From: an uncultured Flavobacteriaceae bacterium
Lineage (GTDB): Bacteria; Bacteroidota; Bacteroidia; Flavobacteriales; Flavobacteriaceae
Direction: 5' to 3'
Assembly (NCBI GenBank): GCA_905182295.1
Contig: CAJJAZ010000006.1
Coordinates: 124,001-188,000, forward strand
Length of the DNA: 64,000 nt
The notes under the pieces: model-generated
The model's input: only the letters and a program-made list of their open reading frames with translations
Told to the model about the DNA's origin: nothing
The model's database searches: none
Shown: in pieces, positions 1 through 64,000 of the stretch
Layout of the letters: every line of letters starts with the position of its first letter
Numbering within the stretch: the stretch's first letter is position 1
Made by a program: the position numbers and the translations under genes

Positions 1-36
1 AATAAGTGGCATGGCCACTTTAGGTAACTTGTCCAT
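1..36 (-). CDS. 5' end of a CDS truncated by the window edge (MDKLPKVAMPLI...)
   Basis: ATG on minus strand at 36 with open frame to the window edge, same strand as fabG just upstream; too short to identify. Confidence 0.3.
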   Translation of the reverse strand, partial: MDKLPKVAMPLI

Positions 37-75
37 AATTTATATTTTTAATAAAGGTACAATAAAAATGTACGT

Positions 76-822
76 TTAGGTTAGCATTCCTCCATCTACA
101 TTTAAAACCTGACCAGTGACATAAGCAGATAAGTCAGAAGCCAGAAACACACAAGCATTGGCCACGTCTTCTGGGCTTCCTCCACGTTTTAGTGGAATGC
201 CATCTCTCCATGATTGTACTGTTTTTTCATCTAACTTATCCGTCATTTCCGTTTCAATAAAACCTGGAGCAATAGCGTTACAACGAATGTTTCTAGAACC
301 CAATTCAAGTGCGATGGATTTTGTAAATCCAATCATACCTGCTTTAGATGCAGCGTAATTAGATTGACCTGCGTTTCCTTTTACACCAACCACACTACTC
401 ATATTAATAATACTACCAGAGCGTTGCTTTAAAAACGTTCGCTGGGCAGCTTTGGTCATATTAAACACAGATTTTAAGTTAATTTCTATGACTGCATCAA
501 AATCCTCTTCAGACATGCGCATGAGTAAATTATCTTTAGTTACACCTGCATTATTGATCAGAATGTCTATGGTACCAAAGTCTTCTATTACTGCTGCTAC
601 TAAGGCTTCTGCTTCCTCAAATTTAGAAGCGTCGCTTTTGTATGCCTTTGCTTGAACGCCTAATTGGGTTAATTCTTCTTGTAATGCAATTGCAGGTGCT
701 TCACTAGAAGCATATGTAAAAGCTACATTGGCTCCATGAGAAGCAAATATTTTAGCAATTCCCATCCCAATACCTCTACTCGCACCGGTGATTATAGCCG
801 TTTTGTTTTCTAATAGTTTCAT
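76..822 (-). CDS. fabG: 3-oxoacyl-[acyl-carrier-protein] reductase (SDR family)
   Basis: TGASRGIG cofactor motif, NNAG, YAASKAG catalytic motif, VDGGM C-terminus. Confidence 0.95.
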   Translation of the reverse strand: MKLLENKTAIITGASRGIGMGIAKIFASHGANVAFTYASSEAPAIALQEELTQLGVQAKAYKSDASKFEEAEALVAAVIEDFGTIDILINNAGVTKDNLLMRMSEEDFDAVIEINLKSVFNMTKAAQRTFLKQRSGSIINMSSVVGVKGNAGQSNYAASKAGMIGFTKSIALELGSRNIRCNAIAPGFIETEMTDKLDEKTVQSWRDGIPLKRGGSPEDVANACVFLASDLSAYVTGQVLNVDGGMLT

Positions 823-872
823 GTTATTGTATTAAATATATTGTGGTAAATATAATAGAAGTAGTGAGCTTA

Positions 873-904
873 GCCCAAAAAAAATCCCGCAAAAAGCGGG
901 ATTT
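873..904 (-). terminator. Rho-independent terminator downstream of sucD
   Basis: Hairpin AAATCCCGC-AAAAA-GCGGGATTT followed on the minus strand by a T-run (TTTTTTTT). Confidence 0.8.
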
Positions 905-922
905 AATATATAAGAATACATA

Positions 923-1795
923 TTATCCCAAAACTTCTTTTACTTTCTTTCCAATTTCTGCAGGAGAATCTACTACGTGAATACCACAAGCGCTCATAAT
1001 GGCTTTTTTAGCTTGAGCGGTGTCATCTGATCCACCAACAATAGCACCAGCATGTCCCATTGTTCTACCGGCAGGAGCAGTTTCTCCCGCTATAAAACCA
1101 ATGATTGGTTTTTTGCTGCCACTCTCCTTGTACCATTTAGCAGCGTCTGCTTCTAATTGACCGCCAATTTCTCCAATCATAACCACTGCTTGGGTCTCTG
1201 GATCATTGATAAGTAATTCAACCGCTTCTTTAGTAGTGGTTCCAATGATTGGATCTCCACCAATGCCAATAGCAGTTGTAATACCCAATCCTTGTCTTAC
1301 AACCTGATCAGCCGCTTCGTAAGTTAAGGTTCCTGATTTAGAAACAATACCTACAGTACCTTTCTTAAAAACAAAACCTGGCATAATACCCACTTTAGCT
1401 TCTCCTGGTGTAATGACTCCTGGACAGTTAGGACCAATTAACCTGGTAGGCATATTTTTAATGTAATCATTTACTTTCACCATATCTGCCACAGGAATAC
1501 CTTCAGTAATGGTAATAATTACTTTTATTCCTGCATCTGCCGCTTCCATAATGGCATCGGCCGCAAAGGCTGGTGGTACAAATAAAATAGAAGTGTCTGC
1601 GCCAACTTGAGCAACAGCATCTGAAACTGTGTTGAAAACTGGTTTCCCTAGGTGGGTTTGACCTCCTTTACCTGGAGTAACTCCTCCTACAACCTGCGTT
1701 CCGTATTCGATCATTTGTTCCGCGTGGAAAGTACCCTCTGCTCCAGTGAAACCTTGAACTATAATCTTTGAATCTTTATTGACTAAAACACCCAT
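923..1795 (-). CDS. sucD: Succinyl-CoA ligase (ADP-forming) subunit alpha
   Basis: [29 protein letters not shown] phospho-histidine region. Confidence 0.95.
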
Positions 1796-1851
1796 ATCTC
1801 TATTTTAAAATTTTAAGCAAAAATAGCCTTTTGTAAGGGAAAATTAAAAAT

Positions 1852-2793
1852 TTAAAGGGCTTTATTCTGTTTGTTTTGCAACAATTTTGGCAACTGCTTT
1901 AGTTGGGCCAATTGTTTTAATTGTTCTCTAGACTCCTGCACTGGTGTACCAAAATAAGACTTTCCACCTGGTATTGACTTAGTCACTCCAGTTTGGCCCA
2001 TTACGACTGCTTTTTCACCAATAGTGATTCCACTAGTGGTACCTACCTGACCCCAAAGGGTTACACGATCTTCTATAATGACACAACCAGCAACCCCTGT
2101 TTGAGAGGCAATGAGACAGTGTTTGCCAATCACTGAATCATGCCCAATATGCACTTGATTGTCTAATTTTGTGCCTACGCCAATAGTTGTTATTCCACTA
2201 ACCCCTTTATCTATGGTACAAAGGGCCCCAATTTCTACATGATTTTCAATTTTGACCGTTCCGGTCGATATCAATTTATCATGACCCTCTGCCCTATTTT
2301 TATAGTAAAATGCGTCTGCACCAATAACCGTACCTGCATGAATGGTCACATGATCTCCAATAGTACAATGGTCATAAATTACCACATTAGGGTGTATGAC
2401 ACAATGCTTCCCAATAGTCACATGATTACCAATAAAGGCCTGAGGCTGAATAAGGGTATGTTCCCCTATTTTAGCAGTTGCAGCAATATTTACTTGAGCA
2501 GGTACAAAAGGCTTGAAGTGCATGCTTAGCATATTGAAATCACGGAAAGGATCTTCAGAGATGAGTAGTGCCTTTCCTTTAGGACAAGGCACTACCTTAT
2601 TGATCAATATTATGGTTGCAGCAGTGTTTAATGCTTTTTCATAATACTTGGGATGGTCTACAAATACAATATCTCCAGGGGTTACTACATGAATTTCGTT
2701 CATCCCTGTAACTTCGAACATTGGATCTCCAACAAAAGGGATACCGATGATTTTAGCAATATCTTGGAGTGTTTGAGGCGTTGAAAATTTCAT
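1852..2793 (-). CDS. LpxD-like UDP-3-O-acylglucosamine N-acyltransferase (second paralog)
   Basis: LpxD-type N-terminal domain followed by left-handed beta-helix hexapeptide repeats; resembles but is distinct from the LpxD at 5563-6576. Confidence 0.85.
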   Translation of the reverse strand: MKFSTPQTLQDIAKIIGIPFVGDPMFEVTGMNEIHVVTPGDIVFVDHPKYYEKALNTAATIILINKVVPCPKGKALLISEDPFRDFNMLSMHFKPFVPAQVNIAATAKIGEHTLIQPQAFIGNHVTIGKHCVIHPNVVIYDHCTIGDHVTIHAGTVIGADAFYYKNRAEGHDKLISTGTVKIENHVEIGALCTIDKGVSGITTIGVGTKLDNQVHIGHDSVIGKHCLIASQTGVAGCVIIEDRVTLWGQVGTTSGITIGEKAVVMGQTGVTKSIPGGKSYFGTPVQESREQLKQLAQLKQLPKLLQNKQNKAL

Positions 2794-2797
2794 TAGA

Positions 2798-3364
2798 CTA
2801 CTCTTTCACTCTTTCCATATAGGCACCTTTCTCGGTATCTATCTTAATCTTATCACCTTCGTTAATAAAAAGAGGGACATTGACTTGTGCTCCAGTTTCT
2901 ACCGTAGCTGGCTTAGTCGCATTTGTAGCCGTATTTCCTTTTACTCCTGGTTCCGTGTAAGTCACTTCTAATACAATACTAGCAGGCATATCCACAGATA
3001 ATGGCGCACTGTCCTCTGTATTGAATAAAATAGTGACAACAGTACCTTCTTTTAATAGCCCTGGAGCGTCTAAAGAAGATTCAGGAAGGGTAATTTGATT
3101 GTAATCTTCTGTGTTCATAAAGTGATAAGTATCTCCTTCAGGATATAGATATTGATAAGATCTTGTCTCTACCCTAACTTCTTCAATTTTATGACCTGCA
3201 GAAAAGGTATTGTCTAATACTTTACCATTACTGACACTTTTAAGTTTAGTTCTAACAAATGCTGGACCTTTACCAGGCTTAACATGAAGAAATTCGATGA
3301 TTTTATAAATGTCGTTATTGTATTTAATACACAAGCCTTTTCTAATATCTGATGTAGATGCCAT
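2798..3364 (-). CDS. efp: Elongation factor P
   Basis: Full-length EF-P: N-terminal HVKPGKGPAFVRTKLK loop, C-terminal GDKIKIDTEKGAYMERVKE. Confidence 0.96.
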   Translation of the reverse strand: MASTSDIRKGLCIKYNNDIYKIIEFLHVKPGKGPAFVRTKLKSVSNGKVLDNTFSAGHKIEEVRVETRSYQYLYPEGDTYHFMNTEDYNQITLPESSLDAPGLLKEGTVVTILFNTEDSAPLSVDMPASIVLEVTYTEPGVKGNTATNATKPATVETGAQVNVPLFINEGDKIKIDTEKGAYMERVKE

Positions 3365-3376
3365 AATTTTATTGTC

Positions 3377-4162
3377 TTAATTATTACTAAAATATCCTTT
3401 CATAATACCTCTTTGAGAATCTCTGATAAACTGGAGAATTTCATCACGTTCATTAGTAGCTTCCATTTCTGCTTCTAAAATTTGAACCGCTTGGGTATTG
3501 TTATAATTTCTTTGGTACAGTATTCTATAAATATTCTGAATCTCTCTTATTTTATCAGTATCAAACCCCCTTCTTCTTAGACCTACAGAATTTATTCCCA
3601 CATAAGAAAGTGGCTCTCTAGCCGCTTTAACAAATGGCGGAACGTCTTTTCTTACCAAAGAGCCCCCTGTTACAAACGCATGCTGCCCAATAGATACAAA
3701 CTGGTGTACTGCCACTAGACCTGCTAAAACAACATTTTCACCAATAGTTACATGTCCAGCTAAAGTAGAGTTATTTGAAAAAATAACATTATTTCCGACA
3801 AAACAATCATGGGCAATATGGCAGTATGCCATAATGAGACAATTCGAGCCAATAACGGTTTTCATTCTATCCGTAGTTCCCTTGTTAATGGTAACACATT
3901 CTCTTATGGTAGTGAAATCTCCTATTTCTACGGTCGTTTCCTCTCCATTGTATTTTAAATCTTGAGGGGGCGCAGAAATAACCGCTCCTGGGAAAATATT
4001 ACAATTTTTTCCAATTCGAGCACCTTCCATAATAGTGACGTTAGATCCTATCCAAGTACCTTCTCCAATAATAACATTGTTATGTATGGTCGTGAAAGGA
4101 TCTACAACTACATTTTTGGCGATTTTCGCACTTGGGTGTATGTATGCTAAAGGTTGATTCAT
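3377..4162 (-). CDS. lpxA: Acyl-ACP--UDP-N-acetylglucosamine O-acyltransferase
   Basis: Hexapeptide repeats, AYCHIAHDCFVGN and AGLVAVHQFVSIG motifs, operon context. Confidence 0.95.
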   Translation of the reverse strand: MNQPLAYIHPSAKIAKNVVVDPFTTIHNNVIIGEGTWIGSNVTIMEGARIGKNCNIFPGAVISAPPQDLKYNGEETTVEIGDFTTIRECVTINKGTTDRMKTVIGSNCLIMAYCHIAHDCFVGNNVIFSNNSTLAGHVTIGENVVLAGLVAVHQFVSIGQHAFVTGGSLVRKDVPPFVKAAREPLSYVGINSVGLRRRGFDTDKIREIQNIYRILYQRNYNNTQAVQILEAEMEATNERDEILQFIRDSQRGIMKGYFSNN

Positions 4163-5563
4163 TTATTTCTTTTTAACGATTTGAGCCATTAATTCTGCTT
4201 CACAAACCAATTTATTATTTGCATAAGCATAGGCTTGCATATGGCATATCCCCCTTCTTATAGGAGAAATAAGGCTACAGTGGAAAATTAATGTATCTCC
4301 CGGAATTACTTTTTGTTTGAATTTCACATTATCCATTTTCATAAATAAAGTGAGGTAATTTTCTGGATCTGGTACCGTACTCAACACGAGAACACCTCCA
4401 GTTTGTGCCATTGCTTCAACCTGTAAAACACCTGGCATTACTGGTGCTCCAGGGAAATGTCCCACAAAGAAATCTTCATTCATTGTGACATTTTTCATTC
4501 CAACTACGTGGGTGCCTGAAAGCTCAATAATACGATCAATAAGTAAGAATGGTGGTCTATGCGGCAACATATCCATGATCTGATGAATGTCCATTAATGG
4601 AGCAGCATTCAAATCGCATTTAGGAATTTGATTTCTTTTTTCAGTTTTAATCATCGCGCAGAGTTTCTTAGCAAATTGGGTGTTGACAAAATGCCCTGGT
4701 TTTGTTGCTATGACCTTACCTCTAATGCGTGTTCCAGCTAAAGCCAAGTCGCCAATAACGTCGAGCAACTTGTGTCTTGCTGCTTCGTTAGGTTGATTTA
4801 AAGTAAGGTTGTCTAAAATTCCATTAGGCTTTACGGATAATTTAGACTTGTTAAACGCTTTTTCAAGCTTGCTCATTGTTTCTGGAGAGATTTCCTTGTC
4901 TACGTAAACAATGGCATTATTTAAATCTCCCCCTTTGATTAAACCGTGGTCTAATAAGGTTTCTAATTCATGAAGAAAACTAAATGTTCTCGCCTCTGAA
5001 ATCTCGGTTTTAAATTCCGAAATATGATTTAATGTAGCATTCTGAGTACCCAAAACTTTAGTGCCAAAATCCACCATGGTGGTCACTTGATAGTGATCAG
5101 CAGGGATTAAGGTAATTTCAGATCCTGAGTTTTCATCTGTGAAAGTAATCACTTCTGTCACCACAAATTCTTCTCTAAGTGCCTCTAAAGTTTTTATGCC
5201 TGCTTCTTCTAAAGCAGCAATGAAAAACTTCGAAGAACCATCCATGATTGGAGGTTCCGCAGCATTTAATTCTATGAGTACATTATCTATTTCCAAACCT
5301 ACTAATGCAGCGAGAACGTGCTCTGAGGTCTGAATACTTACACCGGCTTTTTCTAAATTTGTACCCCTTTGGGTATTGACTACATATTGTGCTTCTGCTT
5401 GAATCGTTGGCGTTTCCTTTAGATCTACTCTTTTAAATCTATACCCTGTGTTTTCCAAGGCTGGTTTAAAAGTCATGGTCACTTCTGCTCCTGTGTGGAG
5501 CCCTACCCCAGTAAGACTTACTTCTTTAGCAATGGTAGTTTGTGCAATTGTTTTTTCTAACAT
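4163..5563 (-). CDS. lpxC/fabZ: Bifunctional UDP-3-O-acyl-GlcNAc deacetylase / 3-hydroxyacyl-ACP dehydratase (LpxC-FabZ fusion)
   Basis: N-terminal LpxC (GVGLHTG, SEHVLAAL, HKLLDVIGDLAL) fused to C-terminal FabZ (LPHRPPFLLIDRI, GHFPGAPVMPGVLQVEAMAQ). Confidence 0.96.
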   Translation of the reverse strand: MLEKTIAQTTIAKEVSLTGVGLHTGAEVTMTFKPALENTGYRFKRVDLKETPTIQAEAQYVVNTQRGTNLEKAGVSIQTSEHVLAALVGLEIDNVLIELNAAEPPIMDGSSKFFIAALEEAGIKTLEALREEFVVTEVITFTDENSGSEITLIPADHYQVTTMVDFGTKVLGTQNATLNHISEFKTEISEARTFSFLHELETLLDHGLIKGGDLNNAIVYVDKEISPETMSKLEKAFNKSKLSVKPNGILDNLTLNQPNEAARHKLLDVIGDLALAGTRIRGKVIATKPGHFVNTQFAKKLCAMIKTEKRNQIPKCDLNAAPLMDIHQIMDMLPHRPPFLLIDRIIELSGTHVVGMKNVTMNEDFFVGHFPGAPVMPGVLQVEAMAQTGGVLVLSTVPDPENYLTLFMKMDNVKFKQKVIPGDTLIFHCSLISPIRRGICHMQAYAYANNKLVCEAELMAQIVKKK

Positions 5564-6576
5564 TACAAATAATCTTTTGTATCTAGTTTATGAATGGTTT
5601 TCGGCAAATTTTTAAAATGAACATAAGATTTATTAAAATCTTGGTATCCAAATGCAGGTGATCCTTGCAAGATTTCCTTGGATTTTACATTTCTTCCAAC
5701 GCCTGATTGCGCCTGAACTTTCACATAATCACCAATGGTAATGTGGCCTACAATACCCACTTGACCACCTATCATGCAGTGCTTTCCAATTTTAGTAGAG
5801 CCTGCAATTCCCGTCTGGGCGGCAATAACTGTATGTGCGCCCACTTCTACATTGTGTGCGATCTGAATCTGATTGTCTAATTTAACGCCTTCTCTAATCA
5901 CGGTTACACCAATAGTAGCCCTGTCTATCGTTGTACCTGCGCCAACATCTACATGGTCCTCAATAATAACATGACCAATTTGTGGAATCTTGGTGTAACT
6001 ACCATCTTCTTGTGGCGCAAAACCAAAACCATCTGAACCAATAACTGCATTAGAATGAATGACACAGTAATTGCCAATCACAGTGTCTGCACATATTCTC
6101 GCTCCAGGGAAAATAGTCACCTCATTACCTATAGTTACATTTTCCGCAATATAAACATTGGGATGAATCGTCACATTATTCCCTATTTTAGTATGGGCAC
6201 CAATATAAGAAAATGCACCAAGGTAAAGGCTCTTACCATATGTGGCTTCTTTGTTAATATGACTTGGAGACTCAATCCCCGATTTGGTTTTCTTTATGCT
6301 GTCGTAATAAGACAGTAATTTAGAAAAAGCAACATAAGCATCTGGAACTTTGATCAATGTGGTGCTCAACTCTTTTTCTGGAACAAAGGTGTCATTCACA
6401 ATAGTGATAGACGCATTTGTTTTGTATATGTAAGGCGTGTATTTCTGGTTAGATAAAAAGGTTAAGCTTCCTTTTTCTCCTTCCTCAATTTTAGAGACCG
6501 ATTGAACCTCCACGTCTGGATTGCCTTCTACTTCACCATCTAGGATCGTAGCAATTTGGCGCGCTGTAAATTTCAT
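5563..6576 (-). CDS. lpxD: UDP-3-O-(3-hydroxyacyl)glucosamine N-acyltransferase
   Basis: Full-length LpxD: N-terminal domain plus hexapeptide repeats, [36 protein letters not shown]. Confidence 0.94.
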
Positions 6577-6599
6577 AGTGCAAAAGTAAGAAATAATAC

Positions 6600-7823
6600 T
6601 TAAAAGCCTTTTTTAGGATAGCATATATAATACTTCTCTACGTTATGGGTCAAGGCTTCGAAAAAAGAAGGTGCCAATTGTGTGGCTATATTGACTTTTT
6701 TGCCTGATTTTTTTATCATATAGATAGGCGTATTTAAGGGATTATAAGCCAGATTAGAAAAAGTTCCAGAGAATACAAAATACGGCCATGTCTCTTTACT
6801 GTAACCTCCTGCCTCTAGTAACTTTGTTTTTGCTGCTTTTTTCGTTTCAGAGAATGGGGTTTCTTTGATTTTTATTTTTAACAAACTGCGGTTCAATATC
6901 ATGACACACAAATGCGACAAAACAACATCTTTATGATCGCTCCAAGTTTTTATGGCTGCATAAATGTCTGTGTCGTCTAGTTTAGAGAATTGCGCCATAG
7001 TTTGGTCCGACAATTGTATGTCATCACTGTGATTTAAAAAATACATTAATGCATCACTGGCTTGCAAAAGTGCTCCTTGTTTAAGTAAGGTCTTTGCCCT
7101 TTCAAAAATCTTAATCAAAATGGCTTCAGCGGCAATACCTGTTTTATGTAAGTATACTTGCCAGTACATAAAACGTCGGGCCATGAGGTATTTTTCTACA
7201 GAATAAAGTCCTTTTTCTTCAATGACAAGTGTCTGATCAACCACATTAAGCATACTGATCAATCGCTCAGAATTAATATTCCCTTCTGCTACACCAGTAT
7301 AAAAGCTATCTCTTTTAAGATAATCAAGTCTATCTACATCTAACTGACTAGAAACGAGTTGATTAAAAAATAACCTTTCACTTTCTCCTTTAAAAATAGT
7401 GATGGCTAAAGATAAAGCGCCATTAAATTGATCATTTAAAATCTGCATGAACTTTAAAGAAAGGGTTTCATGACTGATCTTTGGTATTATGCTATGCTCC
7501 ATAGCATGAGAAAAAGGACCATGGCCAATATCGTGAAGCAAAATAGCGATTTGTAAAGCCCTTGATTCAGCGGTGCTTATAGCTACCCCTTTAGATTGCA
7601 ACACACTGATAGATTGCTGCATGAGATGCACACATCCTAATGCATGATGAAACCTTGTATGGTGTGCTCCAGGATACACTAATGAAGACAAGCCTACTTG
7701 TGCGATTCTTCTAAGTCTCTGAAAATAAGGTGTTTCAATAAGTTCCAAAATTAGGGGATCATTAATCCTGATAAAACCGTAAATTGGATCGTTGAATACG
7801 TATTGTTTTAAATTGGTTTTCAA
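6600..7823 (-). CDS. HD-domain phosphohydrolase (dGTPase/SAMHD1-like)
   Basis: HALGCVHLM...[18 protein letters not shown] signature. ORF track extends to 7874, but homology-like sequence begins at about 7823 ([20 protein letters not shown]). Confidence 0.85.
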
Positions 7824-7857
7824 AAGCCAGATTGTTTTAAACAAATATACACACTTA

Positions 7858-9402
7858 ATGAATAAACATTGCATTTTATGGATAGATGATGAGGTGGATT
7901 TTCTAAAACCACACTTCCTTTTTTTAAATAAAAAAGGCTATGAAGTTATTGGATGTAACAATGCTAGGGAAGGCTTAGCTTACCTAGAGGAAAATGAGGT
8001 GGGTATTGTTTTATTAGATGAAAATATGCCGGGTATATCTGGTTTAGAGACCTTAGCGGTTATTGAGGACAAGGGGATTAATGTTCCAGTAATTATGGTC
8101 ACCAACAACCAAGAGGAATACACCTTAAACGAGGCACTATCTAATAAGGTTGTTGGTTTTCTGCTCAAGCCAGTACACCCTAATCAAGTGTATGTATCAG
8201 TTAAAAAAGTGTTGGAGCAAAAACAAATCGCAATCGAAAAAAAACAATTCGATTTTCTAAGCAGTCATTTAGAAATAGCTGAAGATATTTATGAAGCTAA
8301 AAGTATGGAAGCTTTTTACAAGTTGTATCAATCCCTTGTGAAATGGCAGATCGAATTTGAAAACAGCAAAAATAAATTACTCTTAGAAATGCTTGAAGGG
8401 CATTTTCAAAATGCCAATTTGAAATTTTCAGAATTCGTAGCAGACTCTTATGAATCTTGGATTCAAAATGGAGATGGCCCTATTTTTTCTCATGAACTAT
8501 TAGACAAAAAAATCATCCCTTTACTCAAAGGAAAAAAAACTTTGGTGTTGCTTCTAGACAATCTAAGAGCAGATCATTGGCAAACCATTAAACCTTCTTT
8601 AGAAGCGCAATTTAATGTAGTAAGAGATGACTTTTATACGGCTATTCTACCCACAGTGACACAATATGCTAGAAACGCTATTTTTGCTGGTTTACTTCCT
8701 ATTGAAATTAAAAACAAATACCCCAAGCAATGGAAAGAAGATATTGAGGAAGGGTTAAAAAATGAATTTGAAGCATTATTTTTTAAAGAATACTGTGAAA
8801 GGAAAGGCTTAAATATTTCTCATTCCTATGCAAAAATCAATCACAGTAAGCAAGCCTCCGACTATATTAAAGATTTTAAAAAAATAGCAAAAAATGAACT
8901 GAATTTTGCTGTTGTTGGCTTTATAGACCAGCTTTCTCATGCCAAAATAACCCACCCAATTATAAACGACATTACCCATAACAATAAAGCGTATAGAGAT
9001 ACTACATTGAATTGGTTCTCAAATACTTATTTACAAGATATTTTAAAACTTACTTTGGACCATAATATTCAATTAATTATTACGACTGATCATGGAGCTG
9101 TTCAAGTAGACCATCCAAGTGTATTAAATGGGAACAGGGACCATACAGATAATTTGAGGTATAAAAACGGTCATAGAATACACAGTAGCTCCAAATCAAG
9201 TTTTCAGATAGATGTTCCAGAAAGCATTGGTCTTCCAAAAAGTAGCTTGGCAAGCACCTATATATTTGCTAAAAACAAATCCTTCTTTGTCTATCCCAAT
9301 GACTTTAACAAATTTGCGGAGAAATATAGAAATTCCTACCAGCACGGAGGTATTTCCATGGAAGAAATGATCGTCCCATTTGTGGTTTTAGTCCCTAAAT
9401 AG
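7858..9402 (+). CDS. porX: PorX-type response regulator with C-terminal PglZ/alkaline-phosphatase-like domain
   Basis: Receiver domain (ILWIDDEVDFL, VLLDENMPG, LLKPV) plus C-terminal PglZ domain (LVLLLDNLRADHW, TTDHGAVQVDHPS, YQHGGISMEEMIVP); ATG at 7858. Confidence 0.92.
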   Translation: MNKHCILWIDDEVDFLKPHFLFLNKKGYEVIGCNNAREGLAYLEENEVGIVLLDENMPGISGLETLAVIEDKGINVPVIMVTNNQEEYTLNEALSNKVVGFLLKPVHPNQVYVSVKKVLEQKQIAIEKKQFDFLSSHLEIAEDIYEAKSMEAFYKLYQSLVKWQIEFENSKNKLLLEMLEGHFQNANLKFSEFVADSYESWIQNGDGPIFSHELLDKKIIPLLKGKKTLVLLLDNLRADHWQTIKPSLEAQFNVVRDDFYTAILPTVTQYARNAIFAGLLPIEIKNKYPKQWKEDIEEGLKNEFEALFFKEYCERKGLNISHSYAKINHSKQASDYIKDFKKIAKNELNFAVVGFIDQLSHAKITHPIINDITHNNKAYRDTTLNWFSNTYLQDILKLTLDHNIQLIITTDHGAVQVDHPSVLNGNRDHTDNLRYKNGHRIHSSSKSSFQIDVPESIGLPKSSLASTYIFAKNKSFFVYPNDFNKFAEKYRNSYQHGGISMEEMIVPFVVLVPK

Positions 9403-9491
9403 TAAATCAGTATAAAACGCTAATAGTGTGGATAATTAATAAGGCTATGGTGATCATACTAAAGAAATTATAATACTTTAAAAACTGTTCC

Positions 9492-9499
9492 TATATTTG
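9492..9499 (+). promoter_or_regulatory. Candidate Bacteroidetes -7 box (TATATTTG) upstream of tsaE
   Basis: Match to TAnnTTTG in the intergenic gap 65 bp upstream of the tsaE start; no strong -33 element seen. Confidence 0.35.
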
Positions 9500-9563
9500 A
9501 ATGTTTTAACAATATGGCTTAAAATTTTTCAAGCCCATCACAAAAGCTCAATTTTTCGATTAA

Positions 9564-9977
9564 ATGCTAGATATTATCTATAAAGAGTCAGATTTAGAAA
9601 ATCTTTCTCAGGTATTAATAAAAGAATTACCCTCCAAAATCGTTTGTTTTGATGCCCCAATGGGTGCAGGAAAAACAACACTCATAAAAGCTATTTTAAA
9701 AACTCTTGAAGCCTCTGTCAGTGCTCAAAGCCCTAGTTTTGGTATTGTCAATGAATATCCGGATGCTTTTGGAAAAACTTTAGCCTATCATTTTGATTTG
9801 TACAGGCTCAACACCATAGACGAGGCTTTGGATTTTGGCATTGAAGAATACCTTGATTTTGATGGATGGGTGTTTATTGAATGGCCTGAGTTAATTAAAA
9901 ATTTGCTCCCTGCAAATGCTGCTTTTTTAGAAATAAGTATCTTGGATCCCACAACAAGGCAACTATACATACATTAA
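9564..9977 (+). CDS. tsaE: tRNA threonylcarbamoyladenosine biosynthesis ATPase TsaE
   Basis: Walker A GAGKTTLIKAI, SPSFGIVNEY, HFDLYRL, FIEWPE. Confidence 0.94.
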   Translation: MLDIIYKESDLENLSQVLIKELPSKIVCFDAPMGAGKTTLIKAILKTLEASVSAQSPSFGIVNEYPDAFGKTLAYHFDLYRLNTIDEALDFGIEEYLDFDGWVFIEWPELIKNLLPANAAFLEISILDPTTRQLYIH

Positions 9978-9978
9978 A

Positions 9979-11175
9979 ATGAATCCGACCTCACCTTTTA
10001 GCATAGAAGAACTCAAAACACAAGAAGAAAGATTAGAGATTCTCAGTAAAAAAGGGGACTTGAGTATTGGGGTGCCTAAAGAAGATCCTGCTTTTGAAAA
10101 AAGGGTTTGTCTTACCCCAGACGCAGTATCTGCTTTAATAGCTAATAACCATAAAGTCCTTATTGAGTCTGGAGCAGGCACAGCCTCAAGCTTTACCGAT
10201 GAAGATTACATAAAAGCTGGTGCATTGGTGACTAAATTCAAAAAAGAAGTTTTTGAGTGTCCGCTTATTTTAAAAGTGTCCCCCCCTAGCCTTTTAGAAA
10301 TTGAATTAATTAAACCCAATAGTGTGCTTATTTCTGCCATTCAGAAGAAAACACAGCAAAAAACTTATTTCACTGCTTTGGAGGCAAAAAAAATAACCGC
10401 TATTGGCTTTGAGTTAATCACGGACAGAGATGGAAGTTTTCCTGTGTTAAAATCTTTGAGTCAAATTGGAGGTACTGCTGCGGTACATATAGCAGCTGAA
10501 CTAATGTCCTCTTCCCATAACGGAAAAGGGCTTTTATTTGGTAATATGAGCGGAATACCACCTGTAGAGGTTGTTGTTTTTGGTGCGGGAACTGCTGGGA
10601 GTTATGCTGTAAAGTCTGCCCTTAACTTTGGGGCTTCAGTAAAAGTTTTTGACGCATCGGTCTCAAGACTTAGGACGCTACAGGACAGTTTAAATGTACC
10701 TATTTTCACTTCTACCCTACAGCCAAAAAACATTCTCAAGGCACTCAGAAGGTGTGACGTAGCTATTGGCGCTCAAATGGGCAAAAATCACAGCCCAATT
10801 ATTGTGCAGGAATCTATGGTGTCCCATATGAAAAAAGGAGCTGTAATCATAGATATGAGCATTGATCAGGGAGGCTGCTTTGAAACTTCAGAGCTCACCA
10901 CCCATCAAAAACCAACCATTGAAAAATTTGGTGTAATTCATTATTGTGTTCCTAATATTCCTGCCAGATATCCTAAAACAGCTACTGTTTCTATTAGTAA
11001 TATATGTCTCCCATACCTTTTGCAAATTGCTGAAAAAGGCGGTTTAGAAAATGCACTTAGATATGATAATGGTCTAAGAAATGGCTTGTATCTTTACCGT
11101 GGTATTTTAACCAATGCTGCTTTGGCAGAATGGTACGAATTGCCATTTAACGACATTAATTTTTTAATATTCTAG
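9979..11175 (+). CDS. Alanine dehydrogenase / NAD(P) transhydrogenase-like family
   Basis: N-terminal IGVPKEDPAFEKRVCLTPDAV, Rossmann VFGAGTAGSYAV, VIIDMSIDQGGCFETS. Confidence 0.88.
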   Translation: MNPTSPFSIEELKTQEERLEILSKKGDLSIGVPKEDPAFEKRVCLTPDAVSALIANNHKVLIESGAGTASSFTDEDYIKAGALVTKFKKEVFECPLILKVSPPSLLEIELIKPNSVLISAIQKKTQQKTYFTALEAKKITAIGFELITDRDGSFPVLKSLSQIGGTAAVHIAAELMSSSHNGKGLLFGNMSGIPPVEVVVFGAGTAGSYAVKSALNFGASVKVFDASVSRLRTLQDSLNVPIFTSTLQPKNILKALRRCDVAIGAQMGKNHSPIIVQESMVSHMKKGAVIIDMSIDQGGCFETSELTTHQKPTIEKFGVIHYCVPNIPARYPKTATVSISNICLPYLLQIAEKGGLENALRYDNGLRNGLYLYRGILTNAALAEWYELPFNDINFLIF

Positions 11176-11176
11176 C

Positions 11177-11566
11177 ATGCCCTTTATAAAAAGATTAGGT
11201 TATTTCTTGTTTGGATTGTCTATTGGTTTGGTTTTTTTAGCTTTTTTTTTAAATAAAAAAACCAAGGAAACAGGTACCTCATTTTGCTACCTACCCAACT
11301 GTAGGGTTTTAAAAGACATGAGGAGCAAACCAGTGTACTTTAGTGAAAGTATTGACCAAGATTTATTAAATAAAAATTTAGACAGCCTCACCATCAATTA
11401 CTTTTTCCTGGAGGGAGATGTTAACTTCTCTTTGAGCGACACAAAATCTGTTCCCTGTAGAACCTATGTCATAGCGGCTGAAATTGACAATAAAGAGGCA
11501 TTACTTACGGTTAAAAATTGCACCTCTAAGCTAGAAGTTCAAAAATTTGAATGGACTAAAGATTAA
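11177..11566 (+). CDS. Small membrane-anchored protein, DUF4258-like
   Basis: N-terminal TM helix; C-terminal CRTYVIAAEIDNKEALLTVKNC resembles DUF4258-type proteins. Confidence 0.65.
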   Translation: MPFIKRLGYFLFGLSIGLVFLAFFLNKKTKETGTSFCYLPNCRVLKDMRSKPVYFSESIDQDLLNKNLDSLTINYFFLEGDVNFSLSDTKSVPCRTYVIAAEIDNKEALLTVKNCTSKLEVQKFEWTKD

Positions 11567-11573
11567 GCTAGAT

Positions 11574-12743
11574 CTATTGAATTTTTCTTCTTTTTCTTTC
11601 TTTAGCCAAAAGATCTAATTCCCTGTTTGTTTGCCCAGCTACAGAAGTATTCTCTTCTGCACGCCTCATTAAATAAGGCATAACATATTTAACGGGTCCA
11701 AAAGGAAGGTATTTAGACACATTATAGCTGTTGGCTCCTAAATTATAGGAGATGTGGTCACTCATTCCATATAATTGACCAAACCATATTCTTGGGTCGT
11801 TTTTAGAAATACCCTTATTCTCCATAGCATTCATCAGTAAATAAGTACTTTCTTCATTGTGTGTACCTAAAAAAATAGCCATACGGTCTAAATGAGTTAG
11901 CATGAAATTAACCACTTCATTGAAATTTTCATCTGTGGCTTTCTTATTCTCGCAGATTGGACTCTTATAACCCTTTTCAGCAGCCCGAACACGCTCTTTT
12001 TCCATATAAGCGCCCCTAACTACTTTAACACCTATTTTAAAATCAAGTGAAATAGCGTATTCATTTAACGCTTTAATATAGGCAAGTCTATCCCATCTGT
12101 ATGCCTGTAAAGTATTGAATATAAGTACTTTGTCTTTATTAAACTCTTGCATCATTTCACACACCAACTGATCTGCAGCATCTTGCATCCAACTCTCTTC
12201 TCCATCTATGAGTAGCGGAATATTACAATGACTCGCTGCTACGCAAATAGACCTAAATCTTGTCTTAACCATAGACCAATCTTGTTTTTCCTGATCTGAA
12301 AGAGGCGCATTTAGTCCTACTTTTTCATAAAGGGATATTCGGCCTAATGCCGTAGGCTTAAAAACCACAAAAGGAATATGCTTTTTAGTAGTGGCAAAAA
12401 CAATAAGAGATTCTATTTTATGTTGGACCTGATCAAAATAAGTATCGTTTGACTTGCCTTCTACGGAATAATCTAATACAGAAAAAACATTTTTTGAATA
12501 CATAGCGTCCATTACTGGCTCACAATCGCGTTCATTTACACCACCGCAAAAATGATCAAATACAGTAGCACGTATTAAACGCTCCACTGGCAAGTTGGCC
12601 TTTAGCGCAAAATTTGTTACGGCAGTTCCAATTTTAACCAAAGGCTCCTTAGATATCAATTTAAATAAAAAATAAGCACGTTCAAGTGCTGTGTCTGACT
12701 TTACTGAAAAAGCAGTTGCAGTATCCTCAAAAATTCGCTTCAT
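11574..12743 (-). CDS. Proline dehydrogenase
   Basis: VKVVRGAYMEKER, FLGTHNEES, FGQLYGMSDH, YLPFGPVKYVMPYLMRRAEEN motifs. Confidence 0.93.
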   Translation of the reverse strand: MKRIFEDTATAFSVKSDTALERAYFLFKLISKEPLVKIGTAVTNFALKANLPVERLIRATVFDHFCGGVNERDCEPVMDAMYSKNVFSVLDYSVEGKSNDTYFDQVQHKIESLIVFATTKKHIPFVVFKPTALGRISLYEKVGLNAPLSDQEKQDWSMVKTRFRSICVAASHCNIPLLIDGEESWMQDAADQLVCEMMQEFNKDKVLIFNTLQAYRWDRLAYIKALNEYAISLDFKIGVKVVRGAYMEKERVRAAEKGYKSPICENKKATDENFNEVVNFMLTHLDRMAIFLGTHNEESTYLLMNAMENKGISKNDPRIWFGQLYGMSDHISYNLGANSYNVSKYLPFGPVKYVMPYLMRRAEENTSVAGQTNRELDLLAKERKRRKIQ

Positions 12744-12834
12744 TTATAACAATTTGTCAACGGATCAAATATAAGTACAGAATTTATAATCTGTAGTGAT
12801 TTTTTATCTTTATTTTGTACCAATAGCCCGTAAT

Positions 12835-13899
12835 ATGAAGTCCATAAAAACACCTAATTCAATGGTCCATTTTTCAGACATTGCCATTGAAAAAATGAAT
12901 GATCATCTGAGCAAAACAGATTACTCTACCGTTTTTATAATCGTAGATGAAAATACACATGAGCACTGTTTGCCCCTATTCCTTCCCAAAGTGGCGTCAA
13001 ATGCGGCAATAGAAATTATTGAATTAGAATCTGGAGAAGAAAATAAAAATATTGAAACCTGCACACAGGTTTGGAACGTGCTTTCGGAACTAGGTGCAGA
13101 TAGGAAAAGCTTAATGATTCATTTAGGGGGCGGCGTTTTGACTGACATGGGTGGTTTTATTGCAGCTACTTTTAAACGTGGCATACAGTTTATTAACGTA
13201 CCTACCACACTTTTAGCTATGGTAGACGCTTCTGTAGGAGGCAAAACTGGCGTTGATCTTGGTGCTTTGAAAAATCAGATAGGGGTTATTATTGAGCCTG
13301 AAATGGTGCTTATTTTACCTGAATTTTTAAATACCCTAGAAGAAAGACAGTTGAGAAGTGGGTTTGCAGAAATGCTTAAGCACGGACTAATCCAAGATCC
13401 TGCGTATTGGGAAATCTTATCTAAAACAAACCATTACAGAGATTTGTCTGCATTAATAAAAACTTCTGTTGAAATTAAAGCTGCTGTTGTCATTGAAGAT
13501 CCTACAGAACAACACAAAAGAAAGGTCTTGAATTTTGGACATACCTTAGGACATGCCATAGAATCTTATTGCCTTGAAAACAAGGATATAAAAACCCTGC
13601 TGCACGGTGAGGCTATTGCGATTGGAATGATTTTAGAAGCTTTTGTTTCCTATAAGACTTCTGGACTAGCGCTTGACGCAGCATTAGAAATTAAGAAGGT
13701 TTTTAACGCCCATTTTAGTAAAGTGCATTTCATTGAGCAGGATATAAATCAATGCCTTGATTATTTAAAATTTGACAAGAAAAACAGTCACGGAGAAGTA
13801 AAATTTGCGCTTCTTTCTAACATGGGAAAACCCGTTATAGATGTATTGGTTCCAGAAGAAACCATTAGAGAAGCTTTTTTGTTTTATCTAAACGACTAA
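12835..13899 (+). CDS. aroB: 3-dehydroquinate synthase
   Basis: LGGGVLTDMGGFIAATFKRG, VPTTLLAMVDASVGGKTGVD, NFGHTLGHAIE; start at 12835 more likely than 12796. Confidence 0.95.
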   Translation: MKSIKTPNSMVHFSDIAIEKMNDHLSKTDYSTVFIIVDENTHEHCLPLFLPKVASNAAIEIIELESGEENKNIETCTQVWNVLSELGADRKSLMIHLGGGVLTDMGGFIAATFKRGIQFINVPTTLLAMVDASVGGKTGVDLGALKNQIGVIIEPEMVLILPEFLNTLEERQLRSGFAEMLKHGLIQDPAYWEILSKTNHYRDLSALIKTSVEIKAAVVIEDPTEQHKRKVLNFGHTLGHAIESYCLENKDIKTLLHGEAIAIGMILEAFVSYKTSGLALDAALEIKKVFNAHFSKVHFIEQDINQCLDYLKFDKKNSHGEVKFALLSNMGKPVIDVLVPEETIREAFLFYLND

Positions 13900-14051
13900 A
13901 CAAATTTTTATTGAAGTCTTTATCGCTGTAATCGCTATTGTGTCAGTGAACACTATAAAAGTTTTTGTACTAGCAATTACTTTTTAGCTGTTACAGTACA
14001 TTTCATCATGCCAAATAAAAAAATAAAATTATTAGCGTTATTTGAAAAAGT

Positions 14052-14591
14052 TTAATTTTTCAAATAACGCGTTTCAATAATATTAAAATGGTGCATTAAA
14101 TGTCCTGATAAAATAAATCCTGAAGCAGCAACACCCATTTCAGAACCACTAGCCAAACCTTTGGCCTTGAGTTGCTGTGGAGAAAAACTCTTAAAAAGAG
14201 AAAGGGTAGATTTTCTAAGATCAATAAGCTCTTCTATAATTGACGCTAAAGTACGTTGGGCAGCATTAGAATTGGATACGTATGCATTTTCGTCAAAACC
14301 AGGGAGGACAGTATTATCGCCTCTTGAAAAACACAAAGACCTGTACTGAAAAATTCTTTCCGTGTCTGCCAAATGAATGAGCACTTCTGCGACGGTCCAT
14401 TTTAAAGGAGCATAAGCAACTTTAAGATCCGATTCGGTGAGTGTCAAAAACAAATGGTCTATTTGCAGTAAACCATTGGACAAGCTTTCTAAAAGTGTGC
14501 TGTCACCATTGTAATCTATATAAGACTTATAAAAAGGATTGTAGTCCCCGGAATTTAAATCTGAAATGGTAATCTGCTCTAGTGAGTTCAT
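14052..14591 (-). CDS. DinB-family (putative metalloenzyme) protein
   Basis: KWTVAEVLIHLADTERIFQYR and LSGHLMHHFNIIETRY His motifs. Confidence 0.85.
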   Translation of the reverse strand: MNSLEQITISDLNSGDYNPFYKSYIDYNGDSTLLESLSNGLLQIDHLFLTLTESDLKVAYAPLKWTVAEVLIHLADTERIFQYRSLCFSRGDNTVLPGFDENAYVSNSNAAQRTLASIIEELIDLRKSTLSLFKSFSPQQLKAKGLASGSEMGVAASGFILSGHLMHHFNIIETRYLKN

Positions 14592-15070
14592 TACAATTCA
14601 TTGAATATAGTATGCATTAAACGTTTTTTATCGTTAATGCTTTCTTCCAAAGAAATCATTGTTTCCGTTCTGCTAATTCCATCTATATCATCTATTTTAA
14701 AAATGATATTTTTTGCATGGTTGGTGTCTTTTGCTCTAATCTTACAAAAGATATTGAATTTACCTGTGGTAATATGAGCTACAGTAACGTTAGGAATAAG
14801 ATTCAATCGCTCTAAAACAAATTTAGTTTGGTGTGTTTTTTCCAAAAAGATTCCCACATAGGCAATAAATGCATAGCCTAACTTCTCATAATCAACCGTA
14901 AGTGAAGATCCTAGTATAATACCTCCTTCTTCCATTTTTTTTACACGTACATGAACTGTACCTGCAGAAATAAGCAATTTTTTTGCAATATCGGTGAATG
15001 GCGTTCTAGTATTGTCTATTAACATATCTAGAATCTGGTGGTCTATTTCATCTAACTTTATCTTACTCAT
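14591..15070 (-). CDS. Lrp/AsnC family transcriptional regulator
   Basis: N-terminal HTH (LDEIDHQILDMLIDNTRTPFTDIAKKLLISAGTVHVRVKKME) and RAM domain. Confidence 0.93.
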   Translation of the reverse strand: MSKIKLDEIDHQILDMLIDNTRTPFTDIAKKLLISAGTVHVRVKKMEEGGIILGSSLTVDYEKLGYAFIAYVGIFLEKTHQTKFVLERLNLIPNVTVAHITTGKFNIFCKIRAKDTNHAKNIIFKIDDIDGISRTETMISLEESINDKKRLMHTIFNEL

Positions 15071-15168
15071 AAGTAGGGTATTAAATTATCTAGCAAAAAT
15101 AATACAGAAATAGATATAATTCAATAAAATATGCGTTTTTTTAATAAAAATGCAATACTCTTAACAAT

Positions 15169-16287
15169 TTAGACACATATAGCTGCTACAATATCCCTAA
15201 TATTATGTAGAACAGTAGTTTGGAGATCCGATTTAAGAACGGACAAATCTACAATTCTATGAAAAGAGAACTTATTTTCCTGGTCAATAGCGTGAAATTC
15301 TGGTATAAATCTAATTTCACCAGCTTCTAAGACCTCCTTATATTGTATGGCCACTACACTGTCTTTAGGAATATGCTTATTCACTAAGTGGGGGTGAATA
15401 ACGCCTATATCTAAAAAGTTTTTCTGATTTTCTGGGATATCAAAATAGGCGTCTATTGGGTAACTACTATAAGATTCACAGGCTATAGAATTTACTGCTG
15501 AAAATAAGGCATGAAAAACCAATGCTCGGGAGACTTCTCTTTTGTAATCTTCAGGGTAGTGTCCTGCCTCAAAGAGTATCGTTGGCACACCCAGTTCTTG
15601 AAAATAATCACCCACACATTGGTTGTTAAAAGCGTCGTCGAACCTACCTATTTGATTTGGAATCATTTGTTGCAATGTATCATTGATCACTGCTATGAGC
15701 TTCATCGCTATTTCTCTAGATGGCGTTAAAGCGCAGTCTTTGTCTGCAGCAGGTGCTAGAAATGACATAGTAGCTGGCTTTGCAGGTGATCCAACACTGA
15801 AAATAGTCCTTTGGTCATGAAGGTTAAAACAAAAATCAGGAGATACATGGTCAAATACGGATTTTAAAAAAACACTTTCTGGTTGAGAAAAATCTTGAAA
15901 GTCTCTATTTAAGTCTACTTGATTCTTATTAAATCGTGTATATGCGCTTGCTCCATCTGGGTTAAGAATTGGTATAACAATTAGCGTGCACTGATTGAGT
16001 ATTTTATTGGATGTTTCGGAATCAGTGTTCAAAAAACCAATAAAATCTATTAATCCTTTGGTTGTAGTGGATTCGTTACCATGCATCTGAGACCACATTA
16101 AGATCGTTTTATTTCCAAATCCAAAACGGTAAACAGGAATAGAATTTCCATTTACAGACACACCAATAAGATCTTTAATAACAAAACTATCCCAACGTTC
16201 TGTGATTTGTTTTAGATCTGTCCATGGCAAATAGCGGCCTTCTATGGAAGGGTTTTTATAATTGAGGTGTGAAAAAGAATCTATCAA
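15169..16287 (-). CDS. M14-family zinc carboxypeptidase
   Basis: SQMHGNESTTT (HxxE), NPDGASAYTRFNKNQVDLNRDF, NLHDQRT, LFEAGHYPEDY. Confidence 0.88.
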   Translation of the reverse strand: MIDSFSHLNYKNPSIEGRYLPWTDLKQITERWDSFVIKDLIGVSVNGNSIPVYRFGFGNKTILMWSQMHGNESTTTKGLIDFIGFLNTDSETSNKILNQCTLIVIPILNPDGASAYTRFNKNQVDLNRDFQDFSQPESVFLKSVFDHVSPDFCFNLHDQRTIFSVGSPAKPATMSFLAPAADKDCALTPSREIAMKLIAVINDTLQQMIPNQIGRFDDAFNNQCVGDYFQELGVPTILFEAGHYPEDYKREVSRALVFHALFSAVNSIACESYSSYPIDAYFDIPENQKNFLDIGVIHPHLVNKHIPKDSVVAIQYKEVLEAGEIRFIPEFHAIDQENKFSFHRIVDLSVLKSDLQTTVLHNIRDIVAAICV

Positions 16288-16301
16288 AATATATTTATTA
16301 A

Positions 16302-16403
16302 TTACAAATGTAACAATTAGAATAATTACAATTGTAACTTACAATTATTTACATTTGTAATATAATTATCTCCTTCAAAACAGGATTTTGATTACATTTG
16401 TTA
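16302..16403. promoter_or_regulatory. Cluster of four palindromic operator-like boxes (TTACAwwTGTAA)
   Basis: TTACAAATGTAA (16302-16313), TTACAATTGTAA (16326-16337), TTACATTTGTAA (16349-16360), TTACATTTGTTA (16392-16403), in a divergent intergenic region. Confidence 0.7.
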
Positions 16404-16434
16404 CTTGCTGTAGTGGTGTTCATTATAAATAATA

Positions 16435-16461
16435 TTAAATTACTTATTATCAGTAATTTAA
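16435..16461. repeat. Perfect 10-bp inverted repeat, 7-nt loop
   Basis: TTAAATTACT-TATTATC-AGTAATTTAA. Confidence 0.75.
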
Positions 16462-16553
16462 ATTATCTTATCTAAAGTATTGATCAATATAATTACTTCA
16501 CAATTATTCAAATAAAATAAAATTACTATGATCATATAAATATTAAAGTTACA

Positions 16554-16997
16554 ATGATAAACAGTTCAGATTTCATAAAAAGATTACAAATAATCATTGA
16601 TTTTTATCAGCTTTCTGCTGCTACATTAGCAGATAAAATTGACGTACAAAGGTCTGGTATTTCACATTTATTGTCAGGAAGAAACAAGCCTTCTCTAGAG
16701 TTTGTTTTAAAGCTTATTAAGCAATTTCCAGAAGTAAATTTATATTGGCTACTCAATGGTGTAGGAAATTTTCCCGCTACCCTATCTGACACCATAGCGC
16801 CTAAAATCCAGGAGCCTATTATTTCAAAACACCTTAAAGAAAGCAGTCCTATTAACAAAGAAAAAGCGAATGAAATAACCAACCCAATTAATGAAGATAT
16901 AGTACGATCTATTCAAAACAAAAACCAAGGCGATATTGAATCCATTATTATTTGCTACAAGAATGGCAATTTTAAAGCCTATAAAAACATTGACTAA
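16554..16997 (+). CDS. XRE-family helix-turn-helix transcriptional regulator
   Basis: HTH: LSAATLADKIDVQRSGISHLLSGRNKPSLEFVLKL. Confidence 0.88.
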   Translation: MINSSDFIKRLQIIIDFYQLSAATLADKIDVQRSGISHLLSGRNKPSLEFVLKLIKQFPEVNLYWLLNGVGNFPATLSDTIAPKIQEPIISKHLKESSPINKEKANEITNPINEDIVRSIQNKNQGDIESIIICYKNGNFKAYKNID

Positions 16998-17022
16998 GCG
17001 CTTTTCTGCTTATTTTTAGACC

Positions 17023-17394
17023 ATGAAACTTATATATATCACAGTATTGGCATTAGTATTGATAGCTTGCAATCCTCCTCAAAGAAATTGCACTGACTTT
17101 AAAACAGGTAGTTTTGAATTTACAGCTGAAATTAATGGCGAAACCACCACCACTTCGTTTTTCAGAAACGACACCTTAGAAGTAGAAAATTTTAATGGCA
17201 AAATTGACAGTAGTAGCATTAAATGGGTCAATGATTGTGAATACATACTTAAAAATCTCCATCCGGTAAATACTGCTGAGGAAACTCCACTATTAATAAA
17301 AATTCTGACCACCTCAGAAGATCGTTACACTTTTGAGTATGGGACAGTTGGAAATGCACAAAAAGCCCGTGGAACTGCTGTAAAAATCAAATAG
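17023..17394 (+). CDS. Small predicted lipoprotein of unknown function
   Basis: Signal peptide with lipobox (LALVLIAC) then beta-rich 120-aa protein. Confidence 0.75.
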   Translation: MKLIYITVLALVLIACNPPQRNCTDFKTGSFEFTAEINGETTTTSFFRNDTLEVENFNGKIDSSSIKWVNDCEYILKNLHPVNTAEETPLLIKILTTSEDRYTFEYGTVGNAQKARGTAVKIK

Positions 17395-17396
17395 AC

Positions 17397-18182
17397 ATGT
17401 TTGAAATATTTTTAAGCCCAGACGCTTGGGTCGCGCTACTAACCCTTACTTTTTTAGAAATTGTTTTAGGGATTGACAATATTATTTTTATTTCCATAGC
17501 TGCAGGAAAACTTGCAGAGGGAGATAGAAAGAAAGCGACAAACATTGGCTTGGTACTTGCCATGGCGCTTAGAATCCTTTTGCTGCTTGGAATTTCTCTT
17601 TTAACTGCTTTAAACGAGCCATTGTTTCATTTTGACACCAAATGGATACAAGGAAGTATTAGCGGACAAGCGATCATATTATTTCTTGGAGGCTTATTCC
17701 TTCTCTACAAGAGTACCAAGGAAATACATGAGAAAATTGAAGACAAGACACATGATGCCAATCAGGTGGCCTCAAATCAAACCAAATCTTTAAGAGCAGC
17801 TATTGTTCAAATTACAGTCATTAATATTGTCTTTTCTTTTGACTCTATACTCACCGCTATTGGAATGACCAATGGGATTTCAAGCAATCCAAATGATGCA
17901 TTGGTGATTATGATCATAGCTGTCGTAATATCTGTGCTGATCATGATGTTGTTTGCCAAACCAGTAGGAGATTTTGTCAACAAAAACCCAACCATACAAA
18001 TATTAGGACTCTCCTTCCTAATTTTAATTGGATTTATGCTCACCACAGAAGCGGCGCATTTATCCCATTTAATCGTTTTTGGACAAAGCATAGGAAATAT
18101 TCCCAAAGGATACCTCTATTTCTCCATAGCTTTTTCACTCATGGTAGAGTTCTTGAATATGACTATTCGAAAGAAAAATTAA
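17397..18182 (+). CDS. TerC-family integral membrane protein
   Basis: LTFLEIVLGIDNIIFISI and VFSFDSILTAIGM TerC motifs, multiple TM segments. Confidence 0.93.
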   Translation: MFEIFLSPDAWVALLTLTFLEIVLGIDNIIFISIAAGKLAEGDRKKATNIGLVLAMALRILLLLGISLLTALNEPLFHFDTKWIQGSISGQAIILFLGGLFLLYKSTKEIHEKIEDKTHDANQVASNQTKSLRAAIVQITVINIVFSFDSILTAIGMTNGISSNPNDALVIMIIAVVISVLIMMLFAKPVGDFVNKNPTIQILGLSFLILIGFMLTTEAAHLSHLIVFGQSIGNIPKGYLYFSIAFSLMVEFLNMTIRKKN

Positions 18183-20851
18183 AACAAGGTTGGCTGACTT
18201 CCTTCTTGTCCATCACTAGATTTATTTGGCGCAGTATTTTCAGATATTTCTTTAAGGTTTTCAGATACTTCCTTAAGGTTTTCCGATACCTCCTCAGGAT
18301 CTTCTACAACGATGTCTACGGCTTCAATGGCTTCTTCAAGCTCATATGGTAGTGGGTCCAGCGCTGCTGAATTTTTAATTTTATCTGTACTCAGCTGATT
18401 TCCTTGCGCTTTAATTCCTTTAGGAACAATGAATTCTTCCATATTTATCCTTGCAGCAGGTTTGGCTTCTTTTCCCCTAGGCTTATTGAATTCTATTTCA
18501 AAAACAGGCCTCCAATCAGTAGAAACTATCTCCAAATAGGAATTTTCGTGTTCTGTAATAAATAAATCTTCCCTGTTAGATTGCTCAATTAAGAATCGCT
18601 TACCAAAGTATTTGTCCTTTTCTCCGTCAAAATAGATAGCCGAAATTGGTTTCAAAGGCACCCATTTTTCCAAAACAATCATATCCTCATCAAAGTGAAT
18701 TGATAGGTCGGGTGTCATAGTTTTTGCTATCCCTTTCTGTGTGATGACCAATAGCAAATCGTCTCCTTTAAATGCACCAAGTAAATTACCTCTTCCATCT
18801 ACATTAAGGCGTTGAACAACCTCATCGAACCATATATTTCTAGGCTTAAGCGTAGAGACCCCTTTCTCCTTAAGTTCTATACGCTTTACCGCATATTTAG
18901 ACACAAGATTTCCTTTTGAGTTTCTACCTTTGATTAACACATCCGAAAAGTCTATGTCCCATTTTAATTTCTTTATGCTGCCTACCTGTCTCAATAAAAC
19001 CGTAATGACCTCTGCCTCTCCGTTTGGATTGGCACTAAAGTAAAGCACCTCAGAGCCAGAATTACCATTTGTTAGGTCATAGGCCCTATCTCTTGTAACA
19101 CCAGTTATATTAAATCTCTTAATGTAACTGGGTCCGTTTTTACCGTCCTTATAGACTAAATTATAGGTAGTGCGTTTGTCTTTTTTCTTAAACACGGCTA
19201 CATGAAGGATGTTTTTAGCTACAAATGTCTTGGTATCTACTTTTGTAATCATGACATTACCGTCTGCTGTAAAAACAATCACGTCGTCAATATCACTGCA
19301 ATCAGTCACATACTCTTCCTTTTTCAATGAAGTCCCTACAAAGCCCTCTGCCCTATTGACATAGAGCTTGGTGTTTCTCATCACTACTTTGGTCGCTTCT
19401 ATGTCGTCAAATATCCTGATCTCAGAAAGGCGTTCCCTACCTTTTCCAAAGGTTTCTTTAAGGTTTTTAAAGTAGTCAATGGCAAAGTCTATCAAATGAG
19501 CCAAATGATGCTTTATTTGGGCCATTTTATCTTCTAAACTACTGATGTATTGCTGCGCCTTATCAATATCGAACTTAGAAATTCTTTTGATTCGAATTTC
19601 TGTTAAACGGGCAATATCTTCTGTTGTAATAGGTCTTTTTAGGTGGGCTATATGGGGCTTTAATCCTTTGTCAATAGCGCTAATAACACCTTCCCAAGTT
19701 TCCTCTTCTTCAATATCTCGATAGATTCTATTCTCAATAAAAATACGCTCCAAAGAAGAAAAGTGCCACTGCGCTTCCAGTTCTTCTAATTGTATTTCTA
19801 ATTCAGACTTTAACAAAGCCACCGTACGCTCCGTAGAACGTCTTAACATATCACTCACACCAATAAACAGGGGCTTGTTGTCTTCAATAATACACCCTAA
19901 AGGAGATATAGAAGACTCACAGGCTGTAAATGCGTAAAGTGCGTCTATAGTTTTATCTGGAGAAATACCCACTGGAAGATGGATTAAAATCTCTACCTGA
20001 GCCGCTGTATTATCCTCAATTTTCTTGACTTTTAATTTCCCTTTCTCATTGGCTTTCAAAATAGAGTCAATTAAAGAAGAGGTATTTGTTCCAAAAGGAA
20101 TCTCTGTAATGACTAAAGTATTTTTGTCATATTGACCAATCTTTGCCCGTACCCTGATCTTTCCGCCCCTTAATCCTTCATTGTATTGACTTACATCAAT
20201 CACTCCTGCAGTAGGAAAATCAGGAAATATATTAAATTTCTGGCCTTTGAGCTGCTTTATAGAAGCATCTATTAACTCATTAAAATTATGAGGTAAAATC
20301 TTTGTAGACAATCCCACTGCAATTCCCTCTCCTCCTTGAGCGAGTAGTAATGGAAATTTCACAGGTAAATTTATAGGCTCTTTTCTTCTTCCGTCATAAG
20401 AGCTTTGCCATTCTGTTATTTTTGGACTAAATACTACGGCTAAAGCAAACTTAGAGAGTCTAGCCTCTATATATCTCGAAGCAGCAGCACTATCTCCTGT
20501 CAATATATTTCCCCAGTTACCCTGTGTGTCTATGAGCAGGTCTTTTTGACCTATTTGAACCATAGCGTCTGCAATACTAGCATCTCCATGGGGGTGGTAC
20601 TGCATACTATGTCCCACTACATTGGCCACTTTATTGTAACGACCGTCATCCAATTCCTTAAGCGCATGCATAATTCTTCTTTGCACCGGTTTAAAACCGT
20701 CTTCAATTGCCGGAACTGCTCGCTCTAATATCACATAGGATGCATAGTCTAAAAACCAATCTTTATACATGCCAGAAACCTTTGTTAAGGTCTCTTCTGT
20801 ATTTAGTGACTCCTGAGAATCAGGAAAATTTTCTTGCTCAAATTCTTCCAT
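18179..20851 (-). CDS. parC: DNA topoisomerase IV subunit A
   Basis: YASYVILERAVPAIEDGFKPVQRRI, HPHGDASIADAMV, AASRYIEARLSKFA; adjacent to parE. Confidence 0.94.
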   Translation of the reverse strand: MEEFEQENFPDSQESLNTEETLTKVSGMYKDWFLDYASYVILERAVPAIEDGFKPVQRRIMHALKELDDGRYNKVANVVGHSMQYHPHGDASIADAMVQIGQKDLLIDTQGNWGNILTGDSAAASRYIEARLSKFALAVVFSPKITEWQSSYDGRRKEPINLPVKFPLLLAQGGEGIAVGLSTKILPHNFNELIDASIKQLKGQKFNIFPDFPTAGVIDVSQYNEGLRGGKIRVRAKIGQYDKNTLVITEIPFGTNTSSLIDSILKANEKGKLKVKKIEDNTAAQVEILIHLPVGISPDKTIDALYAFTACESSISPLGCIIEDNKPLFIGVSDMLRRSTERTVALLKSELEIQLEELEAQWHFSSLERIFIENRIYRDIEEEETWEGVISAIDKGLKPHIAHLKRPITTEDIARLTEIRIKRISKFDIDKAQQYISSLEDKMAQIKHHLAHLIDFAIDYFKNLKETFGKGRERLSEIRIFDDIEATKVVMRNTKLYVNRAEGFVGTSLKKEEYVTDCSDIDDVIVFTADGNVMITKVDTKTFVAKNILHVAVFKKKDKRTTYNLVYKDGKNGPSYIKRFNITGVTRDRAYDLTNGNSGSEVLYFSANPNGEAEVITVLLRQVGSIKKLKWDIDFSDVLIKGRNSKGNLVSKYAVKRIELKEKGVSTLKPRNIWFDEVVQRLNVDGRGNLLGAFKGDDLLLVITQKGIAKTMTPDLSIHFDEDMIVLEKWVPLKPISAIYFDGEKDKYFGKRFLIEQSNREDLFITEHENSYLEIVSTDWRPVFEIEFNKPRGKEAKPAARINMEEFIVPKGIKAQGNQLSTDKIKNSAALDPLPYELEEAIEAVDIVVEDPEEVSENLKEVSENLKEISENTAPNKSSDGQEGSQPTLF
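18237..18299 (-). repeat. 21-bp in-frame tandem repeat (three imperfect copies) in parC 3' end
   Basis: ttttcagatatttctttaagg / ttttcagatacttccttaagg / ttttccgatacctcctcagga, encoding repeats related to SENLKE(V/I). Confidence 0.85.
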
Positions 20852-20854
20852 AAA

Positions 20855-22726
20855 TTATTCGCTTATGGGTGCTGTTTCAGAGATAACATCCAGTTCTACC
20901 TTGAGGTTATTTATTATAAATTCTTGTCGCTTTGGGGTGTTTTTTCCCATATAAAACTCAAGGAGCTGGTCAATAGACATTTTCTTATCTAACATAACGG
21001 GTTCGAGCCTAATGTCTTGACCTATAAAATGCTTAAACTCATCCGGAGAAATCTCTCCTAATCCTTTAAATCTTGTAATTTCAGGTTTAGCACCTACCTT
21101 TATCATAGCAGCTTCTTTTTCCTCTGGAGTATAACAATAATAAGTATCTTTTTTATTTCTAACTCTAAATAGTGGTGTTTGAAGAATGTAGAGGTGATTG
21201 TCTTTAATAAGCTCAGGGAAAAATTGTAAAAAGAAGGTGATTAACAACAACCTAATGTGCATTCCATCTACATCTGCATCTGTTGCAATAACAATATTGT
21301 TATAGCGCAAATCTTCCATGGAGTCTTCAATGTTTAGGGCCGCTTGCAGTAAGTTAAACTCTTCGTTTTCATACACAATCTTCTTGCTCATCCCATAGGA
21401 ATTGAGTGGTTTTCCCCTTAGACTAAATACCGCTTGAGTATTCACATCCCTGGACTTCGTTATAGATCCAGAGGCAGAATCTCCCTCTGTAATAAAAAGG
21501 GTACTCTCCAAACAACGGTCGTGTTTTGTGTCTGGTAAATGTACCCTGCAATCTCTCAGTTTCTTATTGTGCAGATTGCTCTTTTTGGCACGGTCTCTCG
21601 CTAACTTTCTGATCCCAGAAAGTTCTTTTCGCTCTCTTTCTGCTTGAACGATCTTTCTTTGTAATGCCGCTGCAGTCTGAGGGTTTTTATGTAAAAAATT
21701 ATCTAAGTATTGGCCAATAAAATCATTGATGTAGGTTCTTACGGTAGGCATTTCTCCTCCCATATCAGTAGAACCGAGTTTGGTCTTTGTTTGACTCTCA
21801 AAAATTGGCTCCATGACCTTAATGGAAATGGCAGAAATAATTGATTTTCTAATATCTGCTGCCTCGTAGTTCTTTCCGTAAAAATCTTTAATGGTACGGG
21901 CAATGGCCTCTCTAAAAGCAGTCTGGTGGGTACCTCCCTGAGTGGTGTGCTGACCATTCACAAAAGAGTGGTATTCTTCGCTATACTGTGTTTTACTATG
22001 GGTAATAGCTACTTCAATATCTGGGCCTTTAAGGTGAATGATTGGATACAGCATATCTTCTGCTGCATTATTGTCTTCCAGAAGGTCCTTTAAACCATTT
22101 TCAGAAAAATATTTTTCCCCATTAAAAACGATCGTCAGTCCAGGATTGAGGTATACATAATTTTTAAGCATGCTAATCACATACTCAGCCCTGTATTTAT
22201 AATTTTTAAATATGGCCGCATCTGGAATGAAACGAACTTTTGTTCCTTTTCGTTTTGAGGTGTCCAAAGGACCTTCTTCTGAAATTAAATTCCCTGCCTC
22301 AAAGGTGGCGGTCTTTAATAAATTGTCCCTACTTGAGGAAACTTCAAACATAGAAGAGAGTGCGTTCACCGCTTTTGTTCCTACCCCGTTGAGTCCAACA
22401 GATTTTTTAAATGCCCTACTGTCATATTTACCTCCAGTATTCATTTTAGAAACCACATCTACCACTTTTCCAAGTGGAATACCCCTTCCGTAATCCCTCA
22501 CGGTAACTTCTATATCTTTTATGAAAATCTCAATGGTTTTACCAGCCCCCATGACAAACTCATCAATACAGTTGTCTATAACCTCTTTTAAAAGGATGTA
22601 AATACCGTCGTCTGCAGAGGAGCCATCTCCCAACTTACCTATATACATACCAGGACGCATACGTATATGCTCCTTCCAGTCTAAAGAACGAATATTGTCT
22701 TCTGTATATTGTGTTTGTTGCTCCAT
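20855..22726 (-). CDS. parE: DNA topoisomerase IV subunit B
   Basis: GHKL ATPase ([36 protein letters not shown]), TOPRIM ([27 protein letters not shown]). Confidence 0.95.
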
Positions 22727-22777
22727 GATTTATAGCAATAGGATAGGGAGCTAATATAGTGAGGTCTTCAAAAAAAT

Positions 22778-22823
22778 AAAACCCAATCAGGTTAAAGTAA
22801 TTAACAATAATGATTGGGTTTTT
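22778..22823 (-). terminator. Probable terminator downstream of ychF (long-loop hairpin)
   Basis: AAAACCCAATCA ... TGATTGGGTTTT with flanking A/T tracts and a loop of about 21 nt. Confidence 0.5.
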
Positions 22824-22844
22824 GTTGATAGGTACTGAAGTATA

Positions 22845-23939
22845 CTACACATTAAATCTAAAATGCATGACATCTCCATCTTGCACAATATATTCTTTGC
22901 CTTCTACACGCATTTTTCCAGCTTCTTTTACTTTGGCCTCACTGCCATAGGATTCATAATCTGCATAAGAAATAACTTCTGCCCTAATGAAACCTTTTTC
23001 AAAATCTGTGTGAATTACACCAGCAGCTTGAGGTGCAGAGGCTCCAATAGGAATGGTCCAAGCCCTAACTTCCTTAACGCCTGCAGTAAAATAAGTCTCT
23101 AAATTTAATAAACTATAGGCGCCTCTGATGAGTTTTGCAGATCCTGGCTCATCTAAGCCCATATCTTCCAAAAACATTTGTCGCTCTTCGTAGCTTTCTA
23201 ATTCTGTAATATCTGCCTCTGTTCCAACCGCTAAAAAAATCACTTCTGCCTGTTCATCTGCAACAGCTTCTTTAACTTTGGTTACATATTCATTTCCACT
23301 AACAGCAGCGCCTTCAGAGACATTACACACATACATGACTGGCTTGTCTGTAATAAATTGCAGCGGCTTTACAAAAGCTTCCCTATCTTCTTTAGAAAAT
23401 TCAATCGCTCTAATAGACTTACCTGCCTCTAAGCCTTGTTTAAGCGCTAATAAAACAGCCTCCTCTTTCTGGGCTTCTTTATTGCCTGTCTTGGCTGCGC
23501 GTTTTACTTTTTCTAATTTTTTATCGACTGTTTCCAGATCTTTGAGCTGCAATTCCATGTCTATGGTTTCTTTATCTCTAATCGGGTTTACATTGCCGTC
23601 TACGTGAACAATATTGTCGTCGTCAAAACAACGTAGCACATGTAAAAGGGCGTCTGTTTCTCTAATGTTTCCAAGAAATTGATTTCCCAAGCCTTCTCCT
23701 TTGCTCGCTCCTTTAACCAGACCAGCAATATCTACTATTTCAACAGTCGCTGGAACAACGCGCTCTGGATCTACCAAAGATTCTAATTTTTCTAGTCTTG
23801 GATCTGGTACATTCACCACCCCTATATTGGGTTCAATAGTACAAAAAGGAAAATTGGCACTCTGCGCTTTAGCGTTTGAGAGACAATTAAAAAGGGTAGA
23901 TTTTCCTACATTAGGAAGGCCAACAATACCTGCTTTCAT
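22845..23939 (-). CDS. ychF: Redox-regulated ATPase / Obg-like GTPase YchF
   Basis: GIVGLPNVGKSTLFNCL, DIAGLVKGASKGEGLGN, GEGAGxx-like TGS C-terminus (DFEKGFIRAEVISYADY). Confidence 0.96.
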   Translation of the reverse strand: MKAGIVGLPNVGKSTLFNCLSNAKAQSANFPFCTIEPNIGVVNVPDPRLEKLESLVDPERVVPATVEIVDIAGLVKGASKGEGLGNQFLGNIRETDALLHVLRCFDDDNIVHVDGNVNPIRDKETIDMELQLKDLETVDKKLEKVKRAAKTGNKEAQKEEAVLLALKQGLEAGKSIRAIEFSKEDREAFVKPLQFITDKPVMYVCNVSEGAAVSGNEYVTKVKEAVADEQAEVIFLAVGTEADITELESYEERQMFLEDMGLDEPGSAKLIRGAYSLLNLETYFTAGVKEVRAWTIPIGASAPQAAGVIHTDFEKGFIRAEVISYADYESYGSEAKVKEAGKMRVEGKEYIVQDGDVMHFRFNV

Positions 23940-24022
23940 ATGCTTGGGTTTTAATTGGTGGCAAATATAAGACTAAGCTTTTAAAAAAAGCCTATAAAAA
24001 AAGGGAAGTAAAATAAGAATGC

Positions 24023-24382
<360 letters not shown>

Positions 24383-24405
24383 TTAAGTTAATCAGGTGTA
24401 TTGAT

Positions 24406-24423
24406 TACTTTTGCACAAAGGTA
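24406..24423. promoter_or_regulatory. Overlapping divergent promoter -7 boxes
   Basis: TACTTTTG (24406-24413, +) and TACCTTTG (24423-24416, -) form the imperfect palindrome TACTTTTGcaCAAAGGTA; minus-strand TTTG at 24447-24444 with 20-bp spacing. Confidence 0.6.
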
Positions 24424-24451
24424 AAACCTAAAAACCGCTCAAACAAATATT

Positions 24452-25498
24452 ATGCCCACATATCAAGATAGATTTAATGCTGTTGTTGCTTTTGGAAAAA
24501 CACTCCAAGATTTGGTCCAGGCTAAAGAGGAAAACAAGCACGATGTACCCTATTTTGAACAGTGGGAAAAACTCATTGCTCTAGCGGGTCATAAAAATGG
24601 ATGGTTCACGGAGGAAAATATTTGGTTTGCCACAGCACAGTGGGCCAATGAATTGACTGTTGAAAACCTTCAAAACTGGTTAGCCTCCTATCCCACCCCC
24701 ACAAAAAAACCCATTGTGCTTTTAATTATGGCGGGCAATATTCCGTTGGTTGGGTTTCATGACTTTCTAACGGCCTATTTGGCCGATGCCAAAATTCTAA
24801 TAAAATTAGCCTCAAATGACCAGATATTACTCCCATGGATTTTGAATTTCTTGCAGGAGCAAACCCAAGAAGACTCAGATCATGTCAAAGTATTGGAGAA
24901 AATCAATGCCTCTTATGACGCTTTAATTGCTACAGGTAGTGACAATACCGCCAGATATTTTGAGTATTATTTTGGACACAAACCTAATATCATTAGAAAA
25001 AATAGAAATTCCGTTGCCGTAATTACTGGAAAAGAAAGTCCTGAAGTGCTTCAAAAACTCGGTGAAGATGTCTTTAGGTATTTTGGATTAGGTTGTAGGT
25101 CTGTTTCTAAAATATATGTGCCTGAAGGATATGATTTTGACCTACTATTCAAAGCCCTTTACGGGTATAAGGACCTTATTGAGTACGAAAAATACAGCAA
25201 TAATTACGATTATAACAAGGCGGTATATTTAATGAGTTTATTTAAAATACTAGACAATGGTTTTTTAATAATTAAAGAAGACTCCGGCCTCACCTCTCCT
25301 ATTGGATCACTTCATTTTGAATATTACACCTCCCTTGAAACATTGGAAAAGGAGCTGGGGGCCAAATCTGATTTGCTTCAATGTATTGTTGGGCCCTCTG
25401 GATTCCTAAATAGTATTGCATTTGGAGAAACCCAAAACCCAAGCCTGACGGATTATGCAGATGGAGTAGACACTATGGATTTTATTTTATCCTTATAA
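24452..25498 (+). CDS. Acyl-CoA/acyl-protein reductase (LuxC-like)
   Basis: LuxC-like: LIMAGNIPLVGFHDFLTAYL, RKNRNSVAVITGKE, FRYFGLGCRSVSKIYVP. Confidence 0.85.
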   Translation: MPTYQDRFNAVVAFGKTLQDLVQAKEENKHDVPYFEQWEKLIALAGHKNGWFTEENIWFATAQWANELTVENLQNWLASYPTPTKKPIVLLIMAGNIPLVGFHDFLTAYLADAKILIKLASNDQILLPWILNFLQEQTQEDSDHVKVLEKINASYDALIATGSDNTARYFEYYFGHKPNIIRKNRNSVAVITGKESPEVLQKLGEDVFRYFGLGCRSVSKIYVPEGYDFDLLFKALYGYKDLIEYEKYSNNYDYNKAVYLMSLFKILDNGFLIIKEDSGLTSPIGSLHFEYYTSLETLEKELGAKSDLLQCIVGPSGFLNSIAFGETQNPSLTDYADGVDTMDFILSL

Positions 25499-25570
25499 AA
25501 TTCTCTTAAAGCGCTCACTTTTTAGATTAAATATAAGACCTTTGTTAGCTGAATTTCGACTAAAGAAACT

Positions 25571-26638
25571 TTGATGAAAAAACATAATTTTAGTGCTGGA
25601 CCCTGCATACTTCCTAAAGAAGTATTGGATAAAGCGGCTCAAGCAGTAGTTAATTTTAACGATTCTGGGCTCTCCTTAATAGAGATCTCTCACCGATCAA
25701 AGGATTTTGTGGGGGTAATGGATCAGGCACAAGAATTGGCTTTATCACTTTTAAATTTAGAGGACAAGGGCTACAAAGCCCTATTTCTTCATGGTGGCGC
25801 TAGTTTGGAATTTTTAATGGTAGCTTATAACTTATTAGAAACCAAAGCCGCTTATGTAAACACGGGGACTTGGAGTGATAAAGCCATTAAAGAAGCTAAA
25901 GCTTTTGGTGAAGTGATCGAGGTATGTTCTTCAAAATCAGAGGAATACAAGTATATTCCAAAAAATATTGAAGTACCTACAGACGTAGATTATTTACACC
26001 TCACCTCCAATAACACCATCTACGGAACACAATTTCAACAGTTTCCAAAAGTGAGTGTCCCTATGGTTTGTGACATGAGTTCAGACATATTTTCAAGGAC
26101 TATGGATTTTTCTGCCTTTGACCTAATATATGCGGGAGCACAAAAAAATATGGGCCCTGCGGGAACTACACTTGTGGTGGTTAAAGAATCGATTCTTGGA
26201 AAAGTTTCTAGACATATTCCAGATATGTTAAACTACCAGACCCATATAGAAAAGGAAAGCATGTTTAATACACCCCCGGTTTTCCCTGTATATGTATCTA
26301 TGTTAACCATGTCTTGGCTTAAGGAACTTGGAGGAATTGCTGCAATTGAAAAAATTAATAGAAAAAAAGCCAGATTACTTTACTCTGAAATAGATCTAAA
26401 TCCCTTGTTTACAGGTTATGCAAACAAAGAAGACCGATCATATATGAATGCTACATTCACCCTTTCTGATCCTGCCTTAGAGACGCGTTTCAATGAAATG
26501 TGTGCTGCTGGCGGCATAAATGGCTTAAACGGTCATAGGTCTGTGGGGGGATATAGAGCGTCTATGTACAATGCGCTTTCACTTGAAAGTGTAGGTGTAC
26601 TGGTAGATATAATGAGTGATCTAGAAAGAAAAGCATAA
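25571..26638 (+). CDS. serC: Phosphoserine aminotransferase
   Basis: HNFSAGPCILP, FLHGGASLEF, YAGAQKNMGPAG, NGLNGHRSVGGYRAS. Confidence 0.96.
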   Translation: MMKKHNFSAGPCILPKEVLDKAAQAVVNFNDSGLSLIEISHRSKDFVGVMDQAQELALSLLNLEDKGYKALFLHGGASLEFLMVAYNLLETKAAYVNTGTWSDKAIKEAKAFGEVIEVCSSKSEEYKYIPKNIEVPTDVDYLHLTSNNTIYGTQFQQFPKVSVPMVCDMSSDIFSRTMDFSAFDLIYAGAQKNMGPAGTTLVVVKESILGKVSRHIPDMLNYQTHIEKESMFNTPPVFPVYVSMLTMSWLKELGGIAAIEKINRKKARLLYSEIDLNPLFTGYANKEDRSYMNATFTLSDPALETRFNEMCAAGGINGLNGHRSVGGYRASMYNALSLESVGVLVDIMSDLERKA

Positions 26639-26641
26639 TAA

Positions 26642-27595
26642 ATGAAGATTTTAGCGAATGATGGTATTCATCTAAGTGGCATTAAACACTTAGAAGAAGC
26701 TGGTCACCAAGTAGATACCACTGCAGTATCTCAATCACAATTAGCCCATTACATTAATGAACAACATATTGAGGTAGTTTTAGTGCGATCTGCAACCGAG
26801 ATAAAAGAAGCTATCATTGACCAATGTCCAAGTATTAGAGTCATTGGAAGAGGTGGCGTTGGTATGGATAATATTGCTGTAGATTATGCTATCTCCAAGG
26901 GCATTAAAGTGATAAATACCCCAGATGCTTCTGCGAGAGCAGTGGCGGAATTAAGCTTCGCTCATTTGTTATCTGGTGCACGATTTTTGTATGACGCCAA
27001 TAGAAATATGCCCTTAGAAGGCGACACCCATTTTAAAGACCTGAAAAAATCTTATGCTACCGGTGTTGAATTAAAAGGAAAGACATTGGGGATTTTTGGG
27101 TTTGGTAATATTGGTCAAGAAACCGCTAAGATTGGACTTTCTATGGGTATGAATGTGCTCTTTTTTGATCCTGAAATAAAAAGTATCTCTCTTGAATTAG
27201 ACTTTTTTAATGGAAAAAAAGTATCCTTTCAACTAGAGGGGAGTAGCAGAGAAAGTGTCTTACAAGAATCCGATTTTATTTCCCTACACGTCCCCTCTCA
27301 AAGTGAATATTGTATAGATAGAAATGCATTTAGCCTATTAAAAAAAGGCGTCGGCATAATCAATACAGCGAGGGGAAATGCCTTGGATGAAGTAGCTCTT
27401 ATTGAGTTTTTAGACAATGGCACCGTGGCTTTTGCTGGATTAGACGTATTTGAGTCTGAACCAAAACCAGAAATAAAAATACTCATGCATCCAAATATTT
27501 CATTGACACCTCACATAGGCGCAGCTACTCTTGAAGCTCAGGAGAAAATAGGTCTTTCTTTAGCCAAAAAAATTATTTCTTTTGATCATGCATAA
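26642..27595 (+). CDS. serA: D-3-phosphoglycerate dehydrogenase (2-hydroxyacid dehydrogenase)
   Basis: GRGGVGMDNIAVDYA, GIFGFGNIGQETA, NTARGNALDE, TPHIGAAT; adjacent to serC. Confidence 0.92.
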   Translation: MKILANDGIHLSGIKHLEEAGHQVDTTAVSQSQLAHYINEQHIEVVLVRSATEIKEAIIDQCPSIRVIGRGGVGMDNIAVDYAISKGIKVINTPDASARAVAELSFAHLLSGARFLYDANRNMPLEGDTHFKDLKKSYATGVELKGKTLGIFGFGNIGQETAKIGLSMGMNVLFFDPEIKSISLELDFFNGKKVSFQLEGSSRESVLQESDFISLHVPSQSEYCIDRNAFSLLKKGVGIINTARGNALDEVALIEFLDNGTVAFAGLDVFESEPKPEIKILMHPNISLTPHIGAATLEAQEKIGLSLAKKIISFDHA

Positions 27596-27923
27596 ACCCT
27601 CCTATTTTTCTAAATTAAAAGACAAATGGGCGGTTTCCTCCAACAGAGCACTTGTCGTTATTTTTATAGTCTTTTCAATTACTGGAAGTAGCGCTTTAAA
27701 ACTGGCCAGACCAGTTTTAAACCTATTTGGATTGGAGCGCAGTGCTTTTGAAGACCACTGGTATACCTTGATTTTTTATTGGGCCATGAGGATATTAATT
27801 ATATTTCCAATCTACCAAATATTACTTGTAGCTATTGGCGGGTTGTTTGGTCAATTTAAGTTCTTTTGGAATTTTGAAAAGAAAATGCTGAAACGCATGG
27901 GTTTGGGTTTTCTATTCAAATAG
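27582..27923 (+). CDS. Small membrane protein (DUF6787-like)
   Basis: About 113-aa protein with two TM segments immediately after serA, overlapping its stop; family name tentative. Confidence 0.6.
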   Translation: MIMHKPSYFSKLKDKWAVSSNRALVVIFIVFSITGSSALKLARPVLNLFGLERSAFEDHWYTLIFYWAMRILIIFPIYQILLVAIGGLFGQFKFFWNFEKKMLKRMGLGFLFK

Positions 27924-27966
27924 ATATTTAACACTTCTTTATGAATTATCTCTATCCCTAAATCCA

Positions 27967-27974
27967 TATATTTG
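27967..27974 (+). promoter_or_regulatory. Candidate -7 box TATATTTG adjacent to the start at 27979
   Basis: Match to TAnnTTTG within near-palindrome CATATATTTGAAATATG. Confidence 0.4.
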
Positions 27975-27978
27975 AAAT

Positions 27979-28281
27979 ATGTTTACCACACGTGGAATAT
28001 ATGGGATCTTGTTTGTACTTCTTTTTTTCTTAAAAAGTAGTAGCCTACACGCTTATACCCATGACAACCACCACGCAGATAAAACAAGTCATTGCCAGAC
28101 CTGCGAGATCCAACAACTTCAGTCTCCTTTACTATTAGTAGCTGAAATAGATTCTATTGCTAACAATGACATTGTTGTTGTTTCCTCAAAGCATAGCATT
28201 CAAACACTTCCGCAAGTTTTAAAACATTCATTTTACACCAATATCTGGTCAAGACCACCCCCGTCTGACTATAATTCATAG
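27979..28281 (+). CDS. Small secreted His/Cys-rich protein with C-terminal RPPP motif (putative metal binding)
   Basis: Signal peptide, then HDNHHADKTSHCQTCEIQQ and WSRPPPSDYNS; upstream of a TonB receptor. Confidence 0.6.
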   Translation: MFTTRGIYGILFVLLFFLKSSSLHAYTHDNHHADKTSHCQTCEIQQLQSPLLLVAEIDSIANNDIVVVSSKHSIQTLPQVLKHSFYTNIWSRPPPSDYNS

Positions 28282-28328
28282 ATATTGAAGTGCTCCTTTA
28301 GCACTAGTTGTAATTTGAATATGTATTC

Positions 28329-30710
28329 ATGAAATATACTTTATTATTGTTTATGGCGCTTGTATTGGCTACTGCCAATGCACAAGACTGCCACTTTGTC
28401 CTTCAAGGAAAGGTAATTGACCAACACGATGGAAAACCCTTAAAGGGGGCTATTATAGCTATTTACGGTCTCGAAAAAGAAGTATTTTCAAACGAAAATG
28501 GAGACTTTGTTATACAGGGATTGTGCGTAGGTTTTTATGAGATTGAAATCTCTCATATAGATTGTGGCACTCAATTTGTTCCCATTAAATTAGAGCGAAA
28601 TATAACCAAGACTTTCTACTTAGAGCATCATGTAGAAGCATTGAATGAGGTAGCGCTGATTAAGAAAGTCAATAATTTACTGGCACAGCAAACCATAGAT
28701 GCGACTGTTTTCGAAAACAAACTCAGTCAAAGTTTTGCAGAGGCACTCACTGAAATACAAGGTATTAATACCCTTAAGACAGGTAACTCCATAGCAAAAC
28801 CATTGCTTCAAGGAATGTACGGAAGTAGGGTGCTTACCAATAACCAAGGGGTTAGAATGCAGGATATGGAATGGGGTGCAGAACACGCGCCAAATATAGC
28901 TACTTCTAGTGTAGAAGGGGTATCACTTGCTGTTGGGGCAAAAGCGCTTAAATACGGTGGAGATGCTGTGGGTGGTGTGATTGTGCTAGATCCTAGAAAA
29001 CCTGTTTTTAAGAACAGACAAAAACACACTGCCATTTTTTCTGCTTATTCCAATGGTCTTGGTGTATTGAGCAGTCAAAAATTCGAGAAAGATTTTAAAA
29101 ATGGCCTTTTCTACGGAATTCAAGCCAGCTATAAAAAAGCAGGTAATAATCATAACGCCGCTGGTTACTTACAAAATACTGGATTAGAACAGACCAGTAT
29201 ATCTATTCCTTTTGGTTGGCATTTGGCCCACAAAGGAATAGATGCTTATATCTCTTATTTTAAAGCTAATAATGGTATCCTTAGGAATTCTCATATTGGC
29301 AACCTTCAAGATTTAATCAATCAAATTAATGGAGACACCGCTATTCCCATTGGGGATTTCACCTATAATATAGAAAACCCAAGACAGGATGTTTCTCATA
29401 TATTGACCAAAATTTCTGCCTATTACCATTTTGAAAATCTAGGTAGGTGGACCCTTCAATACGATTTTCAACAGAATAATAGAAAAGAGTTCGATGTAAG
29501 ACTTGGCGATAGAAATAAACTACCTGGAACAGATTTACAACTACAAACCCATGGTTTTCAATCTAATTTTAAATTAGACACCTCTTACGACAAAGTACTC
29601 GAACTCGGTGTAGAAACAGCCTATCAGACACATTTTCCAAATCCAGCGACTGGTGTAAAAAGACTTATACCAGATTACAATAGCTTAAATTTTGGGGCTT
29701 ATTTATACGGATTAAAAACCCTCTCTCCCTCATGGGAGATTGAAGGGAGTATAAGAACAGATAGGGTTCAAATTAAGGCAGATAAATTTTATAAAACCTC
29801 TAGATGGGAATCTTTAGGCTACAATACTGATTTTTTAGATTTTGTAGTTGCAGACTTTGAGACCCAAATTCTTACAGCGGCTAAATTGAACTTCAACACC
29901 CAATCTGCTGCGCTTAGTTTCCATTATAACCAACAAGGACACCGCGTTAGTACGCACCTTCAATATATAGAAAGAGCCCCTAATCCAGCGGAGTTATTTA
30001 GTGAAGGTCTACACCACTCTGCGGCAAGAATAGAACTGGGTTCTTTGAGAATGAGGAAAGAAAAAGCACATAAATTAGGGGTTCAATACAGCTATAGTTC
30101 TGATCAAAGAACTTTTTTACTGGCCCCTTATTTTAATCGCATAAACGATTTCATGGCACTTATTCCTTCTGGGCTAGAATTCACCATAAGGGGTGCGTTT
30201 CCAGTTTGGGAATACCAGCAAACCAATGCGAATTTCACTGGAGTAGATTTTAAATGGACAGAGCATTTTTCAAACGAACTAAAATTTACCAATGGGGCTT
30301 CTTTAGTGAAGGCTATTGACCTAAAAAACAATACACCCTTTCCAAACATCCCCCCTGTAAGTACCCAACACGAATTAGAATATTTGTTTAAGAATATCAA
30401 GGGACTTAGTGTTCAGTTAGCAGGGGAATACAATTTTAGGCAAAACGAAGTGCCTGAAGACTTAATGATTTTTAATCCATACACACAAAAAGAACAACTC
30501 CTAGAGATAAACAAAGCACCCAATGGCTATTTTTTGCTTTCTTCCCTAGTGGAGTACCAATTTCCCAAAAGCGGTACCACCCAATATAAATTGAGACTTA
30601 GCGGTGAAAACCTCACCAACCTTGCCTACCAGAATTACCTCAATAGGCTTCGCTATTTTTCCAATGAATTGGGAATAAACTTTCAATTACAATTGCAAAT
30701 CAATTATTAA
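28329..30710 (+). CDS. TonB-dependent outer membrane receptor with N-terminal carboxypeptidase-regulatory-like domain
   Basis: Signal peptide, GKVIDQHDGKPLKGAIIAIYG domain, plug domain, long beta-barrel with terminal aromatic region. Confidence 0.88.
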   Translation: MKYTLLLFMALVLATANAQDCHFVLQGKVIDQHDGKPLKGAIIAIYGLEKEVFSNENGDFVIQGLCVGFYEIEISHIDCGTQFVPIKLERNITKTFYLEHHVEALNEVALIKKVNNLLAQQTIDATVFENKLSQSFAEALTEIQGINTLKTGNSIAKPLLQGMYGSRVLTNNQGVRMQDMEWGAEHAPNIATSSVEGVSLAVGAKALKYGGDAVGGVIVLDPRKPVFKNRQKHTAIFSAYSNGLGVLSSQKFEKDFKNGLFYGIQASYKKAGNNHNAAGYLQNTGLEQTSISIPFGWHLAHKGIDAYISYFKANNGILRNSHIGNLQDLINQINGDTAIPIGDFTYNIENPRQDVSHILTKISAYYHFENLGRWTLQYDFQQNNRKEFDVRLGDRNKLPGTDLQLQTHGFQSNFKLDTSYDKVLELGVETAYQTHFPNPATGVKRLIPDYNSLNFGAYLYGLKTLSPSWEIEGSIRTDRVQIKADKFYKTSRWESLGYNTDFLDFVVADFETQILTAAKLNFNTQSAALSFHYNQQGHRVSTHLQYIERAPNPAELFSEGLHHSAARIELGSLRMRKEKAHKLGVQYSYSSDQRTFLLAPYFNRINDFMALIPSGLEFTIRGAFPVWEYQQTNANFTGVDFKWTEHFSNELKFTNGASLVKAIDLKNNTPFPNIPPVSTQHELEYLFKNIKGLSVQLAGEYNFRQNEVPEDLMIFNPYTQKEQLLEINKAPNGYFLLSSLVEYQFPKSGTTQYKLRLSGENLTNLAYQNYLNRLRYFSNELGINFQLQLQINY

Positions 30711-30729
30711 TTAAATTAAATCACATCTT

Positions 30730-31272
30730 ATGAAAAAGATTTTTACTACCCTATTTACCTTATCCTTATTTATGATATTTTTATCTTGTAGCGACAATGA
30801 CAGTCCAGAGCTCATCCAAGAAGAAGAAGTAATTACTTCCGTGATTGTGACACTTCAATCAGGAAGTAACACAGTTACTTTAAGCTCAGTAGACCTAGAT
30901 GGAGACGGGCCAAACGAACCTGTAATAACGGCTCAGGGCTCATTAAACTCAGACACTACTTATTCAGGTGCTGTTCGCTTTTTAAACGAATCTGTATCTC
31001 CAGTAGAAGATATTACAGAAGAAGTTGCAGAAGAAGCAGAAGAGCACCAAGTATTTTACTCATTTACTTCGCCTATCAGTTCAGTGGCTTCTTCGGATAC
31101 AGATTCAAGTGGAAACCCATTGGGACTCGTTTTCACTTTAACGACAGGAGATTCAGGAAATGCAACGTTTGGACTTACACTCAGACATAAGCCTAAAAAA
31201 CCAAACACAGGAATTTTAGATGCTGGTGGAGAAACAGATGTAGCCGTAAATTTTAGTGTTTCTGTTCAGTAA
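30730..31272 (+). CDS. Surface lipoprotein of unknown function, associated with the TonB receptor
   Basis: Lipobox (MIFLSCS), EEVITSVIVTLQ, DLDGDGPNEPVIT, EEAEEHQVFY, LRHKPKKP, GGETDVAVNFSV. Confidence 0.7.
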   Translation: MKKIFTTLFTLSLFMIFLSCSDNDSPELIQEEEVITSVIVTLQSGSNTVTLSSVDLDGDGPNEPVITAQGSLNSDTTYSGAVRFLNESVSPVEDITEEVAEEAEEHQVFYSFTSPISSVASSDTDSSGNPLGLVFTLTTGDSGNATFGLTLRHKPKKPNTGILDAGGETDVAVNFSVSVQ

Positions 31273-31273
31273 A

Positions 31274-32140
31274 CTACTTTTTAAAACCACTTAGGTTTTG
31301 ACTTAAAAAGTCTTTTGGGAAATTTTCATCCCCATCAAACCCGAGGGTTAGGTGGGGATTTTTTTTAGGCACATAAGAAGTATTGAATAGGTAGTCCCAA
31401 ATACTTAAACTAATCCCAAAATTTACGCCAAAACGACCTTTAGGAAGTGATTTTGCATGGTGGTAAAGGTGCATTACTGGATTGTTAAGCACATATTTTA
31501 AAGGGCCCCAATCCAGCGCCAAATTAGCATGGTTTAAATGGCCAATAGTAATTGCAGCAAAGTGGATAATAAAAGCCTGACTGGGCTCAAACCCTCCTAA
31601 AAGCATAATAGCAATGGTTTTAAAAGGCTTGTATAATATATTTTCCATCCAGTGGTACCTCAAATGGGCTGCAAAGCCCATTTCCTTCACCGAATGATGC
31701 ACTTTGTGGAACTGCCATAGAAAAGGTGTTTTATGCAATAAAACATGGGTAAACCATTGAACAAAATCTAACAACACAAAGAAAATAAGCAATCCAAACC
31801 AATTTGGCAATGCTTGTATGTCTATAATGGATATAGCGTCCATACTTATTCCAACGTTTGAAAAAGCATTTGAAATTAAAGCATAAACACCACTGATAAC
31901 AACGGTGAATAGGAAGAAATTAAAGTACATATAGAATGCGTCTAACCAAAAGTCTTTTCTGAAAAAAGATTGGTTTTTTCTCCAAGGGAACAACATCTCA
32001 AGGCCCCAAATCACAAATGAAATGAGGGTTAAACCCCAAAAGTAATTTTGGTGCCATGGTACGTCGAATAACACAGACCTATAAAACCAATGAAGGCTCC
32101 CTGTCAAAGACTTTAAAACAATTTCAATTGCAGTGGTCAT
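31274..32140 (-). CDS. Sterol desaturase / fatty acid hydroxylase superfamily membrane protein
   Basis: His boxes HVLLHKTPFLWQFHKVHHS, HLNHANL, HLYHHAK. Confidence 0.9.
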   Translation of the reverse strand: MTTAIEIVLKSLTGSLHWFYRSVLFDVPWHQNYFWGLTLISFVIWGLEMLFPWRKNQSFFRKDFWLDAFYMYFNFFLFTVVISGVYALISNAFSNVGISMDAISIIDIQALPNWFGLLIFFVLLDFVQWFTHVLLHKTPFLWQFHKVHHSVKEMGFAAHLRYHWMENILYKPFKTIAIMLLGGFEPSQAFIIHFAAITIGHLNHANLALDWGPLKYVLNNPVMHLYHHAKSLPKGRFGVNFGISLSIWDYLFNTSYVPKKNPHLTLGFDGDENFPKDFLSQNLSGFKK

Positions 32141-32259
32141 AATACAAAATTATTAATTTTAGCGTAACACAACAAATCGAAACCCAGACATTAAAACTTT
32201 GGAGCTTCTGTAGGCATTGCAAAAGATTCCATTCAAAATGATTACAAACACTTTTTAAT

Positions 32260-32856
32260 CTAAGATAAGCTGCTGCTAATAAGCTTCATAAATTCATTTC
32301 TAGTGGCAGTTTTTTCAAACAAACCTCTAAATCCTGATGTTGTCGTTACAGAATTCTGTTTTTGAACGCCACGCATCATCATACACATGTGTGAGGCCTC
32401 AATAACTACAGCTACTCCTTTTGGAGAAAGCGTTGAATTAATACACTCTAAAATATCATGTGTAAGTCTTTCTTGTACTTGGAGACGTCTGGCAAAAACA
32501 TCTACTATTCTTGGAATCTTACTTAACCCAACAATATGTCCATTTGGAATATATGCAATATGAGCTTTGCCAAAAAAAGGAAGCATATGATGTTCACACA
32601 TAGAATACAATTCAATGTCTTTGATAATCACCATGTCGTCATAATCTTCTTTAAACATAGCACCTCTAAGAATCGCTTGAGGGTCTTGATCATAACCTTG
32701 TGTCAAAAACTGGATTGCTTTAGCAGCTCTTTCTGGTGTTTTAAGTAGTCCCTCCCTTGAAGGGTCCTCGCCTATTGCATTTAATATGTGGTCGTAATTT
32801 TTTTTAACGCTTTCAGTAATGGGGGCATCATATGAATCTAAATGGGTATAAGACAT
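32260..32856 (-). CDS. folE: GTP cyclohydrolase I
   Basis: [54 protein letters not shown]. Confidence 0.97.
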
Positions 32857-32997
32857 TTCTTTTGTTTAATATTTTGATAATAACTATAAACAAATTTACG
32901 ATAAAATAATCATCCTAATACTATAAATACGCCAAGAATAAACTTGAAACAAACCGAATCATTATATTTACGATCTAATTAAATAATTATCGAATAA

Positions 32998-33654
32998 ATG
33001 ATCAAAGCGAATAATATTCGAAAATCATATGGAGACCTAGAAGTATTAAAAGGGGTGAACATTCAAATTAAAGAAGGTGAAATAGTTGCTATTGTAGGAG
33101 CCTCTGGCGCCGGAAAAACGACCCTACTACAAATATTAGGCACCCTAGAGCAACCTACTAATAGAGAAGCCTTACTTGAAATAAATCATAAAAGTGTCCC
33201 CCTCTTAAATCCAAAAGAACTCGCTGCCTTTAGAAATAAAAATATAGGTTTTATTTTTCAATTTCATCAATTACTTCCTGAATTTACTGCCATTGAAAAT
33301 GTTTGTATTCCTGCATTTATCCATGGTAGCTCTAAAGAGCAAGCAACAAAAGACGCTACTGAATTACTTCATTTTCTGGGCCTTTCAGATAGAATACACC
33401 ACAAACCTGAGGCGCTTTCTGGAGGAGAACAACAAAGGGTTGCTGTAGCAAGAGCGCTAATAAACAAACCTGTCGTTATATTTGCAGATGAACCCAGCGG
33501 TAATCTCGATTCAGAAAGTGCACAAATACTGCATCAGCTTTTTTTTACGCTAAGAGACACCTATAACCAAACATTTGTACTCGTGACGCACAATGAGTCA
33601 TTGGCAAAAATGGCAGACAGAACTATTACCATGACGGACGGACGTATGAATTAA
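32998..33654 (+). CDS. ABC transporter ATP-binding protein (LolD-like)
   Basis: Walker [10 protein letters not shown], signature [15 protein letters not shown], Walker B VIFADEP; length and sequence typical of LolD/MacB-type ATPases. Confidence 0.9.
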
Positions 33655-33666
33655 GTAAAAAAAATA

Positions 33667-34428
33667 ATGAATAAAGAGACCGTCAGTTCATTTCTAGAGG
33701 AGAAAGTACTCCAATACCAACAACCCCAGTTCATTATTAGTGATCCCATTCAAATCCCTTATCTTTTTAGTAAAAAGGAAGATATAGAAATTAGTGCTTT
33801 TATAGCTGCTACTTTGTCTTGGGGCAATAGAAAAAGTATTTTAAAAAGCGCCAATGCATTTATGGAGTTTATGGACCACGCACCTCATGAATTTATTATT
33901 AATGCTACTGAAAATGATTACAAATCACTTTCTAATTTTAAGCACCGGACTTTTAATGGAGAAGACGCTAGGTTGTTTTGCCAATCTCTAAAAAATATCT
34001 ATCTCAACCATGGAGGCTTAGAAAATGTCTTTTTTACCGACCCAGATTGTTCTTTACAAGAAAACATCAGTTTGTTCAAAACGATTTTTTTCAACATTCC
34101 TCATCCCCAAAGAACGACAAAACATGTGTCTGACCCCTTAAAAGGTTCTGCAGCCAAAAGAATTAACATGTACCTCAGATGGATGGTCAGAGATCATAGC
34201 CAAAAGGTAGATTTTGGGATATGGAGCAAGATTAAGCCCAGCCAACTTTCCTGCCCCTTAGATGTTCACAGTGGTAGGGTTGCAAGAAAATTAGGACTAT
34301 TAAATAGAAAACAAAATGACGGAAAAGCGGTTACTGAATTAGACAATTCCTTAAGACTACTAGATCCAACAGACCCAGTTAAATACGATTTTGCTCTTTT
34401 TGGACTGGGTGTTTTTGAAGGGTTTTAA
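33667..34428 (+). CDS. TIGR02757-family protein
   Basis: AATLSWGNRKSI, RWMVR, PLDVHSGRVARKLGLL, LDxxDPVKYDFALFGLG. Confidence 0.85.
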   Translation: MNKETVSSFLEEKVLQYQQPQFIISDPIQIPYLFSKKEDIEISAFIAATLSWGNRKSILKSANAFMEFMDHAPHEFIINATENDYKSLSNFKHRTFNGEDARLFCQSLKNIYLNHGGLENVFFTDPDCSLQENISLFKTIFFNIPHPQRTTKHVSDPLKGSAAKRINMYLRWMVRDHSQKVDFGIWSKIKPSQLSCPLDVHSGRVARKLGLLNRKQNDGKAVTELDNSLRLLDPTDPVKYDFALFGLGVFEGF

Positions 34429-34489
34429 TTCCCTTAGTTTCAATTTATTTTTATTAAATTAGGTGACATAAAAAACCAATTCATCATCT

Positions 34490-35980
34490 ATGAGATTTAA
34501 AATCATTTTTTTTGCCATCCTTTTTTCTTCAGGATCAATCTGCTGGAGTCAAAGCAGAACACTTCCTTCAGATACCAGTGTAACCACCAAACACAAACTC
34601 ACTACACAAAGTGACTCTTTCAATTATACAGCCAGTACAGGAACACAACCTGTTTGGGATGAGAATGGAGATCCTATAGCTAGTCTACACTATACTTATT
34701 ACACCAAAGACAATGTGGGTAATAAGTCTCAGAGACCCTTAGTTATTTCTTTTAATGGAGGTCCAGGTTCAGGTTCCGTTTGGATGCATTTAGCCTATAC
34801 AGGTCCAAGGGTATTAAATATAGATACTGAAGGGTATCCAGTGCAACCATATGGAATATCTAACAATCCCTACTCTATTTTAGATGTAGCAGATATTGTA
34901 TATGTAAATCCTGTAAATACAGGGTATTCAAGAACGATTCCAGCCTCTGGAAAAGAGATAGACCGGAGCAAATTTTTTGGTGTAAATGCAGATATTGCCT
35001 ATTTAGCAGAGTGGCTTAATACCTTTGTGACCAGAAACAACCGATGGTCGTCTCCTAAATATCTTATAGGAGAAAGCTATGGCACCACAAGGGTTTCAGG
35101 ATTGGCCTTAGCCTTGCAAAACAATCAATGGATGTATTTAAACGGTGTTATTCTTGTTTCACCTACTGAATTAGGAATCAATAGAGAAGGCCCTGTAGAG
35201 GTAGCCAATAGGCTCCCTTATTTTGCCGCTGCAGCTTGGTACCAGAAAAAACTTCCAAGTACATTGCAAAATAAACCTTTGACAGAAGTATTAGAAGAAG
35301 TTGAAGCTTACACCATCAATACCGTTTTACCAGCAATGGTGATGGGAGGTTTCTTAGCTACTGATAAAAAAGAGGCCTTAGCTGAAAAAATGGGGTATTA
35401 TTCAGGAATTAAGCCCAGTGTTTATTTAGATCATAATTTAGAAATACCCTATCCTTACTTTTGGAAAGAATTATTAAGAGAAGACGGATATACCGTTGGA
35501 AGACTGGATTCAAGGTATTTAGGAATAGACAGAAAAAGAGCAGGAGAAAGCCCAGATTACAATTCCGAACTAACTTCATGGTTGCACTCTTTTACACCTG
35601 CAATCAATTATTACCTTCAAGAAGAGCTTAATTTCAAAACAGATATTAAATACAATATGTTCGGTCCTGTGCGTCCTTGGGATAGAAGTGGAGACAATAC
35701 TGGAGAAAACCTGAGACAAGCCATGGCACAAAACCCTTATTTACATGTAATGACACAGTCCGGTTATTTTGACGGAGCTACGACCTATTTTAATGCAAAA
35801 TATAATATGTGGCAGTTAGACCCCTCTGGTAGAATGAAAAACAGATTGAGTTTTAAAGGATATGAAAGCGGTCATATGATGTACTTAAGAAGGGAAGATC
35901 TCAAGAATGCCAATGAGGACATCCGTCAGTTTATTAAAAATAGTCTTCCAGGGAATAAACCCGCTAAATACACGAACTAA
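34490..35980 (+). CDS. S10-family serine carboxypeptidase-like peptidase
   Basis: SFNGGPGSGSVWMH, LIGESYGTTRVSG (nucleophile Ser), QSGYFDGAT, GYESGHMMY. Confidence 0.88.
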   Translation: MRFKIIFFAILFSSGSICWSQSRTLPSDTSVTTKHKLTTQSDSFNYTASTGTQPVWDENGDPIASLHYTYYTKDNVGNKSQRPLVISFNGGPGSGSVWMHLAYTGPRVLNIDTEGYPVQPYGISNNPYSILDVADIVYVNPVNTGYSRTIPASGKEIDRSKFFGVNADIAYLAEWLNTFVTRNNRWSSPKYLIGESYGTTRVSGLALALQNNQWMYLNGVILVSPTELGINREGPVEVANRLPYFAAAAWYQKKLPSTLQNKPLTEVLEEVEAYTINTVLPAMVMGGFLATDKKEALAEKMGYYSGIKPSVYLDHNLEIPYPYFWKELLREDGYTVGRLDSRYLGIDRKRAGESPDYNSELTSWLHSFTPAINYYLQEELNFKTDIKYNMFGPVRPWDRSGDNTGENLRQAMAQNPYLHVMTQSGYFDGATTYFNAKYNMWQLDPSGRMKNRLSFKGYESGHMMYLRREDLKNANEDIRQFIKNSLPGNKPAKYTN

Positions 35981-36649
35981 ATGAAATCATATTTAAGCCT
36001 TTTAGCCATTGTAATTTTTACCAATATGAATGCACAAGACTGGGCAAATGTAGCTCGTTTTAAAGCAGAAAATGAACGTGTCATAGAAAACAAAGCCCCT
36101 GTAAAACTGGTATTCATGGGGAACTCTATTACGGAGGGATGGAAGTCATTTGATCCAAATTTCTTCAATTCAACTGACTATGTGAACAGAGGTATTGGTG
36201 GCCAAACCACCCCTCAAATGCTCGTCCGTTTTAAACAAGATGTGTTAGATCTCAAACCTAAAGGAGTTGTTATTTTAGCTGGCACAAATGATATTGCTGA
36301 AAATACGGGCCCTATGAGTATTCAAGAAATCTACAATCAAATAGAAAGTATGGCGGGATTGGCCGCTTTAAATAAGATTGAAGTTTTTTTGTGTAGCCTA
36401 CTGCCAGTATTTGATTATCCATGGAAGACAGGATTAAAACCAGTGCCAAAAATTCTAGCCCTAAATGAAATGCTAATGGCCTTAGCTGTAGAGAAAGACT
36501 ACCAATACGTAGATTATTTTTCTGAAATGTCCGATAAAAAAAACGGCTTAAAAGCATCATTGGGTGCTGATGGTGTTCACCCAAACGAAAAGGGCTATGA
36601 AATCATGAAAAAGGTTTTAGTACAAGCACTTGGTCCTTCTTTTAAATAA
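35981..36649 (+). CDS. SGNH/GDSL hydrolase
   Basis: FMGNSITEGW, GGQTTPQ, LAGTNDI, DGVHPNEKGY blocks I-V. Confidence 0.92.
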   Translation: MKSYLSLLAIVIFTNMNAQDWANVARFKAENERVIENKAPVKLVFMGNSITEGWKSFDPNFFNSTDYVNRGIGGQTTPQMLVRFKQDVLDLKPKGVVILAGTNDIAENTGPMSIQEIYNQIESMAGLAALNKIEVFLCSLLPVFDYPWKTGLKPVPKILALNEMLMALAVEKDYQYVDYFSEMSDKKNGLKASLGADGVHPNEKGYEIMKKVLVQALGPSFK

Positions 36650-36743
36650 AGGAAACGTGATATTTATTAAATTAGGATCGACTATTGTAAATGGTTTGTT
36701 ATTTTTGCATGGTTTTTAAAGGCCTATATCTAAATCTACTCAA

Positions 36744-38000
36744 ATGAATATATTAATTAAGAACGCCACTATAGTAGAAGAATCTAACCCAAGTATTCAT
36801 TTAAAAAGAGTAGATATTGCCATAAAAGATGGCGTTATAATAAAAATAGGTCCGAAAATTAAAGATTTTAAAGCAAACCAAACTGTAGCAATAAATAACC
36901 TACATGTCTCTGCTGGATGGTTAGATACAGGTATTAGTGTTGGAGAACCTGGATATGAGTCTAGAGAAACTTTTCAAAATGGAGTTTTAACAGCTGCCAA
37001 AAGTGGTTTTAGCACTGTTTTTTTAAACACCAATACTGATCCGGTACCCGACCAACAAAACGCTATAGGATATATTCGAAATGCAGCATCAAATGCCCCC
37101 ATAAACGTTTACCCATTAGGAACGCTAACCAAAAGTGCTAAGGGTGAAGACCTGGCAGAGTTATACGACATGCAACGACAAGGCGCGGTTGGTTTTTATG
37201 ATTACAATGCTCCTATTGACAATCCCAACTTACTGAAAATTGCTTTGCAGTACACCCAATCTTTCGATGGCTTGGTATTTAGCTTCCCAAAAACCTCCAA
37301 AATTTCCAACAGCGGTTTAGCGCATGAAGGTGTTGTGGCAACGCAAATGGGATTAAAAACTGATCCGAGTCTATCTGAACACCTTCAAATTCAAAGAGAT
37401 ATTCATCTTTTAAGATATAGTGGAGGAAAACTCCATATTCCTACTATCTCTTCAAAAGAGAGTGTTTTATTAATAAAAGCTGCAAAAAAAGAAGGTTTAG
37501 ATATTAGTTGTAGTGTTTCTTTGCACCATATATATGCCAATGAAAATGCATTAAATGATTTTAACACAAATGCTAAGGTAGCGCCTCCACTAAGATCTAA
37601 AGAGGACCAAAAAGCCCTACAGAAAGCTCTTCTAGAGGGCTCTATAGATTTTATGACTACAGACCATAATCCTTTAGATATAGAACTAAAAAACCTTGCT
37701 TTTGATCATGCACATTATGGTTCTTTAGGCTTAGAAGCTGCATTTGGCGTACTTAATTCATTGTATACTACTGCTCAAGCCATAGAAATTCTTCAGAGGG
37801 GCTATAACCGCTTCAAGTTGGAAAAGCCCACTATTTCAGTGGGTAATAAAGCAGTGCTTTCACTATTTGACCCTAGTATGGAATACACACAAACACTAGA
37901 AGACTTGTATGCCACCTCTAAAAACTCTCTCTATTTAGGAGGAATGTTGAAAGGAAAGGCTCTAGGAACGATAGTAAATGAAAATATTACGACTATATAA
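36744..38000 (+). CDS. Dihydroorotase-like protein (PyrC family), HxH motif absent
   Basis: Amidohydrolase fold signatures (LHVSAGWLDTGISVGEPGYESRET, NTDPVPD, SLHHIY, TTDHNPLDIE). Confidence 0.82.
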   Translation: MNILIKNATIVEESNPSIHLKRVDIAIKDGVIIKIGPKIKDFKANQTVAINNLHVSAGWLDTGISVGEPGYESRETFQNGVLTAAKSGFSTVFLNTNTDPVPDQQNAIGYIRNAASNAPINVYPLGTLTKSAKGEDLAELYDMQRQGAVGFYDYNAPIDNPNLLKIALQYTQSFDGLVFSFPKTSKISNSGLAHEGVVATQMGLKTDPSLSEHLQIQRDIHLLRYSGGKLHIPTISSKESVLLIKAAKKEGLDISCSVSLHHIYANENALNDFNTNAKVAPPLRSKEDQKALQKALLEGSIDFMTTDHNPLDIELKNLAFDHAHYGSLGLEAAFGVLNSLYTTAQAIEILQRGYNRFKLEKPTISVGNKAVLSLFDPSMEYTQTLEDLYATSKNSLYLGGMLKGKALGTIVNENITTI

Positions 38001-38002
38001 TC

Positions 38003-38332
38003 ATGGGAATGCAAAAAGAAATTAAAGGTAAAAAACCAGCTATTCTTGCTTACTTCACTATAATAGGGGCTGTTATAGCAATTAGTATGCACAACAATAA
38101 ACCAGAGGTTTTTTCTAGGTTTCATGTTAGACAAGCCTTTGGAGTGCATTTGTTATTTCATGCATTCGCCTTGTTTATTAGCCAGTGGTTTAATGAATTT
38201 GCCTTTTTAGGATTATACGCCATGTATTTATTACTATGGGGTTTTGGTTTTTATTCCGCACTTCAAAACACTAAAAATTCATTGCCCGTCATTGGAACTT
38301 ATTTTCAACAGTGGTTTACGTTTATCAGATAA
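38003..38332 (+). CDS. Small integral membrane protein (DUF4870/Tic20-like)
   Basis: HNNKPEVFSRFHVRQAFGVHLLF with multiple TM segments. Confidence 0.65.
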   Translation: MGMQKEIKGKKPAILAYFTIIGAVIAISMHNNKPEVFSRFHVRQAFGVHLLFHAFALFISQWFNEFAFLGLYAMYLLLWGFGFYSALQNTKNSLPVIGTYFQQWFTFIR

Positions 38333-38333
38333 T

Positions 38334-38984
38334 ATGTACAAGCCCTTATATTGTATCGAAAGACCTGCCAAATCTTCAAAAATAAAAGCCATTCCTCTCT
38401 TTTTAATCCATGGATATGGCAGCGATGAAAATGATTTATTTTCTTTCGCTGAGGGAATACCCGAACAATATCACATAATCTCTGTCAGAGCCCCCTACCC
38501 TATGGAACCCTATGGAAATGCTTGGTATGCAATAAATTTTGACGCAGAAAAGGGAAAATGGTCAGACCTTGAAGAAGCTAAAATATCTAGAGATTTACTC
38601 CACCATTTTATTCAAGAGAAATGTGCAGAAAACCAATTAGATATTAATAAGATTTGCGTGTTGGGCTTTAGTCAAGGAAGTGTTTTGAGTTATGCATTGG
38701 CCTTCCAATATCCTGAATTTTATCATAAATTTATATGCTTGAGTGGTTATATCAATGAGGAATTAGCAGAGATAAAAGCTGACATTGAAGGGTACAGAAA
38801 CATTCATGTATTCGCTTCTCATGGAACCCAAGACCAAGTAATTCCATTTGATTGGGCAGAAAAAATACCCTCACAACTCAATGCTTTAGGAATAGACCAT
38901 GCGTTTAAATCATACCCTATTGGACATGGAGTATCTCCTCAAAATTTCGCAGACTTATTAGAATGGCTGAAAATAAACAACTAA
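38334..38984 (+). CDS. Alpha/beta hydrolase (phospholipase/carboxylesterase family)
   Basis: LIHGYGSDENDLF, GFSQGSVLSYA, HGTQDQVIPF, GHGVSPQ; ATG at 38334 preferred over 38244. Confidence 0.88.
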   Translation: MYKPLYCIERPAKSSKIKAIPLFLIHGYGSDENDLFSFAEGIPEQYHIISVRAPYPMEPYGNAWYAINFDAEKGKWSDLEEAKISRDLLHHFIQEKCAENQLDINKICVLGFSQGSVLSYALAFQYPEFYHKFICLSGYINEELAEIKADIEGYRNIHVFASHGTQDQVIPFDWAEKIPSQLNALGIDHAFKSYPIGHGVSPQNFADLLEWLKINN

Positions 38985-39485
38985 TTATCTGTAAAGAAAA
39001 GCGTCTTCTGTTAAAAAATTCACCACACCATTATTTATTGAAAACTGTAAAATAGCCTCCCCCCAAACTGTTCCGTTTGTAAAGTTTGCAATGAGCCATT
39101 TTTGATTTAAAACCTTTACAGTATTAAACACGTATTTTGCGTTTTCGGATTTAAAAGGAATTAAAGCGTGTTGCAATTCTTTATTAATATTAGTTTGAAT
39201 GAGTGCATCTGAAATAAAATCACTTACATCTTGTGGTCCCTTATACTGACTTTCTAATGCTACTTGTCCCTCCTGATTGTATGTTAGATCAAACAATTGA
39301 GCCATTTCCAATTGTGCCTCAAGTGATTTAATCTGAGAGGAGATTTTTGAGTATTCCTCTGCAGTTTCTTGATATTTCGCAAGGGCTACTTGTGTGTTTT
39401 CTACATAATTTGAAGCACTTTTAAATTGATATAGTGCAATCAGTGCAGTGAAAATAAATAAGTACATAAAAATTCTTGACTTCAT
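38985..39485 (-). CDS. Conserved hypothetical membrane-anchored protein
   Basis: Single N-terminal TM segment, coiled-coil region; no family recognised. Confidence 0.6.
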   Translation of the reverse strand: MKSRIFMYLFIFTALIALYQFKSASNYVENTQVALAKYQETAEEYSKISSQIKSLEAQLEMAQLFDLTYNQEGQVALESQYKGPQDVSDFISDALIQTNINKELQHALIPFKSENAKYVFNTVKVLNQKWLIANFTNGTVWGEAILQFSINNGVVNFLTEDAFLYR

Positions 39486-39487
39486 AA

Positions 39488-40270
39488 TTAAATAGATAAG
39501 GTGAGTGAATCATATGCCAGATAGATGTTTTCTGGTAGTTTTAACGCTACCTGATCGTGAAAGCCTAAATGATGGCTTATATGGGTGAAGTAAGTTTTTT
39601 TTGCGCCTACCCTTTGGGCAAATGCTATGGCTTCCTCCAGATTGAAATGGCTGTAATGTGGTTCTTCTCTCAGTGCATTCACCACAAGCACTTCAAGTCC
39701 TGATAGTTTAGAGGTTTCAGATGCTGAAATGGTTTTAATGTCTGTTAAATACGCGAATGTATCTATTCTGTAACCAAATACCTGTAAAGTATTGTGTTTT
39801 GCATTAATCGGAATAACTTGTTTTCCGTTGAGATTAAAAGGGTTATTTTTCTTTACCCTATGCGAAACTACTGAAGGTGCCCCAGGGTATTTATTGGCCT
39901 CATTAAAAATATAGCCAAATCTTTTCTTTAACGACTTTAATACGCGCTTATGCGCATAAATTGGAATAGCACCCTGTCTAAAGAAAAATGGCCTAATGTC
40001 GTCTAAACCAGCTGTATGGTCTGCATGCTCATGGGTAAATATCACACCCTCTATAGATGCTGGATTCACTGCTAACATTTGTGCCCTAAAATCTGGACCG
40101 CAGTCTATTACATAGTTAAAATGATCCCATGATATTAAAACAGATACACGCAGTCTTTTGTCCTTGGGATTGTCACTTAAACATACAGGGTGATTGCTCC
40201 CAATTACTGGGATTCCTTGAGAAGTTCCGGTACCTAAAAATCGAACAATCAAAAGCGTTATTTTTTTCAA
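39488..40270 (-). CDS. MBL-fold metallohydrolase (PhnP-like)
   Basis: FLGTGTSQGIP, FTHEHADHTAGLDDIRPF, THISHHLGFHDQ. Confidence 0.9.
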   Translation of the reverse strand: MKKITLLIVRFLGTGTSQGIPVIGSNHPVCLSDNPKDKRLRVSVLISWDHFNYVIDCGPDFRAQMLAVNPASIEGVIFTHEHADHTAGLDDIRPFFFRQGAIPIYAHKRVLKSLKKRFGYIFNEANKYPGAPSVVSHRVKKNNPFNLNGKQVIPINAKHNTLQVFGYRIDTFAYLTDIKTISASETSKLSGLEVLVVNALREEPHYSHFNLEEAIAFAQRVGAKKTYFTHISHHLGFHDQVALKLPENIYLAYDSLTLSI

Positions 40271-40337
40271 ATTTATGATATTAATAGGGATTAGCTTCTA
40301 CAATCTTTTTAACTTTGTTGTAATTAAAACAATCTAC

Positions 40338-41789
40338 ATGGCTTCTGTTTTGAAAAAAGAAACTGCTTTTGAAAATATGCCTTCAACAAAGGCAAAAACA
40401 CTTAGAATAAATTTAAACCCCGACATCTACGGAACCTTCTCTGAGATTGGTGCTGGACAAGAAACTGCCAGGCACTTTTTTAGAGCTGGAGGTGCCTCAG
40501 GAACTATAGCTAAAGCAATGAGTGCTTATGACAAGGATTTTAGCGATGCAATTTATGGTATTGAGGACGACGGTAGGTATGTGACACAGCCTAGATTAAA
40601 AAAGATGTTGGCCCATGAAATGAATCTCATGAAAGACAGGATTAGCAGAAAGTCTCATCCAGATAGATTGTTCTTTTCTTACGCCAACACAGTAGCTACT
40701 ATAGATTTTGCTAAAAAATTTAAAGGACACGGTTGGGTTGGAATTAAATTTCAATTAGATCCAAATCAAAAAGAATTGGATGAAATTATACTCCACGTAA
40801 GATTTAAGCAAAATGAAGCAAGATTGCAACAAGAGACACTAGGTGTTTTGGGTGTAAACCTTATCTATGGTGCTTTCTATAAATACGATAAACCAAAGAA
40901 AATATTAAAATACCTATACGACCATATTGAGAAAGATATTCTAGAAATAGATATGATTAATTTCTCAGGGCCTAATTTCAAGAATATAGACAATAGGTTA
41001 ATGAGTTTAGAACTCATTAAAAATGATATGACAGATGCGGTTATGTTCGGCCCTGACGGGAACAACCTTCTTCCTGCCGCTGTTTTATACAAGAAAAACA
41101 TACTTGCCCTTAGAGGTAGTTTTAGACCCGTAACGAAGGTCAATATGGATATGTTTGAAAAATCTTTCGATATATTCAGAAAAGAAGCTACAGTAGATCC
41201 TGAAAATACTATAGTTATATTTGAAATTACCTTATCAAATCTCAAGGCCTCTGGAGAAATAGACGAACAAGATTTTATGGACCGAGCAGAATTACTTTGC
41301 TCTTTGGGTCACACCGTGCTCATTTCCAAATTCCAAGAATACTATAGGCTAGTAGAGTATTTTAATAACTATACAAAAGCTAAAATTGGTTTAACCATGG
41401 GGGTTAACAACCTCGTGGATATATTTGATGAGAAGTATTACAGACACCTTAGTGGGGGCATTTTAGAAGCTTTTGGAAAACTTTTCTTCAAGGACCTTAA
41501 AGTGTACTTATATCCCATGAAAGACCAAGAAACAGGTCAAATTTTAACTTCTAACAGTGTTAAGGTGCACCCTAGAATGAAAGAGCTTTATAAGTTCTTC
41601 AAATACAATGGTAAGCTAATGGACATCATAGATTACGATCCTGAAGTATTGGATATTTTCTCTAGAAAGGTATTTGAAATGATTGCTAACAATACCTCTG
41701 GTTGGGAGGAGGAATTGCCTAAGGGTATAGCAGAGCTTATAAAACAAAAAGATTTATTTCAAAACAATGCCACTGCTTTAAAAGCATAG
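40338..41789 (+). CDS. Conserved protein of unknown function (about 480 aa)
   Basis: Long uninterrupted ORF, SEIGAGQETARHFFRAGGASGTIAKAMSAYDKDFSDAIYG; no signal peptide or TM, no catalytic family recognised; ATG at 40338 preferred. Confidence 0.8.
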   Translation: MASVLKKETAFENMPSTKAKTLRINLNPDIYGTFSEIGAGQETARHFFRAGGASGTIAKAMSAYDKDFSDAIYGIEDDGRYVTQPRLKKMLAHEMNLMKDRISRKSHPDRLFFSYANTVATIDFAKKFKGHGWVGIKFQLDPNQKELDEIILHVRFKQNEARLQQETLGVLGVNLIYGAFYKYDKPKKILKYLYDHIEKDILEIDMINFSGPNFKNIDNRLMSLELIKNDMTDAVMFGPDGNNLLPAAVLYKKNILALRGSFRPVTKVNMDMFEKSFDIFRKEATVDPENTIVIFEITLSNLKASGEIDEQDFMDRAELLCSLGHTVLISKFQEYYRLVEYFNNYTKAKIGLTMGVNNLVDIFDEKYYRHLSGGILEAFGKLFFKDLKVYLYPMKDQETGQILTSNSVKVHPRMKELYKFFKYNGKLMDIIDYDPEVLDIFSRKVFEMIANNTSGWEEELPKGIAELIKQKDLFQNNATALKA

Positions 41790-41801
41790 TGGCCTTGTTT
41801 T
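41761..41801. terminator. Bidirectional terminator-like hairpin overlapping the stop of the 40338 CDS
   Basis: AAAACAAtGCCACTgctttaaaagcataGTGGCcTTGTTTT between convergent genes. Confidence 0.6.
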
Positions 41802-41822
41802 AATTTATTTAAATGTATTGGA

Positions 41823-42275
41823 TTACAACGCTAATATTTGTGCGGCGTGTTCTTTTGTTTTCACTTTCTCAATGACGTGAGAGACCGTTCCGTTTTCCAC
41901 CACAAAAGTCATTCTGTGTATCCCATCATATTCTCTACCCATAAACTTTTTTGGACCCCATACCCCAAAAGCGGCAATCACAGATTTATCCGTGTCTGCT
42001 AACAAAGGAAATGGAAAACTGTATTTATTTCTAAACTTAGTTTGCTTGCTAGCGTCGTCTGCACTTACCCCTACAATACTAAACCCCTTTTCATTGAGCA
42101 CTTCATAATGGTCTCTCAAGTCACAAGCCTCTGCAGTACATCCTGGCGTATTTGCCTTGGGATAGAAAAAAACCACTAATTTAGTGTCTTGATAATCTGA
42201 TAAGTTGAATGGGCTTCCGTCTTGAGTAACCGCAGTAAATGAGGGAACTTTGTCTCCTACTTGTAAGGTTTTCAT
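41823..42275 (-). CDS. bcp: Thioredoxin-dependent thiol peroxidase (peroxiredoxin, BCP type)
   Basis: FFYPKANTPGCTAEACDLRDHYE, GVSADDASKQTKFRNKYSFPFPLLAD. Confidence 0.95.
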   Translation of the reverse strand: MKTLQVGDKVPSFTAVTQDGSPFNLSDYQDTKLVVFFYPKANTPGCTAEACDLRDHYEVLNEKGFSIVGVSADDASKQTKFRNKYSFPFPLLADTDKSVIAAFGVWGPKKFMGREYDGIHRMTFVVENGTVSHVIEKVKTKEHAAQILAL

Positions 42276-42351
42276 CTTGGCAATTTTTAGCTTTTTACAG
42301 TTGTTTTCAAAAACAAAAGTAAATATTATATTAGTTTAAAATTACGCATTA

Positions 42352-43023
42352 ATGACCAAACTAGAAAAAGTAAATTTCACCATTAAAACCCTGGAGGATT
42401 TATATCCCGAGATACCTATTCCTTTGGATCATAAAGACCCATACACCCTTTTAATAGCCGTACTATTGTCTGCTCAAAGCACAGACGTTAGGGTAAATAA
42501 GATCACGCCACTGCTCTTTAAAAAAGCAGACAATCCTTTTGATATGGTGAAACTAAGCGTCAAAGAGATTCAGGACATTATTAGGCCTGTAGGGCTCTCC
42601 CCAATGAAGGCTAAAGGAATACACGGACTTTCTAAAATCCTTGTAGAAGCGCACAATGGTATAGTCCCTCAAGATTTGGAAACACTAGAGACTTTTCCAG
42701 CAGTAGGACACAAAACTGCCAGTGTAGTGGTGGCTCAAGCCTTTGGAATTCCTGCATTTCCGGTAGACACTCATATCCACAGATTAATGTATAGGTGGGG
42801 ATTTACCAATGGAAAAAATGTAGTGAAAACAGAAAAAGACGCCAAGCGATTATTTCCAAAAGAGCTGTGGAACGACCTTCATTTACAAATCATTTGGTAT
42901 GGAAGAGAATATTCTCCTGCTAGAGGCTGGGATCTTGAGAAGGATATTATCACAAAAACCATAGGACGCAAAACAGTGATTGATCAATACTTAAAGAAAA
43001 ACGTTAAGTATTCGAATAATTAA
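42352..43023 (+). CDS. nth: Endonuclease III
   Basis: LLSAQSTDVRVNKITPLLF, FPAVGHKTASVVVAQAFGIPAFPVDTHIHRL HhH-GPD. A full C-terminal Fe-S Cys cluster is not evident. Confidence 0.92.
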   Translation: MTKLEKVNFTIKTLEDLYPEIPIPLDHKDPYTLLIAVLLSAQSTDVRVNKITPLLFKKADNPFDMVKLSVKEIQDIIRPVGLSPMKAKGIHGLSKILVEAHNGIVPQDLETLETFPAVGHKTASVVVAQAFGIPAFPVDTHIHRLMYRWGFTNGKNVVKTEKDAKRLFPKELWNDLHLQIIWYGREYSPARGWDLEKDIITKTIGRKTVIDQYLKKNVKYSNN

Positions 43024-43060
43024 TCAGGATAGATGGTCTTGGAAGTGGGTGCTAAATACA

Positions 43061-43684
43061 CTAAGAAGCCAATAGGTCTATGTGGTTTTCTGAGGCCATT
43101 TTTCTGATATTTATGAGTGCATACCTCATTCTACCAAGTGCAGTATTAATGCTAACACCTGTTTGTTCCGATATTTCCTTAAAACTAAGCTCTTTAAAAA
43201 TTCTAAGAGAAACCACCTCCAATTGATCTGCTGGCAAACAATTTATTATGTGGTGCAAGTTAGACTCTATATGCTCCTGTATCATAGTTTCCTCCTTGGT
43301 TTTTGAGGAATCAGATAGGAAAGAAAAGACAGAATAATCAGACTTTTCATATTGCATGGGCATTTTTTTTAAACGCCTAAAGTGGTCAATAACTAGGTTG
43401 TGCGCAATTCTCAACATCCAAGAAACAAACTTACCTTCATCTCTATACCCTCCTTTATCCAAGGTTTTAATCACTTTCAAAAACGTATCTTGAACAATGT
43501 CTGAAGCGACCTCTGCATCTTGAACCTTAGCATATATAAACCTATAGGTCTTTGGTCTGTGTCTTTCTACTAAAATAGATAAAGCCTGACGCTTGCCATT
43601 CAAATAGCGAGAAACTAATTGGCTATCAGAAGGTACTGTTGCATTAAAATTATTGGATTGGGTGTTATTTAAAATACTTTGCAT
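43061..43684 (-). CDS. RNA polymerase sigma-70 factor (ECF type)
   Basis: Region 2 (DIVQDTFLKVIKTLDKGGYRDEGKFVSWMLRIAHNLVIDHFRR), region 4 (LPADQLEVVSLRIFKELSFKEISEQTGVSINTALGRMRYAL); ATG at 43684 preferred over 43786. Confidence 0.92.
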   Translation of the reverse strand: MQSILNNTQSNNFNATVPSDSQLVSRYLNGKRQALSILVERHRPKTYRFIYAKVQDAEVASDIVQDTFLKVIKTLDKGGYRDEGKFVSWMLRIAHNLVIDHFRRLKKMPMQYEKSDYSVFSFLSDSSKTKEETMIQEHIESNLHHIINCLPADQLEVVSLRIFKELSFKEISEQTGVSINTALGRMRYALINIRKMASENHIDLLAS

Positions 43685-43853
43685 AAGAATACTTTTTAGA
43701 CATAAATCAGTAGCTACCCTATTTAATACAGGGGCTAAAAAAAAATTCATGATGGTTAAAAGTATCCGTGTTTTATAGGCAAACAATTAAATATTACAAT
43801 CAAATATATTAAAAAAATATAGTAAAACACCTATCTTTAAAACTTAATTACTT

Positions 43854-46679
43854 TTGAATCATTCCCCTATATTTCCTATGACCCTGCACACCAAACTACC
43901 TTATAAAAACATTGAAGACATAGACCCTAAAAAGAATATCATCATTAAGGGGGCTAAATTGCACAACTTAAAAAACATAGATGTTGTCCTACCAAGAAAC
44001 AAATTTATTGTGATCACTGGTCTTTCAGGCTCAGGAAAATCTTCTCTAGCCTTTGATACCTTATACGCTGAAGGACAAAGAAGGTATGTAGAAAGTTTGT
44101 CTGCCTATGCAAGGCAATTTTTGGGAAAATTAGACAAACCTCAGGTAGATTACATTAAAGGAATTGCTCCAGCAATTGCCATAGAACAAAAAGTAAATAC
44201 CAGTAACCCTAGATCTACGGTAGGGACTTCTACAGAAATTTATGACTACCTAAAGCTGTTATATGCTAGAATAGGAAGAACCTATTCTCCCATCAGTGGT
44301 ATGGAGGTAAAAAAGCATTTAGTGTCAGATGTTGTCAATCTTATAAAAACCTTTCCCCTGAAGCATAAATTACTGCTCCTGGCTCCAATTGAAGTACCCA
44401 AAGACAAAGACCCTGTGAAAATGGTTCAATTGTTTTCAAAACAGGGCTTTGCAAGGATAGAGGTTAATGGGGAAGTGATCCGAATTTCAGAGGAAATCAC
44501 TGGCCTTCCAAACAAGTTTAACTTAGTGGTAGACAGAATAGTTACCGCAGAGGATGAAGATTATTTCAACAGGCTCTCTTCAGCGATTGAAGCCGCATTT
44601 TTCGAAGGCAAAGGGTACTGTATTGTTAGAGATTTAAGCACCAAAGAGACCGTAGATTTTAGCAATCTTTTTGCACTAGACAGTCAAGAGTTCACCATAC
44701 CCTCTCTACACCTATTTAGTTTTAACAATCCCTACGGAGCATGTGAAGCATGTGAAGGATACGGAGATATTATGGGTATAGATCCAGATCTGGTCATTCC
44801 CAATACAGGCTTATCTATCTATGAAAATGCCATTACACCATGGAGGGGAGAAAGTATGAGTAAACACAAAGACAAACTCATCGATAAAGCAGCAGCCTCT
44901 AATATACCCATACACAAACCTTGGTTTGAGTTATCTGAAGCTCAAAAAGAACTGGTTTGGAATGGAAATAAAACCTTTAAAGGAATTCATTCTTTTTTCC
45001 AAACACTAGAAGAAAAAAGCTATAAAATTCAAAATAGGGTCATGCTCTCTAGATATAGAGGAAAAACCATATGCAATAAATGTCATGGTGCCAGGCTAAA
45101 AAAAGAATCTTTTTATGTTCAAGTTGGTGGAAAAGATATTGGCGAATTGGTGGCTATGCCTATAGACAAGCTTCAATTATTTTTCCATCAATTAAAGCTA
45201 AGTGAAACCGATGAAACTATTTCTAAAAGAATCTTAGCAGAGATAAACAGTAGGTTGTCTTTCTTAAGCCAGGTAGGATTAAACTACCTCACTTTAAATA
45301 GAAAATCCAATACATTGTCTGGGGGTGAAAGTCAGCGAATTAACCTAGCGACCTCTTTAGGGAGTAGTTTGGTGGGATCCATGTATATTCTGGATGAGCC
45401 TAGTATAGGCCTGCACCCAAAAGACACCTCAAACCTAATCGAAGTACTCAAACGCTTAAGAGACCTTGGAAACACGGTTATAGTGGTGGAGCACGATGAG
45501 GATATTATGAAAGCTGCAGACCTTGTTTTTGACATTGGCCCTGAGGCTGGAACGCTAGGGGGAGAATTGGTGGCGCAGGGCACCCTCAAAGAAATATTAA
45601 AAACAAACACCCTAACCGCGCAATATTTAGATGGTCGTATGGAAATTCCCCTACCAAAAAAAAGAAGGGGGTCTGATCAGTACGTCAAAATTAAGGGAGG
45701 AAGAGAACACAACCTTCAAAACATAGATGTCACTGTTCCACTAGGAATGCTTACCATCATTACAGGGGTTTCAGGATCGGGAAAATCTACCTTAGTTAAA
45801 AAATTACTCTATCCAATTGTTCAGAAGGAACTAGGGGGATTTGGAATGAAAATTGGTCAACACAGCAGTTATGAGATGCAGCATAAAAACCTTAAAAATG
45901 TGGAGTATATAGACCAAAATCCTATTGGAAGGTCTTCTAGATCTAACCCTGTAACCTATCTAAAAGCTTACGACGACATTAGGGCTATTTTTTCCAAAGC
46001 ACCCATGAGCAAACTCAGGGGTTTTCTACCCAAACACTTTTCTTTTAATGTAGAAGGAGGGCGCTGTGAAAAATGCAAGGGAGAAGGAGAAATTACTATT
46101 GAAATGCAGTTTATGGCAGATGTGCACCTAGGGTGCGATGCCTGTGGGGGTAAAAGATTTAAAAAAGAAGTCTTGGAAGTAAAGTTTCACGACAAGTCCA
46201 TCTTTAATGTACTGGAAATGACCGTGTCGGACGCACTGGCATTTTTTAAACTTCATGGAGTAAACAAACTCTGTCAAAAGATTCAGGCACTTGAAGACGT
46301 TGGACTGGGCTATGTGGCTTTGGGTCAATCCTCCTCTACCCTTTCTGGCGGAGAAGCCCAGCGTATAAAATTGGCTTCTTTTCTAGTGAAAGGTAACACC
46401 AAAGACAAGACCTTATTTATATTTGATGAACCCACAACCGGGCTTCACTTTCATGACATCAATCGCTTGCTGGGGGCCTTTAATGCCCTTTTAGACAAAG
46501 GGCATTCCATGGTGGTTATAGAACACAATATTGATTTGATCAAATGTGCAGATCATATCATTGACCTAGGTCCTGGTGGTGGAATCCATGGAGGGCAAGT
46601 CATTGCCCAAGGCCCCCCAGAAGTGTTAGCAAAAGATAAAAACTCTGTAACTGCTGTTTATTTGAAAGAGAAATTGTAG
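43854..46679 (+). CDS. uvrA: Excinuclease ABC subunit A
   Basis: Two ABC ATPase modules (GLSGSGKSSLAFDTLYAEGQRRYVESLSAYARQFLG, GVSGSGKSTLVKKLL), Zn fingers CxxC, LSGGESQRINLA / LSGGEAQRIKLA. Confidence 0.96.
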   Translation: MNHSPIFPMTLHTKLPYKNIEDIDPKKNIIIKGAKLHNLKNIDVVLPRNKFIVITGLSGSGKSSLAFDTLYAEGQRRYVESLSAYARQFLGKLDKPQVDYIKGIAPAIAIEQKVNTSNPRSTVGTSTEIYDYLKLLYARIGRTYSPISGMEVKKHLVSDVVNLIKTFPLKHKLLLLAPIEVPKDKDPVKMVQLFSKQGFARIEVNGEVIRISEEITGLPNKFNLVVDRIVTAEDEDYFNRLSSAIEAAFFEGKGYCIVRDLSTKETVDFSNLFALDSQEFTIPSLHLFSFNNPYGACEACEGYGDIMGIDPDLVIPNTGLSIYENAITPWRGESMSKHKDKLIDKAAASNIPIHKPWFELSEAQKELVWNGNKTFKGIHSFFQTLEEKSYKIQNRVMLSRYRGKTICNKCHGARLKKESFYVQVGGKDIGELVAMPIDKLQLFFHQLKLSETDETISKRILAEINSRLSFLSQVGLNYLTLNRKSNTLSGGESQRINLATSLGSSLVGSMYILDEPSIGLHPKDTSNLIEVLKRLRDLGNTVIVVEHDEDIMKAADLVFDIGPEAGTLGGELVAQGTLKEILKTNTLTAQYLDGRMEIPLPKKRRGSDQYVKIKGGREHNLQNIDVTVPLGMLTIITGVSGSGKSTLVKKLLYPIVQKELGGFGMKIGQHSSYEMQHKNLKNVEYIDQNPIGRSSRSNPVTYLKAYDDIRAIFSKAPMSKLRGFLPKHFSFNVEGGRCEKCKGEGEITIEMQFMADVHLGCDACGGKRFKKEVLEVKFHDKSIFNVLEMTVSDALAFFKLHGVNKLCQKIQALEDVGLGYVALGQSSSTLSGGEAQRIKLASFLVKGNTKDKTLFIFDEPTTGLHFHDINRLLGAFNALLDKGHSMVVIEHNIDLIKCADHIIDLGPGGGIHGGQVIAQGPPEVLAKDKNSVTAVYLKEKL

Positions 46680-46689
46680 TATTAGTTTG

Positions 46690-48150
46690 TTAAAACAGCC
46701 TCTTTTTACCCCTATTTACAAGACCGTTAAAAGTTTCTGACAATTTGGAAAAATACAGTAATCCAACGTATATAATAGCGGTTAAAATGGTATTTATCCC
46801 AATAGATAAATACCTGTTTTCTATGTTAGGAATCCATTGGACCAATGCAAAAGAGGAGATAATAATAATGAGCAAGTAAGCGGTTCCTCTACTAAAAGGC
46901 TGCATATTATACTTAACATTCACATAAATTACTTTGGCAGTATCGTAGAGGCTAATCGCTAAAAAAGAGGCTATAGCAGCACCTTTTATACCAAATTTAG
47001 GAATGAAAAAATAATTTAACACTACCGTCATAAAAGCTAAAAAGATCCCAAATCGCAAAATACTTTTATAATAGGGAGAGTTAAATAATATAGCATTGTT
47101 ATTTCCCAGCAATGCGTCGTAAAATTTACTGGAACCAATTAAGAGTACCAATACCGTGGTTCCTCCATAGGCTTGAGGAATAAACTTGTAAATGGTCTCC
47201 AAGTTTACAGCCAAAAGCAATAAAACACCACCTGCAGCCATCCCTAAATTCAATGAACTTTGTTTGTAGAGTGATTGTAAACCTTTAAAATCATTCTCAT
47301 GAAGTAATCTGGCCGTAATAGGCGCAGTAATTTGATACATAGACCGAGCTGGAACACCAACTATGGTGGCCATAAAAACAGCTACCGTATAAAAAGCCAC
47401 TTGATCAATATTGACAAAAGTATAAATCATAAGCTTGTCTATTTCCAAAATGACTACCGCTGCAGTACCCCCTAAGAACATAAATAAACTGTAATTTAAA
47501 TAAGACTTTAACTTCTCTGGACGTCTAAAAGAAAAAGAAATGTCACAATACCTCCAGAGGTAAACATACATCACTAATGCCCTTAAAAAATGCACCCCTA
47601 CCAAAAACACAAAGAATTGTTCTAGCGTTAGCCCATCTAAATAGAGTCCTAAAAGACCCAATGCAATACAAAGTCTGTGAAATATCTCTTTAAGGATATT
47701 ACCAAAAGCAGTCTTTAATACTACCCTAGCCTGAGCATAGCCGATTTCAAAATAAGTCATTCCAATACCTATGCCAAGAATATGCCAAGAATAAGGTGCC
47801 ACATAAGCATATTTTTGAAGTAAAAATGGAAATACACCTAACTTAAAAATAAGCACAAAAGTAAAGGCTAAAAAGATAAAAAATAAAGGGAAATACAATG
47901 AAAAAGCGTTGAGTCTAGCAGACTCTTCAGCAGACGTATTTTTATTATAAAATTTAATGATCGTATTAGGGAGTCCAAAAAGAAACAAAGGCAATAGCAA
48001 AGTAGCTACAGAGAGCTGAATGGATAAAAGTCCATAAGAAGACACCGGTAAAATACGGGTGTACAATACCAAGGTGTTTATTGCCCCTAGTCCAAAGCCC
48101 AAATAAGTGCTTATGGTATTTTGAATGGATTGCCTTACCACTACCCCCAT
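46690..48150 (-). CDS. Polysaccharide flippase-like membrane protein (MATE/Wzx superfamily)
   Basis: About 12-14 predicted TM helices, typical Wzx-like layout, adjacent glycosyltransferase. Confidence 0.85.
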   Translation of the reverse strand: MGVVVRQSIQNTISTYLGFGLGAINTLVLYTRILPVSSYGLLSIQLSVATLLLPLFLFGLPNTIIKFYNKNTSAEESARLNAFSLYFPLFFIFLAFTFVLIFKLGVFPFLLQKYAYVAPYSWHILGIGIGMTYFEIGYAQARVVLKTAFGNILKEIFHRLCIALGLLGLYLDGLTLEQFFVFLVGVHFLRALVMYVYLWRYCDISFSFRRPEKLKSYLNYSLFMFLGGTAAVVILEIDKLMIYTFVNIDQVAFYTVAVFMATIVGVPARSMYQITAPITARLLHENDFKGLQSLYKQSSLNLGMAAGGVLLLLAVNLETIYKFIPQAYGGTTVLVLLIGSSKFYDALLGNNNAILFNSPYYKSILRFGIFLAFMTVVLNYFFIPKFGIKGAAIASFLAISLYDTAKVIYVNVKYNMQPFSRGTAYLLIIIISSFALVQWIPNIENRYLSIGINTILTAIIYVGLLYFSKLSETFNGLVNRGKKRLF

Positions 48151-48151
48151 A

Positions 48152-49486
48152 TTAAGATCTCTTCAAATTTTTTATTATTTTAGACAATTCTTCCGTTAAA
48201 TTTTTGCGCTCGTATTTGCGCAAGGCTGGATCTGTTTTTGAAGCAATTTCTGTCCCTACATTAAATCTGTGTGCTATAAATGATTTGACCAAAGACTTAT
48301 CTTGATAAGTCCCAAGGGCATTTGAATTATTTTCAGGAAGTACCTGAGCTACATCCCAATCTTGTGGACCAATAGCTAGTATAGGTCGTGAAGATTGGAG
48401 GTATTCAAAAACTTTACCCGGTATAATCCCTTTATGCGCTTCAGAGTCAATTTCAATAAGCAGCAATAAATGGGCTGTATATTGTTGCTTTCTCGCTTCA
48501 TCATGAGAAATATATCCGTAAAAATTACAATAGGATGTTAAGCCATGAGCGGCAATAGATTCTTTAACTTCATCACTCACTAGACCCACAAAATCTAGGC
48601 TGAACTGGCCTGCAAACACTTTATTTTCTGTAACCAATTCCCCTATGGCTTCCCATAGTATTTTTGGGTTTCTCTTAGAGAGTAAAGACCCAATATGAAC
48701 CAGGCTAAATTTATTTTCTTCGGGTCTCATAAGCCCTGAGTACTCAAAAGGTTCAAATCCATTGGTAATGACTTCTATTGGTGTGGAGGTTTTTTTTGAA
48801 AAAAGGGCTTTAGTAGTGTAACTGGTCGTTAAAATCATGTGGGCGCTTTGTAAAACAGCACTTTCCAGCTTTAAATGCTTTTTCTGAGCCCATGGCGTCA
48901 TATATAAATCATTGTGATAGCCAATGGTGGTCCAAGGGTCTCTAAAGTCGGCAATCCATTTAAGATTGACGTGAGTTTTAACCAATTCATTGGCTATAAG
49001 ATGCATGCTATGTGGGGGACCAGTAGATATAATGGTCTTTATACCGTGCTCTTTTATATACTGTGACAAAAAGGCTACTGAAGGAGCCACCCAGGAAACT
49101 CTTGCATCTGGAATAAAAAAATTACCCCTAACGAATCGCATAAAACGCTCCAAAAAACTCGGTTTGTTTTCTTGAATCAAACCTTGACTCAATTGTTGGG
49201 TCTTGTTTTTAAACAACCAAGAAACCCATGTATAGGGTTCGGAAATGGGTCTTTTAATGAGGATTACTTCGTTAGGTAAAGCTTCTGTTAGACTGTGATC
49301 TACAATAGGATATTGTGCATTTTCAGGAACATAGACCACTGGAGTAATACCAAATGAAGGCAAGTGCCTTACAAAGTGATACCAACGCTGTACACCAGGA
49401 CCACCAGCTGGGGGCCAATAATAAGCTATCACCAACACCTTTTCATTGGTATTGAGACTAGCTTGGTTGTTCCTCTTTTCTTCCAT
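48152..49486 (-). CDS. Glycosyltransferase (GT4-like)
   Basis: IAYYWPPAGGPGVQRWYHFVRHLP, WIADFRDPW, GFEPFEY, EIDSEAHKGIIPGKVFEYLQSSRPILAIGP. Confidence 0.88.
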   Translation of the reverse strand: MEEKRNNQASLNTNEKVLVIAYYWPPAGGPGVQRWYHFVRHLPSFGITPVVYVPENAQYPIVDHSLTEALPNEVILIKRPISEPYTWVSWLFKNKTQQLSQGLIQENKPSFLERFMRFVRGNFFIPDARVSWVAPSVAFLSQYIKEHGIKTIISTGPPHSMHLIANELVKTHVNLKWIADFRDPWTTIGYHNDLYMTPWAQKKHLKLESAVLQSAHMILTTSYTTKALFSKKTSTPIEVITNGFEPFEYSGLMRPEENKFSLVHIGSLLSKRNPKILWEAIGELVTENKVFAGQFSLDFVGLVSDEVKESIAAHGLTSYCNFYGYISHDEARKQQYTAHLLLLIEIDSEAHKGIIPGKVFEYLQSSRPILAIGPQDWDVAQVLPENNSNALGTYQDKSLVKSFIAHRFNVGTEIASKTDPALRKYERKNLTEELSKIIKNLKRS

Positions 49487-49512
49487 TGAGTTGATCGCTA
49501 AGCAATAAGTAG

Positions 49513-52035
49513 TTATTGAATAGACTTCTTTTTAAAAGCGTAATAAATTCCTATACCCATGAGCAGCGTAAAAATAAAATAACTTAAAAGGGCTATTTTA
49601 CTGCCTTGATAAACTACCCCAGGCTTATATTCAAAAACAATTTCATGAGACCCTTTAGGTACCTCTATTCCCCTTAAAGCATAGTTCACTTTTTTTATGG
49701 GTGCCAATTCCCCGTCTATACTTGCAGTCCAACCAGATGGATAGTGCATTTCCGAGAAAACAGCAAAGCCCCTATCCGAATGATTGGATTGGTAAAGCAT
49801 CCGATTGGTACTGTAGGAGATTAAATCAATAGACGGTATTATATCTCGATCATTTAATAAATTATTGGGTAAATTATCCTCTTTTAAATCACCTATAACA
49901 TAGGCTCCACTAACGGTATTGGGTTGAATTAAACCATTTTCTTTAAAAAATTCTAAATCACTTAGAAGCAAGCTTGCCTGAGACTTTGTATTTAAACCAT
50001 TAAGCCCTTGTAACCAATCGTTATGGTCTTTAACACCCACCAATTCTTTTACAAACCATGCATTCCCATTTGCATTTTGATTGATTGCCAAACTTGGGGT
50101 GCCAGATTCAGAAGGCTGAATGACGTATTTTACATTCAACATATGTAAAATTTCCAAATGACTTTGGTGAATATGAAATTCAAATAGGTCTTCTATTGCG
50201 CTAGGTTTGGCCGCATGATAACCCCCAATTGATTTATGAAAATAGGAAGTTCTTGCGCCGTTAAAGCCTTCAGACATATCGTATACACGGTAAACAGTCG
50301 TGTCTTTTAAGATCTCTTTATCTATGGCATTGGCCGTAAATGGTTTATTAACTTTTGCTGCAGAAACAAAATTATCTGCATTTACATACCTCTTGGCTAC
50401 ACCTACTAAATCTATGAGAACAACAATACTAACTAAAGCAAGTGTTTTGAATATACTCCAATGCTTTTTTATTCCCCACCATAAACCACCGAGGAGTACT
50501 GAAAGTAAAAGAAAGGATCTTATCAGGTCTGACCTCAAGGCATAAGCCCGGTCTTTTTGAATGACCTCTAAAAGTGCATCGCCATACATGGCGGCTAATT
50601 GAGAATCCGAGTTTCCTTGATAATCTAGTATAAAACTCACCCCAAATATAAGTGTTAATACTACCGAAAGGATAGCTGCAACAAGTCTGATCGCTTTTAA
50701 TTTATCTAATTCCTTAAGCTCTTTTTTGACCAATAAGTAGTTCAAACCAATACTGGCTAGAGCAGGCACACAAAGTGCCACGATTACTTGAATGGATGAA
50801 ACTGCTCTAAATTTGTCATACAAAGGGAAATAATCAATCATTAGATCCGTGAGTGGCATAAAAAACTTACCCCAAGAAAGCATGAGGGTGAATAATGCCC
50901 CAATTAAAAAAACCCAACGCAGCTTATTTTTATACAATAAAAAACCAATGAAAAATAAGGCAACAACACTAATACCTAAGTAAGCTGGACCAGATGTCGG
51001 GGGCTGTGGACCCCAATAAAGCGGTAGATTACTTGAAAAATCTAATGCATTGGTAGTTGAAACACCCTGGGCTAATAAAAATGCATAGGTATTTGAATCT
51101 TTACCTAAAGACTCTTTAAATGAACCTCCCGCAAGCCTTGGAACCATCAAATTTAATGACTCTAACGGACCATAGGAATAATAGGTTATATAGTCTTTAT
51201 CCAGTCCTGAACTAGGGGCTTTCTGGCTGCCATCTGTCGCAATAGTGACTGGGGAGGGGCCTCTGGTACTCCAATCTGCATATTCCTTAGTAGAAAGTAA
51301 CATAGAGGCATTCATCCCAATACCGAGCAGCACTGCGAAGAGTAATATTCCCACTGTCTTAAAAAATGATTTGAGCTGTTTTTCTTTATAGGCAAACCAT
51401 AAAAAAACCATTCCTAAAATGAGCACCAACAGCATAAAGTAAAAAGTCATTTGAACGTGGTTGGCTACAATTTCTAATCCCATAGCAAGGACTGTTACAC
51501 CAAATCCCAACCAATATTTTTTGTCAAATGTCCATAAAATTCCAGCCAAAACCATGGGCATATAACCCAAAGCATGGGCTTTGGCGTTGTGTCCTACCCC
51601 TAATATTATAATGAAATAAGTGGAAAAACCATAAGCTAAAGCACCTAAGACAGCGATTCTATAATCAATTTTAAGGCTACAGAGTAGTAAATAAAAACCC
51701 ATAAAATACAGGAATAAATAATCTGCCGGCCGGGGAAGAAAACGAATCGTCCTGTCTAGTGATTTTATGAAATTATTTGGGAATTGAGCTCCTAATTGAA
51801 AGGTAGGCATACCCCCAAAAGCACTGTTGGTCCAATAAGGCTCCTCCTCTGTTTGTGATCTAAAGTCATTTTGCTCTTTGGCCATTCCTGTATATTGAAC
51901 TATATCTGATTGTTCAATTTGTTTGTCTTGCAAAACAGGATAGAAAAAAGAAACAGAAACAATCGCAAAAAGCAATAGCACCCCAAGCCCTTTTAGGAGG
52001 CTATTTACCACCCCTTTATCAATAAAATTATTCAT
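49513..52035 (-). CDS. YfhO-family large membrane protein
   Basis: Many TM helices, GGMPTFQLG, C-terminal FSEMHYPSGWTASIDGELAPIKKVNYALRGIEVPKGSHEIVFEYKP. Confidence 0.88.
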   Translation of the reverse strand: MNNFIDKGVVNSLLKGLGVLLLFAIVSVSFFYPVLQDKQIEQSDIVQYTGMAKEQNDFRSQTEEEPYWTNSAFGGMPTFQLGAQFPNNFIKSLDRTIRFLPRPADYLFLYFMGFYLLLCSLKIDYRIAVLGALAYGFSTYFIIILGVGHNAKAHALGYMPMVLAGILWTFDKKYWLGFGVTVLAMGLEIVANHVQMTFYFMLLVLILGMVFLWFAYKEKQLKSFFKTVGILLFAVLLGIGMNASMLLSTKEYADWSTRGPSPVTIATDGSQKAPSSGLDKDYITYYSYGPLESLNLMVPRLAGGSFKESLGKDSNTYAFLLAQGVSTTNALDFSSNLPLYWGPQPPTSGPAYLGISVVALFFIGFLLYKNKLRWVFLIGALFTLMLSWGKFFMPLTDLMIDYFPLYDKFRAVSSIQVIVALCVPALASIGLNYLLVKKELKELDKLKAIRLVAAILSVVLTLIFGVSFILDYQGNSDSQLAAMYGDALLEVIQKDRAYALRSDLIRSFLLLSVLLGGLWWGIKKHWSIFKTLALVSIVVLIDLVGVAKRYVNADNFVSAAKVNKPFTANAIDKEILKDTTVYRVYDMSEGFNGARTSYFHKSIGGYHAAKPSAIEDLFEFHIHQSHLEILHMLNVKYVIQPSESGTPSLAINQNANGNAWFVKELVGVKDHNDWLQGLNGLNTKSQASLLLSDLEFFKENGLIQPNTVSGAYVIGDLKEDNLPNNLLNDRDIIPSIDLISYSTNRMLYQSNHSDRGFAVFSEMHYPSGWTASIDGELAPIKKVNYALRGIEVPKGSHEIVFEYKPGVVYQGSKIALLSYFIFTLLMGIGIYYAFKKKSIQ

Positions 52036-52043
52036 GCCCTAAG

Positions 52044-52292
52044 TTATTCAATTTCTTCAAAATCTATATACTCCCCAACGGGTGTTTTTTCTTTGGCAAT
52101 AGGGGGCTTTTTTGAATTATCCCGTTTAGGTGCTGTTCCTTGGTTTTCTGCAAAACCAGTGAAAGAGTTCTTCATTTTTTTTTGTAACCTTTTTAAGGCA
52201 AATGCCATGATTTTAGGAGCAAATAACCTCAAAAGCCATTTAAAAACATAAAACCCCAACAGTATATAGAGAAGTGTACTTAAAAAACCCAT
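52044..52292 (-). CDS. DUF4834-like small membrane protein
   Basis: N-terminal TM helix, RLFAPKIMAFALKRLQKKM; start at internal ATG 52292 likely. Confidence 0.65.
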   Translation of the reverse strand: MGFLSTLLYILLGFYVFKWLLRLFAPKIMAFALKRLQKKMKNSFTGFAENQGTAPKRDNSKKPPIAKEKTPVGEYIDFEEIE

Positions 52293-52368
52293 TATCTTTA
52301 TTAAATTTATCCAAAAATACAATTCTACAACCGCACAAAAGCTTGTGTGGGATTAAAATAATCTTAAA

Positions 52369-53259
52369 ATGCATAAAAAACCTACTATTCAAGGCCCATT
52401 AATACTTAAAATGAGCTTATTTACCGTAGGGCTTCTATTCAGTATATGTAGTTTTTCTCAGTATACAGATATTATTAACTCCAACAATCCAGGAAATAGC
52501 ACAGGCGCTTATAGTGTGGGCAAAAGGGTGTATCAGATAGAAAGTGGTTTTAGTGTAGATCGGTTAAGAGGAGTAGCTTTACAATCTGAATCTCTTTTTA
52601 ATAATGGGAATTTGGCCTTGAGGGTGGGACTATTTTCAGAAGTTATAGAACTTATATACGAGGGGTCCTATACCATGGAATTTTCTACCAGCCCTGTTCC
52701 AGGGGGAAAAATTGGTATTGACCAAGGATTCACCTCTAATAGAATTGGTGCAAAAATTATGTTGTTTGATCCCTTTAAAAATCCTAACAATAGGCCTATT
52801 AACGTGTATAGTTGGAAGAAAAACAACGGTTTTAGGTGGAGAAATATCTTACCTGCTGTAGCACTCTATGCTGGAGCTAATATAGGTCTAGAAAGTAGCC
52901 CATACTTAATAGATAACCCGTCTTTTGCCCCTAGAGCAATGATAGTTACTCAAAGCCATTTAACGCCAAAAATGGTGCTTATACTCAATGGAATTTACGA
53001 CTTTATTGGTTCAGAAACCTTGGCGGAAAAAACGATAATAGCCTCCCTTTCTTATGCCATTAAGAGGAAATGGAGTGTGTTTGTAGAAGGTCAATACAGT
53101 ATATTACCAAACTACGAAGAGCAAATTATCAGAACTGGCGGTGCTTTCTTGTTTAGAAAAGACCTTCAATTTGACCTTTACACCGGAATAAATTTTCAAA
53201 AGGAACCTTCTAGGGAAGTTATCGGACTTGGATTTTCTTACAGGTTAGACAGGCATTAA
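52369..53259 (+). CDS. Outer-membrane beta-barrel protein (transporter-like)
   Basis: Signal peptide, alternating beta-strand pattern, VGKRVYQIESGF...ALRVGLFSEVIEL...C-terminal GLGFSYRLDRH. Confidence 0.72.
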   Translation: MHKKPTIQGPLILKMSLFTVGLLFSICSFSQYTDIINSNNPGNSTGAYSVGKRVYQIESGFSVDRLRGVALQSESLFNNGNLALRVGLFSEVIELIYEGSYTMEFSTSPVPGGKIGIDQGFTSNRIGAKIMLFDPFKNPNNRPINVYSWKKNNGFRWRNILPAVALYAGANIGLESSPYLIDNPSFAPRAMIVTQSHLTPKMVLILNGIYDFIGSETLAEKTIIASLSYAIKRKWSVFVEGQYSILPNYEEQIIRTGGAFLFRKDLQFDLYTGINFQKEPSREVIGLGFSYRLDRH

Positions 53260-53296
53260 CAACTAGTGGCCCCATAAATAAATTTAAAAATTATAC

Positions 53297-54415
53297 ATGA
53301 TAGAGATTAGAGAAGCCATTGGTAAGAAAGGAATCAAAGACTTTGTTTGTTTTCCATTCTCTTTATATAAAGACAATCCTTATTGGGTACCTCCTATTAT
53401 TAAAGATGAAATGGAGGTTTTTGATCCTTCAATTAATCCGGTTTTCAAAACAGCTCAAGCACATTTTTTTTTAGCCTATATGGATGGTGAAATTGTAGGA
53501 AGGGTTGCGGCTATGATCAACTGGATTGAGGTTAAAGAGCAAAAAATAAAGAAAATGCGCTTTGGTTGGATGGATTTCATAGACAACAAAGAAGTCTCTA
53601 AAGCGCTCATCGAAAAAGTAATCGTCATTGGTCGTGAACACGAATTAACCTATATGGAGGGTCCAGTAGGCTTTTCTAACTTAGATAAGGTAGGTTGCCT
53701 TATTGAAGGTTTTGATCACATAGGGACCATGATTACTTGGTATAACCACCCTTATTATGCAGCACATTTTGAATCATTAGGATTTGTCAAGGAAAAGGAA
53801 TACATGGAAAACACCTTTCCATTTAGCAATATAGATCCAAGCCTTTTTAATAAGGCACAGGAACTCATCAAAAGACGTTATAAACTCAGAGCACTCAATT
53901 TCACTAAGACCAAAGATATTTTACCATACGCAGATAAAATGTTCGGTTTATTCAATGAAAGCTATGCAAATCTATCTTCTTTTGTGCCTATCACGGAGGT
54001 GCAAAAAGCGTTTTTCACCAAGAGATACTTGTCTTTCATTAATCCTGAATTTATAAAATTTGTTTTTGATGAAGCAGACAACTTAGTGGCTTTTGCCATT
54101 TTAATGCCCTCCTTTTCAAAAGCCTTACAAAAAGCCAATGGACGTTTATTCCCCTTTGGATTATTTCACTTACTACAAGCGAGAAGAAAATCTAAAGACA
54201 TTATCTTTTATCTCATTGGGGTCCATCCAAAATATCAAAACAAAGGACTTACAGCCATTCTATTTCATGAATGTTGGATTGCATGTAATAAAAAAGGCAT
54301 TGAAAAATGTATTAGAACCCCTGAACTAGAAGAGAATATAGCCATAAAAAATTTGTGGAGTGCTTTTGATCCAAAAGTGCACAAGCGCAGGAGAACCTAT
54401 AAAAAATCCTTATAA
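53297..54415 (+). CDS. GNAT-like N-acyltransferase superfamily protein
   Basis: AHFFLAYMDGEIVGRVAAMIN, GFSNLDKVGCLIEGFD, FYLIGVHPKYQNKGLTAILFHE. Confidence 0.72.
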   Translation: MIEIREAIGKKGIKDFVCFPFSLYKDNPYWVPPIIKDEMEVFDPSINPVFKTAQAHFFLAYMDGEIVGRVAAMINWIEVKEQKIKKMRFGWMDFIDNKEVSKALIEKVIVIGREHELTYMEGPVGFSNLDKVGCLIEGFDHIGTMITWYNHPYYAAHFESLGFVKEKEYMENTFPFSNIDPSLFNKAQELIKRRYKLRALNFTKTKDILPYADKMFGLFNESYANLSSFVPITEVQKAFFTKRYLSFINPEFIKFVFDEADNLVAFAILMPSFSKALQKANGRLFPFGLFHLLQARRKSKDIIFYLIGVHPKYQNKGLTAILFHECWIACNKKGIEKCIRTPELEENIAIKNLWSAFDPKVHKRRRTYKKSL

Positions 54416-54450
54416 AAAAGCCTGATAGTAAAACTATCAGGCTTTTTTTT
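54414..54450. terminator. Bidirectional Rho-independent terminator between convergent genes
   Basis: AAAAAAGCCTGATAGT-AAA-ACTATCAGGCTTTTTTTT: 10-bp perfect stem flanked by A and T tracts. Confidence 0.92.
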
Positions 54451-54476
54451 ATGTGTTTGACTTCTTGGAAAAATAT

Positions 54477-55736
54477 CTATTCTCCCATAGCAGCACTTAC
54501 TGCAGCAGAAAGTCTTTTATAAGTGCCATTTTCTAAACGCTCTCTGATCGCTGAGAAAGCGGTTAACGTAAGGTCTATATCTTCTTGTATATGGGTTGCT
54601 GTAGGAATTAATCTCAATAAAATCAAGCCTTTAGGTATTACAGGATATACTACTATAGAACAGAAAATTCCATGGTTTTCTCTAAGGTCTTTTACCAAGG
54701 CCATAGCCTCTGGTATACTTCCATTCAAATACACAGGGGTAACACAACTTGTCGTAGTCCCTATATCAAAGCCTTGTGCTTTTAGACCCGATTGCAACGC
54801 ATTAACATTACGCCATAAATTTGCCTTGAGCTCTGGTTGAGTTCTAAGCATATCTAAACGCTTCAAAGCTCCTTTAACATAAATCATTGGAAGCGACTTT
54901 GCGAACATTTGCGAACGCAAGTTGTATTTTAAATAGTCAATAATTTCTTTATCTGCAGCAATAAATGCACCAATACCTGCCATAGATTTTGCGAAAGTTG
55001 CAAAATAAACATCTATGTCTGCCTGTATGCCTTGTTCCTCACCTGCTCCAGCACCTGTCTTACCAAGTGTTCCAAAACCGTGGGCGTCGTCTACTAATAA
55101 TCTAAAGTTAAATTTTTGTTTAAGGGCTACAATTTCTTTTAGTTTTCCTTGCTCACCCCGCATACCAAACACACCTTCTGAAATCACTAAGATCCCTCCA
55201 CCAGTTAGTTCTGCCATTTTGGTAGCGCGCTCTAGGTTTTTTTCTAAACTCTCCATGTCGTTGTGCTTGAAAGTAAAACGTTTACCCATATGCAAACGAA
55301 CGCCATCTATAATACAAGCGTGTGCGTCTAGATCATAAACGATAATGTCGTCCTTAGAAACCAAGGCGTCTATGGTAGACATAATACCCTGATAACCAAA
55401 ATTTAAAAGATAAGAAGCTTCTTTTTCTACAAATTCTGCCAATTCATTTTGTAATTGCTCGTGAAAATCAGTATGACCACTCATCATTCTAGCCCCCATA
55501 GGATAAGCAGCACCATGTTCTAGCGCTGCAGCACCATCTACCGCTTTAATCTCTGGCAAATTAGCTAATCCTAAATAATCATTGATGCTCCAGGTAATGA
55601 CTTCTTTTCCCCTAAAAGACATTCTATTGGAAATAGGTCCTTCTAATTTAGGAAATACAAAATACCCTTCTGCTTGTGAAGCCCATTTTCCTAATGGGCC
55701 TTTATTTTCTTTAATTCTTTCAAAAAGATCTCTCAT
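54477..55736 (-). CDS. Alpha-oxoamine synthase (serine palmitoyltransferase / cysteate acyltransferase-like PLP enzyme)
   Basis: NDYLGLANLPEIKAVDGAAALEHGAAYPMGARMMSGHTDFHEQLQNELAEF, LLVDDAHGFGTLGKTGAG, FATFAKSMAGIGAF (PLP Lys). Confidence 0.88.
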   Translation of the reverse strand: MRDLFERIKENKGPLGKWASQAEGYFVFPKLEGPISNRMSFRGKEVITWSINDYLGLANLPEIKAVDGAAALEHGAAYPMGARMMSGHTDFHEQLQNELAEFVEKEASYLLNFGYQGIMSTIDALVSKDDIIVYDLDAHACIIDGVRLHMGKRFTFKHNDMESLEKNLERATKMAELTGGGILVISEGVFGMRGEQGKLKEIVALKQKFNFRLLVDDAHGFGTLGKTGAGAGEEQGIQADIDVYFATFAKSMAGIGAFIAADKEIIDYLKYNLRSQMFAKSLPMIYVKGALKRLDMLRTQPELKANLWRNVNALQSGLKAQGFDIGTTTSCVTPVYLNGSIPEAMALVKDLRENHGIFCSIVVYPVIPKGLILLRLIPTATHIQEDIDLTLTAFSAIRERLENGTYKRLSAAVSAAMGE

Positions 55737-55841
55737 GCGTGTTTTTTCTAAGCTACAAAAGTAATTAATTTTTAACAAGACACCTCAATTATTTAGTGTC
55801 TGTGTCTGTACTTATTTTAATTTAAGTATGATTTAAAGGCA

Positions 55842-56876
55842 CTATAGTGAAGTCTTTTGCGCTTCTAATACTTGAGACTCCTCTAAGAAGCCTTGTGCAG
55901 ACATCCACTCGTCAGAGTAAATCTTACTCATATATTTTGAACCGTGGTCAGGAAATATCACAACGACCTTAGCGTTTTTATCGAAGACGCCAGAGGCATG
56001 AAGTTGCTTCACTCCCTGTAACGCAGCTCCAGAGGTATATCCTGCAAAAATACCTTCGGTTTTGGAAATTTCTCTTGCTGTATGAGCACTTTCATGATCG
56101 GTCACTTTTATGAAATAATCAATGGCGCTAAAATCAGTGGCTGTGGGGATTAGGTTTTTCCCTAAGCCTTCTATTCTATAGGGGAAAATGTCTTCTGGAT
56201 TAATTTCACCAGTCTCATGATAGCCTTTTAAAATAGATCCATATGCATCTATTCCAATCACTTTAATAGCCGGATTCTGCTCTTTTAAAAACTGCGCCGT
56301 CCCAGAAATAGTTCCACCAGTTCCGCTACAAGCTACCAAATGGGTGATTTGACCATTGGTGTCTTCCCATATTTCAGGACCTGTACTGCGGTAGTGAGCC
56401 TCTGTATTAAGGCTATTGAAATACTGGTTAATATAAATAGAGTTTGGGGTGTTTTTATGAATGGTCTTAGCTACCTCGTAATAAGATCTTGGATCGTCTG
56501 CGCTAACATGTGCTGGGCAAACATGAACCTCAGCGCCCATAGCCCTTAACATATCTATTTTATCTGGAGAAGATTTAGAGCTCACTGCCAAAATACATTT
56601 ATAGCCTTTTATAGCGCTCACCATGGCCACGCTAAAGCCTGTGTTTCCTGAGGTAGTTTCTATAATAGTGTCTCCTGGTTTCAATAAACCTTTTTCTTCT
56701 GCTATAGCAATAATATGTTGTGCAATTCTATCTTTTGCGGAATGACCAGGGTTAAAAGCTTCTAATTTGGCGTAAAATTCACCGTCAAAACCACGAACGG
56801 TTTTTTGAAGTTGTACAAGCGGTGTTTTTCCTATAAGGGGTAGGATACTGTTGTGAGCATGTATCTTTTTGTGCAT
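55842..56876 (-). CDS. PLP-dependent cysteine synthase / cystathionine beta-synthase family protein (candidate cysteate synthase)
   Basis: [61 protein letters not shown]. Confidence 0.88.
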
Positions 56877-56936
56877 GTAACTGTTTTTGATTTAGGTATT
56901 CTCAAGAGAATACATAGCAAATTTAATTGTTTTTTT

Positions 56937-58997
56937 TTAAACGACTATTTTTTGGGCTAAATCTAAAATAAAGGCATATTCTTTGGCAATTTCTTTTAAA
57001 GCCTCGAACCTACCTGAAGCACCTGAATGTCCTGCTTCCATATTAGTGTTAAATAGTAAAGTATTTTGATCGGTCTTTAAGTCCCTTAATTTAGCTACCC
57101 ATTTGGCAGGCTCCCAATACTGTACTTGAGAATCGTGATAACCCGTTATAATCAATGTATTTGGGTAGTCTTGGGCACTGACATTGTCATAAGGAGCATA
57201 AGACATCATATAGTTGTAATAATCCGCTTCATTTGGGTTACCCCATTCGTCATATTCCCCAGTAGTGAGTGGAATACTACTGTCTAACATGGTGGTGACT
57301 ACATCTACAAATGGCACACTGGCAATAATCCCTTTGTATAAATGTGGGGCCATATTCATGACTGCCCCCATTAAAAGTCCACCAGCAGATCCGCCATAGG
57401 CGAACAAACAGTTAGCAGCAGTGAATTTTTCTGAAATTAAAAATTCAGAACAGGCTATAAAATCTGTAAAAGTATTGCGCTTACTAAGCAATTTACCGCC
57501 ATCATACCAAGGTCTTCCCAAATATTCACCCCCACGAATATGTGCAATAGCGTAAACAAATCCCCTGTCTAATAAACTCAGCCTTACGGTAGAAAAATAA
57601 GGATCTGAGGTATGCCCATAAGAACCGTAACCGTATTGGAGTAAAGGACTGCTTCCATCCAAGGGGGTGTCTTTGTGGTACACCAATGAAATAGGAACCT
57701 TTACACCGTCTTTAGCAGTAGCCCAAACCCTTTGAGAAGCATAATTTTCCTCTTTAAAAGCCCCCCCTAAAACTTCTTGCTGCTTCAAAAGTTCTTTGGA
57801 TTTAGTAGCCATGTTATAATCATATACACTAGCAGGAGTAGTCATACTATTGTACCCAAAACGTAGCATTTCTGTGTCAAAATCTGGATTTGTTCCTACA
57901 TATGCGGTATAGGTTTCATTGTCAAAAGGCAGGTAATGAGGCGGTGTACTGCTGTCCCATGGAACGATTTGAATACAGCTTAAGCCGTGGCTTCTCTCTG
58001 AGAGTATGTAGTAGTCTTTAAAGATGGTAATGTCTTCAAGCAACACTTCAGGTCTATGGGGTGTAAAATCCTCCCAATGAGACATATGGGTGTTAGATTC
58101 ATGAACTTTCATGACCTTGAAATTAATCGCTTCATCTTTGTTTGTCAATACATAAAAGTGATCTCCATAATGGTTTAAATCATATTCTAAACCTCTTGTT
58201 CGAGGGCTAAAAACAACTGGGGTAGCTTCTGGCTGATCTGCTGGAAATATACTGTATTCCGTCGTTAGTGTACTCGAAGACCCAATGACAATATATTTCT
58301 TGCTCTTGGTTTTAAATACATACGCATTAAAAGTTTCATCCAATTCTTCATAAATCTTTACATCATTACTGTCTTCACCTAATTTGTGTCTAAAGATAGC
58401 CTCTGATCGCAAGGTCTTCTCGTTTTTAGAAGTATAAAAAAATGTTTTGTTGTCTGCAGCCCAACTGGCACTTCCTGTCGTATTCTCAATTCTGTCGGTC
58501 AACAGCTCACCCGTAATAATATTTTTAACATGCAAGGTGTACTGTCTCCTAGACACCGTATCTGTAGAAAAAATACATAAAGTATTGTCTGGACTCACAG
58601 AGAAACCTCCCAAACTAAAATACTCGTAGTTTTCAGCCAAAACATTACAGTCTAACAACAATTCTTCTTCAGCAGACAAATGCCCTTTTTTACGGGTATA
58701 AATAGGATATTCTTTTCCTAGCTCATACTTGGTAATATACCAATAGCCGTTGTGCTTATATGGAACAGAACTGTCGTCTTCTTTTATCCTAGACTTCATT
58801 TCTTCAAAAAGAAGGTCTTGAAAGTCTTTTGTATGTGCTGTAGCCTGTTCGTAATAATTATTCTCTGCTTCTAGGTACTCGATCACTTCTGGGGCATCTC
58901 TTTCATTCATCCAGAAATATGGATCTACTCTTTCGTAACCTAAATGTGATAGTGTTTTATTTTTCTTTGCTGCCTGAGGCGTATTAGGAATAGTCAT
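56937..58997 (-). CDS. Prolyl oligopeptidase-family S9 peptidase (protease II-like)
   Basis: LDRGFVYAIAHIRGGEYLGRPWYDGGKLLSKRNTFTDFIACSEFLI, FAYGGSAGGLLMGAVMN, GYHDSQVQYWEPAKW, EAGHSGASGRF. Confidence 0.94.
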   Translation of the reverse strand: MTIPNTPQAAKKNKTLSHLGYERVDPYFWMNERDAPEVIEYLEAENNYYEQATAHTKDFQDLLFEEMKSRIKEDDSSVPYKHNGYWYITKYELGKEYPIYTRKKGHLSAEEELLLDCNVLAENYEYFSLGGFSVSPDNTLCIFSTDTVSRRQYTLHVKNIITGELLTDRIENTTGSASWAADNKTFFYTSKNEKTLRSEAIFRHKLGEDSNDVKIYEELDETFNAYVFKTKSKKYIVIGSSSTLTTEYSIFPADQPEATPVVFSPRTRGLEYDLNHYGDHFYVLTNKDEAINFKVMKVHESNTHMSHWEDFTPHRPEVLLEDITIFKDYYILSERSHGLSCIQIVPWDSSTPPHYLPFDNETYTAYVGTNPDFDTEMLRFGYNSMTTPASVYDYNMATKSKELLKQQEVLGGAFKEENYASQRVWATAKDGVKVPISLVYHKDTPLDGSSPLLQYGYGSYGHTSDPYFSTVRLSLLDRGFVYAIAHIRGGEYLGRPWYDGGKLLSKRNTFTDFIACSEFLISEKFTAANCLFAYGGSAGGLLMGAVMNMAPHLYKGIIASVPFVDVVTTMLDSSIPLTTGEYDEWGNPNEADYYNYMMSYAPYDNVSAQDYPNTLIITGYHDSQVQYWEPAKWVAKLRDLKTDQNTLLFNTNMEAGHSGASGRFEALKEIAKEYAFILDLAQKIVV

Positions 58998-59059
58998 ATA
59001 ATTACATTTAAAAGCCACAAAATTACCTAATAAATAAGAGGACTCACTTACATTATACG

Positions 59060-60085
59060 TTAAAAACGATTTAAAATTGACAATAAATGGCTGTGCATTT
59101 CATCGGTGTAATTAAGGTGGGTCACCAATCGCAATTTTCCTGATCCCATTGAAATTAACCTAATGTTGTTTTTATTCATTTTATCCATAAACGCATTGGT
59201 GTCCAATACAGACTCATTGAGCTCAAAAATGATGATGTTCGTATCTACAGGAGATACAGAGAAAATAAAGGCTTTCTCAGATAAGATTGCTTCAATCTCC
59301 TTGGCTTTCCTATGGTCCTCTTTAAGTCTTTCTCTATGATGGTCTAAAGCATAAATACCCGCTGCAGCTAAGAATCCTGCTTGTCTCATACCACCACCAA
59401 AAACCTTTCTTACCCGAAGTGCTTTGGCTATAAAATCTTTAGATCCCAATAGTACAGAGCCCACTGGGCAACCCAAACCTTTAGAAAAACAGACACTTAA
59501 AGAGTCAAATAAGGTGCCGTAAATTTTTGGATCTTCTCCAGTCACAGCGAGTGCATTCCAAATTCTTGCCCCATCTAAATGAAATTTAAGTCCGTTAGCG
59601 GTGCACACTTCTTTAATCGCTTTCATTTCCTCGAAATCCCAAATAGCTCCTCCACCTTTGTTGGTCGTGTTTTCTAAGCTTACCAAAGTGGTCATAGGAC
59701 TGTGGTAAAAGTCCGGAGGATTAATGGCAGCTTTTACCTGCTGAGCGGTAATCATACCCCTGTGTCCTTCTATTAATTTACAAGACACTCCAGAATTAAA
59801 GCTCACTCCCCCACCCTCATAATTAAAAATATGGGCATAATGATCACATATGAGCTGCTCTCCTGGTTGTGTGTGAACTTTAATCGCAGTTTGGTTGGCC
59901 ATAGTCCCCGACGGAAAAAACAAAGCAGCTTCCATACCAAATAGTGCCGCAGTTTTTTCTTCCAGGGCATTTACCGTTGCGTCTTCTTTAAATACGTCGT
60001 CTCCTACTTTAGCAGACATCATGGCCTCTAACATACCTTTGGTAGGCGTAGTGACCGTATCGCTTATTAAATTAATTTCCATCAA
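59060..60085 (-). CDS. Low-specificity L-threonine aldolase
   Basis: NLISDTVTTPTKGM, VGDDVFKEDATVNALEEKTAALFG, LHLDGARIWNAL, SVCFSKGLGCPVGSVL. Confidence 0.93.
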   Translation of the reverse strand: MMEINLISDTVTTPTKGMLEAMMSAKVGDDVFKEDATVNALEEKTAALFGMEAALFFPSGTMANQTAIKVHTQPGEQLICDHYAHIFNYEGGGVSFNSGVSCKLIEGHRGMITAQQVKAAINPPDFYHSPMTTLVSLENTTNKGGGAIWDFEEMKAIKEVCTANGLKFHLDGARIWNALAVTGEDPKIYGTLFDSLSVCFSKGLGCPVGSVLLGSKDFIAKALRVRKVFGGGMRQAGFLAAAGIYALDHHRERLKEDHRKAKEIEAILSEKAFIFSVSPVDTNIIIFELNESVLDTNAFMDKMNKNNIRLISMGSGKLRLVTHLNYTDEMHSHLLSILNRF

Positions 60086-60092
60086 TACAGAA

Positions 60093-62489
60093 TTAAAATG
60101 AGCAATTCATCCCTATAGGAGATCCATCTGGTTCAGTTGGAGCAGGAATTACCTTAAAGGATTCTGGAGATTTCATGAATGCGTTATACCTTCTGAAAAG
60201 CTCTTGGTCATACAAATCTTTAGAGATCGATAATTTCCCTGCCTTTTCTTTTAAAAAGGAATGTACTACAGCATTCACTTGTGGGTGAACCATTTCTTGC
60301 TGGGCCAAATTCAATAAATGCGTAAACACCCTAAAGTTAATGTTCCACTGCACATTTTTAATATAGTTATCCTTGTGTTTTAGGCCAATAGTGCCCTGCC
60401 ATAAAGCAGACAACACAGCCTGTAAGTCTAACTGACTGTTGTCTAGCGCCTTTTGCTGAATTAATCTAGTAGCCCGCTGTGGGTGTAACAAAAATCCTAA
60501 AGTCATGTCTGCAGAAGTTTCTGGTGCAGACAAAGGGTCAAATGTCACGCCTGTTTTTCCTTTAAAAGATTCTCTACCACTATTATAAGAAGGAGATCTG
60601 GGAGGGAAAAGTGTTAATTTTTCTTCAGGAATAGCCATTTCAGCAGCGTTTAAAGTGCGTAACAACATCCTAAGCGCCTCTTTTTGGTCTTTGACAGCAA
60701 TAGTATAAGCATCTGATTGATTACTCCCTTTTACCTGGTAGCTATAATCAATACCACCAATGACTTTAGCGACTGCCTCTGCCTGATAGCGATGAAAAAA
60801 ATACAAAGGCACAAACACGTCTTCTAATACAGATAGCGGTTCTCCTTGGCGAATATTATGAATACCAAACTGATCAATCGCTTTAGAACGCACCTCCAAA
60901 ACGTCATTTAATCCCTGTGCTGCTGTTGCGCCATTGTCCCAAAGGTGGGCAAAAGCACTCGCACTTCCAGCAGGTCTCGCATCTGAATCTGATAAGTATT
61001 TTTGGCCTTCAGCCGATGCCGCTTCCAAAATAGCATTCAAAGCAGCTTGCTCATCTTTTACACTGTCTGGAAAATCACTGTAGGAATAGGCAACACTTAC
61101 CTTATCCCAAGACCCAATACCCGTTTCATAAGCATTAGAAAAAGATACTTCACCTTCTTTAAGCTCGAATTGAGGGTGTGGGTAATCCATTACAGAGGCT
61201 TTTTGGTGTGCACTTGCAGCAAAATTGTGCATAAAACCTAAGGTGTGGCCAATTTCATGGGCAGACAATTGTCTGATTCGAGAAACAGCCATAGCTAACA
61301 TATCTTGGTGGTTTTCATCTCCATCTTTAAAGGGTTCTTTACTGAGCGCTTGTGCAATCATAAAGTCTTGTCTAATTCTTAAACTTCCCAAACTCACATG
61401 TCCTTTTAAAATTTCTCCAGTACGAGGATCCGAGACGTTACTACCATAACTCCACCCCCTAGTAGACCTATGAATCCATTGAATGACATTATACCTTACA
61501 TCTAGAGGATCTGCGTCTTCAGGCAACATTTTAACTTGAAAAGCATCTTTGTATCCTATGGCTTCAAAAGCCTGATTCCACCATCTACCTCCCTCTAAAA
61601 GTGCTGTTCTCACTGGTTCTGGAGTCCCATTGTCTAAATAATAAATAATAGGCTCAACTGCTTCACTCACTGCGGCATTGGGATCTTTTTTTTCTAATCT
61701 ATGTCTGGCTATATATCTTTTTTCAATAGGGCTACTCACAGCTGTAGCATAATCTAAATAAGAAAAGGAGTATGCTCCAGACCTAGGATCGTACTTTCTT
61801 TTTTCAAAATCCAATTCAGGTAAGGCCACAAATGAATGGTGTTGTGCTACAGTCACAAGATCTGGACTAGGCACCACAGACCTTAAATACCTTCCTTTGG
61901 CTTTTCCCTTAAAGGTGAGCATAACATCTATTTCAATATTTTTTGGAAAAGCTTTTGTGCGTGCCAAATTCATAGCACTTTTGGATTTATCTAAAGTAAA
62001 ACTTCCCTGATTCGATTGTTGTAAACGATCGCTCACACCATGGGCATCTTGCATTAAAAAATCAGTAATATCTATAATATAGTTACCGTTAGACATGCTT
62101 TCAATAGGGAAACCAAATAATACGGAAGAAGCAAACGCCTGCTTAACAGATTCCTTTTCCAGGACATTGTCCGTAAGGGCCCTATATTGAAGGTTGGGCT
62201 GAATGAGCATGAGCTTATGCCCCATTTTTTTAAATGACACCACACGTTCCCCATCCAATTGGCCTCGATCTAAACCAATATCATTACTACCAATACCGCT
62301 GCTCAGGGAATTAATGTAGAGAAACTCTTGGTCTAATTTTGCCACCTCTAAATAAATTTTATCTGAGTCAATATCGTAATAGAAAGGAAAATAGCCATCG
62401 AATTTTTGAAATTGGGTTTTGTTTAAATTGAATTGACCAAAAACAAAACTGCTCATTAACAAGCAACAAAGGGTGTGAAAAGCGCGCAT
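60093..62489 (-). CDS. Secreted zinc-dependent metalloprotease (metzincin-like, DUF5117-type)
   Basis: Signal peptide, SAHEIGHTLGFMHNFAASAHQKASVMDYPHPQ (HExxHxxGxxH then Met-turn); ATG at 62489 preferred. Confidence 0.88.
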   Translation of the reverse strand: MRAFHTLCCLLMSSFVFGQFNLNKTQFQKFDGYFPFYYDIDSDKIYLEVAKLDQEFLYINSLSSGIGSNDIGLDRGQLDGERVVSFKKMGHKLMLIQPNLQYRALTDNVLEKESVKQAFASSVLFGFPIESMSNGNYIIDITDFLMQDAHGVSDRLQQSNQGSFTLDKSKSAMNLARTKAFPKNIEIDVMLTFKGKAKGRYLRSVVPSPDLVTVAQHHSFVALPELDFEKRKYDPRSGAYSFSYLDYATAVSSPIEKRYIARHRLEKKDPNAAVSEAVEPIIYYLDNGTPEPVRTALLEGGRWWNQAFEAIGYKDAFQVKMLPEDADPLDVRYNVIQWIHRSTRGWSYGSNVSDPRTGEILKGHVSLGSLRIRQDFMIAQALSKEPFKDGDENHQDMLAMAVSRIRQLSAHEIGHTLGFMHNFAASAHQKASVMDYPHPQFELKEGEVSFSNAYETGIGSWDKVSVAYSYSDFPDSVKDEQAALNAILEAASAEGQKYLSDSDARPAGSASAFAHLWDNGATAAQGLNDVLEVRSKAIDQFGIHNIRQGEPLSVLEDVFVPLYFFHRYQAEAVAKVIGGIDYSYQVKGSNQSDAYTIAVKDQKEALRMLLRTLNAAEMAIPEEKLTLFPPRSPSYNSGRESFKGKTGVTFDPLSAPETSADMTLGFLLHPQRATRLIQQKALDNSQLDLQAVLSALWQGTIGLKHKDNYIKNVQWNINFRVFTHLLNLAQQEMVHPQVNAVVHSFLKEKAGKLSISKDLYDQELFRRYNAFMKSPESFKVIPAPTEPDGSPIGMNCSF

Positions 62490-62597
62490 AGAATAGGTTT
62501 TTAAGGCGGTTATTAAAAGAGACATCGGCCTGGAAAGGCCATAAATTAAGTAAAAACTAAATTTACTAAAATAGATGGTACAACCAAGGGTAAATAG

Positions 62598-62605
62598 TAT
62601 TTTTG
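62598..62605 (+). promoter_or_regulatory. Candidate -7 box TATTTTTG for prfB
   Basis: TAnnTTTG match 6 nt before the first possible ATG (62612). Confidence 0.4.
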
Positions 62606-62611
62606 CTCAAA

Positions 62612-63722
62612 ATGATTACTATGCTTACTACAGATCAATACAAAGGTCTTTTAGATCGCCTTGGTGCGTTAAGGAGGTATCTTTGACGTAGATGCCAAGC
62701 GCATTGAAATAGAAAACGAGGAAGAAAAGACCCTCGCACCTGACTTTTGGGACCAACCCCAAAAAGCACAAGCGCACCTCAAATTCATACAATCAAAGAA
62801 AATATGGGTGCAAGGCTATGAAAAAGTCAAAACACTCATTGAAGACCTAGAAGTCATGATGGAATTTGCTGCTGCGGGTGAAATTAGTGAGGAAGAACTT
62901 AAGGCAGCCTACCAAAATACTTTGGATGTTTTAGAAGATCTGGAGTTTAGAAACATGCTTTCGGAAGAAGGAGACAACCTCTCTGCTGTACTGCAAATTA
63001 CCGCTGGTGCTGGTGGAACGGAGAGTTGTGACTGGGCTGCCATGCTCATGCGCATGTATATGATGTGGAGTCAAAAAGCAGGTTTTAAAATTAAAGAACT
63101 CAATTATCAAGAGGGAGATGTTGCTGGAGTTAAGACAGTAACCCTAGGTATTGAAGGCGATTTTGCTTTTGGTTGGTTAAAAGGAGAGAATGGGGTCCAC
63201 AGGTTGGTCCGTATTTCACCCTTTGATAGCAACGCCAAAAGACACACCTCATTTGCCTCTGTATATGTGTATCCGCTTATTGATGACTCCATTGAAATTG
63301 TCATTAACCCTGCAGATATTTCTTGGGCCTTCGCAAGGTCTGGAGGCGCCGGTGGTCAGAATGTCAATAAAGTAGAAACAAAGGTGATCTTAACCCACCA
63401 CCCTACTGGTATTATTATTCACAATTCAGAAACACGTTCTCAATTAGACAATAGAGAAAATGCCATGAAACTCCTCAAGTCTCAGTTGTATGAAATTGAG
63501 CTCAGAAAAAGGCAAGAAGCGCGTTCTGAGATTGAATCTTCCAAAATGAAAATTGAATGGGGGTCTCAGATTAGAAATTATGTACTACATCCCTATAAAT
63601 TAGTAAAAGATGTTCGATCCGGCACAGAAACTGGAGATGTAGACGCTGTTTTAGACGGCCATCTAGACCCTTTTCTTAAGGGTTTCTTAATGCTTATGGG
63701 ACAAAACGAGGAAACAGAATAA
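62612..63722 (+). CDS. prfB: Peptide chain release factor 2, expressed by programmed +1 frameshift
   Basis: Short [27 protein letters not shown] ends at in-frame TGA 62684-62686; +1 shift after CTT gives [32 protein letters not shown] in frame with the ORF at 62808 ([17 protein letters not shown] motif). Confidence 0.95.
62672..62687 (+). promoter_or_regulatory. RF2 programmed +1 frameshift site
   Basis: AGGAGGTATCTTTGAC: internal SD-like AGGAGG, slippery CTT, UGA C stop context. Confidence 0.95.
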
Positions 63723-63793
63723 ATTGTTTTAACAAACCTTTAACTTTTAAAGACTAAACCAAGGTCTAATTTTAAAATCTAACAAATATTACT

Positions 63794-64000
63794 ATGAAAG
63801 CAATCAAAACCCTTTTATTGATTTTACTCACTTCTTTGAGTACAGAAGCCTTTGCGCAATTTGGCATGGGAGGCATGGGAATGGGTAGAAATCCTCAAAC
63901 TGGTAGGAGACAATCTCTAGCCCCTCAAGCGCCTCAAAGACAAGAAAAACCAGAAAACCTCACCGCAGAACAGATTGTAGACCTTCAGATGGACGCATTT
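63794..64000 (+). CDS. 5' part of a secreted protein, Gly/Met-rich mature N-terminus (truncated by the window)
   Basis: ATG at 63794, signal peptide MKAIKTLLLILLTSLSTEAFAQ, then FGMGGMGMGRNPQTGRRQ, open to the window end. Confidence 0.7.
   Translation, partial: MKAIKTLLLILLTSLSTEAFAQFGMGGMGMGRNPQTGRRQSLAPQAPQRQEKPENLTAEQIVDLQMDAF

Follow-up and report, generated by a model that had tools for sequence, protein, structure and literature searches.

A palindromic box array on divergent core promoters between XRE regulator and M14 carboxypeptidase genes in Flavobacteriaceae, a probable operator of the XRE protein

The window, a 64,000-nucleotide stretch of the genome of an uncultured Flavobacteriaceae bacterium, contains a cluster of palindromic boxes between two divergently oriented genes, one for an M14 metallocarboxypeptidase and one for a small XRE regulator. 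These boxes are conserved in relatives, depend on the presence of the XRE gene and overlap the promoter elements of the region. In our reading, to which we give a probability of roughly 85%, they are an operator dedicated to autorepression by the XRE protein and would be shared with the divergent M14 gene. The features concerned are as follows.

15169..16287, minus strand: M14 metallocarboxypeptidase of the cytoplasmic type, 372 aa (Pfam M14), divergent from the XRE gene
16302..16313, palindrome, no strand: box 1, TTACAAATGTAA, exact; its M14-proximal position is conserved
16305..16312, minus strand: predicted -7 element of the M14 gene, TACATTTG, inside box 1
16326..16337, palindrome, no strand: box 2, TTACAATTGTAA, exact, with a symmetric centre and no -7 element
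16349..16360, palindrome, no strand: box 3, TTACATTTGTAA, exact
16350..16357, plus strand: candidate -7 element of the XRE gene, TACATTTG, inside box 3
16392..16403, palindrome, no strand: box 4, TTACATTTGTTA, one mismatch
16393..16400, plus strand: candidate -7 element of the XRE gene, TACATTTG, inside box 4, with a predicted leader of about 149 nt
16549..16560, no strand: box 5, TTACAATGATAA, a degenerate copy that covers the XRE start codon and has two mismatches in the window
16554..16997, plus strand: XRE (HTH_3) regulator, 147 aa, the proposed binder of the boxes
17023..17394, plus strand: small putative lipoprotein, its gene downstream of XRE and often conserved with it

The earlier note on this DNA had described four palindromic boxes with spacings of 24, 23, and 43 bp. 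Both points are borne out, with boxes 1 to 3 being exact copies of the 12-bp palindrome TTACAWWTGTAA and box 4 differing at one position, but the count of four overlooked the fifth, degenerate box over the XRE start codon. The genome-wide scan that the note had suggested as a check found exact matches in the assembly (1,358,744 bases, 61% complete) at boxes 1 to 3 and nowhere else, and the reversed control pattern gave 0; by a first-order model, the expected number of exact boxes is 0.003 for the local AT-rich region of 311 bp and about 0.1 for the whole window. Allowing one mismatch gave 35 sites versus 26 for the reversed control, so specificity resides in the exact cluster. The note had also placed the boxes on roughly the same DNA face, which holds approximately but not strictly, because at 10.5 bp per turn the spacings amount to 2.29, 2.19, and 4.10 turns, or offsets of about 103, 69, and 34 degrees. 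Its further half-site at 16339 is not conserved in the genus. In a comparison with three close relatives, the boxes and the region of the start codon form islands of conservation; the end of box 3 differs in one of the three, and TTACATTTGT of box 4 is conserved in 4/4 within the genus. The 150 bp that separate box 4 from the XRE start (16404-16553) are very AT-rich, likewise in the genus, and are probably a long leader. An 18-nt repeat occurs twice in this stretch (16427-16444 and 16510-16527), and a comparison of the intergenic region with Rfam matched no family.

Conservation in relatives, another of the suggested checks, is nearly complete: at least one box lies at 149/149 XRE loci and two or more at 145/149, counting 69 orthologue loci together with 80 named loci from GTDB genomes, two sets that partly overlap in species. 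Upstream of the 69 orthologues, a count that allowed up to one mismatch gave 237 boxes, versus 8.3 +/- 3.1 in first-order random sequence, with at least one box in 69/69 and two or more in 65/69. The 80 named Flavobacteriaceae loci, which include Flavobacterium, Zobellia, Lutibacter, and Winogradskyella, all have two or more boxes and an M14 gene divergent from XRE, and in 78 of them an Lrp/AsnC regulator lies beyond M14. Spacings between nearest neighbours peak at 24 bp (39 cases) and 35 bp (26 cases), and lesser clusters lie at 13/14, 22/23, and 34 bp. The preferred spacings of 13/14, 24, 35, and 66 bp have a common offset of about 0.25 to 0.33 turn. An offset of around 0.3 turn is as expected for neighbouring dimers that would touch in a fixed geometry, and in view of the fixed spacings a cooperative operator is plausible.

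The XRE protein scores 30.7 bits against Pfam HTH_3 (cut-off 23), and its AlphaFold2 model has a confident five-helix HTH at the N-terminus and a conserved beta-hairpin at the C-terminus, joined by a disordered linker. Foldseek matched the model to the HTH of C.AhdI, DdrO, 434 Cro, P22 c2, and SinR, with weak overall E-values (best 4e-3) since the matches are limited to the HTH domain. Of 150 relatives, 116 have an orthologue; so do 288 (96%) of 300 near-complete (at least 97%) Flavobacteriaceae genomes, nearly always as a single hit. A label as phage repressor was rejected, as was a HigA-type antitoxin, for which TIGR02607 gave 21.8 bits against a cut-off of 47.7 and the ORF list held no toxin-like neighbour. 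The start-codon box has its own pattern of conservation: TTACAATG occurs at 69/80 XRE starts in the named relatives and at 0/203 starts of the neighbouring M14, lipoprotein, TerC, and Lrp genes. It has one mismatch in most relatives and is invariant within the genus. An A at -3 is known to favour translation in this group, which does not account for the whole start-codon motif.

Losses of the XRE gene bear on which protein the boxes follow. The gene was undetected in 12 near-complete genomes of the family, 11 of which still have M14. One of these M14 loci (L216, genome G349) was excluded: the contig, which still carries boxes, breaks off 236 bp upstream of M14, so that the XRE gene probably lies in an assembly gap. 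In 8 of the remaining 10 M14-Lrp loci no box was found within 500 bp when up to one mismatch was allowed. The other two (L214 and L215, genus g167) have a single box upstream of M14, exact in one and with a mismatch in the other, and L214 also has another match, with one mismatch, 324 bp away; this residual box is possibly a remnant or the site of another binder. In one genome (G062) the order DinB-Lrp-M14-lipoprotein-TerC is intact and the XRE gene alone is missing, and in most genomes without XRE the lipoprotein gene is still beside M14. These losses are confined to a few genera and so represent few independent events. The converse case is a genome (G033, locus L033) that keeps XRE and the boxes and has no M14 match. 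In other Flavobacteriales families, XRE homologues that are 28-55% identical usually have TTACATTTGTAA near their start, several of them without an M14 match in the fetched flank, and three divergent XRE orthologues (L233, L237, L243) are without a box. The array is thus found nearly wherever the XRE regulator occurs across the Flavobacteriales, and the boxes follow the presence of XRE, not that of Lrp or M14. Of the two binders that the earlier note had put forward, it is the XRE protein that conservation and co-occurrence strongly support as the candidate.

In Flavobacterium, the sigma-A -7 element is TAHHTTTG at -12 to -5 (PMC6847099; see also PMC9723704), and the -33 motif is weak in this group (PMC6847099). 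Between 16230 and 16600 (371 bp) there are exactly three TAHHTTTG motifs, each inside a box and each pointing outward to M14 or XRE. The earlier note was right in placing the array between the peptidase and XRE genes but missed this overlap with divergent core promoters. Counted from the element in box 1, M14 transcription is predicted to start near 16300 with a 13-nt leader, and XRE transcription near 16362 (box 3) or 16405 (box 4); by calculation, box 2 covers position -33 of the box-1 (M14) and the box-3 promoter alike. TAnnTTTG occurs upstream of M14 in 79/80 relatives and lies within a box in 63 of them, and at the XRE-less loci 6/10 M14 promoters have the motif, none inside a box. On the XRE side, a proximal box is present at 45/68 loci, in most cases at a distance of 40 bp from the start codon; it is exactly TTACATTTGTAA in 39/45 and has the centre TT in 45/46. 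This near-start box (about -40) is absent in the window's genus, Zobellia, Maribacter, and similar genera, where a box lies about 160-185 bp away instead. Boxes 3 and 4 would therefore give a leader of 149-192 nt, and the assignment of the XRE promoter of the window to one or the other is uncertain.

Paired boxes are restricted to the XRE locus. Two exact boxes 1-31 bp apart, with coordinates matched to XRE hits, were found in 18 of 150 genomes, always at the XRE gene except for one extra match in G106, where a short contig ends in a reversed repeat of sequence from that genome's XRE locus; the reversed control pattern gave two matches. A search for a wider regulon in complete genomes found lone exact boxes about as often as the reversed control. 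G080 and G025 were the exceptions; of 16 lone sites inspected in these two, 11 lie inside ORFs, and no common gene was seen. In G025 a cold-shock-protein-like gene (L247:1776-2005) has TTACAATG at its start and, 21 bp farther upstream, a copy of TTACATTTGTAA, a layout that matches that of the XRE start; this gene is perhaps a second target in G025, or a chance match.

Judging from the sequence and its conservation, XRE dimers would bind each 12-bp palindrome, and neighbouring dimers are probably in contact, given the preferred spacings of 24 and 35 bp, which could make binding cooperative. With -7 elements in boxes 1, 3, and 4 and box 2 at -33, bound XRE should block RNA polymerase at both divergent promoters, and through this block XRE would repress M14 and its own gene, along with the lipoprotein gene behind it, which is probably co-transcribed with XRE. 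The box over the start codon may add a roadblock to XRE transcription, and repression would presumably be relieved by a signal. Because other targets are not apparent in most genomes, the system looks like a dedicated local switch.

Other binders could in principle occupy such boxes. The Lrp/AsnC regulator was the second candidate of the earlier note, and its position beyond M14 in nearly all named relatives would suit this role, but at the ten XRE-less loci it remains beside M14 (75-95% identical) after the array has gone, eight having no box and two the residual one, and XRE genes outside the family have upstream boxes where the fetched flanks show no Lrp match; we consider binding by Lrp extremely unlikely. 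A BlaI/MecI/CopY-type repressor is suggested by the boxes themselves, since every exact box includes the operator core TACANNTGTA and box 2 agrees with the cop consensus of 16 bases, RNYKACANNTGTMRNY (PMC7253601). However, PF03965 was not found in the assembled part of this genome (61% complete) or in G076, it is present in G062 and G044, which both lack boxes, no PF03965 gene adjoins the array, and the pairs occur only at the XRE locus, which together make such a binder highly improbable.

The boxes might also serve no operator at all and be core promoters (TAnnTTTG) in tandem whose palindrome arose by chance, an idea that draws on the gene-ward TACATTTG in three of them. It can hardly be right, as the palindrome reaches past the -7 element at either end, neither box 2 nor the start-codon box contains such an element, and M14 promoters at XRE-less loci have TAnnTTTG with no palindrome. 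Closer to the preferred reading is the same operator with XRE activating one of the two promoters, as a mixed activator and repressor like restriction-controller or lambda CI proteins. The several boxes, the position of box 2 between the promoters, and the resemblance of the XRE HTH to the controller protein C.AhdI are all compatible with this, but a box directly over the -7 element at both outward promoters argues for repression, and we regard activation as unlikely, at perhaps one chance in eight or so. Autorepression by XRE, shared with M14, remains our preferred reading of the array.

In the M14 protein, residues H69, E72, H157, and E240 are invariant in 32 sequences, following the HxxE...H...E pattern; by analogy, the first three would be metal ligands and E240 catalytic. 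The AlphaFold2 model (pLDDT 91) resembles bacterial and animal M14 carboxypeptidases, with PDB fold matches to 4b6z and 4a37. Inspection of the N-terminus by eye revealed no evident signal peptide, and identity as the murein tripeptide amidase MpaA was rejected (NF007897 21.1 bits, far below the equivalog cut-off of 157). In this genus the gene appears to start with TTG (16285-16287, minus strand) with no in-frame ATG found nearby, and in most relatives it starts with ATG at about the same place. Many of these genomes also have a longer M14 paralogue (L098, L102-L105) of about 500 aa, 31-39% identical, with no boxes in its upstream region. The lipoprotein had no match in Pfam or NCBIfam.

To our knowledge, few regulator-operator pairs have been defined in Flavobacteriales. 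The array and its proposed binder offer a testable pair whose regulator occurs in the great majority of the near-complete Flavobacteriaceae genomes sampled (96%) and whose operator is placed on the unusual TAnnTTTG promoter of the phylum. As a probable self-regulating switch, the array is ordinary in kind and apparently undescribed, and a search of open-licence literature for the box sequence or the XRE-M14 pair returned nothing relevant except CopY/BlaI.

XRE/HTH_3 repressors such as those of 434 and P22, SinR, and C.AhdI-type controllers have autoregulatory multi-site operators. The present locus resembles these in its small HTH_3 protein, several near-identical palindromes, and divergent core-promoter overlap, a comparison that draws on general knowledge for the operators and on Foldseek for the fold. 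Unlike them, it is not phage or mobile, its regulator being a near-universal single-copy gene of Flavobacteriaceae, and it combines Bacteroidota TAnnTTTG promoters with a start-codon box and an M14 carboxypeptidase partner. ImmR-ImmA, where an XRE repressor stands beside a metalloprotease, is similar in that the XRE regulator adjoins a metallopeptidase gene; here, by contrast, the enzyme is an M14 carboxypeptidase and not an ImmA-type protease, and the genes are divergent instead of in one operon and not mobile. An ImmA/ImmR-like loop, where the M14 carboxypeptidase would trim the conserved C-terminal beta-hairpin tail of XRE and so relieve repression, is very improbable. The operators of CopY/BlaI, with the cop box consensus RNYKACANNTGTMRNY and its core TACANNTGTA (PMC7253601), come closest in sequence, with the 10-bp core in boxes 1 to 3 and box 2 fitting at 16/16 positions. 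In this group, sequence alone is insufficient to assign TACANNTGTA sites to CopY/BlaI, and the present boxes differ from theirs in forming an array at a single locus and in their probable binder, an XRE protein instead of a winged-helix Penicillinase_R (PF03965).
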